A stretch of 64,000 bases of DNA. Origin: an uncultured Erysipelotrichaceae bacterium (GTDB taxonomy: Bacteria; Bacillota_I; Bacilli_A; Erysipelotrichales; Erysipelotrichaceae). The notes below the pieces were generated by a model that was given only the letters and a program-made list of their open reading frames with translations, searched no databases and was not told the DNA's origin. Made by a program: the position numbers and the translations under genes. The stretch lies in contig CAMNFS010000004.1 of the NCBI GenBank assembly GCA_946537255.1, positions 1 through 64,000 of the forward strand, written 5' to 3'. Numbering within the stretch: the stretch's first letter is position 1; every line of letters begins with the position of its first letter. This document shows positions 1 through 64,000 of the stretch, piece by piece.

Positions 1-61
1 CATATGAATCTTAGCACACAGAATGACAGAATTGCATTTCTTACAGAAGAATGGAGTAATT

Positions 62-580
62 ATGAACAAACGTATACTTGCGCTGGTCAGCGATGACTTT
101 GAAGATCTTGAACTCTGGTATCCCATCCTTCGGCTGCGGGAAGAGGGCTGCACGGTAATCACAGCCGGAGAAAAGAAAGGGCAGCTCTTTCATGGAAAAT
201 ACGGCGTGCCCTGTACTTCAGATCTCTCTTTCCTTGATGTGAAGACTGAGGAATTTGATGGATTGCTGGTGCCGGGAGGCTGGGCACCGGACAGGCTTCG
301 AAGGTTTCCTGAGGTGCTTGAAATTGTCCGCAGGATGAATGAGGATGGAAAGGTGATCGGTGAAATCTGCCATGCTGGGTGGGTGCTGATTTCCGCCGGG
401 ATACTCAAGGGCAGAAAAGTAACCAGTACACCGGGAATCCGTGATGATATGGAAAACGCCGGTGCCCATTGGCTGGATACTGCGTCTGTCGTGGACGGAA
501 ATGTGGTAAGTGCCCGCAGGCCGCCGGATCTGCCGGAGTACATGAAAGATTACATTGCGGTGCTTTCCGCGCAAGAATAA
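62..580 (+). CDS. DJ-1/PfpI family protein
   Basis: Cytosolic protein of the DJ-1/PfpI class I glutamine-amidotransferase-like fold, 172 aa. Family members are cysteine hydrolases, glyoxalase/deglycase-like enzymes or redox chaperones; the substrate cannot be read from the sequence. Visible features are an N-terminal strand followed by the acidic DDFEDLEL segment, LLVPGGW (residues 68-74) and the nucleophile elbow GEICHAGW with candidate catalytic Cys103. The end of the protein has the family's ARRPPDLPEY stretch. I chose the ATG at 62 because GGAG lies 5 nt upstream and the first strand starts there; an in-frame ATG at 23 would add 13 residues the family does not have. It is monocistronic and ends at a terminator shared with the convergent gene. 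The family call is firm, the function is not. Confidence 0.88.
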   Translation: MNKRILALVSDDFEDLELWYPILRLREEGCTVITAGEKKGQLFHGKYGVPCTSDLSFLDVKTEEFDGLLVPGGWAPDRLRRFPEVLEIVRRMNEDGKVIGEICHAGWVLISAGILKGRKVTSTPGIRDDMENAGAHWLDTASVVDGNVVSARRPPDLPEYMKDYIAVLSAQE

Positions 581-597
581 AACATTTATCAAGAAGA

Positions 598-617
598 AAA
601 GGGGCGTCAGCCCCTTT
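598..617. terminator. Bidirectional intrinsic terminator
   Basis: An eight-base stem, AAAGGGGC and GCCCCTTT, encloses the loop GTCA between two convergent genes. The A-rich left flank and T-containing right flank let it work on both strands. Confidence 0.75.
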
Positions 618-629
618 GATCGTCCTTCC

Positions 630-1415
630 TTACCAGTCCGTATCCCAGTCGGTATCGTTGGAATCCCAGGAATCATAATCGGAAGAAGTGCTGTCCTGGC
701 TTTTGATCTCTTCATAGGCAGCGGACTCCTTGAAATCGCTGACCCCCCAGCCGGAGCTGTAATCCTCACCCAGATAATACTGACTGCTGTCTCCCTGATA
801 GACCGGCTCGCTTTCGACCCAGCCATAATCTGTGTCCGTGTACCAGTTATCGCCGTAATGATAATAAATCCCGTCATCAAAGTGATAGTAACCGTCATGG
901 CGGTGATTCATCATCTGATAGGCGGTACCGCCGAGTGTCACCACAAGCCCGGCAATTGCCGCAAACATGACAATGCGCCGGTACAGGTTTCTCTGCTTTG
1001 CGACCTGAGCTCCTTTCTCCGGAGCGCCATCCGGATAGATGCCGCGGTTGCTGCATTCCTCCATCAGCTTGTCGAACAGCTCATTGACCGCATGCGCTTC
1101 ATCGCTGCCCTGGTAGCGGATGGCACGGGATCCGTCCGCTTTGTTTTTGTATACCACATACTCACTGCCGTTCTGATAGATTCCGAAGGCTTTTGGCTCC
1201 CTGAAATCCTCACCGATGAAAAAACGCATTTTCAGCAGCGGCATGCCGCGTTCACTGCAGTATTGCTTCAGCTCATCAATTGTCCTTGGATGAAAGATCT
1301 TCCGCTCGTTGTTGTCATTTGAATAGTTCGGGTTTGGCGCGCCGCACTGGGGACATACCGGATCAGTGGAAAGAAGGGTCGCGCCGCAGTATTCACATTT
1401 CCCTGTAGATGCCAT
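630..1415 (-). CDS. Zinc-ribbon membrane protein with Asp/Tyr/Trp-rich tail
   Basis: Protein of 261 aa, function unknown. An N-terminal treble-clef or zinc-ribbon has Cys7, Cys10, Cys21 and Cys24 (CxxC, 10 residues, CxxC). A globular region of about 80 residues (about 43-125) follows, containing PKAFGIYQNG, VYKNKADGSRAIRYQG and DEAHAVNEL. A single hydrophobic helix lies at about 147-169. The remaining 90 residues are extremely rich in Asp, Tyr, Ser and Trp and end in WDTDW. The ribbon and the 80-residue region are shared with the next gene upstream (1427-1804), so the two are tandem duplicates and only this copy gained the membrane segment and tail. The gap between them is 11 bp, so they are probably co-transcribed. 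By topology the zinc domain should be cytosolic and the acidic tail outside; this is inference. Confidence 0.72.
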   Translation of the reverse strand: MASTGKCEYCGATLLSTDPVCPQCGAPNPNYSNDNNERKIFHPRTIDELKQYCSERGMPLLKMRFFIGEDFREPKAFGIYQNGSEYVVYKNKADGSRAIRYQGSDEAHAVNELFDKLMEECSNRGIYPDGAPEKGAQVAKQRNLYRRIVMFAAIAGLVVTLGGTAYQMMNHRHDGYYHFDDGIYYHYGDNWYTDTDYGWVESEPVYQGDSSQYYLGEDYSSGWGVSDFKESAAYEEIKSQDSTSSDYDSWDSNDTDWDTDW

Positions 1416-1426
1416 TGAATTCTCCT

Positions 1427-1804
1427 TTACTGGTTTTCAAACCGGTGCAGAACCTCCTGCAGCTTGAGATAAACCTCTTTTACCGCATAGGCTTCGTCAT
1501 TTCCCTGATAACGGATCAGCCGGGTACCATCGGCCATGTTCTTGTATACCGTAAAAGAATCACCGCTCTGAAAGATTCCGATCGCCTTTGGCTTTGTGTA
1601 GTTCTCTCCGATGTGGAAATGAATGTCCTTCAGGGGAAGCCTGTGGATTTCGCAGTATTCCTGAAGCTGGGCGATCGTTTCCGGGATGATCGGGCCGGTG
1701 GATGGAGGTGTGTATTCCGGATTGGCGGCACCGCAGTTCGGACAGAAACGGTTCAGGGTAAGAATGGATGCACCGCAATAGCGGCAGATAACCTGTCTGC
1801 TCAT
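1427..1804 (-). CDS. Small zinc-ribbon protein, paralogue of downstream gene
   Basis: Soluble protein of 125 aa, function unknown. Cys7, Cys10, Cys21 and Cys24 form the same zinc-ribbon as in the following gene at exactly the same residue numbers, which supports the start at 1804. AGGAG lies about 10 nt upstream of that ATG, and upstream in-frame ATGs would break the alignment. The rest (about 43-125) aligns with the 80-residue domain of its neighbour: PKAIGIFQSG, VYKNMADGTRLIRYQG, DEAYAVKEV. It has no membrane helix. It is the first gene of a probable two-gene unit with 630-1415. Zinc-ribbons often bind nucleic acid or protein partners, but nothing here decides which. Confidence 0.72.
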   Translation of the reverse strand: MSRQVICRYCGASILTLNRFCPNCGAANPEYTPPSTGPIIPETIAQLQEYCEIHRLPLKDIHFHIGENYTKPKAIGIFQSGDSFTVYKNMADGTRLIRYQGNDEAYAVKEVYLKLQEVLHRFENQ

Positions 1805-1910
1805 AATATGAAATCTCCTGTCATTCATTTTAGCAGAACGGACTGTCTGCTTCACAGTATTACTATTGTTTCCGGCAGGACATTTCTCCGCTTTATATTA
1901 CATAAGATTC

Positions 1911-2120
1911 TCAGTCCTGAATCGATTCGTCATACCAGAACAGTTCATCCAGTGTCTTGCCAAGCACCCGGCAGATCCGGATGCAGAGGTTGATGGTAGG
2001 GTTATAATCTCCTTTTTCTATGGCACTGATCGTCTGTCTGGAAACCCCGACTGCTTCCGCAAGTTCAGACTGGGAAAGATCAAGTCCGGCCCGGGCTGCC
2101 TTCAATCGAAGATTCTTCAT
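1911..2120 (-). CDS. XRE/Cro-family transcriptional regulator
   Basis: Short DNA-binding protein of 69 aa consisting almost only of one helix-turn-helix of the XRE (lambda Cro/CI) class. SQSELAEAVGVSRQTISAIEKG is the HTH core, and NPTINLCIRICRVLGKTLDELFW completes the five-helix fold. It has no ligand or oligomerisation domain. I start it at 2120 (GAGGAAAAGG just upstream) rather than at 2156; its ATG overlaps the stop of the membrane-protein gene by 4 nt (2117-2120), the sign of translational coupling. Pairs of a minimal XRE regulator and a small membrane protein are common in Bacillota and usually autoregulate. The promoter region at 2680-2725 contains repeat elements that could be its operator. 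Confidence 0.88.
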   Translation of the reverse strand: MKNLRLKAARAGLDLSQSELAEAVGVSRQTISAIEKGDYNPTINLCIRICRVLGKTLDELFWYDESIQD

Positions 2121-2638
2121 TCCTTTTCCTCTTTTCCTTCTGTCGTTCGAATCCATCCGGCAAGGCCGATGATCAGAAAGGCGATACCGACCATAAGATT
2201 GCAGAAGGGGGCCATCAGGACTCCGTTTTCAATCATGCGTCCGTCTTTGAACGCGGCAAAAGCAACAGCGAAGTTAATGACTGCAATGACTGCCATGATA
2301 ATCAGATAACGGTTTTTCTGCGTGTTGAGTCCGATGAAGGCATCATGCATGATGCTGTAGACTGCCTGGACTGTGACTCCGATCATGATGGCAGTAAAGT
2401 GAATGACAAGCGGTTCTGCCGGAATCGGCTGAAAAAATTCGGTCAACATGGTCAGAAACTCGAAAAGAATCATCGCATAGAAGCCGTACATATAGGCTTC
2501 TCCCCGTGCCTGTTTCTGCATTTCATCATATTCCGTCCGGATCGACCGGTTTTTGTTGAACGCTCTGAGAATAAAGATCGACACGATAACGCCGAAGGTA
2601 ATTCCAAAGAGAAATCCGATTGCTCTGTAGCTGTTCAT
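2117..2638 (-). CDS. Small integral membrane protein coupled to XRE regulator
   Basis: Protein of 173 aa with four to five predicted membrane helices: residues about 5-25 (GFLFGITFGVIVSIFIL), 50-70, 78-95, 110-130 and 140-162. The first loop (FNKNRSIRTEYDEMQKQARGEAY) is charged. Unrecognised family. AGGAGG lies 5 nt before the ATG. It is the first gene of a two-gene operon with the XRE regulator, whose start overlaps its stop. The link to a regulator suggests a membrane component the regulator controls or senses through, which is inference only. Confidence 0.78.
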   Translation of the reverse strand: MNSYRAIGFLFGITFGVIVSIFILRAFNKNRSIRTEYDEMQKQARGEAYMYGFYAMILFEFLTMLTEFFQPIPAEPLVIHFTAIMIGVTVQAVYSIMHDAFIGLNTQKNRYLIIMAVIAVINFAVAFAAFKDGRMIENGVLMAPFCNLMVGIAFLIIGLAGWIRTTEGKEEKE

Positions 2639-2679
2639 ATCATCCTCCTTTTTGCAGAAACGATTCTGCTTACGGATTC

Positions 2680-2725
2680 AATATAGCAACTGCACGACAT
2701 AATGTCAAATATATCTGTCAAATAT
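2680..2725 (-). promoter_or_regulatory. Sigma-A promoter with candidate XRE operator
   Basis: On the minus strand, TTGACA (2703-2708) is followed after 17 bp by TATATT (2680-2685), about 35 nt before the membrane-protein ATG. The -35 box sits in an 11-bp dyad, GACAT-A-ATGTC (2696-2706). The 10-mer TGTCAAATAT (plus-strand reading) occurs twice with a 13-bp period, at 2703-2712 and 2716-2725. These are plausible operator half-sites for the co-transcribed XRE protein. Confidence 0.7.
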
Positions 2726-2838
2726 CACGAAATAAATGAATTTAGAATAGTTAATCATATTTTTTACTGCATGGAAGATCAAATGAATTCCTTGTTTGAT
2801 GAAAACAAACAGGAAGAAGGGAAAGGGGTCTCGAAGAA

Positions 2839-2874
2839 AAAACCTTCCAGGACCAGATGGTCAAGGAAGGTTTT
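2839..2874 (-). terminator. Intrinsic terminator of the ABC importer operon
   Basis: Read on the minus strand, AAAACCTTCC pairs with GGAAGGTTTT across a loop that can itself pair (GACCA/TGGTC), and a T-run follows. It lies directly behind the ATPase stop codon. Confidence 0.8.
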
Positions 2875-2876
2875 GG

Positions 2877-3683
2877 TTATCTCGAAAGAAGCGCTTCATC
2901 GCTGGCAAAGGTTTCACCGCTGGCTTCTTCAAACTTGCGGAGAAGATCCTCAACTGTCAGCTTTTTCTTTTCTTCACCGCGGACATCGTAGAGCACATGT
3001 CCCTCATCCATCATAATCAGACGGTTTCCGACTGCGATTGCGTCACGCATATTGTGAGTGACCATCAGAGTCGTCAGATGATCACGTTCGACAATCTGCT
3101 GCGTCAGCTCAAGCACTTTTTTTGCTGTTTTCGGATCCAGAGCAGCGGTATGTTCATCGAGAAGGAGAAGCTTCGGTTTCTGCAGACTTGCCATCAGAAG
3201 CGTTAGCGCCTGTCTCTGTCCGCCGGAAAGAAGTCCGACCTTCGATGTCATTCGATCTTCCAGTCCCAGTCCGAGCGACTTGAGACGCTCCTGAAACATG
3301 GATCGTTCTTCCGGTTTGACATTCCAGCCAAGCGTTCTTCTTTTTCCACGCTTGTATGCCAGGGCAAGGTTTTCCTCAATCTGCATGTCCGCGGCAGTTC
3401 CGGTCATCGGGTCCTGAAAGACTCGGCCGATCAGATAGGCCCGTTTGAAATCCGGAAGACCCGTTACATCGGTACCGTCAATGCGGATAGATCCTTCATC
3501 AACCGGCCAGACCCCGGCAACAGCATTGAGCATGGTGCTTTTGCCGGCACCGTTTCCGCCGATCACCGTTACAAAATCGTTTTCTTCCAGTTCAATACTG
3601 ACATGGTTCAGGGCAATCTTTTCATTAATGGTTCCGGGATTGAATGTCTTGCATACATTCGTAAGTTTCAGCATTGCGGTCAT
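2877..3683 (-). CDS. ABC transporter ATP-binding protein (TrpZ-like importer family)
   Basis: Nucleotide-binding subunit of 268 aa that energises the importer encoded with it. Walker A is GGNGAGKST (about residues 42-50), the signature is LLSGGQRQALTL, Walker B is LLLLDEHTAALDP, and the H-loop is MVTHNM. A histidine follows the catalytic Glu (DEHTAALDP), typical of this importer subfamily, whose substrate-binding partners are PF04392-type lipoproteins, some of them linked to tryptophan uptake. AAGGAGG lies 7 nt before the chosen ATG. The permease stop is 2 bp upstream, so translation is coupled. The substrate is not proven. Confidence 0.92.
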   Translation of the reverse strand: MTAMLKLTNVCKTFNPGTINEKIALNHVSIELEENDFVTVIGGNGAGKSTMLNAVAGVWPVDEGSIRIDGTDVTGLPDFKRAYLIGRVFQDPMTGTAADMQIEENLALAYKRGKRRTLGWNVKPEERSMFQERLKSLGLGLEDRMTSKVGLLSGGQRQALTLLMASLQKPKLLLLDEHTAALDPKTAKKVLELTQQIVERDHLTTLMVTHNMRDAIAVGNRLIMMDEGHVLYDVRGEEKKKLTVEDLLRKFEEASGETFASDEALLSR

Positions 3684-3685
3684 GA

Positions 3686-4624
3686 TCAGTCCTCCTTTAC
3701 GGTTTTAGCCATTTTCCCGGCGCGGGAGAAGGACGACTTGGCATGTGCCTGCAGATTCGGAACGGAAAGGAATACGGCTACGATCACTGCGGTAAACAGT
3801 TTCAGATAGTTGGAGTCAAGTTTCAGCCAGAGAACGACAATAATGACAAGATAGTAAATGATGCCGCCGATGGTCACAAAGGTCAGTCTTCCGGCAAAGT
3901 TCATGCGTTTGCCAAGCAGGGCGCTGCCGATGACTTCCCCGATGATGACCGCCGCAAGTCCGATCACGATCGCACCGCGTCCCATATTGATGTCCGCGAA
4001 TCCCTGATACTGGGAAAGGAGTCCTCCCGCAAGGGCAACCAGCCCGTTGGCAAGAGCGAGGCCGATGACCTTCATGACGTTGATGTCAATACCCTGTGCT
4101 TTTGCCATTTCCGGATTACAGCCGGTTGCACGCATGGCGCTTCCATGTTCCGTACCGAAATACCAGTACAATAGCGCGATAATGACCGCCGCTATCAACA
4201 GACCAGTAATAATAGCGGTTGGAATATGCCGGCTGGTGATGGCCAGTGCGTATTTGTCAACCGGAAGTCCTTTGTTTGCGGCCATCCCCATGATTGCGAG
4301 ATTGATGGAGTACAGGGCAAACTGGGTAAGGATTCCGGAAAGGATGGCAGGTATGGAAAACAGCGTATGCAGAATGCCGGTCGCAAACCCTGCAAGCATA
4401 CCGGCGGCACAGGCAATGAGAAGGGCAATCCAGGGATTGACACCGCCAAGAATCATCATGACCGTAACTGCTCCCCCGGTGGTAAACGATCCATCTACCG
4501 TAAGATCCGATACACCGAGCAGCCGGAAGGTGATATAGACACCAAGGGCCATGACACCCCATATGATGCCCTGTGCTACGCCCGCCGGAAGGGCACCGAT
4601 CAGATTTGCAAAATTGAGACTCAT
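3686..4624 (-). CDS. ABC transporter permease (branched-chain-type fold)
   Basis: Integral membrane subunit of 312 aa with about eight to nine helices, of the BPD_transp_2 type used with PF04392 lipoproteins. MSLNFANLIGALPAGVAQGIIWG opens the protein, and GVSDLTVDGSFTTGGAV is the conserved second segment. The glycine-rich helix GRGAIVIGLAAVIIGEVIGSALLG near the C-terminus is the family hallmark. I start at 4624 (GGGGGAAC upstream); an ATG at 4681 would add a hydrophilic 19-residue extension. It lies between the lipoprotein gene and the ATPase gene. Confidence 0.9.
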   Translation of the reverse strand: MSLNFANLIGALPAGVAQGIIWGVMALGVYITFRLLGVSDLTVDGSFTTGGAVTVMMILGGVNPWIALLIACAAGMLAGFATGILHTLFSIPAILSGILTQFALYSINLAIMGMAANKGLPVDKYALAITSRHIPTAIITGLLIAAVIIALLYWYFGTEHGSAMRATGCNPEMAKAQGIDINVMKVIGLALANGLVALAGGLLSQYQGFADINMGRGAIVIGLAAVIIGEVIGSALLGKRMNFAGRLTFVTIGGIIYYLVIIVVLWLKLDSNYLKLFTAVIVAVFLSVPNLQAHAKSSFSRAGKMAKTVKED

Positions 4625-4667
4625 ATTTTTGTTCCCCCAACAGATGTTCTGGTTTTCAGAAAAAGAA

Positions 4668-4683
4668 GGGTGCATATGCACCC
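4668..4683. repeat. Perfect 16-bp palindrome between lipoprotein and permease genes
   Basis: GGGTGCATATGCACCC is self-complementary with no spacer. It lies 24 bp after the lipoprotein stop on the minus strand and is followed there by a pyrimidine-rich run. It could be a weak attenuating hairpin that favours the binding protein over the membrane subunits, or a protein-binding site. Confidence 0.45.
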
Positions 4684-4707
4684 AGATAATGAAATCCTTA
4701 TCGATTA

Positions 4708-5742
4708 CTATGCGCGAGGTGCGGCAGTGTAATCACTCGGTACATTGATGCCAAGCGCCTTGCAGCGTTCTTCATCATACTTCTTGACCGGGTTCTGGTA
4801 GTATTCGATCGGCATTTCACTGACATTGGATTCTCCCTTGAGAATCTTAGCTGCCATGGCGCCGGTTGTCTTGCCGAGCTCATAATAATCAATGGACAGG
4901 GTAGCGATTCCGCAGCCGGCCATGATTCCTTCCTCACCGCAGATGATCGGGCACTTGGCTTCACTGGCAACCGGATCAATGATGCCGGTATTGCTTGCGC
5001 AGGTATTGTCGGTCGGAATATACAGGGCGTCATTTTCAGAAACCGCTGTTTTGGTGACTGCCTGTACATCATTGGAATCCGTGAAGGTGTAGACGGTTAC
5101 TGTTTTACCGTTCTTCTCAAGCGCTGCCTTTACGACATCTGCCTGGTACTTTGAGTTTGCCTCTGCCGTGCAGTAGAGGATTCCGATCTTTTTGGCTTCC
5201 GGAAGCAGTTCATCGAACATCGCGGCCTGCTGATCCAGCGGGGCAAGGTCAGAGGTTCCGGAGACATTGGTTCCGACGGTTCCGCTGAAGTTATCAATGG
5301 AAAGGGCGGTGCCGTATTCCGTAATGGCGGTTCCAAGAACAGGGATCGCTGCAGTACCGTTGGCTGCGGCCTGAAGCGCAGGTGTGGCAATCGCAAGAAT
5401 CAGATCTGCCTTTTCTGTGACAAATCCGGATACGATCGAAGAGCAGGTAGCGGAATCACCGCTGGCATTCTGATAATCGAATTTGACGGCATCTCCAAGC
5501 TGGCTCTTCAGTTCATCCTGGAAACCCTGCGCGCTTGCATCGAGCGCGACATGCTGTACCAGCTGCACAATTCCAACGGTATAAGTCTTGTCAGAAGCAG
5601 CGGCCTGCGGCTGTGCTGCTGCGGTGTTATTGCTTTCAGGATTCGACGTTGCAGCAGGGGTGCCGGCAGATGTGTCAGCTCCGCATGCGGCCATTGCCAT
5701 GCACAGGGCTGCTGACAGAAATAAACTTGTAAACTTTTTCAT
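4708..5742 (-). CDS. ABC transporter substrate-binding lipoprotein (PF04392 type)
   Basis: Extracellular solute receptor of 344 aa anchored by lipid. A basic N-terminus and hydrophobic stretch end in a lipobox with Cys20 (AMAAC). An Ala/Pro/Asn-rich tether (about 21-50) follows, then the periplasmic-binding fold: YTVGIVQLVQHVALDASAQGF, DLILAIATPALQAAANGT and KKIGILYCTAEANS. VSENDALYIPTDNTCAS marks the ligand cleft, and IDYYELGKTTGAMAAKIL is the C-terminal hallmark. It is the first gene of the importer operon, with GGGAG before the ATG and a good promoter at 5784-5812. TrpX-like proteins of this family bind tryptophan in some streptococci; the ligand here is unknown. Confidence 0.92.
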   Translation of the reverse strand: MKKFTSLFLSAALCMAMAACGADTSAGTPAATSNPESNNTAAAQPQAAASDKTYTVGIVQLVQHVALDASAQGFQDELKSQLGDAVKFDYQNASGDSATCSSIVSGFVTEKADLILAIATPALQAAANGTAAIPVLGTAITEYGTALSIDNFSGTVGTNVSGTSDLAPLDQQAAMFDELLPEAKKIGILYCTAEANSKYQADVVKAALEKNGKTVTVYTFTDSNDVQAVTKTAVSENDALYIPTDNTCASNTGIIDPVASEAKCPIICGEEGIMAGCGIATLSIDYYELGKTTGAMAAKILKGESNVSEMPIEYYQNPVKKYDEERCKALGINVPSDYTAAPRA

Positions 5743-5783
5743 CGCTTTTTCATTCTCCCTTGAAAGATTTACAATACCCCGAA

Positions 5784-5812
5784 ATTTTATTACATGAACG
5801 ATTCTTCGTCAA
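5784..5812 (-). promoter_or_regulatory. Sigma-A promoter of the ABC importer operon
   Basis: On the minus strand, TTGACG (5807-5812), a 17-bp spacer and TAAAAT (5784-5789) place transcription start near 5777 and leave a 5' leader of about 35 nt. No T-box or other riboswitch core is visible in that leader. Confidence 0.75.
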
Positions 5813-6029
5813 CCAAATATCCGGGAATTGTTCCGTATGGGGTTGTGCATCTGAACGATTTCAGTGAAAGAAACCGAAATGCTTTCATAAACAGAAAAAG
5901 GAATTCATGAAAGAGGAAACGGCGGATATGCGGAAAACGGGCGCTCTTTAAGGACCCTCTGGTTTTTTTGCCAGTGAATCATTTGATTCCTCTTTCATTT
6001 AGAGAGAGGAAATGATACGATATGCAGGA
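5813..6029. other. Divergent intergenic region upstream of the alaS T-box
   Basis: No ordinary gene. It contains a 14-codon reading frame (5907-5951, MKEETADMRKTGAL) with AAGGA in front. Its 3' part, GGGCGCTCTT (5939-5948), is a perfect complement of AAGAGCGCCC at 6129-6138 inside the T-box. There is an imperfect dyad (ATCATTT...CCTCT / AGAGG AAATGAT) at about 5978-6015. A weak promoter, TTTCAT-17 bp-TACGAT (-10 at 6016-6021), would start transcription near 6029. Confidence 0.4.
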
Positions 6030-6253
6030 AATCGATGAAGAAGACAAGTAGTGAACAGAGGATTTGCTGAAAAAGAGAGCAGACGGCGGTGAAAGATCTG
6101 CAGAAATCCGGTTCATGAAGCTGCTTTGAAGAGCGCCCAATCCGCGCCGCATGCCAGCGTTATCGGCGTAATTAAGTGCGCAGATTTAAAACGAGTCTGC
6201 GAAACAGGATGGTACCGCGTGATGAACGTTCCTGCATGTCTGCAGGTTTTTTT
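6030..6253 (+). ncRNA. T-box riboswitch (alanyl-tRNA sensing) controlling alaS
   Basis: Transcribed leader that measures uncharged tRNA-Ala. The 14-base T-box motif AGGATGGTACCGCG is at 6206-6219, and its TGGT bulge (6210-6213) matches the ACCA end of tRNA-Ala. Stem I features visible upstream are GAGAGCAG (about 6075-6082) and GGTGAAAGATC. Adjacent GCT triplets at 6120-6125 are candidate alanine specifiers. The terminator is CCTGCA-TGTC-TGCAGG (6231-6246) followed by seven T. The competing antiterminator pairs CAGGA (6205-6209) with TCCTG (6230-6234), using bases the terminator needs. The 5' border is estimated. Confidence 0.9.
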
Positions 6254-6268
6254 ATTGGAGGTAGAGAA

Positions 6269-8911
6269 ATGAGTACAAGAAAAAATCTGACTGGAAATCA
6301 GGTACGCCAGATGTTTCTGGACTTCTTCCAGTCCAAGGGCTCCATGGTGGAACCCGGCGCGAGTCTGATTCCGCATAATGATCCGACTCTGCTCTGGATC
6401 AATGCCGGTGTTTCAGCTCTGAAGAAGTATTTTGACGGCACCGAGAAGCCCAAGTGCAACCGCATCTGCAACGCTCAGAAGAGCATCCGCACCAATGACA
6501 TCGAAAATGTCGGAAAGACAGCCCGTCATCACACGTTCTTCGAGATGCTCGGTAATTTTTCGATCGGTGATTATTTCAAACAGGAAGCGATTCCCTGGGC
6601 ATGGGAGTTTCTGACCAGCCCGGAATGGGTCGGTTTTGAAAAGGAACGCATGTATGTAACCGTATATCCGGATGATCAGGAAGCCTATGATCTCTGGGTG
6701 AAGGTCGGAATGGATCCGACCCATATCCGGAAGACTTATGACAACTTCTGGGAGATCGGAAGAGGTCCCGGAGGACCGGATACCGAACTGTATTATGACC
6801 GCGGTCCGGCTTATGATCCGCAGGGTCTTGGTGAAAGACTGTTTTTTGAAGACATTGAAAATGACCGGTACATTGAGGTCTGGAATATCGTTTTCTCGCA
6901 GTACGACTGCCGGCCCGGGGAAGTGGACCGCAGTGAATACAAGGAGCTTCCGCATAAGAACATCGATACCGGCATGGGCCTGGAGCGTCTGGTCGCTCTG
7001 ATTCAGGAGGGAGAGACCAACTTCGATACGGATCTGTTCCTGCCGGTGATTCATGCGACGGAAAGCTATGCGAAACATCCGTATTCCGATCCGGAATACA
7101 AAATGGCTTACCGGGTGATCGCGGACCATATCCGTACGGTGACCTTTGCCATCGCGGATGGCGCGATGTTCTCCAATGAAGGAAGAGGATATGTCCTGCG
7201 CCGGGTATTGAGAAGAGCGGTACGCTATGGAATCAAACTGGGTATTGAAGGCGCATTCATGTACCGTCTGGTAGACGTTGTCGCGGAAAACATGAAGGAT
7301 TATTATCCATACCTTCTGGGCAAGACGGAACTGATTTCCCGTCTGGTAAAACAGGAAGAAGAAAGCTTCCAGAGAACACTTGCCAATGGTGAGGCACTTC
7401 TGAATAACGAACTTCAGAAACATGAAAGCGAAAAGGTGCTTCCGGGTGAAGTCGTATTCCGGCTGTATGATACGTACGGCTTCCCGAAGGAACTTACTGT
7501 GGAGATTGCCTCAGATGCCGGGTACCATGTGGATCTTGAAGGATTTGACAGGGAAATGGCGGCTCAGATCAAGCGTGCCAAAGATGCCCGCGGCAATGAA
7601 CAGTCCATGCATGGACAGTCTGCTGATCTGATGGATTTTGAAAAGACCAGTGAGTTTACCGGATATACAGACCGGGAATGTGACGGGACCGTCATCGGTC
7701 TGTTCAAGGACGGCGTTCTTGTTGATGAACTGAGTGACAGCGGGGATGTGATTCTGGATCGAACCTGCTTCTATGCCGAGTCCGGCGGACAGTGCGCGGA
7801 TACCGGTGTGCTGATCGGAACGGATTTCTCCGCAAAGGTGACGGATGTCCGCAAGGCACCGCATAATCAGCCGCTCCATCATATAGAGATTGAAACCGGC
7901 GTCCTGAAAACCGGAGACAGAGTCCATGGCGTCTATGATTTTGAGAAACGGCAGAAGACAAGAGCCAATCACAGTTCCCTCCATCTTCTTCAGAGCGCAC
8001 TGAGAAAGGTTCTCGGAGATCATGTTGCCCAGGCCGGTTCCTACAACTGTCCGGATTACGGAAGATTTGACTTCAACCATTTTGAAAAGGTCAGCGACGA
8101 ACAGCTCAGAGAAATCGAGCGTCTTGTCAATGAGATGATTGAAGCGGATGTACAGGTTGTGACAGAAGTCCTGCCGGTGGAAGAGGCGAAAAAGACCGGA
8201 GCGATTGCGCTGTTTGACGAGAAGTACGGCGACAGTGTACGGGTGGTTTCCATGGGTGATTTTTCCAAGGAATTCTGCGGCGGTACGCATGTTGCCAATA
8301 CCGGCAGTCTCGGGGTATTCCGGATACTGAGTGAAGAGTCCATCGGATCCGGTGTCCGCCGTATTACCAGCGTCACAAAAATGGACGCGTATGATTCCTT
8401 CAAAGAGGATGAAATATACCTGAAGGAAACCGCGGCCGTTCTGAAGATGAAGAATCACAACGGTCTCAAGGAGAAGATTGAAGCTCTGCTTGCGGAGAAT
8501 GCGTCCCTGCGAAAGGAAGTCGCAGATTCCAAGCAGAAGGCACTGGCTGCGGAAGCCGATGCAAAACTTTCCAAAGCGATGGAAATCGCCGGTCTCAAAG
8601 TGCTGATTCTGGAAGAAAACGGCATGGATACCGGCGCAATGAAATCTTATGCGGAAACCCTTCGGAACAAGATGGGAGACAGCATTGTGTTTGTGTCCAA
8701 TGTCAGCCATGACAAGGTGACATTTGTCTGCGCTTCCAGCAAGGCCGCAATCGCGAAGGGTCTGCGGGCCGGGGATCTTGTAAAAGCGGCGGCTGTGATC
8801 GCCGGAGGAAACGGCGGGGGACGTCCTGATATGGCTCAGGCCGGAGGAAAGGACATATCCCGTGTCCATGATGCGCTTGCGGAGGTCCGAAAGAAGATCG
8901 AACAGGCGTGA
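6269..8911 (+). CDS. alaS: Alanine--tRNA ligase
   Basis: Charges tRNA-Ala with alanine in the cytosol and hydrolyses mischarged Ser/Gly-tRNA-Ala. 880 aa, the normal length. The class II catalytic core starts at residue 1 with NLTGNQVRQMFLDFFQSKGS and contains RHHTFFEMLGNFSIGDYF (motif 2), NIVFSQYDCRPGE and DTGMGLERL (motif 3). The editing domain has the HxxxH zinc site at His568 and His572 and C670GGTH674. The C-terminal C-Ala domain has the GGRPDMAQAGG segment. I chose ATG 6269: GGAGG is at 6257-6261 and it lies just behind the T-box terminator; a longer frame from 6176 would run through the riboswitch. It is monocistronic, with a terminator at 8932. Confidence 0.98.
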   Translation: MSTRKNLTGNQVRQMFLDFFQSKGSMVEPGASLIPHNDPTLLWINAGVSALKKYFDGTEKPKCNRICNAQKSIRTNDIENVGKTARHHTFFEMLGNFSIGDYFKQEAIPWAWEFLTSPEWVGFEKERMYVTVYPDDQEAYDLWVKVGMDPTHIRKTYDNFWEIGRGPGGPDTELYYDRGPAYDPQGLGERLFFEDIENDRYIEVWNIVFSQYDCRPGEVDRSEYKELPHKNIDTGMGLERLVALIQEGETNFDTDLFLPVIHATESYAKHPYSDPEYKMAYRVIADHIRTVTFAIADGAMFSNEGRGYVLRRVLRRAVRYGIKLGIEGAFMYRLVDVVAENMKDYYPYLLGKTELISRLVKQEEESFQRTLANGEALLNNELQKHESEKVLPGEVVFRLYDTYGFPKELTVEIASDAGYHVDLEGFDREMAAQIKRAKDARGNEQSMHGQSADLMDFEKTSEFTGYTDRECDGTVIGLFKDGVLVDELSDSGDVILDRTCFYAESGGQCADTGVLIGTDFSAKVTDVRKAPHNQPLHHIEIETGVLKTGDRVHGVYDFEKRQKTRANHSSLHLLQSALRKVLGDHVAQAGSYNCPDYGRFDFNHFEKVSDEQLREIERLVNEMIEADVQVVTEVLPVEEAKKTGAIALFDEKYGDSVRVVSMGDFSKEFCGGTHVANTGSLGVFRILSEESIGSGVRRITSVTKMDAYDSFKEDEIYLKETAAVLKMKNHNGLKEKIEALLAENASLRKEVADSKQKALAAEADAKLSKAMEIAGLKVLILEENGMDTGAMKSYAETLRNKMGDSIVFVSNVSHDKVTFVCASSKAAIAKGLRAGDLVKAAAVIAGGNGGGRPDMAQAGGKDISRVHDALAEVRKKIEQA

Positions 8912-8931
8912 GCTGATCTTTTAAAAAAATG

Positions 8932-8967
8932 AAACCGGAGTTTCGAAAGGAAAATTCCGGTTTTTTT
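8932..8967 (+). terminator. Intrinsic terminator of alaS
   Basis: AAACCGGA (8932-8939) pairs with TCCGGTTT (8956-8963), with a T-run to 8967. It sits 20 bp after the alaS stop. Confidence 0.9.
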
Positions 8968-9136
8968 CAGCGGCAGAAAGAAAAAGGGTTCCAAGGTACA
9001 GATGCCTCTGAATACTTTCTGACGGCTGAAAGGATTCTCGATCAGGATTGTGCCTGTCTTTATGAAAGTCACAGATCCTTTTGCCAATCAGTTAGAGTAT
9101 ACTAACGGATGGACGCAGTCCGTCGGGGAGAAGACG

Positions 9137-9628
9137 ATGAAGGTAACCATTATTCTGACACTGATCATGTGTGCGCTGCTGTTTCTCATGATATGGGCAG
9201 CTGCTTACTTCTACCCATGGAACGGGCTTCTGAAGTTCTTTCCCAGGGACATTGAAGAAAAAGCGAGAGTACATAAACCGCCTTTTCCTGCAGCCCCGTT
9301 TTTTGGATGGATCATCATGGTGCTCTGCATGCTGGGCTTTGTCGGAGTGATCCTGTATGGCGGCTGGGATGGCATACAGAGAGGCTATACGTTCCCTCAG
9401 TTTCTTGTGCGGTTTCTGATCATACTGTTCGGCATGAAGGCATTCGATATCATCTGTCTGGATTATTTTCTGATCACAAAAACACAGTTTTTCCAGCATT
9501 ACATTCCCGAGACCAGAGGCTGTGCCGGTTACCACAGCTTTGGCTATAACCGAAAGCAGCAGATCAGACATTGTATCGGGCTTCTGTTCTGTGCCTTTCT
9601 GACGGCATGGATCTGTTCCTTGCTTTAA
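9137..9628 (+). CDS. Four-helix membrane protein of unknown function
   Basis: Protein of 163 aa with four hydrophobic segments: about residues 3-25 (IILTLIMCALLFLMIWAAAY), 56-76 (FGWIIMVLCMLGFVGVILYG), 90-112 and 146-162. Hydrophilic loops carry PRDIEEKARVHKPP and PETRGCAGYHSFGYNRKQQ. I recognise no family. GGGGAG lies 8 nt before the ATG at 9137; the frame continues upstream to 9050 but without a ribosome-binding site. It begins the accessory stretch that separates alaS from ireB. It appears to stand alone, with no terminator seen behind it. Confidence 0.6.
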   Translation: MKVTIILTLIMCALLFLMIWAAAYFYPWNGLLKFFPRDIEEKARVHKPPFPAAPFFGWIIMVLCMLGFVGVILYGGWDGIQRGYTFPQFLVRFLIILFGMKAFDIICLDYFLITKTQFFQHYIPETRGCAGYHSFGYNRKQQIRHCIGLLFCAFLTAWICSLL

Positions 9629-9814
9629 TCTGCTTTACCTTCAGAAAGAAAAGGGGCTTTCAAAACAAAAATGACATCCCTGCTGGTAAGACTTAGTCTG
9701 GAAGCTGTGAATCAAAAGTATTCAGACGAATCGATCCTTTTAAAAGAAAGGCATTGTATATCCAACAGTCTGTGTTTCTTATGGCAGAAGGATCTCGATA
9801 CAGGAGACAGGAAT

Positions 9815-10510
9815 ATGAAAAGAGAAAAAGCAGAACGGTATCTGAAAATCGGTCTGTTCGGGGCAGTGCTGACACTGATCGGTGATCTTCTGATCGGGGC
9901 GGCGAAGTTTCCGGATGGAGCGGATATGATTCAGGGGTATTTCGGCATCGCCCTGACGATGCCTGCGTGGCGGCCGGTTCTTGGAGGACTGATTGGGTTT
10001 GCGGGGATCTGTTTGGAGTTTCCCGGCTTTCTGACAATCTGTCCGCTGATCGGTGATGAGAAGTCTTTGAACAGTCGGTTTTATAAGCTTGCGATCCATG
10101 TGTTTCTGGCTGTCGGGGGCGGAGCGGTACATCTTCCATGCGGTGTTTTCATGTGGCTTTATAAGTCTGTATCCGAAACGGCAGGAAAGGCTGCCGGATA
10201 TGACATCGCAATGAAATATCTGCTGTACTTTATGATGCCGGCCACGGCTGTATTCAGCGTGTTTTTCATCGGTGCCTGTGTCGTGCAGTTCATTGCCTTT
10301 TTCAAAGGACGTACACCGTTTCCGAAGTGGTACTGTGTATTCAATCTGCTGATTGGAAAGGTGGTTTTCAACATGGTGCGTCAGCTTGGCAATACCGCAT
10401 TCATCAACGGGATCGCGACTTCAAATATGAGCCTCAGTGCGATCATCATGTTTACGGCGCTGTTAGTGGGATGGAAGAAGTATGCAGTGGATAAGGAAGC
10501 TGATCAATGA
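9815..10510 (+). CDS. Multi-pass membrane protein, DUF6796-like
   Basis: Protein of 231 aa with about six membrane helices. The opening KIGLFGAVLTLIGDLLIGAAKF, the segment VHLPCGVFMWLYK and the late PKWYCVFNLLIGKVVF resemble the uncharacterised DUF6796 family, an assignment from memory of family appearance. I start at 9815, where AGGAGACAGGAAT precedes the ATG; a long upstream extension in the same frame (from 9671) is rich in charged and unconserved residues. Its stop overlaps the start of a relic reading frame (10482-10766). Function unknown. Confidence 0.65.
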   Translation: MKREKAERYLKIGLFGAVLTLIGDLLIGAAKFPDGADMIQGYFGIALTMPAWRPVLGGLIGFAGICLEFPGFLTICPLIGDEKSLNSRFYKLAIHVFLAVGGGAVHLPCGVFMWLYKSVSETAGKAAGYDIAMKYLLYFMMPATAVFSVFFIGACVVQFIAFFKGRTPFPKWYCVFNLLIGKVVFNMVRQLGNTAFINGIATSNMSLSAIIMFTALLVGWKKYAVDKEADQ

Positions 10511-10766
10511 GTCTGTTATACAGGATCCTGAAGCCCATTGTCCGGAAAACAATGCCGGTATTGCGCCGGACTATGAAACGTCCTTCATCCGCTGCGGGGT
10601 AAAGGATTACACAATAAAAATCAAACCGGACATGTTCCATGCCTGGCCGGTTTTCACATTCCTGAAGGTGGGCCGGGATGGGGAAAAGGAAATCATTCAG
10701 GATATCCATACCTATTTCCTACGTGAAAACCAGGAACGAAACAGAAAGGAACTTCTGACTGGATGA
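10511..10766 (+). pseudogene. C-terminal remnant of an alpha/beta-hydrolase (acetyl-esterase type)
   Basis: An open frame (open from 10482) encodes a stretch that looks like the last 60-70 residues of a hydrolase-fold-3 esterase: FIRCGVKDYTIKIKPDMFHA, where the His of MFHAW is the usual catalytic histidine, then EKEIIQDIHTYF. The nucleophile GxSxG motif, the oxyanion HGGG and the acid residue are absent, and the sequence upstream belongs to another gene. It lacks a ribosome-binding site. I read it as a 5'-truncated relic. Confidence 0.5.
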
Positions 10767-11107
10767 TGAGGAAATCAGATAGCTTCTCAGACAGTTCGGA
10801 AAACATGCACGCAGTAAAAAGCTTCGATCAGACTGGATGATCTTCTGCCGGCGATAAACACGCATTCCATTATCTGCCATGGGGTGTTTTTGATCCTGGG
10901 GATTGGCTGAAAGATGCTTGAAAAGTCTGACAGTTTCCGTCGTTTGTGATCCTTCAGACAGAAATTCCTTTCAGGAAACGGTCAATGACAGAAAAAATCA
11001 GAGAAGATGAAATCCGGTTTCCATGCCGGAATAGAGACGTTTTTCCGTTAGAATAAGTACAGACGGATCGTTTTCAGAACATCCGGTTTTTTCGAAAGGA
11101 GAACACG
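10767..11107 (+). other. Gene-free stretch before the 5'-nucleotidase gene
   Basis: No gene or clear terminator. GACTGGATGAT occurs twice (starting near 10756 and 10831). A -10-like TAGAAT lies at about 11049 without a good -35. The last bases give AAAGGAG before the ATG at 11108. Confidence 0.4.
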
Positions 11108-12874
11108 ATGACTTCTTTTACGGAATCGATGGAAAACAATACAATCCCGGAGGATTCCGGCCATTCGAATCAGGAAACAGCCTCGATCCGGATTCTTGCG
11201 ACAAGTGATATCCATGGCGTGTTTTACCCATGGAAATACCCTACAGACACAGAATTCACAACCAGCAATCTGTGCCAGATTGCTTCAGCTGTAAGGGAAT
11301 ACCGCAATGAGAATACTCTTCTGGTGGATGGGGGAGACTGTATTGAGGGAAATTCCGCGGATCTGTTTATTCATACCGATGAAATCCATCCCATGGCAGC
11401 TGCCATGAATGCGGTCGGATATGATATCTGTATTACCGGCAATCATGATTATGATTACGGTCTGGAAAAAGTCCGGAAGTTTCTGCATGAGCTGAATGCG
11501 GATGTTCTGACTGGCAATGTGTATGATGCGGAGGGAACTCCGATTGCCGGAGGCTGTCTGATCAGAAGAATCGGAGCGGTCCGGGCAGCGGTGATCGGTA
11601 TGACGACCCCGGTAATCGCAAGGACTCATCGAAATATACTGGAGGGATGTCTTGTTACGGACCCGTATGCTGAAACAGAAAAGATCCTGAAGGAAATTGA
11701 AGGAAAATATGATGTGCTGATCGGCCTTTTCCACATGGGCATTTCGGATGAGTTCCATATTGAGCATTCCGGTATCACCCAGCTGTGTGAAAAATTTCCG
11801 CAGTTTGATGTCATGATAGCGAGCCATGAACATAAACGGATCGAAGGTATTCTGATCAATGGAGTTCTGACGGTCATGAATAAGAATGACGGAGAAACGA
11901 TGAGCGTCATTGATCTTTCTCTTGAGAAAACGGACGGAAGCTGGACCGTTACGGAAAAAACATCCCGATTGATCGAGATAAGCACTTTTGCGCCAGACAG
12001 GGATCTTATGCGGTTATTGAAACCATATCATGAGCTTGCAAGAGAGGATATGAAAGCCACTGTTGGAAAGCTGTGCGGAGGAGAGCTCAATCCGGAACAC
12101 GGACAGCTCTTTCTGCCGGCGATACATAGAATGGATACACCGCTGAATACGCTGATTCTGAATGTCATTCTGCATTATACCGGAGCCAGGGTTTCCGCAG
12201 CCGCGATCGCGGATCCGGGAACCAATGTTCTGCCAGGCGTTCTCAGTAAGAGCGATCTGAGTCGGATCTATAAATTCGGAAATACCCTCACGATCGTAAG
12301 GATGAACGGAAGACAGCTGAAAATGCTGCTGGAAAAATGCACCGGTCTTTTCAACACCTATCATCCCGGGGATCTGACGCTTTCCATCCAGGAGGGAACC
12401 CATGACTATAACTGGTACAACTTCAAAGGCGTCTGTTATGAAATCAATGTTTCCAGGGAATCCGGAAACCGGATTGAACATATGACCTTTGAAGACGGGA
12501 TGCCGATTCATGAGGACGACCAGTTTAAATTTGCCGGCACGAATTTTCTCTGCGATACCATGATCTTCAATCCCGGAGCTGTGTATGAAAAAGAGGATAT
12601 GCCGGAACTGATTGAGACAGAAGCCGGCGGATCACTCGGCGATATCCGGAAGATGATTCATGATTATATCGTGCGGGTCAAAAAGGGAGTTCTGAAAGCG
12701 GAGAAATCAGACAACTGGAAGATTACCGGCACTTCATGGGATCCTGCAAAACATGCCCGGGCGATGCGGCTTCTGCAGCAGGGAAGAATTCCAGAGGATT
12801 ATATCGATTCGAACCAACATCTGTTCAAGGCGATCACGGAAAAGGATCTCGATCTTTTTGAACATATGGAATAA
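11108..12874 (+). CDS. Bifunctional metallophosphatase/5'-nucleotidase family protein
   Basis: UshA/CpdB-type dinuclear metallophosphoesterase of 588 aa. These enzymes remove phosphate from nucleotides or 2',3'-cyclic nucleotides. Metal ligands seen are TSDIHG (start about residue 32), DGGDCIEGN, GNHDYDYG, the single His of GLFHMG and SHEHKR. The C-terminal 5'-nucleotidase domain (about 310-530) has TPLNTLILNVILHYTGA, SKSDLSRIYKFGNTL and LSIQEGTHDYNWYNFKGVCYEI. Most relatives are exported, but this protein begins with a hydrophilic, acidic stretch and has no signal peptide or anchor, so it should be cytosolic. AAAGGAG precedes the ATG. The CydDC-like genes follow 45 bp later. Confidence 0.87.
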   Translation: MTSFTESMENNTIPEDSGHSNQETASIRILATSDIHGVFYPWKYPTDTEFTTSNLCQIASAVREYRNENTLLVDGGDCIEGNSADLFIHTDEIHPMAAAMNAVGYDICITGNHDYDYGLEKVRKFLHELNADVLTGNVYDAEGTPIAGGCLIRRIGAVRAAVIGMTTPVIARTHRNILEGCLVTDPYAETEKILKEIEGKYDVLIGLFHMGISDEFHIEHSGITQLCEKFPQFDVMIASHEHKRIEGILINGVLTVMNKNDGETMSVIDLSLEKTDGSWTVTEKTSRLIEISTFAPDRDLMRLLKPYHELAREDMKATVGKLCGGELNPEHGQLFLPAIHRMDTPLNTLILNVILHYTGARVSAAAIADPGTNVLPGVLSKSDLSRIYKFGNTLTIVRMNGRQLKMLLEKCTGLFNTYHPGDLTLSIQEGTHDYNWYNFKGVCYEINVSRESGNRIEHMTFEDGMPIHEDDQFKFAGTNFLCDTMIFNPGAVYEKEDMPELIETEAGGSLGDIRKMIHDYIVRVKKGVLKAEKSDNWKITGTSWDPAKHARAMRLLQQGRIPEDYIDSNQHLFKAITEKDLDLFEHME

Positions 12875-12919
12875 CGAATTCTGTATATCTCTTATTTCAG
12901 ATTGACAGGTGAAACGAAT

Positions 12920-14644
12920 ATGTTTGATAAACGACTGATGAAGCTTTGCCCTGAAAGCAGAAAATACATTATTGGAAATATCGTTCTGCAGTGGCTGGAA
13001 CTGGTTCTGAACGCGGTCATGATCGGTATCGTTTCCTTTCTGATCGAAGAACTGGCCGAGAGTGGGAGATGGGACGCAGACCTTCTGCTTCCGGTCCTTC
13101 TGATCACTGTCATTGCCCGTTTTTTCATCACCCGCGGGGCGGTGAGGATGAGCTGGCTCGCTTCTTCTACGGTAAAAAAGAAACTGCGCGGTCTGATTTA
13201 CGATAAGCTTCTGAGGCTTGGGGAACGATATCATGAACATGTCACAACCGCCGAGCTCGTACAGGAAAGCGTGGAAGGGACCGAACAGCTGGAAAGCTAT
13301 TTCGGACAGTATGTGCCGCAGTTTTTCTATGCCTTTCTGGCACCGCTGACGCTGTTTGTGCTCTTCGGGATCCGGGGCAGCTGGAAAACCGCACTGGTTC
13401 TTCTGATTGCTGTACCGCTGATTCCCGGGGCGATCATGATGGTGCAGAAGATTGCCAAACGGATTCTTTCCAGATACTGGGGAAAGTATACCGAGCTTGG
13501 ATCCAGCTTTCTGGAAAATCTTCAGGGCATGACAACTCTGAAGACCTATCAGGCGGACGCGTATAAGAATGAGCAGATGAACCGGGAATCCGAAGAGTTC
13601 CGCAGAGTAACGATGATGGTTCTGACGATGCAGCTGAATTCCGTGACCATTATGGATTTTGTGGCCTATGGCGGAGCCGCGATTGGCATTATCATCGCTT
13701 CCGGAGAGTTTCTGAATGGCAGAATCGGAATCGCGGACGCCATCTTCATGATTCTTCTTTCAGCGGATTTCTTTCTGCCGATGCGCAGACTTGGCAGCTA
13801 CTTTCATGTCGCCATGAACGGAATGGCCGCGAGCGACCGAATTTTCCGCTTTCTCAATACGGAAGATCCGGCGGAAGGCAGTCTTTCCGCTGCCCATGGG
13901 GATATCGTGATGGACCGGGTTTCCTTCAGCTATGATGGCGAACGGGAAGTACTTCATGAAATCTCCCTGAAGGCAGTCGAACATCAGTTCATCGGAATTG
14001 TCGGAGAATCCGGCAGCGGCAAATCGACAATCGCTTCCATGATCATGGGAAGAATTCAGCCAACGTCCGGAACGGTTTCGCTTGCCGGAATACCGATCGC
14101 AGAAATAAAGCGCGACAGTCTGATGAAGGAAATCACAGCCATTTCCTCCGGCAGTGTGTTTTTCAAGGGAACCCTGCGGGAAAATCTTTCCGTAAACGGA
14201 GAATACAGCGATCAGGAAATGATTCAGGCGCTTGCAAAAGCACAGCTTCATGAGCTTCTGAACAACGGAAAAGGGCTGGATACGGAGCTTCTGGAAAACG
14301 CTGAAAATCTCTCTGGCGGACAGCGTCAGAGGCTTGCCATTGCAAGAGCGTATCTGCTGAATTCGCCGGTCTGGATTCTGGATGAAGCAACCTCCAATAT
14401 CGACAGTGAAAGCGAGGAACTGATTCTCAACTCCATACTTGCCGAAAGAAACAGAAGAACGCTGATCTTTATCACACACCGTCTTGCCAATACGGCAGCG
14501 GCTGACCATATCTACTGTCTGAAGGATGGAAAAGTGGCAGAGCATGGAACCCACAGGGAGCTGCTTGCCCAAGACGGTGAATACGCCAAGCTCTGGAATA
14601 CCCAGATTCTTCTGGAACAGTATGGGAAGGAGGAACCGAAATGA
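12920..14644 (+). CDS. ABC exporter half, CydD-like
   Basis: Membrane-fused ABC exporter subunit of 574 aa that should pair with the next protein. CydDC heterodimers export cysteine and glutathione and are needed for cytochrome bd assembly; no cytochrome genes are near, so the substrate is open. The transmembrane domain (about 1-310) shows the CydD-like segments EGTEQLESYFGQYVPQFFYA, VPLIPGAIMMVQKIAK and FLENLQGMTTLKTYQAD. The ATPase domain has Walker A GESGSGKST, signature LSGGQRQRLAIARA, Walker B VWILDEATSNID and H-loop ITHR. The usual Q-loop glutamine is missing: the segment reads TAISSGSVFFKGTLREN. The start at 12920 has AGGTGA upstream; an earlier TTG in frame at 12902 is less likely. 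Confidence 0.85.
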   Translation: MFDKRLMKLCPESRKYIIGNIVLQWLELVLNAVMIGIVSFLIEELAESGRWDADLLLPVLLITVIARFFITRGAVRMSWLASSTVKKKLRGLIYDKLLRLGERYHEHVTTAELVQESVEGTEQLESYFGQYVPQFFYAFLAPLTLFVLFGIRGSWKTALVLLIAVPLIPGAIMMVQKIAKRILSRYWGKYTELGSSFLENLQGMTTLKTYQADAYKNEQMNRESEEFRRVTMMVLTMQLNSVTIMDFVAYGGAAIGIIIASGEFLNGRIGIADAIFMILLSADFFLPMRRLGSYFHVAMNGMAASDRIFRFLNTEDPAEGSLSAAHGDIVMDRVSFSYDGEREVLHEISLKAVEHQFIGIVGESGSGKSTIASMIMGRIQPTSGTVSLAGIPIAEIKRDSLMKEITAISSGSVFFKGTLRENLSVNGEYSDQEMIQALAKAQLHELLNNGKGLDTELLENAENLSGGQRQRLAIARAYLLNSPVWILDEATSNIDSESEELILNSILAERNRRTLIFITHRLANTAAADHIYCLKDGKVAEHGTHRELLAQDGEYAKLWNTQILLEQYGKEEPK

Positions 14645-16305
14645 AATCGGAAAGCAGACTGAAGATCATGTGCCGGATGCTGAAACTGGTAAAGGATCTG
14701 AAATGGTACATGTGTTTTGCCGTTCTGGCAGGAACGCTTGGATTTCTGTGCGCCCAGTTTATTCCGATTCTCGGCGGTTACGCTGTATTAATCGGCATGG
14801 GCCAGTCGGTACGTCTTGGTTATCAGACAATCTGTATCATTCTGATCGTGATCGCTCTATCAAGAGCGGTTCTGAAATACGCGGAACAGCGTACCAATCA
14901 CTATATTGCCTTTACGCTTCTGGCAATCATCCGTGACCGGGTTTTCCAGGCACTGAGACGGCTTTCGCCGGCAAAGCTTGAGGGCAGAGACAAAGGAGAT
15001 CTCATTTCTCTGATTACCTCGGATGTGGAACTGCTTGAGGTATTCTATGCCCATACGATTTCTCCGATCTGTATCGCGGTACTTACCGAAACCATCATGT
15101 GTCTGTATATCGGCAGCTTTCATCCGCTTCTTGGAGTTATCGCCCTTGCGGCCTATGTTGTGATCGGCGCTGTGCTTCCGATGATCATTTCCAGAAAAAG
15201 CGGAACCCTCGGGGATGATCTGCGGCGGGAATCCGGAGATCTTGCGGCATACATGCTGGAAAATATCCGCGGGCTGCGGGAGATCATTCAGTTTGGAAGC
15301 GGAGAAACCCGTAGGAACATCATGAATGAAAGAACCGATACGCTTCGGAATCATCAGGAAAAGCTCAGTGCCCTGAGCGGTTCCAATCTCGCTTTGGCCA
15401 ATACGCTGATTCTGATCTTTGATCTTGTGATGCTTGCGGCCGGAGGGTTTCTGTATCAGTCCGGAAGAACGGACATGAAAGGATTTCTTCTGCCGGTAAT
15501 CGCTCTGATGTCTTCCTTCGGACCGGTCAGCGCGCTTGCAAATCTTGGAACAGCTCTGCAGTCCACTCTTGCCAGCGGCGCAAGAATTCTTTCGCTCATT
15601 GATGAGAAACCGGAAACCGAAGAAATCACCGGAAAGCAGCCGGTATCCTTTGCGTCTGCGGAAATGGATCATGTGACATTCGGCTATCAGAAGGAAACGG
15701 TACTGAAGGATTTCTCTGCTTCGTTCGGGTCGAAAGGAATCTATGGACTTGTGGGTCCAAGCGGATGCGGAAAATCCACGATTCTCAAACTGCTGATGCG
15801 CTTCTGGAAGGTAAAGCAGGGAGAAGTACGGATCTCCTCGCGTTCTGTGGAGGAAATCAATACCTCCGATCTTCGGGATATGGAAAGCTACATGACGCAG
15901 TCCACCGAACTTTTCAAGGATACGATCGCGGAAAATATCCGCATTGCCCGTCTGAATGCTACGGATGAGGAAATCCAGGCGGCCGCAAAAAAAGCTTCGA
16001 TCCACGACTTTATCATGAAGCTTCCAAAGGGCTACGATACCGAGGTCGGGGAGCTTGGAGATACTCTTTCCGGAGGAGAGAGACAGCGGATCGGGCTTGC
16101 CAGGATCTTTCTGCATGGCGCGCCGTTTGTTCTTCTGGATGAGCCGACCAGCAATCTGGACAGTCTCAATGAGGCGATGATTCTGAAGTCTCTGAAAGAG
16201 GAGATGACGGATCGCACGGTGCTTCTGGTATCACATCGTCTTTCCACCGTCCGGATCGCCGATAGAATCATTGATCTGGAAAAGGAAGCCTGTGCGTCTG
16301 AATGA
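14641..16305 (+). CDS. ABC exporter half, CydC-like
   Basis: Partner subunit of 554 aa, overlapping the previous stop by 4 nt (ATGA), so both halves are made in equal amounts. CydC-type features are AGTLGFLCAQFIPILGGYAVL, SDVELLEVFYAHTISPICIAV and MLENIRGLREIIQFG in the membrane domain. The ATPase domain has Walker A GPSGCGKST, a normal Q-loop (MTQSTELFKDTI), signature TLSGGERQRIGLAR, Walker B FVLLDEPTSNLD and H-loop VSHR. With one half lacking the Q-loop glutamine, the pair may hydrolyse ATP asymmetrically, which is inference. No terminator follows; ireB starts 93 bp downstream. Confidence 0.87.
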   Translation: MKSESRLKIMCRMLKLVKDLKWYMCFAVLAGTLGFLCAQFIPILGGYAVLIGMGQSVRLGYQTICIILIVIALSRAVLKYAEQRTNHYIAFTLLAIIRDRVFQALRRLSPAKLEGRDKGDLISLITSDVELLEVFYAHTISPICIAVLTETIMCLYIGSFHPLLGVIALAAYVVIGAVLPMIISRKSGTLGDDLRRESGDLAAYMLENIRGLREIIQFGSGETRRNIMNERTDTLRNHQEKLSALSGSNLALANTLILIFDLVMLAAGGFLYQSGRTDMKGFLLPVIALMSSFGPVSALANLGTALQSTLASGARILSLIDEKPETEEITGKQPVSFASAEMDHVTFGYQKETVLKDFSASFGSKGIYGLVGPSGCGKSTILKLLMRFWKVKQGEVRISSRSVEEINTSDLRDMESYMTQSTELFKDTIAENIRIARLNATDEEIQAAAKKASIHDFIMKLPKGYDTEVGELGDTLSGGERQRIGLARIFLHGAPFVLLDEPTSNLDSLNEAMILKSLKEEMTDRTVLLVSHRLSTVRIADRIIDLEKEACASE

Positions 16306-16398
16306 AAAAATGTAACTGAAAGAGAAAAGATGTAAGCGCATTCTATACTTTTCTTCAAACGTGAACTAAAATAAAAAACAGGAAGTGGAGGTGTTCCC

Positions 16399-16665
16399 AT
16401 GAGTAATATTGATATTTCCCCGACCGTCAGCTTTGACGCCGATCAGGTGAGGCGTGAAAACATCCGTCAGGTTCTGATGTTAGTGGAGTCTGCTCTGAAA
16501 GAACGCGGCTACAATGCTATCAACCAGCTTGCCGGCTATCTGATTTCCAATGATCCTGCGTATATTTCCTCACATAAAAACGCGCGGTCCATCATTCAGT
16601 CGGTAGAACGGCATGAGATCATAGAGGAACTGGTCCGGTTCTATCTGGAAGAAAACAACAGATGA
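16399..16665 (+). CDS. ireB: IreB family regulatory phosphoprotein
   Basis: Small cytosolic protein of 88 aa of the DUF965/UPF0297 family. In enterococci IreB is phosphorylated by the PASTA kinase IreK on N-terminal threonines and tunes cephalosporin tolerance; Thr9 is the only threonine in the corresponding tail here. Diagnostic stretches are LKERGYNAINQLAGYLISNDPAYI and HKNARSIIQSVERHEIIEELVRFYL. GGAGG precedes the ATG. The stop overlaps the ruvX start by 4 nt. In Bacillus the order alaS-yrzL(ireB)-yrrK(ruvX)-yrzB is conserved; here alaS has been moved 7.4 kb away. Confidence 0.95.
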   Translation: MSNIDISPTVSFDADQVRRENIRQVLMLVESALKERGYNAINQLAGYLISNDPAYISSHKNARSIIQSVERHEIIEELVRFYLEENNR

Positions 16666-17087
16666 TTTATCTTGGCCTTGATCTTGGATCTGTTACCTGC
16701 GGAGTATCCCGCTCAGAAACCGGCCTGATTGCCAGTCCCGTCACAACGATCCGCTTTCATCCGGATGATTATGACACATGCATGGACCGGCTGCTGGAAC
16801 TGGTTCAGAAGGAACATCCGGATCAGATCGTACTGGGATGGCCGCTTCTGGAAAACGGTGACCGGGGCGAACGGGCTTTGATCTGTGAGCAGTTCGGCCG
16901 GGTGCTTGAAGCGGAAAGCGGAGTTCCGGTTGCGCTTCAGGATGAGCGATGTACCACAAAGGATTCGGAACAGATTCTGATTGAAGCTGATTTATCTCGA
17001 AAAAAAAGAAAAAAGGTGATCGACCGCATGGCGGCAGTTCGGATTCTGCAGTATTATCTTGATGCAGAAAGAAGCAAAGGCGGTTGA
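16662..17087 (+). CDS. ruvX: Putative Holliday junction resolvase / pre-16S rRNA nuclease
   Basis: YqgF/RuvX RNase H-like nuclease of 141 aa, thought to mature the 5' end of 16S rRNA and/or resolve junctions. Acidic catalytic positions seen are Asp7 in YLGLDLGSV, the Glu of LENG/GERA and the Asp-Glu-Arg triad in LQDERCTTKDSE with the following IDRMAAVRIL. The LGWPL segment replaces the more common LGxP. It is translationally coupled to ireB (ATGA overlap), and DUF1292 follows after 33 bp. Confidence 0.93.
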   Translation: MIYLGLDLGSVTCGVSRSETGLIASPVTTIRFHPDDYDTCMDRLLELVQKEHPDQIVLGWPLLENGDRGERALICEQFGRVLEAESGVPVALQDERCTTKDSEQILIEADLSRKKRKKVIDRMAAVRILQYYLDAERSKGG

Positions 17088-17120
17088 ACACCTTTCTTAA
17101 TTGCGGACAGGAGGCAGTTT

Positions 17121-17378
17121 ATGGAAGATACGATTATTCTTGCCAATGAAGACGGACAGGAATTTCCGATGAAGATACTTCTGACATTTCAAAATGAAGA
17201 AACCGGGAAAAACTATGTGTTTATCACCGATCCGAATGAGGAAGTGCAGGAGGATGAGGAAACCGTTCTTGTCTACAGCTATGACGAGGATGGAAATCTT
17301 GAAGAAGTAACGGATCCGGAAGAATTTGAAATGTGCCAGGAAGTTCTTCTTGCCTTTACAGAGGAAGACGATGGCTAA
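17121..17378 (+). CDS. DUF1292 protein (YrzB-like)
   Basis: Very acidic cytosolic protein of 85 aa: DTIILANEDGQEFPMKILLTFQNEETGKNYVFITDP and then a Glu/Asp-rich C-terminal half. It is the usual third member of the ireB-ruvX cluster; its function is unknown. AGGAGG lies upstream of the ATG. The mltG start lies inside its last codons (8-nt overlap), so the two are coupled. Confidence 0.9.
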   Translation: MEDTIILANEDGQEFPMKILLTFQNEETGKNYVFITDPNEEVQEDEETVLVYSYDEDGNLEEVTDPEEFEMCQEVLLAFTEEDDG

Positions 17379-18468
17379 GAAGAAAAAACGTACGGTCAGA
17401 AAAAAAAGGAAACTGAATCTGGGACGGCTTCTGATTGTTGTACTGATCCCCGTCCTTCTGATTTCCGGCGCCGTGTTCTACTTCGGTTATCAGAACGCCC
17501 TGAAGCCGGTTCAGAAGAAAAGTGAGCAGGTCACTTATACGGTTCAGCCAGGCACAGGCGCCAAAGCTGTTGCGGCTGAGCTTCATAAGGAAGGCATCAT
17601 CGGAAATCCCGACTATGTGTACTATCATATCCGTCAGAAGAATCTGACCGATGTCAAGACCGGGACTTATACCCTGAACAAGAACTGGACCCCGGAACAT
17701 ATCTTTGAGGTACTCAATGATGCCTCGGCGGCAGAAGTGGATGCCGCAAGAGTGACCATTATTGAAGGAGACTGGGCGAAGCACGCGGCCGCTAAAATCG
17801 CGGCGGAAACCAATGTCAGCGCCCAGGAACTTCTGGAGCTGTGGAATGATGAATCCTATCTCCGCGGCCTGATGGAGAAATATCCGTTCCTGACAGATGG
17901 GCTTTTCAAGGAGAATATCCGCATCCGGCTGGAGGGGTATCTGGCACCGAATACCTATCAGTTCTATCGGGAAACGGACGCGAAAACTGTCACAGAAAAG
18001 ATTCTGGATCAGCAGCTTGCGGTCTATAACTCCTTCAAGGAGGACTTTGACGCAAGCAAGTATTCGATTCATGATCTCTATACGCTGGCTTCCATCGTTC
18101 AGTATGAATCCGGAAAACCGGATGATATGAAAATGATTGCCGGTGTGTTCTATAACCGTCTGAAGGATAACTGGCCGCTGCAGTCAAGTGTAACGGTCTG
18201 CTATGCCATGGATAATGACGACGGTGAAAACTGGCTGGCATGTGAGGCAAACGCGGATTTTGACAGTCCGTACAATACGTACATGTATCCCGGACTTCCC
18301 CCGGGACCGATCGTGAATCCAGGGCCTGAGGCTATTGACGCAGTCCTGCATCCGACGGAAAACGACTACTACTTCTTCATGGCGGATGTGGCGACCGGCG
18401 AAGTATACTACGCAAAGACGCTGGAAGAACATAATGCCAATGTCGCGGCGCATACAACCTACCACTGA
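17371..18468 (+). CDS. mltG: Endolytic murein transglycosylase
   Basis: Membrane-anchored YceG/MltG enzyme of 365 aa that cuts nascent glycan strands outside the cell and so sets strand length. The N-terminus is strongly basic (AKKKKRTVRKKRK), followed by one membrane helix (about 18-40). A LysM-like small domain (YTVQPGTGAKAVAAELHKEGII) precedes the catalytic domain. The catalytic Glu sits in LASIVQYESGKPDDMKMIAGVFYNRL, matching the family's ASIVxxE. The end has SPYNTYMYPGLPPGPI and the YFFMADVATGEVYYAKTLEEHN segment. I chose 17371 because the longer frame would start inside the previous gene's coding core. The stop overlaps the nudix start by 1 nt. Confidence 0.95.
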   Translation: MAKKKKRTVRKKRKLNLGRLLIVVLIPVLLISGAVFYFGYQNALKPVQKKSEQVTYTVQPGTGAKAVAAELHKEGIIGNPDYVYYHIRQKNLTDVKTGTYTLNKNWTPEHIFEVLNDASAAEVDAARVTIIEGDWAKHAAAKIAAETNVSAQELLELWNDESYLRGLMEKYPFLTDGLFKENIRIRLEGYLAPNTYQFYRETDAKTVTEKILDQQLAVYNSFKEDFDASKYSIHDLYTLASIVQYESGKPDDMKMIAGVFYNRLKDNWPLQSSVTVCYAMDNDDGENWLACEANADFDSPYNTYMYPGLPPGPIVNPGPEAIDAVLHPTENDYYFFMADVATGEVYYAKTLEEHNANVAAHTTYH

Positions 18469-18926
18469 TGAAAAAGAGCACATGTGTCTATCTGATCCGG
18501 GATGGAAAGTGGCTGATGCTGCTGAGGAACCGGAAGAAAAATGATGTCAATCACGGAAAGTGGATCGGTGTCGGCGGCAAGTGCGAAGGACAGGAATCCT
18601 ATGAGGACTGTGCCGTAAGGGAAGTAAGGGAAGAAACCGGACTCAATGCGGAACAACTGATTCCGGCCGGTATTCTGCTGTTTGAATACGAAGGTAAAGA
18701 ACCGGAGGAGATTGCGGTATTTGTATGTCGGCGCTTTTCCGGAACCATGCGCGAATGTGATGAGGGAACGCTTGCCTGGATCGATGAGGATCAGGTCCTC
18801 AGCCTGCAGCTGTGGGAGGGGGACAGAATCTTTCTGGAACAGATGCTTTCCGGATCTGTTGATCCATTCCGGATCCGGCTATGTTATGACAGAGCGGATC
18901 ATCTGATAAAAAGTGAACCCTGCTGA
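18468..18926 (+). CDS. NUDIX hydrolase, MutT-like
   Basis: Protein of 152 aa with a complete Nudix box, [24 protein letters not shown] (about residues 36-59), in which the REVREE glutamates bind metal. The lead-in KWIGVGGK is typical of 8-oxo-dGTP diphosphatases, which clean the nucleotide pool; other nucleoside-diphosphate substrates are possible. It starts within the mltG stop (TGATG), so it is coupled. Its C-terminal half ([15 protein letters not shown]) is also seen in MutT relatives of Bacillota. Confidence 0.88.
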
Positions 18927-18937
18927 GGAGAGAAGCC

Positions 18938-19570
18938 ATGAATAAACCAATTCTGATCGGTATTGCCGGAGGAACCGCTTCGGGAAAAACCAGTATTGCG
19001 GAAAAAATCGCGGATGAATTCAAGGATGTCCGGTCGGTTCTGATTCTGCGCCAGGATGATTATTACAAGGATCAGTCTCATCTCACCATGGAGGAGAGAT
19101 ACCGTACCAACTATGATCATCCGTTTGCCTTTGACAATGATCTTCTGATCAGCCATCTCAAGGAACTGATGAAGGGGCATTCCATTCAGAGGCCGACTTA
19201 TGATTTTGTTGTGCACAACCGTTCGGATGTCACTGTGACAGTGGAACCCGCCGATGTCATTCTGCTTGAAGGTCTGTTTGTTCTGGAAAATGAAGATCTG
19301 CGCCGGCTCGAGCATATCAAGGTATTTGTAGATACCGCCAGTGATATCCGTTTTATCCGGAGGCTTATGAGGGATGTCAAGGAACGGGGAAGGTCTCTTG
19401 ACAGCGTGGTCAATCAGTATGTCAGTACCGTCCGCGTCATGCATGATTCCTTCATTGAACCGACCAAGAAATACGCGGATATCATCATTCCCGAAGGCGG
19501 CAGCAACGCCGTTGCAATTGATCTTCTGGCAACAAAAATCAGTAGCATCATTCATTCCCGTGAGATATAA
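18938..19570 (+). CDS. udk: Uridine kinase
   Basis: Phosphorylates uridine and cytidine to UMP/CMP in pyrimidine salvage. 210 aa. Walker A is [17 protein letters not shown] (residues 6-22). [29 protein letters not shown] is the substrate-binding stretch, [16 protein letters not shown] the Walker B region, and [30 protein letters not shown] the lid. A GAGGAGAG element precedes the ATG. The udk-greA order is conserved in Bacillus. Confidence 0.96.
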
Positions 19571-19599
19571 TATTGCGTGGTTAAGTTAAGGAGAGTTTC

Positions 19600-20073
19600 A
19601 TGGCTGAAGAAAAGACATATCTGACCGAAGAAGGTCTTAAGAAATTACAGGATGAATATTCCAACCTCGTTCATGTCGAACGTGAGGTTGTCAAGGCAGA
19701 ACTGAAGGAAGCCCGTTCCCTGGGTGACCTTTCCGAAAACGCCGACTACGATGCCGCAAGAGAAAAGCAGGCGCAGCTGGAACATCGGATTTCCGAACTG
19801 GAGTTCATGCTCAAGAATTATGAAATCATTGATACCAAGGGAGATTCCAAGGTCGTTCATATCGGTTCTACGGTAACCCTGCAGTTCCAGGACACCATGG
19901 AAACCGCTACCTATCGGATCGTCGGCCGTCAGGAAGCAGATCCTCTTGAGGGTATGATTTCCAATGAGACACCGCTTGCCAAGGCGATTCTTGATCGCAA
20001 GGCCGGTCAGATCAGTGAGGTTCCGGCAAAAAAGCCGTACAAGGTTCTGATCATTTCTGTTGAACAGAAGTAA
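19600..20073 (+). CDS. greA: Transcription elongation factor GreA
   Basis: Enters the secondary channel of RNA polymerase and stimulates cleavage of backtracked transcripts. 157 aa, the usual length. The N-terminal coiled coil (about 1-75) carries the tip LGDLSENADYDAAREKQ with the functional acidic residues. The FKBP-like C-terminal domain has VHIGSTVTLQF, YRIVGRQEADPLEGMISNETPLAKAILDRKAG. AAGGAGAG precedes the ATG. No terminator follows. Confidence 0.98.
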   Translation: MAEEKTYLTEEGLKKLQDEYSNLVHVEREVVKAELKEARSLGDLSENADYDAAREKQAQLEHRISELEFMLKNYEIIDTKGDSKVVHIGSTVTLQFQDTMETATYRIVGRQEADPLEGMISNETPLAKAILDRKAGQISEVPAKKPYKVLIISVEQK

Positions 20074-20126
20074 TTGTTCCGGAGAGATTTCCGATATCGA
20101 TCTATACAGATAAGCAGGAGGCTGAT

Positions 20127-20603
20127 ATGAAGCGACTGCTTATTTTATTTATGATGGGTCTTATGACATTCGGGATCCGGGTTAGCCCGATCAATCTGGA
20201 AGAGATGCATGCCCAGGAAATCACCATTACCGTAACCGGTGCAGTTGAAGAGCCCGGGCCGATTGTCACGCATCCCTATGCGACTGTTGCCGAGGTCCTT
20301 GAATGCGTGGATTTAAAGGACAGCGCGGATCTTTCCGCATTGAATCCTGAAACCGTGCTGAACAACCATGATGTTCTGAATATTCCGGAAAAGAAGCAGC
20401 CTGGAGAACCCGAGAGGATTTCCATCAACACCGCGGATGAGGAGACTCTGACAAGGCTTCCCGGCATCGGACCGGCCATGGCGCAGAAAATCGTATCCTA
20501 CCGAACGGAACACGGACTGTTTCAGAAGCGGGAGGATCTGCTGCATGTCAAGGGAATCGGACGCGCGAAGTATGAAAAACTTGAAGATCTTATCACCCTT
20601 TAG
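20127..20603 (+). CDS. comEA: Competence protein ComEA (helix-hairpin-helix DNA receptor)
   Basis: Membrane-anchored DNA receptor of 158 aa for transformation. An N-terminal hydrophobic anchor (about 1-25) is followed by an SLBB domain (ITVTGAVEEPGPIVTHPYATVAEVLE) and a C-terminal pair of helix-hairpin-helix motifs (INTADEETLTRLPGIGPAMAQKIV and KREDLLHVKGIGRAKYEKL). AGGAGG lies upstream of the ATG. The comEC start lies inside its coding region. Confidence 0.94.
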   Translation: MKRLLILFMMGLMTFGIRVSPINLEEMHAQEITITVTGAVEEPGPIVTHPYATVAEVLECVDLKDSADLSALNPETVLNNHDVLNIPEKKQPGEPERISINTADEETLTRLPGIGPAMAQKIVSYRTEHGLFQKREDLLHVKGIGRAKYEKLEDLITL

Positions 20604-22557
20604 GGATCTTCTGGATCATCCGCTGCTTCTGGTAATCCTTGCGTGGCTGATTCTTTCCGCCAAATCCTGCCGTGCTGCAGTTTATGTGCTTGCCTTACTG
20701 CTTGCGGGCATGATGGCGGGATGGAAACAGATTGTTTCAGCCGCTTTGATTCTCGGTATTTTCCTGATTCCATTTCATCAGACTGAGCCATTCTATGAAG
20801 GACGGGTCATTCAGGTAAGAAACAGCTACTGCATCGTAAAAAACGGCCATGGAAAGATGCTCGTATATACCCGACAGAGACCGATCCTGGACAGCTGGAT
20901 TTCCTGGAATGGAACCATACAGGATCTTTCAGAAGCCAGAGGATTCTGGCGGTTTGACTTTGCCGCATACTGTCATCGACAGGGGATTTATCAGGCGGTA
21001 AGCGCGGATTCCATAACAGTACTTCACCCATCCCGCAGTCTGAGGGGATATCTTATGAAACGGATTCAGGATCGGGTCAGAGAAGAGGACAGAGAGGTGC
21101 TTCTGAACCTTCTGTTTCAGATCCGTTCCCCGGATCAGTTTGAAGGCATATTTGCGGATCGGGGATTCTCCCTGTCAGGAGTGATTGCTTTTCTTACGAT
21201 GCTGTTTTCCTTTTTTCTGTATGAAGAGGATAACCGCAGAGTCACTTTTATCATCACGCTGCTGCTTGCGGCAGTATTTCATTTTCCATATCTGCTTGTA
21301 CAGCGGCTGATCTTTTCGACGCTTGGGTTTCTTGGATGCTCCGGGAGAAAAAAAACCGGGATCGGATATCTGATCGGTCTGAGGCTGTTTCCTTCTGCCG
21401 CAGGCAGTGCTGCCTTTCTGATTCCGGCAGTATACCGTTTTTCCAAAAGCCGTTCAAACAGCCATCTGAACCGGCTCTGGATCAGCTGTCAGATGGAATC
21501 CCTTCTGTTTCATACCGTGAATCCGCTGGAACTGCTTTCTTTCCGTCTTCTGCTTCCGTGCATGGGGTTTCTCTGGCTTCTGGGAATGATGGAGGCGCTT
21601 TTTCTGATACCGGCCGCTTCCTGGATCAAAGCGGCAGATCGTCTTCTGGCCTTTGTGCAGATCCCGGAGAGAAATGGAACGATGCTTGGATTGGGACTTC
21701 TGTTTTATCTTTTGCTGCTGGCTACTTTTCGAAAGCACTCACGCAGAAATGAGATCCGAATCCTTCTTTTTCTTCTGTTTCAGTACGGCGGTCTATTCCA
21801 TCCGCTTCCGGAGCTGACTTTTATCAATGTCGGCCAGGGAGACGCAATTCTGATCAAGGGCCCTTATGGAAAAGGAACAGTGCTTGTGGATACTGGAAAA
21901 CCCTCGCAATGGAACGCCCTGAATGGATTTCTGAAGGCCAAGGGAATTCAGCGTCTTGATGCCATGATCATTACCCATTCCGACAAGGATCACAGCGGCA
22001 ATATGGAGCGGGTAGAGGATACGTATCATTCGGAAAAGATCATTACCGATCATGAGGGACAGTACATTCTTGGCGGAATGCTGTTCCATGATCTCAATAC
22101 CATTGAGAGCGAAGATGAAAATGAGAGCTCTGTCATAACCTGTTTCCGGATGAATGGTCTGAACATTCTTCTGATGGGGGATGCAAGTTTCCATACGGAG
22201 GAATCCCTTCTGAAAAAATATGACATGCTTTCGGCTGATATCCTCAAGCTTTCCCATCATGGCTCCGCCACCGGAAACAGTGCCGTGTTTCTTGATACGG
22301 TAAGGCCGGAACTGGCGATTGTATCAAGCGGTGCCTACCGTATCTACCATCATCCAAGTCCTGAGGTAACGAACCGTCTGAATCAGAGAAGAATCCCGTA
22401 TCTGGATACCAAGGAGGAAGGGGATATTACGATTCTCTGTCTGCCTGCAGGGCAGAATCTGCTTGTGACTTCCTCAGGAACCATCGGCTGGATCAGATCG
22501 AAAAAAGAGGCGGAAGGTACGTTTCTAAAGGATGCCCGCAAGTTTTTTTCTTCATGA
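20572..22557 (+). CDS. comEC: ComEC/Rec2 DNA-uptake channel with metallo-beta-lactamase domain
   Basis: Polytopic protein of 661 aa that conducts single-stranded DNA into the cell. An N-terminal hydrophobic pair is followed by a DUF4131-like OB region (FYEGRVIQVRNSYCIVKNGHGKMLVYTR, about 68-100). The competence membrane domain is next (about 190-400). The C-terminal metallo-hydrolase has FINVGQGDAILIKGPYGKGTVLVDTG, THSDKDHSGN (metal ligands) and LKLSHHGSATGNSA. This is somewhat short for the family (often 700-780). The ATG at 20572 is favoured over 20545, but neither has a strong ribosome-binding site, so coupling to comEA (32-nt overlap) is likely. Confidence 0.92.
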   Translation: MKNLKILSPFRDLLDHPLLLVILAWLILSAKSCRAAVYVLALLLAGMMAGWKQIVSAALILGIFLIPFHQTEPFYEGRVIQVRNSYCIVKNGHGKMLVYTRQRPILDSWISWNGTIQDLSEARGFWRFDFAAYCHRQGIYQAVSADSITVLHPSRSLRGYLMKRIQDRVREEDREVLLNLLFQIRSPDQFEGIFADRGFSLSGVIAFLTMLFSFFLYEEDNRRVTFIITLLLAAVFHFPYLLVQRLIFSTLGFLGCSGRKKTGIGYLIGLRLFPSAAGSAAFLIPAVYRFSKSRSNSHLNRLWISCQMESLLFHTVNPLELLSFRLLLPCMGFLWLLGMMEALFLIPAASWIKAADRLLAFVQIPERNGTMLGLGLLFYLLLLATFRKHSRRNEIRILLFLLFQYGGLFHPLPELTFINVGQGDAILIKGPYGKGTVLVDTGKPSQWNALNGFLKAKGIQRLDAMIITHSDKDHSGNMERVEDTYHSEKIITDHEGQYILGGMLFHDLNTIESEDENESSVITCFRMNGLNILLMGDASFHTEESLLKKYDMLSADILKLSHHGSATGNSAVFLDTVRPELAIVSSGAYRIYHHPSPEVTNRLNQRRIPYLDTKEEGDITILCLPAGQNLLVTSSGTIGWIRSKKEAEGTFLKDARKFFSS

Positions 22558-22575
22558 AAGGATTTCTGGAAAGAC

Positions 22576-22591
22576 TGATATAATAGGCCTG
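22576..22591 (+). promoter_or_regulatory. Extended -10 promoter giving a probably leaderless holA mRNA
   Basis: TG-A-TATAAT (TG at 22576-22577, hexamer 22579-22584) is a perfect extended -10. Six bases later comes the GTG start of holA (22591), exactly where transcription should begin. No ribosome-binding site fits before the GTG and no good -35 is seen. Confidence 0.6.
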
Positions 22592-23598
22592 TGATTACCG
22601 TACTGGAAGGCAGAGAAAGCTATCAGCTGAATGCGAGAAAAAAAGCACTGATTCAGAAATCCGGTGCCGTGGGTGAAAATATCATTGTGCTGGACGCGAG
22701 CAGCCGCACCGGTTTTTCTCTTGCCGGAGCACTGAATCAATGCGCGACGGTTTCCCTGTTCGGGGACAGACGGGTTGTTCTTCTGAGCAATCCGTATTTT
22801 CTGAAGTCTCCCACCGGATCCGGAGGAAATAAATCTTCAAAAAAGAAAGACGCACCCGCTGACAACGCCCAGCTGCTGGATCAGTACTGTGCCAATCCGA
22901 ATCCGGACTGCGATCTCATCTTTCTCTGTGATGGGTTTGCCTGTGACAAGCGCACCCGGGAGTATAAGGTGCTTTCTTCCTATTCAGGGAAAACCGTAAC
23001 CATGATCAGTTTTTCCACGCCAAGTCCCAAAGAACTCGAGCAGCTGATTGACCGGGAACTGAACCGGAAGGGATATCATCTTTCAAACGACGCACTTCGG
23101 GAGCTGAAACTCAGAATCGGTGATTCTTCCACAGAGTTCTACAGGACAATGGAAAAGCTGGATCTCTATGGGGAAAAAGAGATTGACCGGGCAGTCATTG
23201 CGGGACTGGTTTCCTTTAATCCGGAAGTGAATGTCTGGAAACTGTCGGATGCCTTTATCAAAGGAAAGGCCAGGGAAACCATTGAATGCTGGAAGGAAAT
23301 GACGGAACATGCGTCCATGGATGTTTACGGTATCATGCCGACGCTTAGCTACCGCCTGAAAAAACTGTTCAATGTACGGCGCTGTTATGAGGCAGGTCTC
23401 AGCAATGAGGAAATACGGAAGCGGGCCGGAAGTAATTATCCGGACAGGGATCTGGACAGCTGCGGCGGTCATTCCAGCGGCTGGTTTCTGAAACGGCTTG
23501 CGGAACTTGCGGATATTGATCAGGGAATGAAAAACGGAAGCCTTGACGGCATGCAGGCACTGGAGCTGTTTCTTCTGAGGAATCTGAGCCATGGCTGA
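22591..23598 (+). CDS. holA: DNA polymerase III delta subunit
   Basis: Clamp-loader wrench subunit of 335 aa that opens the beta ring. MITVLEGRESYQLNARKKALIQKSG begins the AAA+-like domain. VVLLSNPYFL, DLIFLCDGFACDKRT, KTVTMISFSTPSPKELEQLIDREL and GDSSTEFYRTMEKLDLYG follow the family pattern, and the collar domain ends with RRCYEAGLSNEEIRKRAGSNY. GTG start without a Shine-Dalgarno element. The comEC-holA adjacency is typical of Bacillota. The next gene starts 8 nt before its stop. Confidence 0.92.
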   Translation: MITVLEGRESYQLNARKKALIQKSGAVGENIIVLDASSRTGFSLAGALNQCATVSLFGDRRVVLLSNPYFLKSPTGSGGNKSSKKKDAPADNAQLLDQYCANPNPDCDLIFLCDGFACDKRTREYKVLSSYSGKTVTMISFSTPSPKELEQLIDRELNRKGYHLSNDALRELKLRIGDSSTEFYRTMEKLDLYGEKEIDRAVIAGLVSFNPEVNVWKLSDAFIKGKARETIECWKEMTEHASMDVYGIMPTLSYRLKKLFNVRRCYEAGLSNEEIRKRAGSNYPDRDLDSCGGHSSGWFLKRLAELADIDQGMKNGSLDGMQALELFLLRNLSHG

Positions 23599-24076
23599 AC
23601 CATTGCTGAAACATCCGTTCGATCCGCTTTTTGATGCGGAATCGAGGGTTCTGATACTCGGCTCGTTTCCATCTGTTGTCTCCCGTGAAAAGGACTTCTA
23701 TTACGCCAATGCAACCAACCGGTTCTGGCCGCTGATGGCCATGCTTTTTGAAGAAGAAATCCTGGACAGGAGAGAATTCTGTCACCGCCGTCATATTGCC
23801 CTTTGGGATGTGATCTTCTCCTGCCGCATTCACGCCTCAAGCGACGCGAGCATTACGGATGTCACGGCAAATGATATTGACGGCCTTGTAAGAAAAACAA
23901 AGATCCGGGCGGTGTTCACCACCGGCCGCAAGGCAGGGAGCCTTTATGAGAAATATGTGGACTGTGACAGAATTCATATCTGCCTTCCCTCGACCAGCGC
24001 TGCCAATGCCAGGATGCGGATGGAGGATCTTCTGAAGGAATACCGGAAGATAAAGGAATATGCGGAAAAAGATTGA
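23591..24076 (+). CDS. Uracil/hypoxanthine-DNA glycosylase superfamily protein
   Basis: Base-excision repair enzyme of 161 aa. The pattern is the one I associate with family 6 (hypoxanthine-DNA glycosylase) of the UDG superfamily: ILGSFPSVVSREKDFYYANATNRFWP (motif 1, with the Asn characteristic of that family) and CLPSTSAANA as the C-terminal DNA-intercalation motif. HIALWDVIFSCRIHASSDASI is the middle segment. The start overlaps holA by 8 nt and its end overlaps the U32 gene by 17 nt, so the four genes holA to mscL form one tightly overlapping unit. The substrate (deoxyinosine versus uracil) is from family knowledge. Confidence 0.87.
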   Translation: MAEPLLKHPFDPLFDAESRVLILGSFPSVVSREKDFYYANATNRFWPLMAMLFEEEILDRREFCHRRHIALWDVIFSCRIHASSDASITDVTANDIDGLVRKTKIRAVFTTGRKAGSLYEKYVDCDRIHICLPSTSAANARMRMEDLLKEYRKIKEYAEKD

Positions 24077-26225
24077 ACTTCTTTCACCGGCCGGAAACAT
24101 GGATGCGCTGCACGCAGCTGTAGCGGCCGGATGTGATGCGGTATATCTTGGATGTACCAGTTTCTCCGCCCGTGCGTTTGCCGGGAATTTTAATCATGAA
24201 GAGCTTCTGGAGGCGGTCCGGTTCTGCCACATCCGGAATGTAAAGGTATATGTCACGATGAATACGCTTCTGTATGAAGCGGAAATGGATGCGGCAATGA
24301 AGGAAGTCGGATTTCTGTATGAGGCAGATGTGGACGCGCTTCTGATACAGGATTACGGCCTTTTCCACCGGATCCGTCTGGAATATCCGGATTTTGAGCT
24401 GCACTGCAGCACCCAGATGCATATCCATAACGCGGCCGGCTGTCAGTTCATGAAGGAACAGGGAGCCTCCCGCGCGGTTCTTGCAAGAGAAACGAGCATC
24501 GAGACCGTGCGGCAATGCTGCAAGACCGGGATTGAAATTGAAGTGTTCGCGTATGGGGCACTGTGTGTTGGCTACAGCGGCCAGTGTCTGATGTCCTCAT
24601 CCGTGAAGAACCGATCCGGCAACCGGGGCGTATGCGCACAGATGTGCCGGCTTCGTTTCTATCCAAGCGACGGCCATAGCCGATTTGATTCCCCGGCGGG
24701 AGAATATGCGCTTGCGATGAAGGATCTCAATGTCATCGACAGGATTCCGGAGCTGATCGAAGCGGGAGTATCCAGTCTTAAAATCGAAGGACGGATGAAG
24801 AAAAGCGAGTATGTGTATCTTGTGACAAAGACCTTCCGGGAGGCAATCGATGCGTATTACAGCGGCCGTCTGTATCAGGTTTCAGAACAGCGGCTCCACA
24901 TGCTGGAACGGCTTTTCAACCGCGGGTTTACCGAAGGGTATCTGTTTCACGCGGACTTTGCTCAGCGGATGACCATGGACCGTCCCAATCACCGGGGTGT
25001 GGAAATCGGAAAGGTGCTGCGATACAAGGATGGAAAGGTTCTGGTGCGCCTGAGTGATCATCTGTCCCAGCATGACGGGCTGCGGATTCTTAACCGTCCA
25101 GTCGATACCGGTCTGACTGCTGTGAAAATTGAGAAAAAGGGAAAACTTGTCAATGCGGCAGAAGCAGGGGATGAAGTGTGGCTGGAATGTCATTCCAAAC
25201 CAGTTCCGAAACCGGGACAGCCGCTTCTCAAGACAAGTGATACTTCGCTTCTGAAACAGCTTCAGAAGGAAATGGAGGAACATGAACGTCTGATTTCCGT
25301 ACAGATTTCCTGTCGGGCCCTGATTGGCGAACCGCTGTGTCTTGAGGCGGTCGATGAAGAAGGATTTCATGTGAGCGCACAGAGCCGGATCATCCTTCAG
25401 AAGGCGGATAAGGCACCGATTGGAAAGGAACGGATGACGAAGGCACTTTCCAAAACAGGCGAGGAGCCATATCGTGTTTCCGTTTTGTTTGAAGAACTGC
25501 AGGAAGTATTCCTTCCGGTCAATGAATTGAATGAAACAAGAAGACAGCTTCTGAAACTTCTTTCTGAGAAGCGGGCCAGCCGCCATGAGCGGAAGGGACA
25601 TCAGACATACGTCTTTTCACCCCGTGAGGGAATCATGGAATACCCTCTTATTTACACGGAGGAAAAGGACAGCGCAGATGATGATACACATTTCAGAAAA
25701 TTTGTAAAATTACCGGTTGTTTCAGAAAATGAATGTGATAGAATTTTCATTGGCAGATCCATACTTTCAAATGCAGGGGATCTTTGGATGAATCTTGACC
25801 ACTGTATTGCCGGGATGACGTTCAATATTACGAACTCCTGGGCACTGGCCTTTATTCAGTCACAGCCCGGCATGGATGCCGTCATTCTTTCCAGTGAATG
25901 CAGCGAAGAACAGATCGCTGCTATTCTGGATGGATACCGGAACCGGTATGGATTGGAAGCACCGGCCTATCAGCTGGTATACGGAAGAAGACCGATGATG
26001 TTCATCAAGGACTATCCGTATGAAATGCCATATCTGGAAGATCTTGAACAGCGGATGTATCCGCTGATCAAAGAGGGAAGCACGACGGTGATCCTCGAAC
26101 CGGAACCGTACCGCCGTGCCAACCGCTACTGCAGAGGCAGCTATCTGATTCTGACCATCGAAGGGGATAGGGAATCAGAAGCCATAAAGGAGGAAGCATA
26201 TGAAGAAATTTTTAGAAGAATTTAA
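24060..26225 (+). CDS. Peptidase U32 family protein (RlhA/TrhP-like RNA hydroxylation)
   Basis: Protein of 721 aa. Characterised U32 members hydroxylate 23S rRNA (RlhA) or tRNA uridine-34 (TrhP); the peptidase name is historical. The TIM-barrel part opens with KKIELLSPAGNMDALHAAVAAGCDAVYLG and includes VYVTMNTLLYEAE, LHCSTQMHIHNAAG and VFAYGALCVGYSGQCLMSS. Four Cys around residues 165-200 (ALCVGYSGQC and GVCAQMC) are candidate iron-sulfur ligands. After LKIEGRMKKSEYVYLVTKTFREAID come about 400 residues resembling the DUF3656 C-terminal region of the long RlhA-type proteins. Which RNA it modifies is unknown. Confidence 0.85.
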   Translation: MRKKIELLSPAGNMDALHAAVAAGCDAVYLGCTSFSARAFAGNFNHEELLEAVRFCHIRNVKVYVTMNTLLYEAEMDAAMKEVGFLYEADVDALLIQDYGLFHRIRLEYPDFELHCSTQMHIHNAAGCQFMKEQGASRAVLARETSIETVRQCCKTGIEIEVFAYGALCVGYSGQCLMSSSVKNRSGNRGVCAQMCRLRFYPSDGHSRFDSPAGEYALAMKDLNVIDRIPELIEAGVSSLKIEGRMKKSEYVYLVTKTFREAIDAYYSGRLYQVSEQRLHMLERLFNRGFTEGYLFHADFAQRMTMDRPNHRGVEIGKVLRYKDGKVLVRLSDHLSQHDGLRILNRPVDTGLTAVKIEKKGKLVNAAEAGDEVWLECHSKPVPKPGQPLLKTSDTSLLKQLQKEMEEHERLISVQISCRALIGEPLCLEAVDEEGFHVSAQSRIILQKADKAPIGKERMTKALSKTGEEPYRVSVLFEELQEVFLPVNELNETRRQLLKLLSEKRASRHERKGHQTYVFSPREGIMEYPLIYTEEKDSADDDTHFRKFVKLPVVSENECDRIFIGRSILSNAGDLWMNLDHCIAGMTFNITNSWALAFIQSQPGMDAVILSSECSEEQIAAILDGYRNRYGLEAPAYQLVYGRRPMMFIKDYPYEMPYLEDLEQRMYPLIKEGSTTVILEPEPYRRANRYCRGSYLILTIEGDRESEAIKEEAYEEIFRRI

Positions 26226-26583
26226 AGCATTCGCACTCAAGGGAAACGTTATGGACATGGCGATCGGCGTCATGGTCGGCGGCGCGTTCCAGTCAATCAT
26301 TACCGCCCTGACTGAAAACATCCTGAACCCGATCATCGGCTGCCTTGGCGGAACCGAAATCGGTCTGGCTACTCCGATCGGCAATACCGGCCAGGTCATC
26401 AACTGGGGTGCATTCATCACAGCTGTCATCAATTTCCTGATCATGGCATTTGTTCTCTTCTGCATTCTGAAGGCAGTAAACAAGATCATGCCGAAGAAGG
26501 AAGAAGCTCCAGCCGCTCCGGCAAAGAGCGACGAGACGAAGGTTCTCGAAGAGATTCTCACCGCGATAAAGGAAAAGAACTGA
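26200..26583 (+). CDS. mscL: Large-conductance mechanosensitive channel
   Basis: Pentameric emergency valve of 127 aa opened by membrane tension during osmotic downshock. EEFKAFALKGNVMDMAIGVMVGGAFQSIITALTENILNPIIG is the amphipathic N-terminus plus pore helix TM1. GAFITAVINFLIMAFVLFCILKAVNKI is TM2, followed by an Ala/Pro linker and a charged C-terminal helix. GGAGG (in AAAGGAGGAAGC) sits inside the end of the U32 gene, which it overlaps by 26 nt. A terminator follows. Confidence 0.97.
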   Translation: MKKFLEEFKAFALKGNVMDMAIGVMVGGAFQSIITALTENILNPIIGCLGGTEIGLATPIGNTGQVINWGAFITAVINFLIMAFVLFCILKAVNKIMPKKEEAPAAPAKSDETKVLEEILTAIKEKN

Positions 26584-26596
26584 CAACGCGGTTCCT

Positions 26597-26621
26597 AAGG
26601 TTCTCAGAGAGAGCCTTTTTT
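26597..26621 (+). terminator. Intrinsic terminator after mscL
   Basis: AAGGTTCTC-AGA-GAGAGCCTT forms a nine-pair stem with one G-T wobble, and a T-run extends to 26621. Confidence 0.8.
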
Positions 26622-26664
26622 CTTTCGGAAAGGTCGTCATTACGTAGGCGAGGACGGGTCTTTT

Positions 26665-26673
26665 TGTTATAAT
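26665..26673 (+). promoter_or_regulatory. Extended -10 promoter of the smc operon
   Basis: TG-T-TATAAT (TG 26665-26666, hexamer 26668-26673) lies 26 bp before the smc ATG, with AAGGAGAG between. No convincing -35 is seen at the proper distance, as at holA. Confidence 0.65.
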
Positions 26674-26699
26674 ATGCGAGGACTTTTAAGGAGAGTGCG

Positions 26700-29648
26700 A
26701 TGTTTTTAAAACGGATCGAAATGCAGGGATTCAAGTCTTTTGCCGACAAAACCGTTATTTCTTTTGAACATCCGATTACCGGCATCGTCGGACCGAACGG
26801 ATGCGGAAAATCAAATATTACTGATGCCGTGCGCTGGGTGCTTGGAGAACAGAGCAGCCGTCAGATGCGCGGTGAAAAGATGAGTGATGTCATCTTTTCC
26901 GGTTCTGCTGACCGCAGACCTCTGAATATGGCAGAGGTCACCCTTGTGTTTGACAACAGCAGTCATATTCTGAATTCTGACAAGGATGAACTCGAGGTAA
27001 CCCGCCGTCTGTACCGGGATACCGGCGACGCGCAGTATCTGATCAATCGGAATGCGGTCCGGCTGAAGGATGTAGTGGACCTGTTTCTGGATACAGGACT
27101 CGGCAAATCCAGTCTGAGCATTATTTCTCAGGGTAATGTCATTACCTTCGCGGAAAGCAAGCCACTTGACCGCCGGGGGATCTTTGAAGAAGCAGCCGGT
27201 GTATCAAAATATAAAAAGCGCAAACTGGAAAGTATTTCCAGGCTGAGCCGCACAAAGGACAATCTGGATCGCAGCCAGGATATTCTTGCGGAACTGGAAA
27301 AACAGGTCAGCCCGCTGAAACGGCAGGCCCGCAAGGCGGAAATATACCGGGAAAAGAAGCAGCGGCTGGAGCAGATAGAAATCGCGGTTCTCGTACAGGA
27401 AGTGGAGGAACTGAACGCTTCCATCGATGACGCGAAGAAGACCCTGTTTGATATAGAAACAAAGACGCAGATCTACTCCACGGAGCTGCAGGTAGGGGAA
27501 GGAAGAATTCTTGAGCAGAAGAAAGAATCCTCTCAGCTGGAGAAGGATATTTCCGATCTTCAGGAACAGCTCATGAAGGCAGTCGATGATATTACGAATC
27601 TCGAACAGCGGCGCACCGAAATGGATGAGCGCAGAAAGTATATTATCGAAACCGGTAACCGGGAACAGAAGGCAAGGGAAACCAAGGAACTGCTCGATAC
27701 TGCCAAGCTGGAATACGAAGACAGAAAGCAGCGTCTGGACGCCATCAACAATGAAATCAGACTGGACAGCGAACGCCTGCGGCAGGTTGCCCAGAAGGTG
27801 TTTGATCTTGGAAATGAGTATGAACAGGCCCAGAGTCTTCTGCGCAGTCTGCAGAACCAGCAGGTCTATCTTGAAAATATTCTCCGGGATCCATTCTCAA
27901 GCGGACGCAACGCAGGAACGAAATCCATCATGGAAAACCGCAATGCGCTGCATGGGATACTGGGTGTGATCGGACAGGAAATACATGCTGAAAACGGGTA
28001 TGAACAGGCGGTTTCGGAAGCGCTTGGCGGGGCGATGTACAATATCGTCACCAAAGATGAGGAAAGCGCACGGAATGCGATCCGCTTCCTGAAACGGAAC
28101 CAGAGCGGACGGGCGACCTTCCTTCCGGTCAGTGTCTGTACCAGAAGAACGGTCAGTCACGAAGCTTCGGTGATCTGTTCGAATACGGAAGGGTATCTTG
28201 GCACAGCCGACCAGTTTGTGACCTGTGACCCGAGATTCCAGCCGGTAGTGGATTACCTGCTTGGCAATGTTCTGGTTGTAAAGACGATGGAAGCCGGCAA
28301 TGAGCTTTCCGGTCTTACCCGCAGGATGTACAACATTGTGACAACGGACGGGGAAGTGATTCATCGCGGCGGTTCCATGACCGGCGGTAAGATGAAGCGT
28401 TCCACGACGCCGATTACTGCCGCTCATGAAGCGGAGAATATCCGGAAATCAATCGACGCGCAGTCTGCCCGGGTGGAGCTTTCCAGAAGGGAAAGCGAGA
28501 AGGCAGTAAGCGAACGGGAGGAAATTACCCGCCGTCTGCAGCAGAACCGGATTGCCGCGGCGAGTCTTGAACCGGTAGTGGATGCCAAGCAGGCAAAATA
28601 TGAACGTCTCAAAAATGATCTTGCGCTGCTTGCCCCGGATGGAATGGTGGAATCCTTCAATGAAGAAGAAGCGGACGATACTGTTGTTCGTCTGAACAGG
28701 GCTTATTCCGAACGGGACCGGATTACTTCGGAAATCAAATCCAAACGGGAACGAAGGATTATTGTCAACGGTGAGATTGACCGCAAGGATCAGCAGATCC
28801 GGCAGCTGCGCAAGGATCAGGAACGCGCCACAGCCGCGGCCAATGCGATCAAGATTGATCAGGGACGTCTCGAAACAAAGATTGAAAACAATCTTCAGCG
28901 GCTTGCCAGTGAATATCAGCTGACCTTTGAATTTGCCAAGACAAAAGTCGGAGATACCGTGGTTGAAAACGCGCGGGAAGAGGTCATGCAGCTGAGGGCG
29001 GATATCGAACGGCTCGGCAATGTCAACATGGAAGCACCCGAACAGTATGAGGAAGTCAACGGCCGGTATGAATTCCTGAAGAAGCAGATTGAGGAACTGA
29101 CCGCAAGCCGGGATAAAATCCTTGCGGCGATTGAGGAAATGGACCGGGTGATGACAACCCAGTTCAAATCCATGTTTGACGCGATCAACCGGGAATTCAA
29201 CGACATCTTCCGCAGTCTTTACGGCGGCGGCAAGGCAACACTGATCCTTGAGGATCCGACCGATATTCTGAATACCGGAATCGACATTGACGCGCAGCCT
29301 CCGGGAAAGGCCGTTCAGAACAACATGCTGTTCTCGGGTGGTGAGAAATCACTGATCGCTCTTTGTGTTCTGTTTGCGATTCTCAAGGTCAAACCGGTAC
29401 CGCTCGTCATTCTTGACGAAGTTGAGGCAGCCCTTGATCAGGGCAACGTGGAGCGGTTTGCTCAGTACCTGCACAATTATACGAATCAGACCCAGTTTAT
29501 AGTGGTTACGCACCGTCCCGGCACCATGGAAAATACCGATGTCCTGTATGGTGTTACGATGCAGAAGCAGGGTGTTTCCCAGATGCTGAAGGTGGAACTG
29601 CGTGATGCGATGAATATGGCAGAAGAACAGCCTGAGGGAGAAAAATAA
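26700..29648 (+). CDS. smc: Chromosome segregation protein SMC, short-arm form
   Basis: Chromosome condensin ATPase of 982 aa that extrudes loops and separates sister origins, working with ScpA and ScpB (not in this window). Walker A is GPNGCGKS (31-38). The hinge lies at about 417-563 (HGILGVIGQEI to VIHRGGSMTGGK). The C-terminal head has the signature LFSGGEKSLIAL and Walker B PLVILDEVEAALD. The arms before and after the hinge are each about 80-110 residues shorter than in Bacillus SMC (1186 aa), by about the same amount on both sides, so the coiled coil is shortened in register rather than damaged. It starts the smc-ftsY-ylxM unit. Confidence 0.96.
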   Translation: MFLKRIEMQGFKSFADKTVISFEHPITGIVGPNGCGKSNITDAVRWVLGEQSSRQMRGEKMSDVIFSGSADRRPLNMAEVTLVFDNSSHILNSDKDELEVTRRLYRDTGDAQYLINRNAVRLKDVVDLFLDTGLGKSSLSIISQGNVITFAESKPLDRRGIFEEAAGVSKYKKRKLESISRLSRTKDNLDRSQDILAELEKQVSPLKRQARKAEIYREKKQRLEQIEIAVLVQEVEELNASIDDAKKTLFDIETKTQIYSTELQVGEGRILEQKKESSQLEKDISDLQEQLMKAVDDITNLEQRRTEMDERRKYIIETGNREQKARETKELLDTAKLEYEDRKQRLDAINNEIRLDSERLRQVAQKVFDLGNEYEQAQSLLRSLQNQQVYLENILRDPFSSGRNAGTKSIMENRNALHGILGVIGQEIHAENGYEQAVSEALGGAMYNIVTKDEESARNAIRFLKRNQSGRATFLPVSVCTRRTVSHEASVICSNTEGYLGTADQFVTCDPRFQPVVDYLLGNVLVVKTMEAGNELSGLTRRMYNIVTTDGEVIHRGGSMTGGKMKRSTTPITAAHEAENIRKSIDAQSARVELSRRESEKAVSEREEITRRLQQNRIAAASLEPVVDAKQAKYERLKNDLALLAPDGMVESFNEEEADDTVVRLNRAYSERDRITSEIKSKRERRIIVNGEIDRKDQQIRQLRKDQERATAAANAIKIDQGRLETKIENNLQRLASEYQLTFEFAKTKVGDTVVENAREEVMQLRADIERLGNVNMEAPEQYEEVNGRYEFLKKQIEELTASRDKILAAIEEMDRVMTTQFKSMFDAINREFNDIFRSLYGGGKATLILEDPTDILNTGIDIDAQPPGKAVQNNMLFSGGEKSLIALCVLFAILKVKPVPLVILDEVEAALDQGNVERFAQYLHNYTNQTQFIVVTHRPGTMENTDVLYGVTMQKQGVSQMLKVELRDAMNMAEEQPEGEK

Positions 29649-30622
29649 TGGGTTTTCTGGATAAACTGAAAAATGCGTTCTCCAAAAAGGAGGACAAGGC
29701 AATCTATCTTTCCGGATTCAGGAAATCAAAGGATTCCTTCGGCGGTGCGCTGAATGAGATGAAGCTCAAGTACAAAGGCATCAATGATGAGTTTCTGGAA
29801 CAGCTGACCATTGTTCTTCTGGAAGCGGATGTCGGAATCGAGCTTGCGGACATGATCTGTGAAAAGCTGAAGGCTACCGCGAGCGAATACGAAAATGTCA
29901 CGTTCCGCTGGGCGATGAACTTTCTGATTGAATCCATGAAGGAAATCTACGAGGAAAGCGAAGATCCTCCGATCCGCTATAATGAAAACGGCCCGACCGT
30001 CATTCTTCTTGAAGGCGTCAATGGCAGCGGCAAGACAACGACCTGCGCGAAACTTGCAAAAATGTATATGGATCAGGGCAGGACCGTAGCCTTTGTGGCA
30101 GCGGATACGTTCCGTGCCGGGGCAATTGATCAGCTTGCGGAGTGGGGAGAAAGACTTGGAGTTCCTACAATCAAAGGAAGGGAAAACGGCGATCCAAGCG
30201 CGGCAATAGTCGACGGATGCCGGTATGCGAAGGAAAATCATATCGATATTCTTCTCTGTGATACAGCCGGCCGTCTGCAGAACAAGCAGGGTCTTATGGC
30301 GGAACTTTCGAAAATGAACCGGGTTGCCGCAAAGGAAATTCCCGGAGCGCCGCACAACACCTGGCTGGTCCTTGATGCGACTACCGGGCAGAATGGACTT
30401 GCGCAGGCAGAAATTTTCAATGAAGCGACTGATCTTTCAGGTATTATATTGACAAAGATGGATGGTACTGCAAAAGGCGGCATTATTATTTCGATCAAGC
30501 ACCGCCTGCATCTGCCGGTTTACTTCATCGGCCTTGGTGAGAAACCGGAAGATCTGAGACCGTTTGATCTGGAGTCCTATCTGTACAGCATTTCCGAGGA
30601 ACTGCAGGAACATGTCGGATAA
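29648..30622 (+). CDS. ftsY: Signal recognition particle receptor FtsY
   Basis: SRP receptor GTPase of 324 aa that delivers ribosomes to the translocon. The N-terminal acidic A domain is almost absent; the protein goes directly into the NG domain. G1 is LLEGVNGSGKTTTCAKLAK, followed by VAADTFRAGAIDQLAEWGERLGV, LLCDTAGRLQNKQGLMAEL, DATTGQNGLAQAEIFNEA and LTKMDGTAKGGIIISIKHRLHLPVYFIGLGEKPEDLRPF. It overlaps smc by 1 nt and ylxM by 11 nt. Confidence 0.97.
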   Translation: MGFLDKLKNAFSKKEDKAIYLSGFRKSKDSFGGALNEMKLKYKGINDEFLEQLTIVLLEADVGIELADMICEKLKATASEYENVTFRWAMNFLIESMKEIYEESEDPPIRYNENGPTVILLEGVNGSGKTTTCAKLAKMYMDQGRTVAFVAADTFRAGAIDQLAEWGERLGVPTIKGRENGDPSAAIVDGCRYAKENHIDILLCDTAGRLQNKQGLMAELSKMNRVAAKEIPGAPHNTWLVLDATTGQNGLAQAEIFNEATDLSGIILTKMDGTAKGGIIISIKHRLHLPVYFIGLGEKPEDLRPFDLESYLYSISEELQEHVG

Positions 30623-30938
30623 GATCAGAGTGAATACACTTCTGGATTATTACGGCGCACTGCTAACCGAGAGACAGCAGGAGCTCTGCCGGTATTATTA
30701 CCGGGATGATTATTCTCTGCAGGAAATAGCGGAACTGGAAGGTATTTCCCGCAGTGCGGTGCATGATACCGTCAGAAAAAGCGAAGCGGAGTTGGAACAT
30801 TATGAAGAGACTCTGAAATGCATTCAGGCGGCAAATGCCAGGAAACTGGTATACAGCCGGATGGAGAAGGATCCATCTGCTGCAGCATATCTGAACAACC
30901 TATTGGAAACAGAACTGATCGGAGGAAATTATGAGTAA
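30612..30938 (+). CDS. ylxM: YlxM family DNA-binding protein
   Basis: Sigma-70-like helix-turn-helix protein of 108 aa, usually encoded next to ffh/ftsY and thought to regulate or assist the SRP pathway. NTLLDYYGALLTERQQELCRYYYRDDYSLQEIAELEGISRSAVHDTVRKSE is the HTH. The start at 30612 lies inside the ftsY end; the earlier in-frame ATG at 30564 would add unconserved residues. The stop overlaps ackA by 8 nt. Unlike in Bacillus, ffh does not follow. Confidence 0.93.
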   Translation: MSDKIRVNTLLDYYGALLTERQQELCRYYYRDDYSLQEIAELEGISRSAVHDTVRKSEAELEHYEETLKCIQAANARKLVYSRMEKDPSAAAYLNNLLETELIGGNYE

Positions 30939-32127
30939 GGTTATTTCAGTAAATTCAGGTTCATCGTCTTTGAAGTTTCAGCTGTTTGACATGCCGTCTG
31001 AAACCGTTCTGACAAGCGGTCAGGCAGAGCGCATCGGCCAGGATCTCGGCACCTTTACCATCAAGGTAAACGGAGAAAAGAAGGTAAAGGACCTTCCGAT
31101 TCCGGATCATAAGACCGCTGTCAAACTGCTTCTGGATTCGCTTCTGGAATATGAAATTGTCAAATCTCTTGATGAGATTCAGGGTGCCGGTCACAGAATC
31201 GTGCAGGGCGGTTCCTATTTTGATCAGTCCGTTGTCGCAGACGCAGATGTTGTCGGAAAGGTCAGAGAACTCGCTGAACTCGCCCCGCTGCACAATCCCG
31301 CACACCTGGTATGCTATGAGGCATTCCGCAGCGCGCTGCCGCACATCGGTCATGTGTTTGTATTTGATACCGCATTCCATCAGACCATGGGACCGGAGAG
31401 TTATCTGTTCCCGGTACCTTATGACTGGTACAAGCAGTATAATATCCGCCGCTATGGCGCTCACGGTACCAGCCACTGGTATGTCAACCGCCGCACGGCC
31501 GAACTCATGGACAGGGATGTCAATACGCTCAATATGATTACCTGCCACCTTGGCAACGGCGCAAGCATTACGGCAATTAAGAACGGAAAGGTTATCAACA
31601 CCTCCATGGGTCTTACTCCGCTTGGCGGTATCATGATGGGAACCCGGTGCGGTGACATTGATCCGACTGTTGTCTTCTACATGATGAAGAAGCTCGAGTG
31701 CACTCCTGACGAAATGGATACCTATCTCAACAAGAGAAGCGGCATGCTCGGTGTTTCCGGTATCTCCAGTGACGCCAGAGACATTCAGGCTGCGGTAGAC
31801 AAAGGCGATCAGCGGGCAATTCTTACAACCCAGCTCTATACCAACCGGGTTGTAAATGTTGTCGGCGGATATTATGCGGAGCTCGGTCATGTAGACGCGA
31901 TTGCCTTCACAGCCGGACTCGGTGAGAATGATGCCGCCACCCGTGAAAGAATCCTGAAGGGTCTTGAAGAGGCGCTTGGTCTTTCCATCGATTATGATCT
32001 CAACGCGGAAATCCATGGCAAGGAGTGCCTGATTTCCAAGCCGGACAGCAGAATCGCTGTATATATTGTACCGACCAACGAAGAACTCGTTATCGCAAGA
32101 GATACCTGCAGACTGCTGGGGCTGTAA
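30931..32127 (+). CDS. ackA: Acetate kinase
   Basis: Makes ATP from acetyl phosphate and ADP, the energy-yielding step of acetate fermentation. 398 aa. ASKHA signatures are VISVNSGSSSLKFQLF, GHRIVQGG, VFVFDTAFHQTMGPESY, HGTSHWYVNRR (usually HGTSHRYV), MITCHLGNGASITAIKNGKVINTSMGLTPLGGIMMGTRCGDIDP and AFTAGLGEND. GGAGG lies 5 nt before the ATG. No phosphotransacetylase gene is in the window. Confidence 0.98.
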   Translation: MSKVISVNSGSSSLKFQLFDMPSETVLTSGQAERIGQDLGTFTIKVNGEKKVKDLPIPDHKTAVKLLLDSLLEYEIVKSLDEIQGAGHRIVQGGSYFDQSVVADADVVGKVRELAELAPLHNPAHLVCYEAFRSALPHIGHVFVFDTAFHQTMGPESYLFPVPYDWYKQYNIRRYGAHGTSHWYVNRRTAELMDRDVNTLNMITCHLGNGASITAIKNGKVINTSMGLTPLGGIMMGTRCGDIDPTVVFYMMKKLECTPDEMDTYLNKRSGMLGVSGISSDARDIQAAVDKGDQRAILTTQLYTNRVVNVVGGYYAELGHVDAIAFTAGLGENDAATRERILKGLEEALGLSIDYDLNAEIHGKECLISKPDSRIAVYIVPTNEELVIARDTCRLLGL

Positions 32128-32130
32128 TCA

Positions 32131-33078
32131 ATGTTCTGTTTTGATGGACTGCTTGAAGAAATCGAACAGGCTGATATTATAACGATTTTTCGTCATGTCC
32201 ATCCTGACTGTGATGCGGTCGGAAGCCAGTTCGGCCTTAAGAACTGGCTTCTTGAGAATTATCCTGACAAAAAGGTATACGCGCTCGGCAAGGAATACTG
32301 CACGCAGGGCAACTGCTGGCCTGCCAGCGATGTGCCTGGCAGGGAAGAACTGAAGGAAAGCCTTGCCCTGGTTGTCGATACCGCAGATGAAGAGCGCATT
32401 GACGATGACAGTTTTGAACTGGCAAGACGGCTGATCAAGATCGATCACCATCCGAACCGGTCCCCATACGGACAGCGGATGTATGTATTTGAAACAAGCG
32501 CATCAACCTGTGAAATCCTGGCGGAATTCTTTCGTCAGAGCGGTAAGGAAATGTCGCAGAAGACCGCGGAATATCTTTATCGGGGAATGCTTACGGATAC
32601 GCTTTGTTTCCGAACCACCAATACCCAGTCTCATACACTGGAAATCGCCGGCTGGACGGCTCAGTTCAGTGTTCGGATTCCCGAGCTGAACCGGGAACTG
32701 TTTGATCAGAGTCTCAGGGACTTCCGGTTTGCGAACATGATCAGAAGTACGGTCAAAATACTTGATCAGAAACTGGCTTACCGGATCATTACTGTAAAGG
32801 AACAGAAGGAATGGGGAATGACCGCTTCCGAAGCGCGGAATTTCGTAGATGAATACGGTCATGTTCGCGAGTTCGAAATCTTTCTTCTGATTACGGAAAG
32901 GGAACACAACGGAAGCTTCGTCTATGATGCGAGTCTTCGATCCAAGACGGTGGTCATCAACGGGATTGCCGAGAAGTTCAGGGGCGGCGGACACCGGAAC
33001 GCATCCGGTGTAAAAGGCCTTACCCGGACAGAGTGTGATGAACTGATTTCAGCGCTTTTTGCGAGTATTCCGCGCTGA
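32131..33078 (+). CDS. DHH/DHHA1 phosphoesterase, NrnA-like
   Basis: Bifunctional oligoribonuclease/pAp-phosphatase or cyclic-dinucleotide phosphodiesterase family, 315 aa. Manganese ligands are in FRHVHPDCDAVGSQ (His21, Asp25 and Asp27 region), LVVDTADEE and IKIDHHPNR. The C-terminal DHHA1 domain has RGGGHRNASGVK for substrate binding. Such enzymes degrade nanoRNA, pAp or pApA from c-di-AMP. Only 3 bp separate it from ackA. Confidence 0.9.
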   Translation: MFCFDGLLEEIEQADIITIFRHVHPDCDAVGSQFGLKNWLLENYPDKKVYALGKEYCTQGNCWPASDVPGREELKESLALVVDTADEERIDDDSFELARRLIKIDHHPNRSPYGQRMYVFETSASTCEILAEFFRQSGKEMSQKTAEYLYRGMLTDTLCFRTTNTQSHTLEIAGWTAQFSVRIPELNRELFDQSLRDFRFANMIRSTVKILDQKLAYRIITVKEQKEWGMTASEARNFVDEYGHVREFEIFLLITEREHNGSFVYDASLRSKTVVINGIAEKFRGGGHRNASGVKGLTRTECDELISALFASIPR

Positions 33079-33110
33079 AAAAATCATCGAAAAATGTCAC
33101 TTGTCAAGTA

Positions 33111-33144
33111 TTGAATTGAAATTGTTACGTGGTAATATAACAAT
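33111..33144 (+). promoter_or_regulatory. Promoter of the HU gene with overlapping dyad
   Basis: TTGAAT (33111-33116), 16 bp, TAATAT (33133-33138). A perfect 7-bp inverted repeat, ATTGTTA / TAACAAT (33121-33127 and 33138-33144), brackets the -10 and could be an operator. The leader is about 30 nt, with AAGGAG before the ATG. Confidence 0.6.
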
Positions 33145-33173
33145 CACGTACGTAGCGAAAAGGAGATTGAATT

Positions 33174-33455
33174 ATGGAAACTGTAAACAAGAAAACAATC
33201 GCTGAAGTAATTTCAGATCGTCACAGTATGACAAAGAAAGAAGCTGTCGAAATCGTAGATCTTGTATTCGAAACCATGGCACAGAGCCTGGAGGACGGAG
33301 CGAAGGTTGACATTACCGGTTTCGGTAAGTTTGAAGTCAAGACACGTGCTGCCCGCACAGGAATCAACCCTCAGACCAAAGAGACCATAAAAATCGCTGC
33401 CTCCAAGGTACCGGGATTCAAGGCATCCAAGAGCCTCAAGGACCGGGTCCGTTGA
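33174..33455 (+). CDS. hup: HU family DNA-binding protein
   Basis: Histone-like nucleoid protein of 93 aa that bends DNA. KKTIAEVISDRHSMTKKEAVEIVDLVFETMAQSLEDGAKVDITGFGKFEVKTRAARTGINPQTKETIKIAASKVPGFKASKSLKDRV covers the whole fold, with the DNA-intercalating arm around RTGINPQT (Pro near 66). It has its own promoter and terminator, so it is monocistronic and probably highly expressed. Confidence 0.97.
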   Translation: METVNKKTIAEVISDRHSMTKKEAVEIVDLVFETMAQSLEDGAKVDITGFGKFEVKTRAARTGINPQTKETIKIAASKVPGFKASKSLKDRVR

Positions 33456-33467
33456 GTTATTCAGATG

Positions 33468-33496
33468 TGCCGGTTCTGCCGGCATTTCTTTTTTGA
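33468..33496 (+). terminator. Intrinsic terminator of the HU gene
   Basis: TGCCGG (33468-33473) and CCGGCA (33479-33484) with loop TTCTG, then TTTCTTTTTT. Confidence 0.88.
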
Positions 33497-33532
33497 TTCA
33501 TAGAGAACAGTGAAGCAACGGAGGAAACTTGC

Positions 33533-34630
33533 ATGAAAAAAATGATTTTATATACAGCAGCTGCCATATTGCTTGCCGGATGTGCCGCAGGGCCCGCACC
33601 GGCTCCTTCAGCTGCGCCGGTGACTGAGCCGGCTGTGACAGAGGCTTCAGTCAGTCCGCAGGAAACAGTCGCACCTTCTGCCGAGACCAAAGCGGCAGAG
33701 ATAACGGATGCCAGTGAACCGATTGATTTCAGCCAGCCGGAAAACTGGCTGTACTATGGTACGGATGACACCAAACCGGCACAGGCATTTGTAATTACCG
33801 CAACGGTAGAATATACGCCGGCCGGCAATGTATCCATCAAGAATGCGGATACCTTCAGAAGAGAGCAGGGGTTCATCAACCGGATCAAAGGCATGATGGA
33901 AGACAGATGCAGCATCTATGCGCCTGCCTACAGACAGATGACGCTGGACTGTTATGTGAATGAGAAGAAATCTGACTATGAAGCATATGCCTATAAGGAT
34001 ATCTCTGATGCCTTCCGTTACTGGCTGGATCATGCGCATCAGTCCGGTACGCCTTTGATTCTCTTTGGGTTTTCCCAGGGAGGGGATATGGCCAAAAAGA
34101 TCCTGGAGGAATATTTCAGCCCTGATACAGATGAAGCAGCGGCTCTTCGCAGGGATCTTGCCGGAGCATATCTTCTTGGCACAGGAATGGAAAAATCATG
34201 GTACGATTTGCATGGAAATCTTCACGCGGCAGAAGGAAAAGACGATACTGGCGTTATCATCAGTTTCGATGCGGAAACACCTGAAGTGCATGATTCTCTG
34301 ATTCTCAGGGAAGGAACAGAATATGTTTCGATCAATCCGCTGAACTGGAAAACCGATTCCACCCGGGCATCAAAGGAAGAAAACCCCGGTGCGGTTTTGA
34401 CCAATGCCAAAGGGGAAATCAAAATGGAAGAGGAGCATTTCTGCGGCGGATATCTGGACGATACACCGCGGCACGCGCTGAAGGTGGATGATCTTGAATA
34501 TGAAAAATACGCAAATACGATCGCCTATCTTCCGGTTGGAAGCTACCACGCGTACGATGTGACATTCTTTTACAAAAGCATCAGACAGAACGTCACGGAC
34601 CGGATCGACGCACTGATGAAAGCCCGTTAG
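33533..34630 (+). CDS. DUF3089-type alpha/beta-hydrolase lipoprotein
   Basis: Lipid-anchored extracellular protein of 365 aa. The lipobox LLAGC places the lipidated residue at Cys17, and an Ala/Pro/Thr/Glu-rich tether follows to about 65. The hydrolase-like part has YAPAYRQMTLDCYVNEK, AYKDISDAFRYWL and the nucleophile elbow LFGFSQGGDMAKKIL with candidate Ser181. Later, YLLGTGMEKSW and HFCGGYLDDTPRHALKVDDL supply a possible acid and His. This matches DUF3089 proteins of Bacillota, whose substrate is not known. GGAGG before the ATG; terminator behind. Confidence 0.82.
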   Translation: MKKMILYTAAAILLAGCAAGPAPAPSAAPVTEPAVTEASVSPQETVAPSAETKAAEITDASEPIDFSQPENWLYYGTDDTKPAQAFVITATVEYTPAGNVSIKNADTFRREQGFINRIKGMMEDRCSIYAPAYRQMTLDCYVNEKKSDYEAYAYKDISDAFRYWLDHAHQSGTPLILFGFSQGGDMAKKILEEYFSPDTDEAAALRRDLAGAYLLGTGMEKSWYDLHGNLHAAEGKDDTGVIISFDAETPEVHDSLILREGTEYVSINPLNWKTDSTRASKEENPGAVLTNAKGEIKMEEEHFCGGYLDDTPRHALKVDDLEYEKYANTIAYLPVGSYHAYDVTFFYKSIRQNVTDRIDALMKAR

Positions 34631-34671
34631 TAAACCGGGTAACAACAATTCTGTAGATGAAATGAATTACG

Positions 34672-34716
34672 ACAGTATTTCCGTAGGAAAAATCCCCGGA
34701 GATACTGTTTTTTTTA
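34672..34716 (+). terminator. Intrinsic terminator after the DUF3089 lipoprotein gene
   Basis: ACAGTATTTCCG (34672-34683) pairs with CGGAGATACTGT (34697-34708) with one mismatch, followed by eight T. Confidence 0.88.
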
Positions 34717-34888
34717 TTCTATTCAAATATTTCATTGCTAAAATAAACATGATGATTTACCTGAACCAGAAACGGTACGCTTTTCATTCCATACGAATCG
34801 GAAGAAGGAGTTTTTCCTTTGCTGTATCGGATCAGAAAGTGTACTGTGAAGGGTCAGGACAGAATGCATGAAAAGGAGAATATGTGAG

Positions 34889-35533
34889 ATGAATGCATTA
34901 AATGAAGCTATTGCGAAAATCGGTGTTGTTCCAGTTATCAAGCTCAGCAATCCGGAACGGGATGCGGCGCCTCTTGCCAAGGCTTTATGTGAAGGCGGTC
35001 TGCCGGTAGCGGAAGTCACATTCCGGGCTGCTGGTGCTGACAAGGCAATCAGAATCATGAAGGAAACCTGTCCGGACATGATCGTCGGTGCCGGAACCGT
35101 TCTGACAGTCGAACAGGCACAGGCTGCTTATGACGCCGGCGCGCAGTTCATTGTTTCACCGGGTTTTGCGTACATTCTTGCGGATAAGTGCAAGGAACTT
35201 GGAATTCAGTATTTCCCTGGCGTCACTACTCCGACAGAGTATCAGATGGCACTTCCTTATGGATACGAAGTGATCAAGTTCTTCCCGGCAGAGCAGTCCG
35301 GCGGACTGGCAAAGATCAAGGCGATGTCCGCGCCGTTCCCGATGTTCAAGGTCATGCCTACCGGCGGAATCTCTCTTAAGAATCTGGAAGAATACCTTTC
35401 CTGCCCGGTCATTGCGGCATGCGGCGGTTCCTACATGGTCAAGGCGGATGATATCGAAAACGGAAACTGGGACAAGATCAAGGATCTCTGCCGCGAAACC
35501 CGTGCGATTGTTGACAGAGTCCGCCCCCAGTAA
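34889..35533 (+). CDS. eda: 2-dehydro-3-deoxyphosphogluconate (KDPG) aldolase
   Basis: Cleaves KDPG to pyruvate and glyceraldehyde-3-phosphate. 214 aa. GVVPVIKLSNPERDAAPLAKALCEGGLPVAEVTFR contains the Glu-Arg pair. VGAGTVLTVEQAQAAYDAGAQFIVSPGF, YFPGVTTPTE, VIKFFPAE and FKVMPTGGISLKNLEEYL supply the Schiff-base Lys (KFFPAE) and phosphate site. I start at 34889: AAGGAG lies about 10 nt upstream, and a start at 34868 adds residues absent in the family. KDG kinase follows 25 bp later, so 2-keto-3-deoxygluconate from uronates or pectin is a likely feed. Confidence 0.95.
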   Translation: MNALNEAIAKIGVVPVIKLSNPERDAAPLAKALCEGGLPVAEVTFRAAGADKAIRIMKETCPDMIVGAGTVLTVEQAQAAYDAGAQFIVSPGFAYILADKCKELGIQYFPGVTTPTEYQMALPYGYEVIKFFPAEQSGGLAKIKAMSAPFPMFKVMPTGGISLKNLEEYLSCPVIAACGGSYMVKADDIENGNWDKIKDLCRETRAIVDRVRPQ

Positions 35534-35558
35534 TCAAAGGGTTTTCTGAAGAAATAGT

Positions 35559-36644
35559 ATGAAAAACTACAATCCGCTCCGTAAGGAAAGCACCGGTCAG
35601 AAGTTCATCACTTTCGGTGAGATCATGCTCAGACTGACGCCTCCCAATTATGGAAAAATCCGGGTTGCGACTGACTTTGAAGTCAGCTATGGCGGCAGTG
35701 AGGCGAATATCGCTCTGGCGCTTTCCAACCTGAATGTGGACAGTACCTTTTTCTCTGTTGTTCCGAATAATTCTCTTGGAAAAAGTGCTGTCCGCATGCT
35801 TCGAAGCAACGACGTTCACTGTACGCCGGTCATTCTGACTTCGCCGGAAGAGACTCCGACCCATCGTCTTGGCACCTATTATCTGGAGACAGGATATGGA
35901 ATCCGTGCCAGCAAGGTAACCTATGACAGAAAGCACAGCGCAATTACGGAGTATGATTTCTCCGTTATTGACACAAAGATGCTTCTCGAGGGTTATGACT
36001 GGCTTCATCTGTCCGGCATTACACCGGCCCTGAGTCCAAGCTGCGCAGAGTTTCTGCTGAGGCTCATGAAAACAGCGAAGGAAATGGGGCTGACTGTCAG
36101 TTTTGACGGCAACTTCCGCTCCCTGTTATGGTCCTGGGAAGAAGCGAGAGATTACTGCACGGAATGTCTTCCGTATGTGGATGTGCTGTTCGGCATTGAA
36201 CCATATCATATCTGGAAGGATGAAAATGATCACAGCCTCGGAGATGTCAAGGATGGAGTTCCCCTGCAGCCGAGCTATGAGCAGCAGGATGAAATCTTTC
36301 AGGCATTTGTTGAACGCTATCCGAATATCAAATGTATCGCCAGACACGTAAGATACGCACATTCCGGCAGCGAAAACAGCCTGATGGCATTCATGTACTA
36401 TGAAGGTCATACATTTGAAAGCAAGATGTTTACCTTCAATATCCTCGATCGGGTCGGCGGCGGCGACGCGTTTGCCAGCGGTCTGATCTATGCCATGATG
36501 CATGGGTACAAGCCGATGGATATGGTGAACTTCGCGGTTGCCTCTTCGGTCATCAAGCATACGATTCACGGGGATGGAAACATTACGGATGATGTGGATA
36601 CCATCCGCAATCTGATGAACATGAATTATGACATCAAACGTTAA
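35559..36644 (+). CDS. kdgK: 2-dehydro-3-deoxygluconokinase (PfkB family)
   Basis: Phosphorylates 2-keto-3-deoxygluconate to KDPG for the aldolase encoded before it. 361 aa. FITFGEIMLRLTPP and VSYGGSEANIALALSNLNVDSTFFSVVPNNSLGKSAVRML form the ribokinase-fold N-terminus. RLGTYYLETGYGIRASKVTYDR is the sugar-acid lid, VSFDGNFRSLLW is the mid motif, and FNILDRVGGGDAFASGLIY is the PfkB signature with the catalytic Asp. No uronate isomerase or transporter gene is in the window. Confidence 0.93.
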   Translation: MKNYNPLRKESTGQKFITFGEIMLRLTPPNYGKIRVATDFEVSYGGSEANIALALSNLNVDSTFFSVVPNNSLGKSAVRMLRSNDVHCTPVILTSPEETPTHRLGTYYLETGYGIRASKVTYDRKHSAITEYDFSVIDTKMLLEGYDWLHLSGITPALSPSCAEFLLRLMKTAKEMGLTVSFDGNFRSLLWSWEEARDYCTECLPYVDVLFGIEPYHIWKDENDHSLGDVKDGVPLQPSYEQQDEIFQAFVERYPNIKCIARHVRYAHSGSENSLMAFMYYEGHTFESKMFTFNILDRVGGGDAFASGLIYAMMHGYKPMDMVNFAVASSVIKHTIHGDGNITDDVDTIRNLMNMNYDIKR

Positions 36645-36662
36645 TTAGGAGGGGAAATAACT

Positions 36663-37964
36663 ATGGCATTACATGTAATGGCGGAAGCGGAACGCTGTCT
36701 TGGCTGCAAGAAACCGAGATGCCAGCAGGGCTGCCCGATTCATACGGATATCCCGGAGGTGATCCGGCTGCTGAAAGCGGGAAAACTGAACGATGCCGGA
36801 TGGAAGCTGTTTGAAAACAACCCTCTGACAACTGTCTGCAGCATTGTCTGCAATCATGAGAATCAGTGCGAGGGGCATTGTGTGCAGGGCATCAAAGGCG
36901 CACCGGTCCACTTTTCTGTCATTGAGAATTACATCTCCACGACCTACGCGAATCAGATGACAGCCGGTCCGGCGCCCTCCAACGGCAGGCGTGCCGCAGT
37001 CATCGGAGCCGGTCCTTCCGGTCTTACGATCGCTATCATTCTTGCCCGCTATGGGTACAAAATGACGATTTTTGATACCAGAGATAAGATCGGCGGCGTC
37101 ATGCGGTACGGCATTCCTGATTTCCGTCTTCCGGATGCGGTCCTTGATGATTTCGCATACCGGCACCTTGAGCTCAAGGGAATCCAGTTCCGTCCGAATA
37201 CCCATATCGGAACGGCGCTTACCATTGATGATCTGTTCAACGACGGATATCAGAGCATCTTCGTCGGAGCCGGTCTCTGGAAGCCGCGCCGTCTGCATAT
37301 CCGGGGTGAAAGCCTTGGCCATGTCAGCTATGCGATCAACTATCTGTCCTCGCCGGAGGCATATCGGCTCGGCAAGCGGGTTATGGTAATCGGTGTTGGA
37401 AACGCGGCCATGGACTGCGCCAGAACGGCAATCCGCTCAGGCGCGCACTATGTCACCTGCGTCAGCCGTACCGAAGAAATCAAGGCCAGCAAGTATGAGT
37501 CCAGTTATGCAAAGCTTGAGGGCGTGGAATTCCTGCTCAACAAATGCACGATTGAAATCCGCGATGACGGTGTGATTCTTGCGGACAGCGAAGTGGATGA
37601 AAACGGCAGAGTTTCCGCGAAGAAAGGCACAGAAAAACTCTATCCATGCGACAGCGTCATTATCGCGGTCTCTCAGGAAGCAGAGAGCAATCTTGTCACA
37701 ACGACCAAAGGTATCGATACCGGCAAGACCGGACTGCTTTCCGTTGACTCTGACGGGCATACCAGCCGTCCTGGCGTATTTGCGGCAGGTGACGCGGTAA
37801 ACGGCGCCCGGACCGTTGTAGAAGCTGTAGCCAACGGCAAAAAGGTTGCGGAAGCCATGCATCAATACATGCAGACACTGCCGCTTCCGGTCACAACTGA
37901 TTATCCGGATGTACCGGTGGTCGACTTTGCCGAAGCACAGGCTATGAGCGAACAGCTGATCTGA
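36663..37964 (+). CDS. GltD-like NAD(P)-dependent FAD oxidoreductase with iron-sulfur clusters
   Basis: Protein of 433 aa resembling the small subunit of NADPH-dependent glutamate synthase and related electron-transfer flavoproteins (NfnB, SudA). The N-terminal Cys-rich domain CLGCKKPRCQQGC and CSIVCNHENQCEGHC (about 12-75) should hold two 4Fe-4S clusters. FAD binding is by AAVIGAGPSGLTIAIILARYGYKMTIFD and NAD(P) binding by RVMVIGVGNAAMDCARTAIRSGA. The final FAD motif is GVFAAGDAVNGARTVVEAVANGKKVAEAM. No gltB-like large subunit or Nfn partner gene adjoins. It lies 18 bp behind kdgK with AGGAGG, so it is probably in that operon. The acceptor is unknown. Confidence 0.88.
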   Translation: MALHVMAEAERCLGCKKPRCQQGCPIHTDIPEVIRLLKAGKLNDAGWKLFENNPLTTVCSIVCNHENQCEGHCVQGIKGAPVHFSVIENYISTTYANQMTAGPAPSNGRRAAVIGAGPSGLTIAIILARYGYKMTIFDTRDKIGGVMRYGIPDFRLPDAVLDDFAYRHLELKGIQFRPNTHIGTALTIDDLFNDGYQSIFVGAGLWKPRRLHIRGESLGHVSYAINYLSSPEAYRLGKRVMVIGVGNAAMDCARTAIRSGAHYVTCVSRTEEIKASKYESSYAKLEGVEFLLNKCTIEIRDDGVILADSEVDENGRVSAKKGTEKLYPCDSVIIAVSQEAESNLVTTTKGIDTGKTGLLSVDSDGHTSRPGVFAAGDAVNGARTVVEAVANGKKVAEAMHQYMQTLPLPVTTDYPDVPVVDFAEAQAMSEQLI

Positions 37965-37976
37965 AACATATGATTC

Positions 37977-38010
37977 GAGAAACTGCAGATTCTGCGGTTT
38001 CTCTTTTTTA
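37977..38010 (+). terminator. Intrinsic terminator of the eda-kdgK-oxidoreductase unit
   Basis: GAGAAACTGCAG-ATT-CTGCGGTTTCTC, a 12-pair stem with one wobble, followed by six T. Confidence 0.9.
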
Positions 38011-38055
38011 TTGACTGATGAAAGGAACTGGAAAAGGAAACGGTTCATGATACGG

Positions 38056-38068
38056 TAAAATGAAGGCA
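38056..38068 (+). promoter_or_regulatory. Possible -10 element giving a near-leaderless mRNA
   Basis: TAAAAT (38056-38061) ends 6 nt before the ATG at 38068, the same geometry as at holA. There is no TG extension and no clear -35; the AAGG between the hexamer and ATG is too close to act as a ribosome-binding site. Confidence 0.35.
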
Positions 38069-39069
38069 TGAGAGAATACAGAAATCTGCTGTTTACAGCA
38101 TCTGTGCTTTGCTTTATCGCCGCTTATGGATTTTTCAATACCAATCCAGGCTTTTCTGTTTTTCTTCTGATTCTCGGTATTCTTCTGTTTCCGCATCGCT
38201 CAAGAAAAAACTATGGAAAGGAAAAGGGAATTCTTTCCGCTGTCCTTCTGTCGTTCTATTTCTTTGTCTATCTGCCGTTTTCCGTTCCGGTATCCGGGGA
38301 GTGTACCGTAACCTTTCTGGATGTCGGTCAGGGAGACTGTACGATTCTTGAATTCATGGATGGAAAAACCACAGTCATCGACGGAGGACTGAGTCAGTAT
38401 GGAACAAGGATCGTCTCTTTTCTTCAGAGCCGGAAAATCCACCGGATTGATCTTCTGATCGCTACTCATCTTCACAGCGATCATATCGGCGGATTACCGG
38501 ATATTCTTTCCTGTTTCCCAGTCGAGCGATTCATTGAACCCGTATATCCATCGGAACTCAGTCCGGATACAGCTGCAGTCCGTTATCTGAAACAGGCCTT
38601 GAAAAAAGAGAATCTCACACAGGAAGCGGTACAGGGAGGCAGGGTGCTGCTGGAAGGGGATGGGTACCTTCTGGAGGCTGTTTCCCCGGTCGCGTCCATT
38701 GATTCCCTGGATCTGAATGATTACTGTCTGATATTAAAACTCACCTGCGGCAGAAATGTGTTTCTTTTTACAGCTGACGCGGGATACCTGGCTGAGCTGG
38801 AAATACTGGATCAGAATCTTTCCGCGGATGTTCTGAAGATCGGACATCACGGTAGCTTTGGAAGTACCAGTACCGCATTTCTGAACGCGGTCAGTCCAAA
38901 ATACGGAGTGATATCCGTAGGAACGGATAATGACTATGAACTGCCGAATCCGTATGTTCTGAACCGGCTCCAGGATTATAACGTCCATGTTTTCCGTACG
39001 GATCAAAACGGTACCGTTACCATGCACAGTGATGGAATCTCCATAACAGTACAATGCGAAAAGCCCTGA
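38068..39069 (+). CDS. Stand-alone ComEC-like metallo-beta-lactamase-fold hydrolase
   Basis: Protein of 333 aa with two to three N-terminal membrane helices (about 6-22, 27-42, 53-72), then a metallo-hydrolase domain facing outward. FLDVGQGDCTILEF, TTVIDGGLSQYG, ATHLHSDHIGGL (metal ligands), FLFTADAGYLAE, VLKIGHHGSFGSTSTAFLNAVSPKYGVISVGTDNDYELPNP. This is the domain found at the C-terminus of ComEC, without the competence channel. Relatives are proposed extracellular nucleases or phosphodiesterases. It is the last plus-strand gene before the strand switch. No terminator is evident behind it. Confidence 0.87.
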   Translation: MREYRNLLFTASVLCFIAAYGFFNTNPGFSVFLLILGILLFPHRSRKNYGKEKGILSAVLLSFYFFVYLPFSVPVSGECTVTFLDVGQGDCTILEFMDGKTTVIDGGLSQYGTRIVSFLQSRKIHRIDLLIATHLHSDHIGGLPDILSCFPVERFIEPVYPSELSPDTAAVRYLKQALKKENLTQEAVQGGRVLLEGDGYLLEAVSPVASIDSLDLNDYCLILKLTCGRNVFLFTADAGYLAELEILDQNLSADVLKIGHHGSFGSTSTAFLNAVSPKYGVISVGTDNDYELPNPYVLNRLQDYNVHVFRTDQNGTVTMHSDGISITVQCEKP

Positions 39070-40047
39070 AACATGGTTGAAAACGGCAGGATAGTTGTTA
39101 CGGAAATCTCAGAAATTTCATTGATCCCAAAGGAAGAAAGACACTGAAAAAGATGATTGCAGAGCCATTCTGACTGTTGAATCGAAACCGTAGTTCACGA
39201 AAAAACATGTTGTTTTTCCAACAACGAAAATCCTCCGGTATTAAGCATCCATAAGGCTTCAAAAAATAAATTGGTTGAAAACGCAACTATTCATGCATGG
39301 CATGTTTTCCTATTGTTGCAAGGCCAACGAATTAAAAGCGGCATGAAATTCAACAGGTGTTGAATCGGTGCTGAAGACGGCGGATTTACGCAAAATGGTT
39401 ATCAGACGAAACATCAGCATCCATGTCCTGAAAAAATCCGCATCACACATACTGTCGATACAGAAACTTCATGATTGGACAAATGATCATCCAACAATCT
39501 CATAAGAAACAGAGCGATCACAGATGGTTATTCCATTCATAAAAGGGTTTATAAATTGTGAATATTTCACAAAATAAGATCTGCTGAGCAGAATCCGAAA
39601 AAGTCCGTATCCGTCTATGGATCTTTCAGGGAATGGAAATATGCTGCTGGCCGGAATCATCTGTGCCTTTCTGACGCTGTTTCAGATCTATCCAAAGACA
39701 ACCCATAAGCCTGAAACTGTCTCAGAGCATTCTGAGGAACAATTCAATTTGTGGATCGTGGATCCGATCCAATCAGAGGCTTTATGAGAGAGAAATTTTC
39801 ATAAGCGGAAAGACAGTTGTCCATGCCGATGCGTCTCAGCGAGTCCTGCAGCGTCTGTAAATAAAACACAGACAGCAGGAACCGACAATAAGTATCAGAT
39901 CAATTGAAAACAAACAACAAAGCAGAAAAAAACCCAGATTCAGAACATGAATCAATCATTGTCCGCAAATCACATATTGCCGAGCACTCAGAGACTCATC
40001 TGAATCAAGCTATGGCAGAAAAGCCCCCTCGTCCTTTTATAAATAGT

Positions 40048-40075
40048 ACTTCGCATAATGTATGTTATGCGATTT
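40048..40075. other. Putative dif site (XerC/XerD chromosome dimer resolution)
   Basis: 28-bp site with an 11-bp left arm (ACTTCGCATAA), a 6-bp spacer (TGTATG) and an 11-bp right arm (TTATGCGATTT); the inner eight bases of the arms are perfect inverted repeats. From memory, the 18-bp core 40052-40069 matches the E. coli dif core at 17 positions (only the last spacer base differs), and the left end ACTTC and inner right arm TTATG match Bacillus subtilis dif. It lies in the gap where plus-strand genes meet minus-strand genes, as expected at a replication terminus, and xerD is 17 kb away. Confidence 0.82.
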
Positions 40076-40473
40076 TTATATAAAGAGCTTTTGGGGGACT
40101 ATCCCCCTGTAACCGATGGTTCAGAAAACGGCCGCACGGAAGCTTTTGATTCCTGGAAAAGACTGTTTTTTGTAATTCATGAAACTGTCGATAAATACTC
40201 TGTGATAGAAATCAGAGAAAAATCTTTTAGTTCTGAGCGATTCCAGGTATGCGTCTGTCTGATGAGGATATGATCCTTAAAGAAATAAAACAGACTGTTT
40301 ATCTTCAGCTTTGACATTCTTCTGATCTTTCTGAAAGACAGTTGCTGCCTGTTCCTCAGGAGACGTATCGAATGCAGTGATTATAGTTGAATCATCCAAC
40401 CGTTAGATAAAAACAGTGAAAGGATGCCCTGAGAGCCTGGAACAAGTGAACTTCCCTTTCTGTTGTTCCAATC

Positions 40474-40516
40474 AGAAAAAAGACACGGATCATCACGCAG
40501 TTTCGAACCGTGTCTT
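40474..40516 (-). terminator. Intrinsic terminator of the subtilase gene
   Basis: On the minus strand, AAGACACGG pairs with CCGTGTCTT across a 19-nt loop (stem 40480-40488 and 40508-40516), followed by a T-run. Confidence 0.82.
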
Positions 40517-40542
40517 CCGGTTATTCACCATGGTCTTTATGA

Positions 40543-43500
40543 CTATCTGACATAGATGGTGTATTTCTTTGATTTTCCATCCGGAGAATAGAATGTAATG
40601 ACAGCTTTTCCGGTCTTGTTTGGATAAGTATAAATCCAGACAGGATAGCACATGCCGTAGTGCATCATATCTTTGTGATCCGGATCACTGTAACTCATTG
40701 GAGCGGCGGCATTGTAATCAAGATATACGCCAAGCAGGTCCCGGTCGGAAGTCTTTACCTCCACTCTTGCCGGAGTATCCACAAACAGACTGAGTTTTTT
40801 GGAACTGTCGACCGTAATTTCTGTAAACGGTTCGAAAGGTTTTGACTCACTGTTTCCGAATGCCCAGACACTGAGCGGCTTTGCAAGCCAGACGGTTGTT
40901 TCCGCATCATAGCCTGTTCCATCCGCAGAAACAGCCTTGATCTTTGCCTGAACGAATCCCTTATCGAATTCTGCAGCCTCAAGGATCTTCTTATTCAGAC
41001 TGAGAACCCCGTTCTTCAGTGTGACTGCCTTGAGCTCATTCACTTTTTCCAGAATGCTGGTGGATTTTTTATTGATATCCGTAAATGTGACATCCTGCAG
41101 TATGAACTCCGCTTTCTTTTCACTTGGCTTACCATATGTGCTTCCATAACTGACCAGTTTATTGAGATTCATGGACTTCCCAATTGAAAGCGAGAGTTTC
41201 TCAGCGCCGCCGAACTTTATGAAGGAAACCGGGACATGAACATTTACCGTAACAGTGTCCTTTTTTCTGGAACCATCATTTGCAGTGCAGGTTATTCTGG
41301 CGGTTCCTTTCCCAACGGCTGTTACCAGTCCATTGTCATCCACAGTCGCGACCTTGGGGTTGCTGGAGGTCCATACCGGCGGAATCTCATTACCTGTTAT
41401 CTGTGCAGTCAGCTGGGTCTGATTATGCTTTCCGTTGTAAACCGGACTGTTTGGAATATTCTTTGTGAAGATCGTAATGGAGGTGATATCCCCTTTCTTA
41501 TTTCTGACAGCCCGGGGATCCTCACTCAGAAGTACAAGAGATGTGGCTTTCCCATCTACCCTTACGGTTTTTTCACCGTAAATGGCTGATCCGTCTGATG
41601 CCGTCGCAACAACGGTGAATTCTGTACCGGCGGGTACTGATTTTCCTACCTTCAGCGTACCGTTCTTCGTGATACTGATTCCTTTGACCTCTTCTCTTAA
41701 GGACCAGGTTACGGATCTGTTCTTTGTACTGGATGGAAGCACGGATGCTTTCATGAGTGCACTTGCCCCCTGCGCCACTCCATCCTGACCGCTGATCGTT
41801 ACAGACTCAGCCAGCTGAACTGCAGTCACAGTACAGACAGCGCTCTTTTTGGATCCATCCAGAAGACGGAGCGTCACTCTGGCAGTTCCGGCTGCTTTTG
41901 CCTGAACTGTACCATCTGAGGTGACTTCCACAGTCTTTGGATCGGAACTGATCCATTCATGTTCCACTGCGGAGAGATCAACCGGATTGCCTTTGACATC
42001 CTTCAGAGTCCCGATCTGAATCCGGTCAGAGCCGATGATTCCTGCGTTAGCAGAGAATTTCAGTGACAGCTTCTGATTTTTCAATGTAAGAGATCCTATT
42101 TTTACCTTTGCAGGTTCAGGAGCATAGGTGTGAATAGTTATGGAAGAATTCTTTCCCAGTACACCCAGCCCGCTGACTGCGGCAGCGTTCAGAGTGACTG
42201 TACTCCCCTTTGGAAGCGTATCTGCGTACAGAAAGGTGTCTTTCTCAAAGATTTCGCCGTGGATCACCTCTTTGTTCCTGATGACCGGTTTTTTACCATC
42301 CGTGGAAAAAAGAATAGTGCTGTTCAGCTTCTCCTTTACCGGCGTAATCATGATATAAGCCCCCTGCGGAAGACTCTTCTCAAACGAAGTGATCGGCTGA
42401 TCCTCCTTGTTGAATATCTGAATCTTCACTTCCTGCTTTTCGTTGTCAAACATGTTTTCCATGTTCAGAATTCCCGCACCCATGCCTTCATCGGGACACG
42501 GAACCGCGGATTTTTTCAGTACCGCACGGCATTCCTCCGGACTGACGTGGCCGTGAACACTCATATACAGTGCCAGAGCCCCGCTGACAAGCGGTGTTGA
42601 AGCAGAGGTTCCGTTCATCCAATTGTAATAATTGTTGTACGGCTTATTGTCACTGGACCAGCAGGACCACATCTGTACGCCGGGTGCTGAGATGTCCACA
42701 TCCTTGCCATAATTGGAAAAAGGAGCTCTTCTTCCATTTCTGTCTACGGCAGCGACACAGATGGTTTCCTTGAATGTCGCTGGAAATACCCTGATATTGG
42801 TACCGTTGTTGGAGGCACTGCAGACCATCGTGATTCCTTTGCTGTAAAGGGTTTTGATCACCTGCTCTTCTTCCGCGGAGTATTTCTTGGCGGAAAGACT
42901 CATATTGACAATGTCGCAGTTTTCCTGCATGGCGCGGTTGAGCCCGCGAATCAGATTTGACCGCTTGTATGTGGTTTTTCCCAGGAAGACATCCATCGCA
43001 ACGATCTGGACATCCGGTGCTATTCCGGCCCCTCCGCTTCCATTGTCAGCGGCTGCTCCGATATATCCGGCCACTTCCGTTCCGTGTCCGCTTCCATAGT
43101 GTCTTACATCTCCCATGTCAACCATGGTGGTGTTATGTCTCAGTTCATAATGAAGATCATTTGTACCGCAGTCAATAACACCGACCTTGACCTTATCACT
43201 TCCGGTTGTCACATTCCATGCGGCATAGGTTCCGATCATATCGTGATACCACTGAAAGGAGGAATTTGTCGGATCCTTGAGATAGGTATCGGGGTCCTTA
43301 AATGCCTCTTCAACCCATCCCGACCAGTCTCTTGCCTTTGGAAGGGATTCCAGGGATTCCGTTCCCTCTTCGTATTCGATATCCGGTTCGATTTCACTGA
43401 GATAGTCCGGTTCCACAAAGGGAAGGCGTTCATCCTCAAGACATGCCAGAACCGCATCCTTAACTGTGATCTCTGGATCGGTAAGCGTGATCTCGCCGAC

Positions 43501-44040
43501 CCCGTCCCTGAGACAGGAAAGCTCGCCATGATAGATCTCTGCCGCAGTTTCCGCATAGGCTTCATCTTCGGTAAGAACAATCAGCGTCCCGGGTTCATAA
43601 TCAATGCCTTCCGTACTTTCCTCCAGCTGCCCTTTCACATCGTATTCAAGACAGTTTCGGCGCAGGGTCAGATCGGTTTCGGAAGGTTCAAAACCATCAG
43701 GAACAGCAAACCGTGGGGATTTCTCCTCCGGTTGGCTCACAGTCTCTGTTACTTCTTCCTCATTCTTTTCTTCTTCGCTGTCATTTTCCGGTATTTCGAC
43801 AGCCGCATCACTTTCCGTGTGTTCTTCCTCTGAAACGGATACGTCTTCTTCCAAAACCTCTTCCACCGCAGGTTCATCTTCTGTTTCCGGTTGTGAAACC
43901 GGTTCGATGATCTCGGACTGACCGGTTTCTTCTTCTGAATCAGTCGGGGAAGCTTCTTCCGCACAGACTGTGCTGACGCCCATGGTCAAAGCAAGCAGCG
44001 TGCTGATGAACATCGTATAGGGAGTGTTTCTATGCTTCAT
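40543..44040 (-). CDS. Secreted subtilisin-like serine protease with bacterial Ig-like domains
   Basis: Exported protein of 1165 aa. A signal peptide (about 1-27, ending in VCA) is followed by a very acidic Glu/Ser/Val-rich region (28-110) and a prodomain-like stretch. The S8 protease domain has the triad Asp290 (VGVIDCG), His319 (GSGHGTEVAGYIG) and Ser479 (NGTSASTPLVSG), with the oxyanion Asn in CSASNNGTN. A chitobiase-like domain is next, then at least two BIG2-type Ig-like domains (EWISSDPKTVEVTSDGTVQAKAAGTARVTL and PVWTSSNPKVATVDDNGLVTAVGKGTARIT). It ends TIYVR with no LPXTG motif or membrane tail. AAAGGAG precedes the ATG. Its target may be the neighbouring surface protein or host/polymer substrates. 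Confidence 0.93.
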   Translation of the reverse strand: MKHRNTPYTMFISTLLALTMGVSTVCAEEASPTDSEEETGQSEIIEPVSQPETEDEPAVEEVLEEDVSVSEEEHTESDAAVEIPENDSEEEKNEEEVTETVSQPEEKSPRFAVPDGFEPSETDLTLRRNCLEYDVKGQLEESTEGIDYEPGTLIVLTEDEAYAETAAEIYHGELSCLRDGVGEITLTDPEITVKDAVLACLEDERLPFVEPDYLSEIEPDIEYEEGTESLESLPKARDWSGWVEEAFKDPDTYLKDPTNSSFQWYHDMIGTYAAWNVTTGSDKVKVGVIDCGTNDLHYELRHNTTMVDMGDVRHYGSGHGTEVAGYIGAAADNGSGGAGIAPDVQIVAMDVFLGKTTYKRSNLIRGLNRAMQENCDIVNMSLSAKKYSAEEEQVIKTLYSKGITMVCSASNNGTNIRVFPATFKETICVAAVDRNGRRAPFSNYGKDVDISAPGVQMWSCWSSDNKPYNNYYNWMNGTSASTPLVSGALALYMSVHGHVSPEECRAVLKKSAVPCPDEGMGAGILNMENMFDNEKQEVKIQIFNKEDQPITSFEKSLPQGAYIMITPVKEKLNSTILFSTDGKKPVIRNKEVIHGEIFEKDTFLYADTLPKGSTVTLNAAAVSGLGVLGKNSSITIHTYAPEPAKVKIGSLTLKNQKLSLKFSANAGIIGSDRIQIGTLKDVKGNPVDLSAVEHEWISSDPKTVEVTSDGTVQAKAAGTARVTLRLLDGSKKSAVCTVTAVQLAESVTISGQDGVAQGASALMKASVLPSSTKNRSVTWSLREEVKGISITKNGTLKVGKSVPAGTEFTVVATASDGSAIYGEKTVRVDGKATSLVLLSEDPRAVRNKKGDITSITIFTKNIPNSPVYNGKHNQTQLTAQITGNEIPPVWTSSNPKVATVDDNGLVTAVGKGTARITCTANDGSRKKDTVTVNVHVPVSFIKFGGAEKLSLSIGKSMNLNKLVSYGSTYGKPSEKKAEFILQDVTFTDINKKSTSILEKVNELKAVTLKNGVLSLNKKILEAAEFDKGFVQAKIKAVSADGTGYDAETTVWLAKPLSVWAFGNSESKPFEPFTEITVDSSKKLSLFVDTPARVEVKTSDRDLLGVYLDYNAAAPMSYSDPDHKDMMHYGMCYPVWIYTYPNKTGKAVITFYSPDGKSKKYTIYVR

Positions 44041-44085
44041 ATGGATTCTCCTTTTTATTCAGGGTCATTTTGATGAGATGAAGAA

Positions 44086-44091
44086 ATTATA
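44086..44091 (-). promoter_or_regulatory. -10 element of the subtilase gene
   Basis: TATAAT on the minus strand, about 45 bp before the ATG, downstream of the previous gene's terminator. No clear -35. Confidence 0.45.
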
Positions 44092-44131
44092 AATCATCCG
44101 GATTCATTCTGCGAGAAAGACTTCCCGAATC

Positions 44132-44159
44132 AGAAAAAGGACTTTTCAGCCCTTCTTCT
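44132..44159 (-). terminator. Intrinsic terminator of the repeat surface-protein gene
   Basis: On the minus strand AGAAGAAGGGCT-GAAA-AGTCCTTTTTCT makes a 12-pair stem (two G-T pairs) whose 3' arm carries the T-run. It separates the two surface-protein genes into independent units. Confidence 0.7.
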
Positions 44160-44172
44160 GATGATTCACTGA

Positions 44173-47100
44173 TTATTCTTCGCTGATGTCATCATCTTCT
44201 TCCTTGACCTGCTTGGTCAGAACAAGAATCAGCCCGGCGATTAACATGAACAGGACTGCTCCGCCGCCGATCAGAATTCCTGTCGGGAATTCCTTTTTCT
44301 TAACGGCAGACGCGGTTTCGTTATCCGGCACCAGCACAATCCCTTCCGTACTTTCACTGCCCGGTTTGATAACGGGTGTATTCGGAGAAGCAGAAGGCTT
44401 CAGATCAGTAGTATCCGGCTTTGCAGTGCTTCCTGAACCGGAGGAGCTGTTCTGGGACTGTGACTCGGTCCCATTGCTGCTCTGTGAAGGAGCTGCGGGG
44501 GTTCCGGTTCCATTACTGCTGGCTCCCTGATTGGAAGGCACTGCGGTGATGACTGGCGCACTGTTGGAAGATGGTGTGGATGCCGGGGCATAACTGCCGC
44601 CGGACCCGCTGCCGGAGGAAGGATTGGAACTGCTGTTATTTGTGATTTCCCGGTAGGTATTGGTCAGAGAAATGGAGAGAGGTGATTTTGCGGTATGCGT
44701 CTTTTTGACCTCAAAGGTTCCCGAACTTGCGATGCTGAGCGTAAAGCCGCTGATTGCCGCTGAACTGAGTTCTTCTTCCAGCACATATTTTCCGACCGGA
44801 AGATTCAGCCATGGTTTGGTTTCTCCGGCAATGAAGGAAACCCACGCATCCGCCTGACTGGAAGCTCTGGTGCCGTCCTGATAGTAATAGAAGCCGCTGG
44901 TGCTCTTGACCGCAATCCGGTACTGCTGTCCTGCCGCAGACATGGGAGCTCCTCTTACAATCTTGGTAATCAGGACATTGCCGGTATTCGAGTTGACGGT
45001 ATACCGGTTCAGAACATTCGCCGTCACTTTTTTCCCGCCTGCGACACTGTAGCTTCCGGTACCGGTCGTTTTCAGGGAATAGTTCTCAATTTCCGCATCC
45101 TTCGTATTCTCTTCCACCGTATAGATACCGGCAGGAAGATTATTCCAGTTTCTTGTTTCCCCTGCCTTGAAGCTGACATAATGCGGGGAAGTTCCATATA
45201 CGGAACCGCTGGTCCGGTAATATCTGCCATATGCATCCTTTACCGCAATCCCATAGGTCTTTGAGGACGCGGAGGATGGAGCGCCGCTTACGGTATTTGT
45301 GACACTCAGTGTTCCCGCGGAGGAATAGGTATTTTCAATATCCACTGTCTTTGTTCCGGTATCGGAAAGAACGATCTTTCCGGTTCCTTCAACATTCAGG
45401 GCATAGCCGCTGATCAAAGCGGACTCCAAATCCTCTTCCAGTGTATAGGTACCGGCAGAAAGCCCTTCCCAGCTTCTGCTTTCGCCGTTATGAATCGTGA
45501 TGTAAACCGGAGAAGTACCGGCAATGGTTCCATCTGACTTGTAATAAGTCCCTGCCGCATCCCGCAATGCAATCCGGTAGGCTTTGGAATCTGCGGAGGA
45601 AGGTGCGCCATAGACATAAAGATTTACTACAAGATCACTTCTTCTGGCCCTGTAGTTATTGTGAACTTCCGCTTCATTCAGCGCACTTGTGCTGACCGTA
45701 ACCTCACCGGTTCCCTTCACGTTCAGTTCATAGCCATCAATCTGGGCGTGATCAAGATCTTCCTCAATGTAGTACGTGCCATCCTTCAGGCCATTCCAGG
45801 CAATGGATTCCCCTGCCAGGAAGGAAACATAGTCCGGCTGCGGCCCGGCGATACTTCCGTCTGTGGAATAGTAGACATTGTCTCCATCCCGCAGTGCGAT
45901 CCGGTATTCCCGGTTCTTTTCCTTTGCCGGCAGACCGCTTACGGTCTTGGTAATGACAAGAGATCCATCCACTTTGGTATAGACAACAGTATCCGTGAGT
46001 TCAGCAGGATGATCCGCGGTTTTTGTTTCATCTACCTGAACATATCCTTCCTTCGGATCTGTATGGTGTGTCACTTCATAGCCTTCTATCTCAAGATCCG
46101 CCATGTCGATATCCACGGCATAGATTCCTGATGGAAGATTGATCCAGCGGCTGGGATTACTGAGAGATACCGGAATCCAGATCGATTCCTGTGTTTCCGC
46201 GATAGAACCATCCGGGCGGTAGAATTCCATTGTCTCCGTATTTCTGAGAGCTGCCCGGAATTCCTTCTTCTCTGCTTCTTCGGGAACCGGGTAGGAACTG
46301 GATCCGCTTTCCAGGAACAGGGTGAGATCAAATACTCCCTGATCCTTACGGTAGATGGTTTCAACATCTCTTGTGATCACAGCAGGTTCATCGGAAATGC
46401 TGAACTCCGTATCGCCTGTAAATTCGTGGACATATCCCCTGACAGATACCTCGGCTTCATCTTCCAGAATGACATAGTCACCTTCCGGAAGATGATTCCA
46501 GACGGCGGAATCCTTTCTTCCATGGAATACAACAAAGGCATCCTCAGGCGTTTCAGCCTCTTTTCCATCCGGCAGATAATACGCCCCGTCTTTGCCCAGT
46601 ACGGCAATCCTGTAAGAAGAAGGAATCTCTTCCTCTTCAGCACCGGAAACGGTGTGAGAAATGGTGACACTGCCGCTTTCGGCTGTATATTCGCATGCAA
46701 ACAGGACTTCGGAAGTCTGCTTTGGATCAGCTGCTGCAGTAACAAGTGCGCCTTCTTCCTCATCATACGGATTTCCGTTTACTCTGACTGAAAACCCGGG
46801 TTTTGCAAGGTTCGTTGCCGCAAAAGCAATCTCTGTTCCGGAAGGAATTTCCTTAAGGGTCCACACAAACGGATCCGTATCCGTACCGGTTCCTTCTTCC
46901 GCTGTTTCCGCGGTCATGATTCCATTTTCATATCCGTTGGTAATACGGAAATCGGGAATCACACTCAGTCCGGAAAACGAAGCTTTTACCGTAATGGATG
47001 CTTTTTCTGCGGATGCTTTGCGGGCGGAAAGAAACAGTTCCGTTCCATTCAGATAGGTATTGCGAACCATGGATTCCGTATCAGAAGAGATGCGGAATTC

Positions 47101-48702
47101 AAATGGCTCTGAATCCTTCTCATATCCTTCCGCGGCTGTGATCTCCCGGAGGGTATAGGTTTTATTCTCTTCCAGCGTCCATCCGGATTCCGTACTTCCT
47201 TTGACAAGGAAACGGCCGTTATGATCCGTTGTGAATTCCACCGGATTTCCAAGCTGATCCATGACGGGACCGTTTTCATCAAAGAGACCCCATACCGCGC
47301 CGGCAACTCCGGTTTTCGGATCTTCAGCGTCTGTTTTGACGATGGAAATGGAAAGAGGCTCCGTTTTGGATTCCTCAGGAAGGTCCTTGCCGTATTCTGA
47401 CACGGTTTCATCCTTTGAATCTGTTTCTTCGGCTGTTTCAGAAGAATTCTGGTTTTCCTGAGGATTCTGGATCGTTTCTTCCGGATTCGTTTCATCCTGA
47501 ACAATAGATTCCGGCTGGATTACTTCCTCTTCAGGCAGCGCTTCACAGCGAATGGAAATGACATAGGTACTGCCCTCTGTATCGGTAACTGTGAGCGTTC
47601 TTTCGCCTTCGAAACTGTGATCCGCCCGGATGATCCAGTCCTCTCCATAAGGTTCAGCCGCAAGCACGGAACTGTCTGAACTGCGCACATCCGTCAGTGA
47701 AGAAGCAGAAATGGAAAGCTCATTCAGAATGGATGAAAGACTGACCTCACTTTTCTCCCGGATCACCCAGGAATAACTGTCATAGACATGTGAGAGAGTA
47801 TAACTTACACCGAACGCGGAAAAGCTTTTGCCGGTGTATCGGATTTCCTGAATTCCCCCGTTTCTGACAGAGATGTTGCCATTGAGCACTTCACCCTTTC
47901 CGCTGTCTGAAACACGGACAATCCTGGCGGAATGAATGGATGAACTGCTGTCGCCTGCCTGAATCGGAGAGAGGAAGGTCATGGTGATGGAAACCGAGTC
48001 AGCCGGCTTGATCCGCTTCTCCCCTTCCGTGAAATAAACATCATAGAGAACAAACTCAGATCCTTCCTTCAGACCAAGTCCGGAAAAGGAACTGACCGCT
48101 TTCTGATATGCCGAACTGCCTGGCGCAAGATAATCCGCATGAAGTACGGTATTTTCACTGAGACCGGCAGACTTCTTCGCGCTGGCAGTTACATTGACCG
48201 AACCATCTGAGACAGTAAGCCGGACTGCGGATGCCTGACTGGTGCCGGATTCTGTTTTCTTCGAGTCTGTTTCCTTTTTTCGATAATGAAAGGTAAACCG
48301 AATTTCCGATGTACCTGGAAAGACATCGGAATAATAAACCGGAAGACCGGCTTTGGAAGTATAGTACTGACTTCCGATCGCACTGACACTGTCCGTAACG
48401 GCATCCGGACGGACAACAGTCACTTCTCCGGTAAAGACATAGCCCGTTCCAAGATCCCCGGCCATTCCGGATACCGCCGTCGGAGTTTCATTGACGATCA
48501 GTGTCCCGGATTTCTGTGTATTGTCTTCATCACAGAGATAAACGGCGGAAAGAACAGGACCGGCCGGTACTGTTTCATATGCGGGGGAAGATCCTTCTCC
48601 CTCTCTGCCGTCTGTTTCAGCCGATACCGCGGTACCGCTCTGAAAAAACAGATTCATGGAAAGCAATGCTGTAAACAGCTTTTTTACGGTAGTTTTCATC
48701 AC
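44173..48702 (-). CDS. Large repeat surface protein with SpaA-type domain and C-terminal membrane anchor
   Basis: Exported protein of 1509 aa, probably an adhesin or stalk. The signal peptide ends near AVSA (residue 28). Residues about 30-400 form an unrecognised N-terminal region. An acidic Glu/Asn/Gln linker (about 400-445) precedes a SpaA/Cna-B-type domain (ISIVKTDAEDPKTGVAGAVWGLFDENG to TLREITAAEGYEKDS, about 446-545), which in pilins often makes a Lys-Asn isopeptide bond. Six tandem repeats of about 110 residues follow (about 671-1354). A Ser/Gly/Asn/Pro linker leads to KEFPTGILIGGGAVLFMLIAGLILVLT and an acidic tail. The anchor resembles a sortase signal but lacks a true LPXTG and ends in Glu/Asp rather than Lys/Arg. 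A structured leader precedes it. Confidence 0.88.
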   Translation of the reverse strand: MMKTTVKKLFTALLSMNLFFQSGTAVSAETDGREGEGSSPAYETVPAGPVLSAVYLCDEDNTQKSGTLIVNETPTAVSGMAGDLGTGYVFTGEVTVVRPDAVTDSVSAIGSQYYTSKAGLPVYYSDVFPGTSEIRFTFHYRKKETDSKKTESGTSQASAVRLTVSDGSVNVTASAKKSAGLSENTVLHADYLAPGSSAYQKAVSSFSGLGLKEGSEFVLYDVYFTEGEKRIKPADSVSITMTFLSPIQAGDSSSSIHSARIVRVSDSGKGEVLNGNISVRNGGIQEIRYTGKSFSAFGVSYTLSHVYDSYSWVIREKSEVSLSSILNELSISASSLTDVRSSDSSVLAAEPYGEDWIIRADHSFEGERTLTVTDTEGSTYVISIRCEALPEEEVIQPESIVQDETNPEETIQNPQENQNSSETAEETDSKDETVSEYGKDLPEESKTEPLSISIVKTDAEDPKTGVAGAVWGLFDENGPVMDQLGNPVEFTTDHNGRFLVKGSTESGWTLEENKTYTLREITAAEGYEKDSEPFEFRISSDTESMVRNTYLNGTELFLSARKASAEKASITVKASFSGLSVIPDFRITNGYENGIMTAETAEEGTGTDTDPFVWTLKEIPSGTEIAFAATNLAKPGFSVRVNGNPYDEEEGALVTAAADPKQTSEVLFACEYTAESGSVTISHTVSGAEEEEIPSSYRIAVLGKDGAYYLPDGKEAETPEDAFVVFHGRKDSAVWNHLPEGDYVILEDEAEVSVRGYVHEFTGDTEFSISDEPAVITRDVETIYRKDQGVFDLTLFLESGSSSYPVPEEAEKKEFRAALRNTETMEFYRPDGSIAETQESIWIPVSLSNPSRWINLPSGIYAVDIDMADLEIEGYEVTHHTDPKEGYVQVDETKTADHPAELTDTVVYTKVDGSLVITKTVSGLPAKEKNREYRIALRDGDNVYYSTDGSIAGPQPDYVSFLAGESIAWNGLKDGTYYIEEDLDHAQIDGYELNVKGTGEVTVSTSALNEAEVHNNYRARRSDLVVNLYVYGAPSSADSKAYRIALRDAAGTYYKSDGTIAGTSPVYITIHNGESRSWEGLSAGTYTLEEDLESALISGYALNVEGTGKIVLSDTGTKTVDIENTYSSAGTLSVTNTVSGAPSSASSKTYGIAVKDAYGRYYRTSGSVYGTSPHYVSFKAGETRNWNNLPAGIYTVEENTKDAEIENYSLKTTGTGSYSVAGGKKVTANVLNRYTVNSNTGNVLITKIVRGAPMSAAGQQYRIAVKSTSGFYYYQDGTRASSQADAWVSFIAGETKPWLNLPVGKYVLEEELSSAAISGFTLSIASSGTFEVKKTHTAKSPLSISLTNTYREITNNSSSNPSSGSGSGGSYAPASTPSSNSAPVITAVPSNQGASSNGTGTPAAPSQSSNGTESQSQNSSSGSGSTAKPDTTDLKPSASPNTPVIKPGSESTEGIVLVPDNETASAVKKKEFPTGILIGGGAVLFMLIAGLILVLTKQVKEEDDDISEE
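44640..46690 (-). repeat. Six tandem protein-coding repeats of about 110 codons
   Basis: Copies begin near 46690, 46345, 45980, 45635, 45325 and 44990 (reading leftwards). Shared pattern: a strand like LVITKTVSGAPSS, then YRIALRD..GxYY..DGTxAG, then VSFxAGExxxWxxLPAGTYxLEEDLxxAxIxGYxL and TGTGxxxV. Copies 3-6 are close to each other; copies 1-2 are diverged. The DNA copies differ enough that the array is old rather than recently expanded. Confidence 0.85.
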
Positions 48703-48726
48703 ACACCTCCCTCAGCTGATTCGTAT

Positions 48727-48814
48727 GCGTCCTGCTTCCGGCAGTATTCTGAATCGACCCTTTTTCCCTGATATTTCCGGGAAGGTATCGATAAGCCGGA
48801 AAAAGGCAGGACGC
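48727..48814 (-). promoter_or_regulatory. Long structured 5' leader of the surface-protein gene
   Basis: A nested stem brings together GCGTCCTGC (48727-48735) and GCAGGACGC (48806-48814), then CCGGC (48738-48742) and GCCGG (48795-48799). An inner TTCCC (48764-48768) pairs with GGGAA (48779-48783). It lies about 25 nt before the ATG on the minus strand. No known riboswitch class fits. Confidence 0.55.
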
Positions 48815-48829
48815 AAAGACATGGTTACA

Positions 48830-48847
48830 GTTTCAATGTATCGAAAC
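48830..48847. promoter_or_regulatory. 18-bp near-palindrome in the surface-protein promoter region
   Basis: GTTTCAATGTATCGAAAC has perfect 5-bp outer arms and a largely symmetric centre. It overlaps the -10-like TACATT read on the minus strand, as a repressor operator would. Confidence 0.4.
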
Positions 48848-48901
48848 TATCTGATTGCAATATGGAAATTATGTGAAAATTCTGTGAACATCTGAGTGCC
48901 A

Positions 48902-48940
48902 AATAAAAAAAGAGCTGATCGCCGCAGGCAGAGATCAGCT
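48902..48940 (-). terminator. Intrinsic terminator of the MATE gene
   Basis: On the minus strand AGCTGATC (48933-48940) pairs with GATCAGCT (48913-48920), with a T-run following. The MATE stop codon (48935-48937) lies inside the first arm. Confidence 0.88.
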
Positions 48941-50287
48941 GACATATTTCATCCATTGATTGCTGAAATAACGGCCCGCGAACAGAATCAGCTGGATTCC
49001 CTGACTGATCAGAATACTGAGCCAGACTCCCTGCAGTCCCATATGAAAGTAATTGGTGAAAACATACAGGCACAGAGGCTGAATAACCGTTACGCCAACG
49101 GTTGTTCCGATCATGGTGTAACGCACATCGCCAGCGCCGCGCAGAACCGCGGAAAAGATGGTTTTGCTGATCTGAATCGGCAGAATCACCGCAAAATAGA
49201 AGGCAATCATTCTTCCATATCCGGCCATCACGGCATCGTTGGGATAATAGATATTGTAAATCTGCTGATTAAACAACAGCATGATTCCGGAAAATACAGC
49301 CGAGATGATCAGTCCGAACTGAAGGGAACACCAGGTATACTTCTTTGCCTTCTCGATGTCACCCTCGCCAAGACTGCGGCCAAACAGCGCTACCGCCGCT
49401 GCCTGCAGTCCATCCGCAAAAGCAAATCCAAGCGTCATGAAATTCATACCGACCAGGTGTGCCGCAAAGGGATCCGTCCCGACCCGGGCTGTCATGGAAG
49501 ATGTGATCATCATGCCAAGACGGCTCAGAATGTTCTCAGACAGAATTGCTGTACTGATTCCTGCCATATCCTTCGCGTAGCCGATCTCCGGCCGGATTTT
49601 TTCCTGCACAATATACTGCACCTGGACAAAGCTCTTTTCGAGAAACAGCGTCCGTACACTGATGACACAGGCACAGGCAGTTCCAAGAACAGTCGCAATG
49701 GCGGCTCCGATGATTCCAAGAGCCGGAAACCCGAATTTACCATTGATCAGAAGATAGTCAAAAACAAGATTGACGATATTGGAAACAATATTGGTCCGCA
49801 TGGCAAGTCTGGTATTTCCGCTGCCGCGCTGTGCGGCATTGACATACAGAAGCAGCAGATTGAAAATACTTCCGCCCATGATCACCCGGAAATACTGAGC
49901 AGACTTTCCAACAGTTTCCGCGTTCGCCCCGGCCAGGGACATGAAGGTCTCCGCAAACAGAAGGCAGATCACCGTCAGAAGAGCACACATGCATATAACG
50001 ATGAAAAGTCCGGTCACAAACAGTCCGTTGGCATCCCGGCGGTTTTTCTCTCCGACCTTTCTTGCAATCATCAGAGAAATACAGGTATTGATGGCAAAGA
50101 AAAAAGTGAATACAAAAAACTTCGGCTGGTTGGTAATACCGACAGCGGAAACAGAAGCTTTTCCGAGACTTGAAACCATCAGGGTATCAACAATGCCTGC
50201 CAGCGCGACAAGAACGCTTTCAATCACGGCAGGCCATGCCATGTCAAACGTTTCTCTGCTGAAGGATCGCTGTTTGGATTCACTCAT
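48935..50287 (-). CDS. MATE family multidrug/cation efflux transporter
   Basis: Membrane antiporter of 450 aa with twelve helices that exports organic compounds against Na+ or H+. MATE features are ETFDMAWPAVIESVLVALAGIVDTLMVSSLGKASVSAVGITNQP at the start, and VNAAQRGSGNTRLAMRTNIVSNIVNLVFDYLLI at the end of the first half. The second-half counterpart is SAVLRGAGDVRYTMIGTTVGVTVIQPLCLYV. Of the NorM/DinF-like group. GGGAAG lies 10 nt before the ATG, with TATAAT at about 50300-50305 on the minus strand as the probable -10. The substrate is unknown. Confidence 0.95.
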   Translation of the reverse strand: MSESKQRSFSRETFDMAWPAVIESVLVALAGIVDTLMVSSLGKASVSAVGITNQPKFFVFTFFFAINTCISLMIARKVGEKNRRDANGLFVTGLFIVICMCALLTVICLLFAETFMSLAGANAETVGKSAQYFRVIMGGSIFNLLLLYVNAAQRGSGNTRLAMRTNIVSNIVNLVFDYLLINGKFGFPALGIIGAAIATVLGTACACVISVRTLFLEKSFVQVQYIVQEKIRPEIGYAKDMAGISTAILSENILSRLGMMITSSMTARVGTDPFAAHLVGMNFMTLGFAFADGLQAAAVALFGRSLGEGDIEKAKKYTWCSLQFGLIISAVFSGIMLLFNQQIYNIYYPNDAVMAGYGRMIAFYFAVILPIQISKTIFSAVLRGAGDVRYTMIGTTVGVTVIQPLCLYVFTNYFHMGLQGVWLSILISQGIQLILFAGRYFSNQWMKYVS

Positions 50288-50351
50288 ACTATATTCTTCC
50301 CGGGAATCATTATATCCAATTCATGCCCTCTTTGGCGCCAGGATCGAAAGA

Positions 50352-50373
50352 AAAAGGATGATTTCATCCTTTT
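50352..50373 (-). terminator. Intrinsic terminator of the methyltransferase-ended operon
   Basis: AAAAGGATGA-TT-TCATCCTTTT on either strand; on the minus strand the 3' arm runs into TTTTTCTTTC, closing the unit that ends with the methyltransferase gene. Confidence 0.75.
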
Positions 50374-50399
50374 CATGGGTTTTCCTGAAAGGTTCGGTT

Positions 50400-51182
50400 T
50401 CAGTCGGAATGATTCATAAGAATCGCAAATCCCGGTGCTTCCCGCCTCATCTGATAGGAAAGCAGTTGTCTCTTTTCCAGGCGGAGTGCCTTTTCATACA
50501 GTTCCGGAAGATGCGTGATCCGCTTTGTCTGAACAATCGCACCGGATATTACGGACAGATCGATTTCCGGCCGGTCGAGAATCCACCTGCCCCTTGCATC
50601 ATCCTTTGCGTTATGGGAGAGGGAAAACAGATCGGCAATACCGGCCCTGCGGTATTCCAGAAGCATTTCGCACGCTTTGAACGATCGGGCACAGAGATCG
50701 ATCAGCCGGTGTACCTCTTCTTTCTTTTCATAAAGAAGAGAATCCATGAATACGGCAATGACATGTCGGGAATGATCCATTTCTTCCAGCCATTGGCCGC
50801 TCATATAGTCACACGGCAGTACATCTTCCCGGATCCGGCATGCCATCAGTCCGTTTCTGAGGTCAATGATCTCCTTATGATCAAGATTCAGATAACGGCA
50901 GTGTCCGTTATCAATAATCGGAAACAGCGTATCAAATCCACATCCGATCCGGATAATCAAAGCGTTCGGATCATGCCGCAGAACAGTCCGGATGGAATCC
51001 GCCGCAATTGCCTCGTAAAGTCCTTCCCTGACCGCTTCATTTTCTGAAAGAGACGGAACGGAAAGAGAATTCCGCCGGACGGTCTCTTCTGCCATCCGGT
51101 CGCGGAAAACAAGCGGATACTTCGCGGATGCGGTTGCTCTGGCACAGAGGTTTCTCAGACTGCGTTCTTCTCTTTCTTCCAT
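50400..51182 (-). CDS. Class I SAM methyltransferase, LCM/PPM1-like
   Basis: Protein of 260 aa resembling leucine-carboxyl-methyltransferase (PF04072) O-methyltransferases, which methylate carboxylates of small molecules or protein C-termini. SAM site: NALIIRIGCGFDTLFPIIDN and the acidic loop YLNLDHKEIIDLRNGL. HVIAVFMDSLLYEKKEEVHRLIDLCARSF is the motif IV region. Bacterial relatives often act in secondary metabolism, but no biosynthetic genes are near; here it follows the VWA gene after 20 bp. The substrate is unknown. Confidence 0.78.
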   Translation of the reverse strand: MEEREERSLRNLCARATASAKYPLVFRDRMAEETVRRNSLSVPSLSENEAVREGLYEAIAADSIRTVLRHDPNALIIRIGCGFDTLFPIIDNGHCRYLNLDHKEIIDLRNGLMACRIREDVLPCDYMSGQWLEEMDHSRHVIAVFMDSLLYEKKEEVHRLIDLCARSFKACEMLLEYRRAGIADLFSLSHNAKDDARGRWILDRPEIDLSVISGAIVQTKRITHLPELYEKALRLEKRQLLSYQMRREAPGFAILMNHSD

Positions 51183-51202
51183 CTTTTCCTCGTTTTCTTC
51201 CG

Positions 51203-51880
51203 TTACTTCCGATGTCTTTTCTGATAATCCTCACGGATCGGCTCCAGCATGGACGCATCCATGAATACCTCATGAAGTTCTTCCGATGAGGATGCCTTTC
51301 TTGCCGCGCTTACAAACTGATTCATGACCCGGTGATTCAGGGCAGTTCCCGCTGCGTCACTTTCGTAGCTGACCGCGTGATTTCTGTCGCCAAGACCGAA
51401 TCTCGATGCAGTACTGACTGCGTCCATATTTGCCCCGAGAAACAGAAATTCCCATCCGGCCTCGGCTTTCTGCTGCTCTACCAGTTTCCTGACTTCCCCA
51501 AAGGAATATTTTCGGGAACTGTTCTCCAATCCATCCGTCATGATCAGAAACAGCGTCTTCTCCGGACGGTCTTCCTGGCGTCCATATTTATGGATCGTTC
51601 TGATATGGTGAATCGCCCCGCCCAAAGCATCCAGCAGAGCTGTACAGCCGCCCACCCGGTAGACAGTCCGGTCCAGCGGTTCTGCCCGTTCAATCGGAAT
51701 GCGGTCATGAACAACCGTTGCTTCACTGTCAAACAGCACGGTGGAAAGAAGCGCTTCTCCTTCCTTTCCCTGCTGTTCCTTCAGCATTGCGTTGAAACCT
51801 CCGATGGTATCTTCTTCCAGTCCGGCCATCGAGCCGCTCCGATCAAGAATGTATACAATTTCTGTCAGTCCCTGTTTCAT
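51203..51880 (-). CDS. VWA domain protein (TerY-like)
   Basis: Protein of 225 aa formed by one von Willebrand A domain without signal or membrane segment. The metal-ion-dependent adhesion site is complete: DRSGSM (residues 13-18), a Thr in GGCTALLDALG and Asp in MTDGLENSS. It is similar in size and pattern to TerY-type VWA proteins, which sit in tellurite/phage-stress loci together with macro or kinase/phosphatase proteins. GAGAGGAT precedes the ATG. A pair of hairpins separates it from the macro gene. Probably a protein-interaction scaffold. Confidence 0.85.
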   Translation of the reverse strand: MKQGLTEIVYILDRSGSMAGLEEDTIGGFNAMLKEQQGKEGEALLSTVLFDSEATVVHDRIPIERAEPLDRTVYRVGGCTALLDALGGAIHHIRTIHKYGRQEDRPEKTLFLIMTDGLENSSRKYSFGEVRKLVEQQKAEAGWEFLFLGANMDAVSTASRFGLGDRNHAVSYESDAAGTALNHRVMNQFVSAARKASSSEELHEVFMDASMLEPIREDYQKRHRK

Positions 51881-51896
51881 GTCATATCCTCTCTTT

Positions 51897-51948
51897 CTGA
51901 TCCCATCGTACCGATGGATCAGGAAGAGAAGGTCGCCCGTCGGGCGAC
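51897..51948 (-). repeat. Two consecutive stem-loops between the macro and VWA genes
   Basis: Right after the macro stop on the minus strand comes GTCGCCC/GGGCGAC (51932-51938 and 51942-51948, 3-nt loop). CTGATCCCATCG with CGATGGATCAG (51897-51922, one bulge) follows. There is no long T-run behind either, so they look like RNA processing or protective structures, or a partial attenuator, rather than a full terminator. Confidence 0.55.
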
Positions 51949-51955
51949 ATTTTCA

Positions 51956-52984
51956 TCAGGCCAGAATCGGTTCGTCATGCTCAAACAGAGACAGATTGAT
52001 TTCATTGACATCATATACTCCCTGGGTAATGAAATACTGTACGATCAGATCCGAGCGGCTGCTCGGACTCAGGGCATATCCTGCTCTGGCAAGCAGATCC
52101 GTGGTTTCATCCATGGAAAGATTCAGGGCAACCGCAAGGGCGAGAACCGTATTTTTCTTCGGATGATATTTGGGATTGGAACGGATCTTGGAAAACAGTT
52201 TCCGGTCAAGATTGGCACGGTGATACACCTCCGGATCCGTATACCCTTTCCTGTCAATCCAGTTCAGAAGGCTTTCCTGAAAGGTCTCTCCCAGCTGGTC
52301 GATCATGCTTTCAAGCTCGCAGGAAGCCGCTTCCATCGCTTCTTCCCTGCCGTAATTTTTCAGGCTGATATCCGAATGGAAGAGAGCGCTGACCGGGGCG
52401 GAACCCGGTTTTCGCCGTCTTTCCTGCCGGTATTCATTCCGAATGGCGTTTTCGACATAGTGTTCGTCGAGATAGGAATCCACACCCCGGTAGATCCGAT
52501 CGGATATTTCAAAGGATGATCGGTCAAACACGGCAATCGTGATCTTCATATCATGATCCAGCAGATAGCGGGAACTTTCTTCAATCAGAATATGCAGAGA
52601 ATCTTCACGGGGATATCCGTTGGATCCCGTCCCAAGCAGAGGCATGGCAACTGAACGAAGATTCTTCCGTTCGGCTTCCTCAAAAATCCTTTCCGCGCAT
52701 TGATGGAGATAATCGAGACACTCTCGGCGTCTTTCCTCCTGATAAACCGGATAAACCGCGTGGATAATCCATCTGGCCGGAAGATTGAATCCTTCTGTCA
52801 CAAAAACAGTCCCAGGCTCCACGGATCCGATCCGGATTCTTTCCTTCAGAAGGCGTTCCTTCCCTGCTGCCGCATAGACCGCGGATTCAGATCCGCTTCC
52901 GATGATCGGATGCGGATTAGCCGTGCAGACGATCGCGTCCGCATGAATCCTGGTAATATCTTCACGTATGATTGATAATGGCAT
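51956..52984 (-). CDS. Macro-domain protein with C-terminal helix-turn-helix-like domain
   Basis: Protein of 342 aa. Residues 1-165 form a macro domain: IIREDITRIHADAIVCTANPHPIIGSGSESAVYAAAG is the ADP-ribose pocket (a divergent form of NAAN..L.GGGGVDGAIH), and VAMPLLGTGSNGYPREDSL is the second loop. Macro domains bind or remove ADP-ribose. After a basic linker (YRQERRRKPGSAP) the C-terminal 110 residues, FQESLLNWIDRKGYTDPEVYHRANLDRKLFSKIRSN to NLSMDETTDLLARAGYALSPSSRSD, look like an XRE-type helical domain seen in other bacterial signalling proteins. It may couple ADP-ribose signals to regulation. 8 bp downstream of the small MscS gene. Confidence 0.82.
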   Translation of the reverse strand: MPLSIIREDITRIHADAIVCTANPHPIIGSGSESAVYAAAGKERLLKERIRIGSVEPGTVFVTEGFNLPARWIIHAVYPVYQEERRRECLDYLHQCAERIFEEAERKNLRSVAMPLLGTGSNGYPREDSLHILIEESSRYLLDHDMKITIAVFDRSSFEISDRIYRGVDSYLDEHYVENAIRNEYRQERRRKPGSAPVSALFHSDISLKNYGREEAMEAASCELESMIDQLGETFQESLLNWIDRKGYTDPEVYHRANLDRKLFSKIRSNPKYHPKKNTVLALAVALNLSMDETTDLLARAGYALSPSSRSDLIVQYFITQGVYDVNEINLSLFEHDEPILA

Positions 52985-52992
52985 GATTCACC

Positions 52993-53781
52993 TCAGTTTT
53001 TTGCATGCATGTCGAGCTGCGGATAAGGAATGACAATTCCTGCCTGATGCAGATCACGCTGAATGATCCGCAGTGCTTCCCGGCGGAGATCCGGCATCTG
53101 ATCCGGTGCGCAGAAGAAACGGATTTTGTAAATTATGCAGGAATCGCGGAACTCATGCACCCCTTTGTAAATACATTCCGAAATTCCCTCGACTTCCGCA
53201 ATATGCACGCAGGTCTCCTGCAGCGTAAGGTTGATATGTTCCGGATCATCCTCATAGGAAAGACCGATATCGATGTCATTCTGTCTCGATTTTCTTGTGA
53301 CATTGTCAATATTCCGATTGGCAATAATATGCATGTCATGGGTATAGATATCATCGATCCGTACGCTTCTTGCGGACATGGCGGTTACCTTTCCGGTAAT
53401 GTCGTGGAATACGATCGTGTCCCCGACATCAAAGTAGTTGTCCTGAGAAAGATGAATTCCATTGACAATATCCCTCAGCAGATCCTGCATGGCAAGACCT
53501 ACCACCGCGGAGAGAACACTCAGAAACGCTGCCAGCGTGGTAAGACGGATGCCGTTGATATGGAGAATTGTCATGACCATGATGACAACCAGGCTGCCCT
53601 GAATCAGCCGGTAGATCATATGGGAAATCTGTGAGATTCTCTGATCCGGCCGGATGATCTTCTCTTTCCTCAGCCGCTTGTATGCGGAAGAGACCAGATG
53701 ATTGGCAAACAGATACAGCGCCAGGACAATAATGGAACCGATAAACGCAGGAGACTGCACATAACTGACGATTTCATTCAT
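52993..53781 (-). CDS. Small-conductance mechanosensitive channel, MscS family
   Basis: Protein of 262 aa. Helices at about 13-30, 58-75 and 80-105; the last is the pore helix, with AAFLSVLSAVVGLAMQDLLRDIVNGIHL. The beta domain is FDVGDTIVFHDITGKVTAMSARSVRI with HDMHIIANRNI. The C-terminal cage region is INLTLQETCVHIAEVEGISE. Opens on membrane tension to release solutes. AGGGAGG precedes the ATG. It lies between the sensor-channel gene and the macro gene on the same strand, so it is probably co-expressed. Confidence 0.93.
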   Translation of the reverse strand: MNEIVSYVQSPAFIGSIIVLALYLFANHLVSSAYKRLRKEKIIRPDQRISQISHMIYRLIQGSLVVIMVMTILHINGIRLTTLAAFLSVLSAVVGLAMQDLLRDIVNGIHLSQDNYFDVGDTIVFHDITGKVTAMSARSVRIDDIYTHDMHIIANRNIDNVTRKSRQNDIDIGLSYEDDPEHINLTLQETCVHIAEVEGISECIYKGVHEFRDSCIIYKIRFFCAPDQMPDLRREALRIIQRDLHQAGIVIPYPQLDMHAKN

Positions 53782-53972
53782 ACTATCAAACCTCCCTGTT
53801 AGTCATAAATAACGGAGTGCCAAAGCCGCTCAGGTTACTGAAAAAAGAATTGATCAGACCGTCATTCCGGTTTCTTCGGAAAGAGAATACAAATCGGACC
53901 CAAGACATGGAACAGATGCATGCGCTGTCTGGCGTATCCTTACGCGGAAGAAAGAGGGCTGCATTCCCTGCA

Positions 53973-56957
53973 TCAGGCAAGAGGAATATTGTTTCTCTGC
54001 AGGATTTCCTTGATCTTCCAGTTCAGCAGGTCTTCTGTTTCCCCGCGGTAGCGTTCCGCTACTTCGGCCTGCACCCGGCAGAGCATTGTGCCTTTTTCAA
54101 GGGCATGGATACCAAGGAAAACCGGATCCTTCAGGATCATCGGATACTGCGGACGGATTTCCTTCAGTTCACGGTTCAGTGTCTCGGCAAGAAAATTAAT
54201 ATCCACTGTATTGGGTACGAGGAAGCTGGTGATGGCATAGGAATTCCTATTCGTCATATTCAGAACACTGGACAGATTCCGGTTGTTGATAATCTTGACA
54301 TTTTTTGTCCAGGATACAATCTTGGTTGTGCGGATGCCGATCTCCTTTACCATTCCCATGAAGCCATTGACTTCAACGATATCACCCACCTGAAAATCCC
54401 CTTCAAAAATGATGAACAGACCGGCAAGGATATCCGTAATCAGATCCTTTGCGCCCATACCTATGACAAGTCCCATGATTCCCACGGAAGCAACCAGAGC
54501 ACGGATATCAAATCCAAGCCGCAGAAGACAGATGTAGAGAATCAGAAGCACGGAAAACAGCTTGATCGTACTGCTCATAAGACGGCAGAAGGTTTCACCC
54601 CGCGGCTGCATCAGCTGCGAAAGCAGATTCAGCACAAGGACGATGACCGTTACAAGGATCGTTCCGCAGACAATCGTAACAAGCACGGATGTCACCGAAA
54701 ATACATTGATGCCGCTGCCGTGGGAAATGGACATGCTGTAGGTAATGACAGAACGGAAGTTTTCGCTCTTCAGATAAAACAGAACCATAAAGAAAGCCGC
54801 GACTGCAACCAGAAGATGAATGATCGAAGACACCTTCTCTTCCGGCAGCATCTCCTTCCATTCCTGGCGGAAATCAGAGGCAGAAGTTCTTTTCTTCCTG
54901 GGACTGATGGAAAAGATATTCTGATCCCTGTCGCTGTTGTAATAAATATCGATAAGCTTTGGATTGACTACGATCGTATCGTTTCTCGCACAGTATACGG
55001 TTGTCTTTTTCCCGTGTTTTGCCCGCATCACAAACAGGCAGATACAGAAGCAGAGCACGGAAAACAGAACCGCAGTCAGGGTAATCTCAGTACGCCCGAG
55101 AAACGCATTATTGTATGGCTGCCCGACGAAGACAAGATATGGATCCATCTTCCGGTTGGTCGCGTAGTAGGAATTATACGCAAGGTTCACCTTTCCGGTA
55201 TAGTACGGGTTCAGCATCTCTTCCCGGTAACCGTCATAATCCTCCAGGGAAGTGCCGATGGTATCCTTCTCCGGACAGTGTACAATCGTCCTGTTTTCAG
55301 GATTCAGAACAATGAACGAGTTAATGCCGTTATTGACCCGCTCGGAGATGATATAGCTGATATCGGAATGTTCGATCGCCTGCTTCTGCTTATCAGCCCG
55401 GAATACAGCCTGAAGAATGCCATAGGGATTGTTTTCCTCATCAGTAAGCAGAACCCCGACAGGAAGAACATAACCGCTTCCCCATGGATCCTTGATGACA
55501 TCTCCTGTAAGGTATGGACGCCCCTTCTGAAGATCCGTAAAATGAATGACGTTTTCCGTATTTTCTTCGGAGGCAGTGATATCCTCCAGCACAAGATTGG
55601 TCAGAGTTCCGCTTCCATACATTTCCTTCCCGTCCATATCAAAGACCACAACGCGCTCGAGATTAAAGGAATCACTGATCTTCGAAATTTCGGTCCGGTT
55701 TCTACAGGATGGATTTTCAAAAATATATCCGGCTAAGATTTGGGTGGTTTCCAGAAACTGATTCTTACTGGTGTTCAGATAATGATCCTGTTCATTATGC
55801 ATTTCCTGTATGGTTGCCTGCAGGAGGCTGATCTCCTGATCCGCGCCGGTGATCAGTGTGGAGATGGAGGAAAGCGTATCGATATAGTATACAAATCCTC
55901 CCACTGCCAGAAGACCGATAAAGCCGATGATCAGGGTTTTGTAGCGGATGGCAGACGGGGTGTAGGAACTGTCAGTGACGCCAACGCTGCGGTACTGCCG
56001 GTTATAGTACACATAGGTGCTCTCCAGAATCAGGATACAGAAGAAAAATACGGTCACCAGCAGTGCCTGTGTCGCTGAGGAGGAAATCACCGGAGAAAGA
56101 TCCGAGATACTGTAGATGTAACGACCAGTGCGTTCATAAACAGTTCTGCTGGAAAAATACAGTTTTCCCTTTCCGGCATGGATTCCCAGATCAAACCGGT
56201 CTGATTCGGACAGGTACTGATTCTGTTCATTTCCGAATACCTCATGGATCTTTTTCCCGATCAGTGACTGATCCTTTGCAAAAACGATTTCTTCGTTTTG
56301 ATCTACCAGTAATGCCGAAAGATGATCCGTGGTCTTGGTGACAAACAGCTGCTCGTAATCCTCTTCATGATTCAGCTCCTTCAGCAGACTTTCAAAACTG
56401 TACTGAAACACAATCCAGGAGTCATTGTCGATTCTCCTTCCGCAATGGGTCAGGAAAACGGAATCGGTGAGGGAATCGTATGTCGGTTCTTCAACAAAGG
56501 GTTCCCAGCTCTCTTTGTCAATTTTGGTCAGAAATCCGGTTTTCTGAAATGAGCGTGTCTGAGCAACGACGTTCCCATTCCGGTCAATGATGGCGGCTTT
56601 CAGATTCTGAAACGGAATCAGAAGAGAATCCATCAGATATTCCTGATTCATTTCCGTCGGATTGTTTCTCTTTGACTCATATTCATACAGAACAAAAGTC
56701 GTACGCTGCAAGTAGGATTCGCGTATGATATCATTGAGAATCACATCATTTTCATCCAGGGTTTCAAGTGCCTGAATGGTGTTTTCCGTGTGATCAATAT
56801 TTATGGAAACCTGACGTGCCATGGAAATAGAAAGATCGGTCAGAAACAGAATGGCGCCGACGGCCAGAGATAAAAGCAGGTCAATCAGGATGACCCTGCG
56901 TACGGAAAGATAATATGCAGTACCTTTTTCCTTTTCTTTTTTCTGAATCGGCTCCAT
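53973..56957 (-). CDS. MscS-type channel fused to two extracellular Cache-like sensor domains
   Basis: Protein of 994 aa. The basic N-terminus and first helix (about 20-42) lead to an extracellular domain (43-300) with the Cache-like strands LKAAIIDRNGNVVAQT and SALLVDQNEEIVFAKDQSLIGKKI. Two helices (about 305-325 and 343-365) lead to a second extracellular domain (370-640) with VVVFDMDGKEMYGSG and SFIVLNPENRTIVHCPEKDTIGTSLEDY, again Cache-like. After more helices comes the MscS core: IRALVASVGIMGLVIGMGAKDLITDILAGLFIIFEG (pore helix) and VGDIVEVNGFMGMVKEIGIRTTKI (beta domain, about 840-875). The start at 56957 has GGGAG; 56981 lacks one. I know of no standard family with two Cache-like units on MscS. 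Confidence 0.85.
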   Translation of the reverse strand: MEPIQKKEKEKGTAYYLSVRRVILIDLLLSLAVGAILFLTDLSISMARQVSINIDHTENTIQALETLDENDVILNDIIRESYLQRTTFVLYEYESKRNNPTEMNQEYLMDSLLIPFQNLKAAIIDRNGNVVAQTRSFQKTGFLTKIDKESWEPFVEEPTYDSLTDSVFLTHCGRRIDNDSWIVFQYSFESLLKELNHEEDYEQLFVTKTTDHLSALLVDQNEEIVFAKDQSLIGKKIHEVFGNEQNQYLSESDRFDLGIHAGKGKLYFSSRTVYERTGRYIYSISDLSPVISSSATQALLVTVFFFCILILESTYVYYNRQYRSVGVTDSSYTPSAIRYKTLIIGFIGLLAVGGFVYYIDTLSSISTLITGADQEISLLQATIQEMHNEQDHYLNTSKNQFLETTQILAGYIFENPSCRNRTEISKISDSFNLERVVVFDMDGKEMYGSGTLTNLVLEDITASEENTENVIHFTDLQKGRPYLTGDVIKDPWGSGYVLPVGVLLTDEENNPYGILQAVFRADKQKQAIEHSDISYIISERVNNGINSFIVLNPENRTIVHCPEKDTIGTSLEDYDGYREEMLNPYYTGKVNLAYNSYYATNRKMDPYLVFVGQPYNNAFLGRTEITLTAVLFSVLCFCICLFVMRAKHGKKTTVYCARNDTIVVNPKLIDIYYNSDRDQNIFSISPRKKRTSASDFRQEWKEMLPEEKVSSIIHLLVAVAAFFMVLFYLKSENFRSVITYSMSISHGSGINVFSVTSVLVTIVCGTILVTVIVLVLNLLSQLMQPRGETFCRLMSSTIKLFSVLLILYICLLRLGFDIRALVASVGIMGLVIGMGAKDLITDILAGLFIIFEGDFQVGDIVEVNGFMGMVKEIGIRTTKIVSWTKNVKIINNRNLSSVLNMTNRNSYAITSFLVPNTVDINFLAETLNRELKEIRPQYPMILKDPVFLGIHALEKGTMLCRVQAEVAERYRGETEDLLNWKIKEILQRNNIPLA

Positions 56958-57028
56958 CTCTGTCTCCCTTGAAAGATGCATTTATCATATCGAATCCAAT
57001 GCCGGATCGGCAAGTCTGCCCGGATCCC

Positions 57029-57961
57029 TCATTCTTTCTGCTTTGAAGGGACTGTTACAGACAGATCCTCGCTGTCCAGATTGCCCGGATGGCATTTCCG
57101 GTAGCTGTCAATCATCTGCCGGCTCGCGACATGGGTGTAGATTTCGGTGGTACGGATATCCGAATGTCCCAGCATCTCCTGAATGGATCTCAGATCCGCG
57201 CCGCCCTGCAGAAGATGGGTTGCATAGCTGTGGCGCAGCTTATGAGGGGTAATGTGTTCCTGAAATCCCAGAGCGGCACATTTCTCCCGCAGAAGCTTTT
57301 CCACGGATTCCCTGGTCACCTTCCGACCGAACCGGTTCACAAAGAACAGATTGCTTTTCCGCTTCATGAATACCGGCCGGACCGTAAAGCAGTATTTTGA
57401 AATCACTTCCGCTGAGCCCTTCGGCAGCGGTACGATCCGTTCCTTATTTCCCTTGCCAAGCACTCTGACAAAACCAGTGTCAAGATCCACCCGGTTCATC
57501 GTGAGATCGCACGCTTCAGAAATCCGCAGACCGCAGGCATAGATCATTTCCAGCAGGGCATGCTGAAACAGCTGCCGGGGATCACTGTCATCAAAGGAAT
57601 CCATAAGCGTCCGGATCTGATTGATGGTTGCGTACACCGGAAGCGATTTCTCACCGCGGTGAATTTCCAGATTCTGAGAAGGATCATTTTCATCAAACAG
57701 AAAATTCAGATATCGATGAAAGGAACGGATGGAAGCAGCCATGCGGCCGATGCTGGTTCCCTTCTTGTCCTCACTCTGCTCAAGAATGAACCCTTCGGTC
57801 ATATCCTCCTTGATCTGTTTGGTGTCCTTGATCCCCTGTTCCGCAAGAAATGCCGCATACTGTTTCAGATCATTCTCATACCCGGCAATCGTACGGGGAG
57901 ATTTTCCCTGATTGATCGTGAGATCCGCAAGATAGCGGCTCATCGCCTTATCTATTTTCAT
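57029..57961 (-). CDS. xerD: Tyrosine recombinase XerD
   Basis: Site-specific recombinase of 310 aa that resolves chromosome dimers at dif. The N-terminal SAM-like domain begins MSRYLADLTINQGKSPRTIAGYENDL. The catalytic residues are in ACGLRISEACDL (Arg), LGKGNKERIVPL (Lys), HKLRHSYATHLL (His-x-x-Arg) and LGHSDIRTTEIYTHV (His and nucleophile Tyr). I chose ATG 57961 (GAGG 7 nt upstream); an earlier GTG is in frame at 57973. It overlaps dinB by 14 nt. Size and motifs fit XerD better than a phage integrase. Confidence 0.93.
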   Translation of the reverse strand: MKIDKAMSRYLADLTINQGKSPRTIAGYENDLKQYAAFLAEQGIKDTKQIKEDMTEGFILEQSEDKKGTSIGRMAASIRSFHRYLNFLFDENDPSQNLEIHRGEKSLPVYATINQIRTLMDSFDDSDPRQLFQHALLEMIYACGLRISEACDLTMNRVDLDTGFVRVLGKGNKERIVPLPKGSAEVISKYCFTVRPVFMKRKSNLFFVNRFGRKVTRESVEKLLREKCAALGFQEHITPHKLRHSYATHLLQGGADLRSIQEMLGHSDIRTTEIYTHVASRQMIDSYRKCHPGNLDSEDLSVTVPSKQKE

Positions 57962-59120
57962 GAGCTGCCTCACTGGCCCGGATCAGCCGGATCCCGCCTA
58001 GCTCCTCATTGAGATCCCGGAGAACGGAAATGGTTTCTTCCCTTCGGGCCACAGATTCATCAAACAGATTCAATTGCTTCACGGAAGAAGAATCCGTGTG
58101 AAAATCCGAAACGGAAACACCAAGCAGCCGGACCGGTTCCTGATCCCAGTTCTCATTGAACAGCGCAATTGCCCGCTCATACAGATCATCCGCCTTCCAT
58201 ACCGGTTCCAGAAGACGGCTGCTTCTGTCACAGCTTGAAAAATCATAGTATTTGATCCGGATACTGAGAAGATATCCGGCTTTTTTCGCTCTGGCAAGAC
58301 GATGGGAAAGGGTTCTTGAAAGGGTTCTGATCATCCCTCTCAGTTCTTCGTAATCCGTGATATCCTCAAGGAACGTTTCGGAAACTCCCATACTCCGGGA
58401 ATCCCAGTCCTTCATAATGGTGCGGTCGTCATGGCCGTTGGCCCTTTCCACCATGAGCTCCGTATTCTTTCCGAAGATGGGCCGAAGCTGTTCAATATCC
58501 CTGTAGTTGGCAAGATCCCCGATCGTATGTATGCTCAGATCCTCCATATATGGAAGTGTCTTGGCTCCGACCCCGCGCATTTCCCTGATCGGAAGCGGCC
58601 AGAGTTTCGCCGGTACTTCCCGGATTCTCAGAACCGTGATGCCATTTGGTTTTTTCATATCACTCGCCATCTTGGCAAGAAACAGATTCGGGGCAACGCC
58701 GATCGAACAGGAAAGTCCCAGTTCCTCTTTCACCCGTTTCTGAAGCTGCCAGGCAAGATCCAGCGGATGTTCAAAGCGCTGAATGGCATCTGTCATATCA
58801 GCATAACACTCATCAATGCTCGCCTGTTCCATGTCTTCCGTATAGCTTTCGACAATCCGCATGAACTCTGTGGATTTTTCCCGGTAAAAATTAAAATGCG
58901 GCGCGACAATGATCAGATCACGGCAGCGCCGTTTCGCCTCCTCGATCGGCATGGCGGAATGTACACCGAAAGCCCGCGCTTCATAGCTGCAGGTACTGAC
59001 AACGGATCGGCGGGTCGTTCCGCTGACCGCGATCGGTTTACCAAGAAGAGAGGGATCCAGAAGAATCTCACAGCTCGCAAAAAAAGCATTCAGATCAATA
59101 TGAAAATAGACTCTGCTCAT
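57948..59120 (-). CDS. dinB: DNA polymerase IV (Y-family)
   Basis: Translesion polymerase of 390 aa. VYFHIDLNAFFASCEILLDPSL (metal Asp and steric gate), SYEARAFGVHSAMP and EQASIDECYADMT (catalytic Asp-Glu) form the palm. LAKMASDMKKPNGITVL and GVGAKTLPYMEDLSIHTIGDLANY are the thumb, and the little finger follows. A beta-clamp-binding peptide, QLNLFDES, lies near the C-terminus. It overlaps recN by 4 nt and xerD by 14 nt, so a repair operon is likely. Confidence 0.95.
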   Translation of the reverse strand: MSRVYFHIDLNAFFASCEILLDPSLLGKPIAVSGTTRRSVVSTCSYEARAFGVHSAMPIEEAKRRCRDLIIVAPHFNFYREKSTEFMRIVESYTEDMEQASIDECYADMTDAIQRFEHPLDLAWQLQKRVKEELGLSCSIGVAPNLFLAKMASDMKKPNGITVLRIREVPAKLWPLPIREMRGVGAKTLPYMEDLSIHTIGDLANYRDIEQLRPIFGKNTELMVERANGHDDRTIMKDWDSRSMGVSETFLEDITDYEELRGMIRTLSRTLSHRLARAKKAGYLLSIRIKYYDFSSCDRSSRLLEPVWKADDLYERAIALFNENWDQEPVRLLGVSVSDFHTDSSSVKQLNLFDESVARREETISVLRDLNEELGGIRLIRASEAAHENR

Positions 59121-60763
59121 GATTTCCTGCTTCTTTCATACAGCTCCCCTGCCGCCGCAAGACTCGCAGAGGTGATTTCTCCGCTGGCGATCACTGCCAG
59201 CTGACGGATCACTTCATCCTGATCCAGTTTCCGTACATGGGTATGTGTATGTCCGTTTTCCTCAGACTTCGATACGAAATAATGATGTTCTGCGGAAGCG
59301 GCAACCGGAGAAAGATGAGTCACCGCGAAAACCTGAGCGCTTTCGGAAAGTTCCTGCATTTTTCTTCCGATGGCGGAGGCAACCGGACCGGAGACGCCGG
59401 TGTCTATTTCATCAAAGATAACAGTTTCAATGCCTTCAAGCTCGGTAAAGACCGCCTTAAGCCCAAGCATCAGACGTGAAAGCTCTCCTCCGCTTGCCGT
59501 TTTGGAAAGAGGCTTCAGTTCCTCCCCCTGATTCATGGAAATCAGAAATTCCACCCGGTCAAGACCGTTCTCATTTGGCTCACTGTCTCTGATATCCGTA
59601 TGAAATCCAGCATGTTCCAGCATGAGATCACGAAGATGAACTGCAATCTTTTCATCCAGTTTCCCGCTTTCTGAACGCCGCAGGGCGGAAAGCTTACGGG
59701 CGGATGCTTCAAAAACGGAATAGGCGGAACGGATTTTCTGATCCATTTCTTCCAGATAGTCCTGCCGCCGCAGAATCCGGTGAACCCGCTGTTCGAGCTC
59801 CTCCTTTTTCTCCAGAATCTCGGAAATGGAATGGCCGAACCGGCGTTTCAGCTTCTGAATCAGAAACAGACGCTCCTCCATGGAATTGATTTCCTCTTCG
59901 GAAAGATCCATGGATTCCAGGGCGTTTCGAAGACTGTCCATCGCATCAGCGATTCCATAGTAAGCGTCGTTGACAGAGGTACGGGCCTGATTGAACAGGG
60001 CGTTATCATCAAGAGACTGCACAAGCCGGTTGGTTTCATAAAGCTGTGCGGAAAGCGACTCATCATACGTATTCAGAATCGAAGAAAGCTTCTCGTATTC
60101 ATTTTTCAGTACCTTGTACTGTTTTTCCTTCTCAAGAAGTTCCTCTTCCTCATTTTCCCGAAGATCGGCAGATTCAATCTCACTGATCTCATGCCGGAAG
60201 AATTCCAGATCGCTTTCATTGTAGGTTTCCTGAAGTGCCTTTTCCTTTTCTTCAACCAGTTCACGCCAGGCATGATACGCATCTCTCGTCTCTTCCTTCA
60301 GCTCACTGTCCTTGAGAAACTGATCCAGAAGATGAATATGACTCGCGGTATTCAGCAGATACTGGCTGTCCCGCTGCCCATGAATGTCAATTTCATCCGC
60401 GAGAACTTCCTTCATGAGAGAAAGCGTCGCGATGCGGTGATCAATCCGAACAACACTCTTTCCGGAACGGTGAATTTCACGGGTAAAAGTTACCTCCTCA
60501 TCACAGTCAAATCCCGCTTCCTTCAGGACACGCATGGCATGTCTGTTTCCGGAAAGATCAAAGGTGCCCTCAACAATCGCGCGTTCCGCGTTGGCGGCGA
60601 TGAGAGCGGTGCTTGCCCGATCGGCTCTCAAAAGCGAAATGGCGTCGATCAGTATGGACTTCCCGGCGCCGGTTTCTCCGATGAAAGCACTGAATCCCTT
60701 CTGAAACTCAAGGCTCAGTTCATCAATCAGAACAAAGTTTTCAATATACAAATGAAGAATCAT
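59117..60763 (-). CDS. recN: DNA repair protein RecN
   Basis: SMC-like ATPase of 548 aa that acts early in double-strand-break repair. Walker A is IGETGAGKSILIDAISLL (28-45). DEIDIHGQRDSQYLLN is the Q-loop region, coiled coil spans about 150-360, and the signature and Walker B are TASGGELSRLMLGLKAVF and TVIFDEIDTGVSGPVASAIGRKM. It starts 4 bp after the dxs stop. The argR and tlyA-like genes usually found between dxs and recN in Bacillota are absent. Confidence 0.95.
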   Translation of the reverse strand: MILHLYIENFVLIDELSLEFQKGFSAFIGETGAGKSILIDAISLLRADRASTALIAANAERAIVEGTFDLSGNRHAMRVLKEAGFDCDEEVTFTREIHRSGKSVVRIDHRIATLSLMKEVLADEIDIHGQRDSQYLLNTASHIHLLDQFLKDSELKEETRDAYHAWRELVEEKEKALQETYNESDLEFFRHEISEIESADLRENEEEELLEKEKQYKVLKNEYEKLSSILNTYDESLSAQLYETNRLVQSLDDNALFNQARTSVNDAYYGIADAMDSLRNALESMDLSEEEINSMEERLFLIQKLKRRFGHSISEILEKKEELEQRVHRILRRQDYLEEMDQKIRSAYSVFEASARKLSALRRSESGKLDEKIAVHLRDLMLEHAGFHTDIRDSEPNENGLDRVEFLISMNQGEELKPLSKTASGGELSRLMLGLKAVFTELEGIETVIFDEIDTGVSGPVASAIGRKMQELSESAQVFAVTHLSPVAASAEHHYFVSKSEENGHTHTHVRKLDQDEVIRQLAVIASGEITSASLAAAGELYERSRKS

Positions 60764-60767
60764 ATAA

Positions 60768-62627
60768 TTACTGAACTGTTTTCAGAATATCATCATACAG
60801 CAGATTCAGGTCAAATCCCGCCTCTTTTTTCAGAAGTGAGGCAGCCCCGTGCTGGATGTATTCATCCCCGATTCCATACCGCTTCAGCGGCATGGAAATT
60901 CCCTCATCACAGCAGGATTCCAGAATCGCTGAAGAGAGTCCGGATGCCTTCATATCGGTTTCATAAACAAAAACCGGAACATGCAGAGCGGCAATACGCC
61001 GGATGCATGCAAGATCCAGCGGCTTGAAGAAACGGGCATTTACAACCAGAACCGGAAGATCATTGATTCTTGCTTTTTCACTGATTTTCAGAACATCCGG
61101 TCCATAGCTGATTACCGCGGCCCGGATCGTTTCCGGCACATAGATCTCCTTCCAGGAAAGCGGAATGACCTCCGCTTTTTCAATGTTTCTTACATCCACT
61201 TCCCCTCTTGGATAACGGATGGCAAACGGATGATTCTGATGCAGAGCGGTGGCAATCATGTTCCGTGCCTCCTGGGCATCACAGGGCTGAGCAATGATGA
61301 GATTGGGAAGCGGCCGCAGAATACCGATGTCAAAGACGCCATGGTGCGTCTCTCCGTCTGCTCCGACCAGCCCGGCCCGGTCAATCCCGATCAGAACCGG
61401 AAGATCCATTCTGCATACATCATGGTTGATCTGATCATAGGCCCGCTGCAGGAAGCTGCTGTAGATACTGACAAACGGACGCAGACCGGAAATGGCCATG
61501 CCGGCCGCAAAGGTCATGGTATGCTCTTCGGCAATTCCGCAGTCAAAGCTTCGGTTCGGGAATTTCGCGAAAAATGTATCCAGCGCGGATCCATAGAGCA
61601 TGGCGGGTGTAAGCGCGACAATCCTTTCATCCTTTTCCGCAAACTCCGTCACGGTATCGGCGATCACAGCAGACCATGTACGGAACCCTTCCGGTGTTTC
61701 ATGAAGCGGTTTTCCCGTATCTCTGTCAAATGGCCCAACTCCATGCCAGGATCCCTTGAGATCCCTTTCGCACGGACCATAGCCGCGGCCCTTCTGGGTA
61801 ATGACATGAACAACGACGGGGCCTTCATGCGTCTTGGCAACTGAAAGTACCCGGATCAGATCACGGATATTGTGTCCGTCAACTGGGCCGAGATATTCCA
61901 GATTGAATTCTCCGAAGATTCCCCGGTCGATCACGGAATCCTTCAGCGCATCCTTGACATTCTTCATGCCATGATACATGACCATTCCAAAATCACTCCG
62001 CTTCAGAGACTCCTTCATCGTCATCTTCAGATTGTTATAGGCGGCAGCGGAACGAAGCCTCGCAAATCCGCGGGTCAGAGCGCCGACATTGGTGGAAATG
62101 GACATGTTGTTGTCGTTGAAAATAATCACCATGTTCCTCTGCTCACTGCCGATCTGATTCAATGCCTCAAGACTTTCACCGGAACCCATCGCGCCGTCTC
62201 CGATCACCGGCACAATAAAATAATCCTCTCCTCTGAGATCTCTGGCCGCGGCCATGCCAAGCGCCGCGGAAAGCGAGGTTGAACTGTGTCCGGCTTCCCA
62301 GACATCATGTTCGGATTCCCTGCGCTTCTGAAATCCGGAGAGTCCATGAAACTGACGGAGAGACTGAAAATCTTTCGCTCTTCCTGTCAGTATCTTATGT
62401 GTATAGGACTGATGTCCCACATCAAAAAACAGTTTGTCTTTCGGCGAATCAAAAACAACATGCATCGCGATGGTCAGTTCGACCGTGCCGAGATTGCTTG
62501 CGAGATGTCCGCCGGTTCTGGAAATGTTCTCAATCAGAAACTTTCTGATATCAAATGCGAGCAGAGTCAGATCGCTGACACTGAGATCCTTTAGAAAATC
62601 AGGATTCCGAATCTCTGTAAGATCCAT
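60768..62627 (-). CDS. dxs: 1-deoxy-D-xylulose-5-phosphate synthase
   Basis: First enzyme of the MEP isoprenoid pathway: pyruvate plus glyceraldehyde-3-phosphate to DXP, thiamine-diphosphate dependent. 619 aa. Visible: GGHLASNLGTVELTIAMHVVF (catalytic His), DVGHQSYTHKILTGR and SEHDVWEAGHSSTSLSAALGMA. VIGDGAMGSGESLEALNQIG and FNDNNMSISTNVGAL form the ThDP motif. DCGIAEEHTMTFAAGMA and IGIDRAGLVGADGETHHGVFDI complete the enzyme. It lies 8 bp after ispA. Confidence 0.97.
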   Translation of the reverse strand: MDLTEIRNPDFLKDLSVSDLTLLAFDIRKFLIENISRTGGHLASNLGTVELTIAMHVVFDSPKDKLFFDVGHQSYTHKILTGRAKDFQSLRQFHGLSGFQKRRESEHDVWEAGHSSTSLSAALGMAAARDLRGEDYFIVPVIGDGAMGSGESLEALNQIGSEQRNMVIIFNDNNMSISTNVGALTRGFARLRSAAAYNNLKMTMKESLKRSDFGMVMYHGMKNVKDALKDSVIDRGIFGEFNLEYLGPVDGHNIRDLIRVLSVAKTHEGPVVVHVITQKGRGYGPCERDLKGSWHGVGPFDRDTGKPLHETPEGFRTWSAVIADTVTEFAEKDERIVALTPAMLYGSALDTFFAKFPNRSFDCGIAEEHTMTFAAGMAISGLRPFVSIYSSFLQRAYDQINHDVCRMDLPVLIGIDRAGLVGADGETHHGVFDIGILRPLPNLIIAQPCDAQEARNMIATALHQNHPFAIRYPRGEVDVRNIEKAEVIPLSWKEIYVPETIRAAVISYGPDVLKISEKARINDLPVLVVNARFFKPLDLACIRRIAALHVPVFVYETDMKASGLSSAILESCCDEGISMPLKRYGIGDEYIQHGAASLLKKEAGFDLNLLYDDILKTVQ

Positions 62628-62635
62628 AGTTCCTC

Positions 62636-63475
62636 CTACCTGAAACGCGCTTCAATCCCCCGGATCATACTGATCAAAGAAGAAGCTTCGAATCCCCTGA
62701 ATCCTGCAATACGAATACAGCTTTCATCGTAAAGTTCCTTCATCATAGCGCGCGCCTTTTCCTCCCCAAGAAGAGACACGCTGGTCACCTTATGATTGCG
62801 GCTGTCACTGTTGCTTTTGCCAAGCTCTTCAGCAGTGGCTGTTACATCTAATATATCATCCTGTATCTGAAATGCCAGTCCTATCCGGTTTCCGACTTCA
62901 TGCCACGCATTCACAATCTCTTCCCCCTGGCCGGAAAGAACAGCCCCCATCATGAGCGGAGCAGAAAGAAGACATCCGGTTTTATAGAGATGAACCCGGC
63001 GGATCTCTTCAAAGGTATCCTGATCGCTTTCATTGATATCCAGACACTGCCCGTAGATCATCCCCGAAGGGCCGGCCATCTCAGAAAGGATTCCCACACA
63101 GCGCAGTACCCGATCAGCCGGTTCCCTTGATTCGGAGATCTGATGGAACGCTTCGGTCAGAAGGCCGTCACCGGCAAGAATAGCAGTAGCTTCATCAAAC
63201 TGAATATGATTGGTCGGCCTGCCGCGGCGCAGATCATCATTGTCCATGGCAGGAAGATCGTCATGAATCAGAGAATAGGTATGAATCATCTCAATTGCTC
63301 TTGCGAAAGGAATTCCGATGGATTCATCCTTGCCATACCCTTTCAGCACTTCAAACAGAAGAAGCGGCCGGATGCGTTTTCCGCCGGCAGTCAGGGAATA
63401 AAGCATGCTGTCTCTGACACGGCTTTCATGAACTTCATTCAAAGAAGCGGAAATGATTGCTTCAATATTCTCCAT
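62636..63475 (-). CDS. ispA: Polyprenyl synthetase (farnesyl diphosphate synthase type)
   Basis: Condenses IPP with allylic diphosphates; feeds undecaprenol and quinone synthesis. 279 aa. The first aspartate-rich motif is DDLPAMD (72-78) in HTYSLIHDDLPAMDNDDLRRGRPTNH and the second is DDILD (206-210). The Tyr five residues before the first motif fits a farnesyl-length product. GAGG lies 9 nt before the ATG, inside the end of xseB (14-nt overlap). Confidence 0.95.
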   Translation of the reverse strand: MENIEAIISASLNEVHESRVRDSMLYSLTAGGKRIRPLLLFEVLKGYGKDESIGIPFARAIEMIHTYSLIHDDLPAMDNDDLRRGRPTNHIQFDEATAILAGDGLLTEAFHQISESREPADRVLRCVGILSEMAGPSGMIYGQCLDINESDQDTFEEIRRVHLYKTGCLLSAPLMMGAVLSGQGEEIVNAWHEVGNRIGLAFQIQDDILDVTATAEELGKSNSDSRNHKVTSVSLLGEEKARAMMKELYDESCIRIAGFRGFEASSLISMIRGIEARFR

Positions 63476-63680
63476 CCGCTGTTTCCTCCTCGCTCTTCTG
63501 TTTCAGTTCCATGGCCCTTGCCTCGAATTTCTTCAGCTGCGCATCACACGACTTCACAAGTCTGAGACCTTCCTCAAAAAGAGCAATCGTTTCATTCAAT
63601 GGCTGCTCATTGCTTTCAAGAAGCGCAACGATTTCATCCAGGCGCTCCATGGATTCTTCAAATGTCACCGTCTTTGCCAT
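63462..63680 (-). CDS. xseB: Exodeoxyribonuclease VII small subunit
   Basis: Small helical subunit of 72 aa of the single-strand exonuclease complex. TFEESMERLDEIVALLESNEQPLNETIALFEEGLRLVKSCDAQL is the whole conserved hairpin. It starts 3 bp after the xseA stop, with GGAG upstream. Confidence 0.95.
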   Translation of the reverse strand: MAKTVTFEESMERLDEIVALLESNEQPLNETIALFEEGLRLVKSCDAQLKKFEARAMELKQKSEEETADGEY

Positions 63681-63683
63681 ATC

Positions 63684-64000
63684 TCAATCTCCTTTATGTA
63701 CCGACTGGATTTCCGCTTCCGCGCTTCCCCGGTGCAGCCGCACCGTGATCCTGTCGCCTTTTTTCAATTCCTCTGCGTCACTTACAGCCGTATCATTTTT
63801 CGAAACAACCGCGTATCCCCGCTCCAGAATCTTAAGAGGAGAATACGCATCCAGAAGGCCTGCCTTCTGACGCAGACTTCTCTCTTCTTCGAGAAGCCGC
63901 TGGTCCAGAAGCCGGATCATTTCATCTTCTGTTTCCTTCAGGGTTCTTCGTGATTCCCTGATCCGCGTGGCTGCATGCATGGAAAGAAGTTCTCTTCGGG
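63684..64000 (-). CDS. xseA: Exodeoxyribonuclease VII large subunit, C-terminal part (cut by window edge)
   Basis: Only the last 105 residues are present; the frame stays open to the window end. The coiled-coil region (RRTLKETEDEMIRLLDQRLLEEERSLRQKAGLLDAYSPLKILERGYAVV) and the final beta-barrel (KKGDRITVRLHRGSAEAEI) are typical of the XseA C-terminus. It lies directly upstream of xseB, as in most Bacillota. Confidence 0.92.
   Translation of the reverse strand, partial: RRELLSMHAATRIRESRRTLKETEDEMIRLLDQRLLEEERSLRQKAGLLDAYSPLKILERGYAVVSKNDTAVSDAEELKKGDRITVRLHRGSAEAEIQSVHKGD

Follow-up and report, generated by a model that had tools for sequence, protein, structure and literature searches.

The question raised by this locus is whether a 28-mer lying between convergent genes is the site at which the host resolves its chromosome dimers, and what should be made of the tyrosine recombinase gene found a short distance away. 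The window (the whole 64,000 bp stretch of Erysipelotrichaceae DNA analyzed here) carries the 28-mer ACTTCGCATAATGTATGTTATGCGATTT at bp 40048–40075, and this is almost certainly the dif site of the host chromosome, a canonical XerCD/dif site for chromosome-dimer resolution. No dif study of the host family was found in the open-access literature searched; the assignment fixes the replication terminus and a dif consensus for this gut-associated group.

A sequence-only reading had described the 28-mer as an 11-6-11 arrangement with 8 bp perfectly inverted inner arms, and both features are there exactly as described (ACTTCGCATAA-TGTATG-TTATGCGATTT, with the inverted segments at 40051–40058 and 40065–40072). 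Perfect 8-6-8 repeats are not rare by themselves, since the window holds five where about one is expected; it is the sequence and not the repeat that exceeds chance, as no second match with three or fewer mismatches occurs in the window, in 100 shuffles of it or in the 2.44 Mb genome. The same draft genome (129 contigs) contains the exact 28-mer once, and a position weight matrix (PWM) of the family, built with the host sequence included, gives it 44.5 bits compared to 9.2 for the runner-up site in the window. The resemblances to known sites given in that reading, 17 of 18 core bases in common with E. coli dif (GGTGCGCATAATGTATATTATGTTAAAT) and the ACTTC and TTATG motifs in common with that of B. 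subtilis (ACTTCCTAGAATATATATTATGTAAACT), are borne out by the sequences printed in PMC3025954. The central hexanucleotide differs by one base from the TGTATA of E. coli. Like the canonical sites of E. coli and of B. subtilis (where the recombinases are CodV and RipX), the host site is 28 bp long, AT-rich and intergenic, with the 11-6-11 layout, partial dyad symmetry (near-palindromic at 20 of the 28 positions) and CATAA...TTATG inner arms; also as in those systems it is present in single copy at the GC-skew switch of a genome that encodes two Xer recombinases and FtsK. Its right arm mirrors the left arm more closely than is the case in either E. coli or B. subtilis dif.

Table 1. Features of the window that bear on the dif assignment
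Feature	Position (bp)	Strand	Basis or remark
dif site, 28 bp (11-6-11)	40048..40075	+	Single copy, one per relative, unconserved flanks, GC-skew switch
Left arm ACTTCGCATAA, presumed XerC-binding (by analogy with E. coli dif)	40048..40058	+	By PWM information, better conserved than the right arm across the family
Central hexanucleotide TGTATG, presumed strand-exchange region	40059..40064	+	6 bp as in canonical dif (PMC2731167)
Right arm TTATGCGATTT, presumed XerD-binding	40065..40075	+	Invariant core TTATG; outer part variable
Non-coding strand-switch gap with dif	39070..40542		1.47 kb, no ORF >71 aa
xerD (tyrosine recombinase, 314 aa)	57029..57973	-	NCBIfam XerD 287 bits vs XerC 271; catalytic R-K-H-R-H-Y
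dinB (DNA polymerase IV), upstream neighbor of xerD	57948..59120	-	NCBIfam NF002492 above cut-off
recN, xerD gene cluster	59117..60763	-	NCBIfam TIGR00634 above cut-off
dxs, xerD gene cluster	60768..62627	-	NCBIfam TIGR00204 above cut-off
Polyprenyl synthetase (ispA-like), xerD gene cluster	62636..63475	-	Pfam PF00348

The site is conserved among relatives, as the sequence-only reading had required of sister species. With a match defined as three or fewer mismatches from either of two consensus forms, 126 of 196 genomes of the family contain one copy each; the other 70 contain no match at this threshold, and diverged sites, draft gaps or the use of other sites are candidate explanations. Order-wide (second family included) one dif is present in 109 of 209 genomes, and class-wide, with a Bacillota-type consensus, in 91 of 198, spread over many families. 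Agreement among the aligned sequences drops to background beyond the 28 bp; reverse-strand matches were left in their original orientation for this comparison, so that agreement is underestimated within the motif as well as around it. Across relatives the left arm hardly departs from ACTTCGCATAA. The outer part of the right arm is TTATGTAATTT or TTATGTTATTT in most relatives, and the arm as a whole resembles TTATGTAAT in most genera and TTATGCGAT in that of the host and some more. Of the two arms, the left (XerC) one is the better conserved in the family sample, and in proteobacteria it is the other way round (PMC2731167); this comparison may be biased by the search threshold. The right arm has come close to mirroring the left (TTATGCGA) in the host genus and in several more, with both recombinases retained; TTATGCGA right arms are listed also for the dif sites of Bartonella and Xanthomonas (PMC2731167). 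The possibility that XerD has coevolved with the CG-type right arm was considered; the arm labels cluster on the XerD tree, yet many of its forks are unsupported, and no such claim is made.

The position of the 28-mer agrees with that of a terminus site. Genes run on the + strand and then on the - strand about the gap as the sequence-only reading had it, except that orientations are mixed up to ~6 kb. The predicted change in sign of the GC skew does occur near 40 kb, from values mostly between +0.05 and +0.15 (6–38 kb) to values of -0.02 to -0.14 beyond, and the cumulative skew is maximal at 39,398, 650 bp from dif. Besides the window's contig, skew was measured in sampled blocks of the complete genomes of two relatives, G031 (1,545,033 bp in one contig; dnaA at 362, dif at 696,859) and G126 (2,615,268 bp; dnaA at 137, dif at 1,420,525), and in both of these the 20 kb blocks that meet at dif change sign right there, with values of about +0.15/+0.18 on one side and -0.10/-0.15 on the other. 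Because the host genome is fragmented (129 contigs, of which the window's, C4, is 75,271 bp), the position of dif relative to oriC is shown by relatives only: in 25 of 27 single-contig genomes of the class dif lies 0.45–0.50 of the circle from dnaA. Some of these fractions use genome lengths given to the nearest 0.1 Mb, and the 27 genomes, being related, are not independent trials. The skew reversal and the location of dif opposite dnaA in complete relatives together support the earlier proposal that the window crosses the replication terminus. The two outliers lie at 0.387 (G421) and 0.174 (G130); in the latter, a single contig, dif is at C1:1574986 and dnaA at C1:88431 (0.17 of the circle apart), and rearrangement or misassembly are candidate causes. 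In G126 the skew is positive again at about 2.05–2.5 Mb of contig C1, in the second replichore (blocks sampled at 2.05, 2.35 and 2.5 Mb), which suggests inversions or integrated elements. The candidate FtsK-orienting motif GNGNAGGG occurs 77:7 in favor of the leading strand and ranks 7th of 168, where composition-matched motifs have a median ratio of 4.7. The polarity of this KOPS-like motif is thus just modestly above the prediction from composition, and KOPS/SRS octamers are few and confounded by composition.

The strand-switch gap that holds the 28-mer is flanked by a gene for a metallo-beta-lactamase-fold protein (38068–39069, + strand) and a subtilase gene (40543–44040, - strand), and an Rfam scan of the window gave no match. 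An inverted repeat that precedes T residues and lies between convergent genes could also be an intrinsic transcription terminator, and indeed the folding energy of the + strand is -10 kcal/mol (z = -3.5) and a terminator scan flags it. This explanation is nevertheless very improbable because relatives do not keep the stem: their usual form folds to just -4 kcal/mol, so that it is the sequence and not the pairing that is conserved. The single copy per genome and the tie to the replication terminus argue against it as well, and the upstream gene stops ~1 kb before the 28-mer. A terminator role would in any case be compatible with a dif role and would not exclude it.

It could be imagined instead that the 28-mer is not the resident dif but a dif-like attachment site that remained from an IMEX, an integrative element exploiting the host's Xer proteins. 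Some phages of other taxa do have att sites that resemble dif, and a single gut phage contig has the host dif motif beside an integrase gene, but the host genome has only one copy, none of the 126 relatives has a second site at three or fewer mismatches, and no annotated phage or integrase gene adjoins the host dif; an element-derived origin is therefore scarcely credible. The phage contig (L253:9081–10395, 39% GC) carries ACTTCGCATAATGTATATTATGTAATAA at 10368–10395, ~145 bp after the integrase-like gene, which suggests integration at dif in the host's bacterial group. Five of six viral-contig matches are small, GC-rich (57–61%) and filamentous-phage-like, and are unrelated to the host dif.

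The proteins expected to act at a resident dif are encoded by the host. Its genome has two full-length Xer recombinases, both with the catalytic residues R-K-H-R-H-Y, and an FtsK gamma domain (FtsK_gamma, 101.8 bits). The recombinase on contig C113 has XerC as its best NCBIfam score and that of the window has XerD, although both scores are under the curated equivalog cut-offs. Gene order agrees with these names. The xerC gene has rpsB-tsf downstream in the host and trmFO upstream in G031 and G126, a context that matches the codV/xerC region of Bacillota; xerD is accompanied by dinB-recN in the window and is followed by deoB (phosphopentomutase) in relatives, the same order as ripX-deoB in B. 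subtilis. By analogy with the known systems, homologous recombination would join sister chromosomes into a dimer, on both dif copies the left arm would be occupied by XerC and the right arm by XerD, septum-loaded FtsK would bring the sites together and activate XerD, and two successive strand exchanges over the 6 bp center would yield two monomers. We infer the binding and cleavage of the host 28-mer by XerC and XerD, the assignment of the arms and the dependence on FtsK from this resemblance.

In canonical XerCD/dif systems xerD is located elsewhere, whereas in most families of the host class it is linked to dif. The distance is 17.0 kb in the window, and the intervening genes encode, among others, two MscS-type channels, a macro-domain protein, a MatE transporter and two large surface proteins. 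The last two, both very large and on the - strand (40543–48702), are a 1165-aa subtilase with Big_2 domains and a 1509-aa protein with a SpaA prealbumin-like domain. Among the 87 genomes of the family in which dif and the best XerD match lie on one contig the median gap is 1.4 kb, with 64 genomes at 5 kb or less and 86 at 20 kb or less; the modal gap is 1.2–1.3 kb, and where its content was inspected deoB occupies it. The xerD gene reads toward dif in all 87 and is on the right (XerD) arm side in 84. In the second family of the order xerD is within 2.5 kb of dif in nine of 12 genomes, at 11 and 36 kb in two, and unlinked in one (G196). Of 64 genomes from 17 more class families, 51 carry dif and a Xer gene on one contig; in 36 of these (11 families) the distance is 20 kb or less, and in all 36 the gene is on the right-arm side and reads toward dif. 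Linked members thus occur in twelve class families besides the host's, or 13 in total, while in families f13, f14, f18 and f22 the distance is 51–235 kb. When named XerD-similar loci were inspected with flanks of up to 10 kb, a dif-like motif was nearby only in one Acholeplasmataceae and two Erysipelotrichaceae/Bacilli records, and was absent from the Bacillus, Staphylococcus, Enterococcus and lactobacillus xerD loci.

A recombinase gene linked to its site is described, in the literature found, for single-recombinase systems only, XerS/difSL and XerH/difH (PMC5357621, PMC2731167), and no earlier report of xerD-dif linkage in the host group was found in the open-access literature. XerS/difSL of streptococci and lactococci resembles the host in having the recombinase gene near its own site at the terminus, but difSL is 31 bp with an 11 bp center and XerS acts alone (PMC5357621), whereas the host has a 28 bp canonical dif with a 6 bp center and two recombinases; the recombinase linked to dif in the window scores 113 bits as XerS compared to 287 as XerD. 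In XerH/difH of epsilon-proteobacteria the gene is usually linked to the site as well, but there a single, phylogenetically distinct recombinase acts on a difSL-like site (PMC2731167). Neither single-recombinase description fits the host, which has two Xer genes, as do most of its relatives. The dif site as such is ordinary. The class-wide linkage is a modest novelty, and it blurs the reported divide that sets single-recombinase modules, in which gene and site are linked, apart from classical two-recombinase systems, whose genes are scattered.

The most plausible reading is that xerD was already linked to dif at the terminus in an ancestor, and that most families have retained this arrangement and some have lost it. 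It is rather probable that, dif itself being real, the linkage is mere inherited synteny of the terminus without function: other genes near dif are likewise conserved (recN, dxs and dinB on the right, and purF on the left in family f2), the distance has grown to tens or hundreds of kb in the four families named above with neither partner lost, and the constant orientation could be due to nothing more than vertical inheritance. Nor is that orientation proof of function, because leading-strand bias predicts that xerD should read toward dif, and constant sidedness is expected if the interval has not been broken by inversion. Against mere synteny, the linkage persists in 13 families despite changes in the intervening genes and the left flank; in 43 genomes compared around dif, the two families of the order share xerD, deoB, dinB and dxs on its right but differ in what lies on its left. 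That this two-recombinase system is kept as a xerD-dif unit at the terminus, xerD lying on the XerD-arm side and pointing at dif, with the linkage under selection as in the XerS/difSL and XerH/difH modules, is a tentative and on the whole unlikely alternative, for which terminus-timed xerD dosage or a local supply of XerD suggest themselves as examples of a selective basis. The families in which the linkage has decayed offer natural contrasts on whether it matters. Relative to the replication axis, the dif-xerD block is oriented as in the window in 15 cases and oppositely in eight. In three genomes of family f2 (G233, G228 and G227) xerC-type matches also lie 45–60 kb from dif, so that both recombinase genes are terminus-proximal there.
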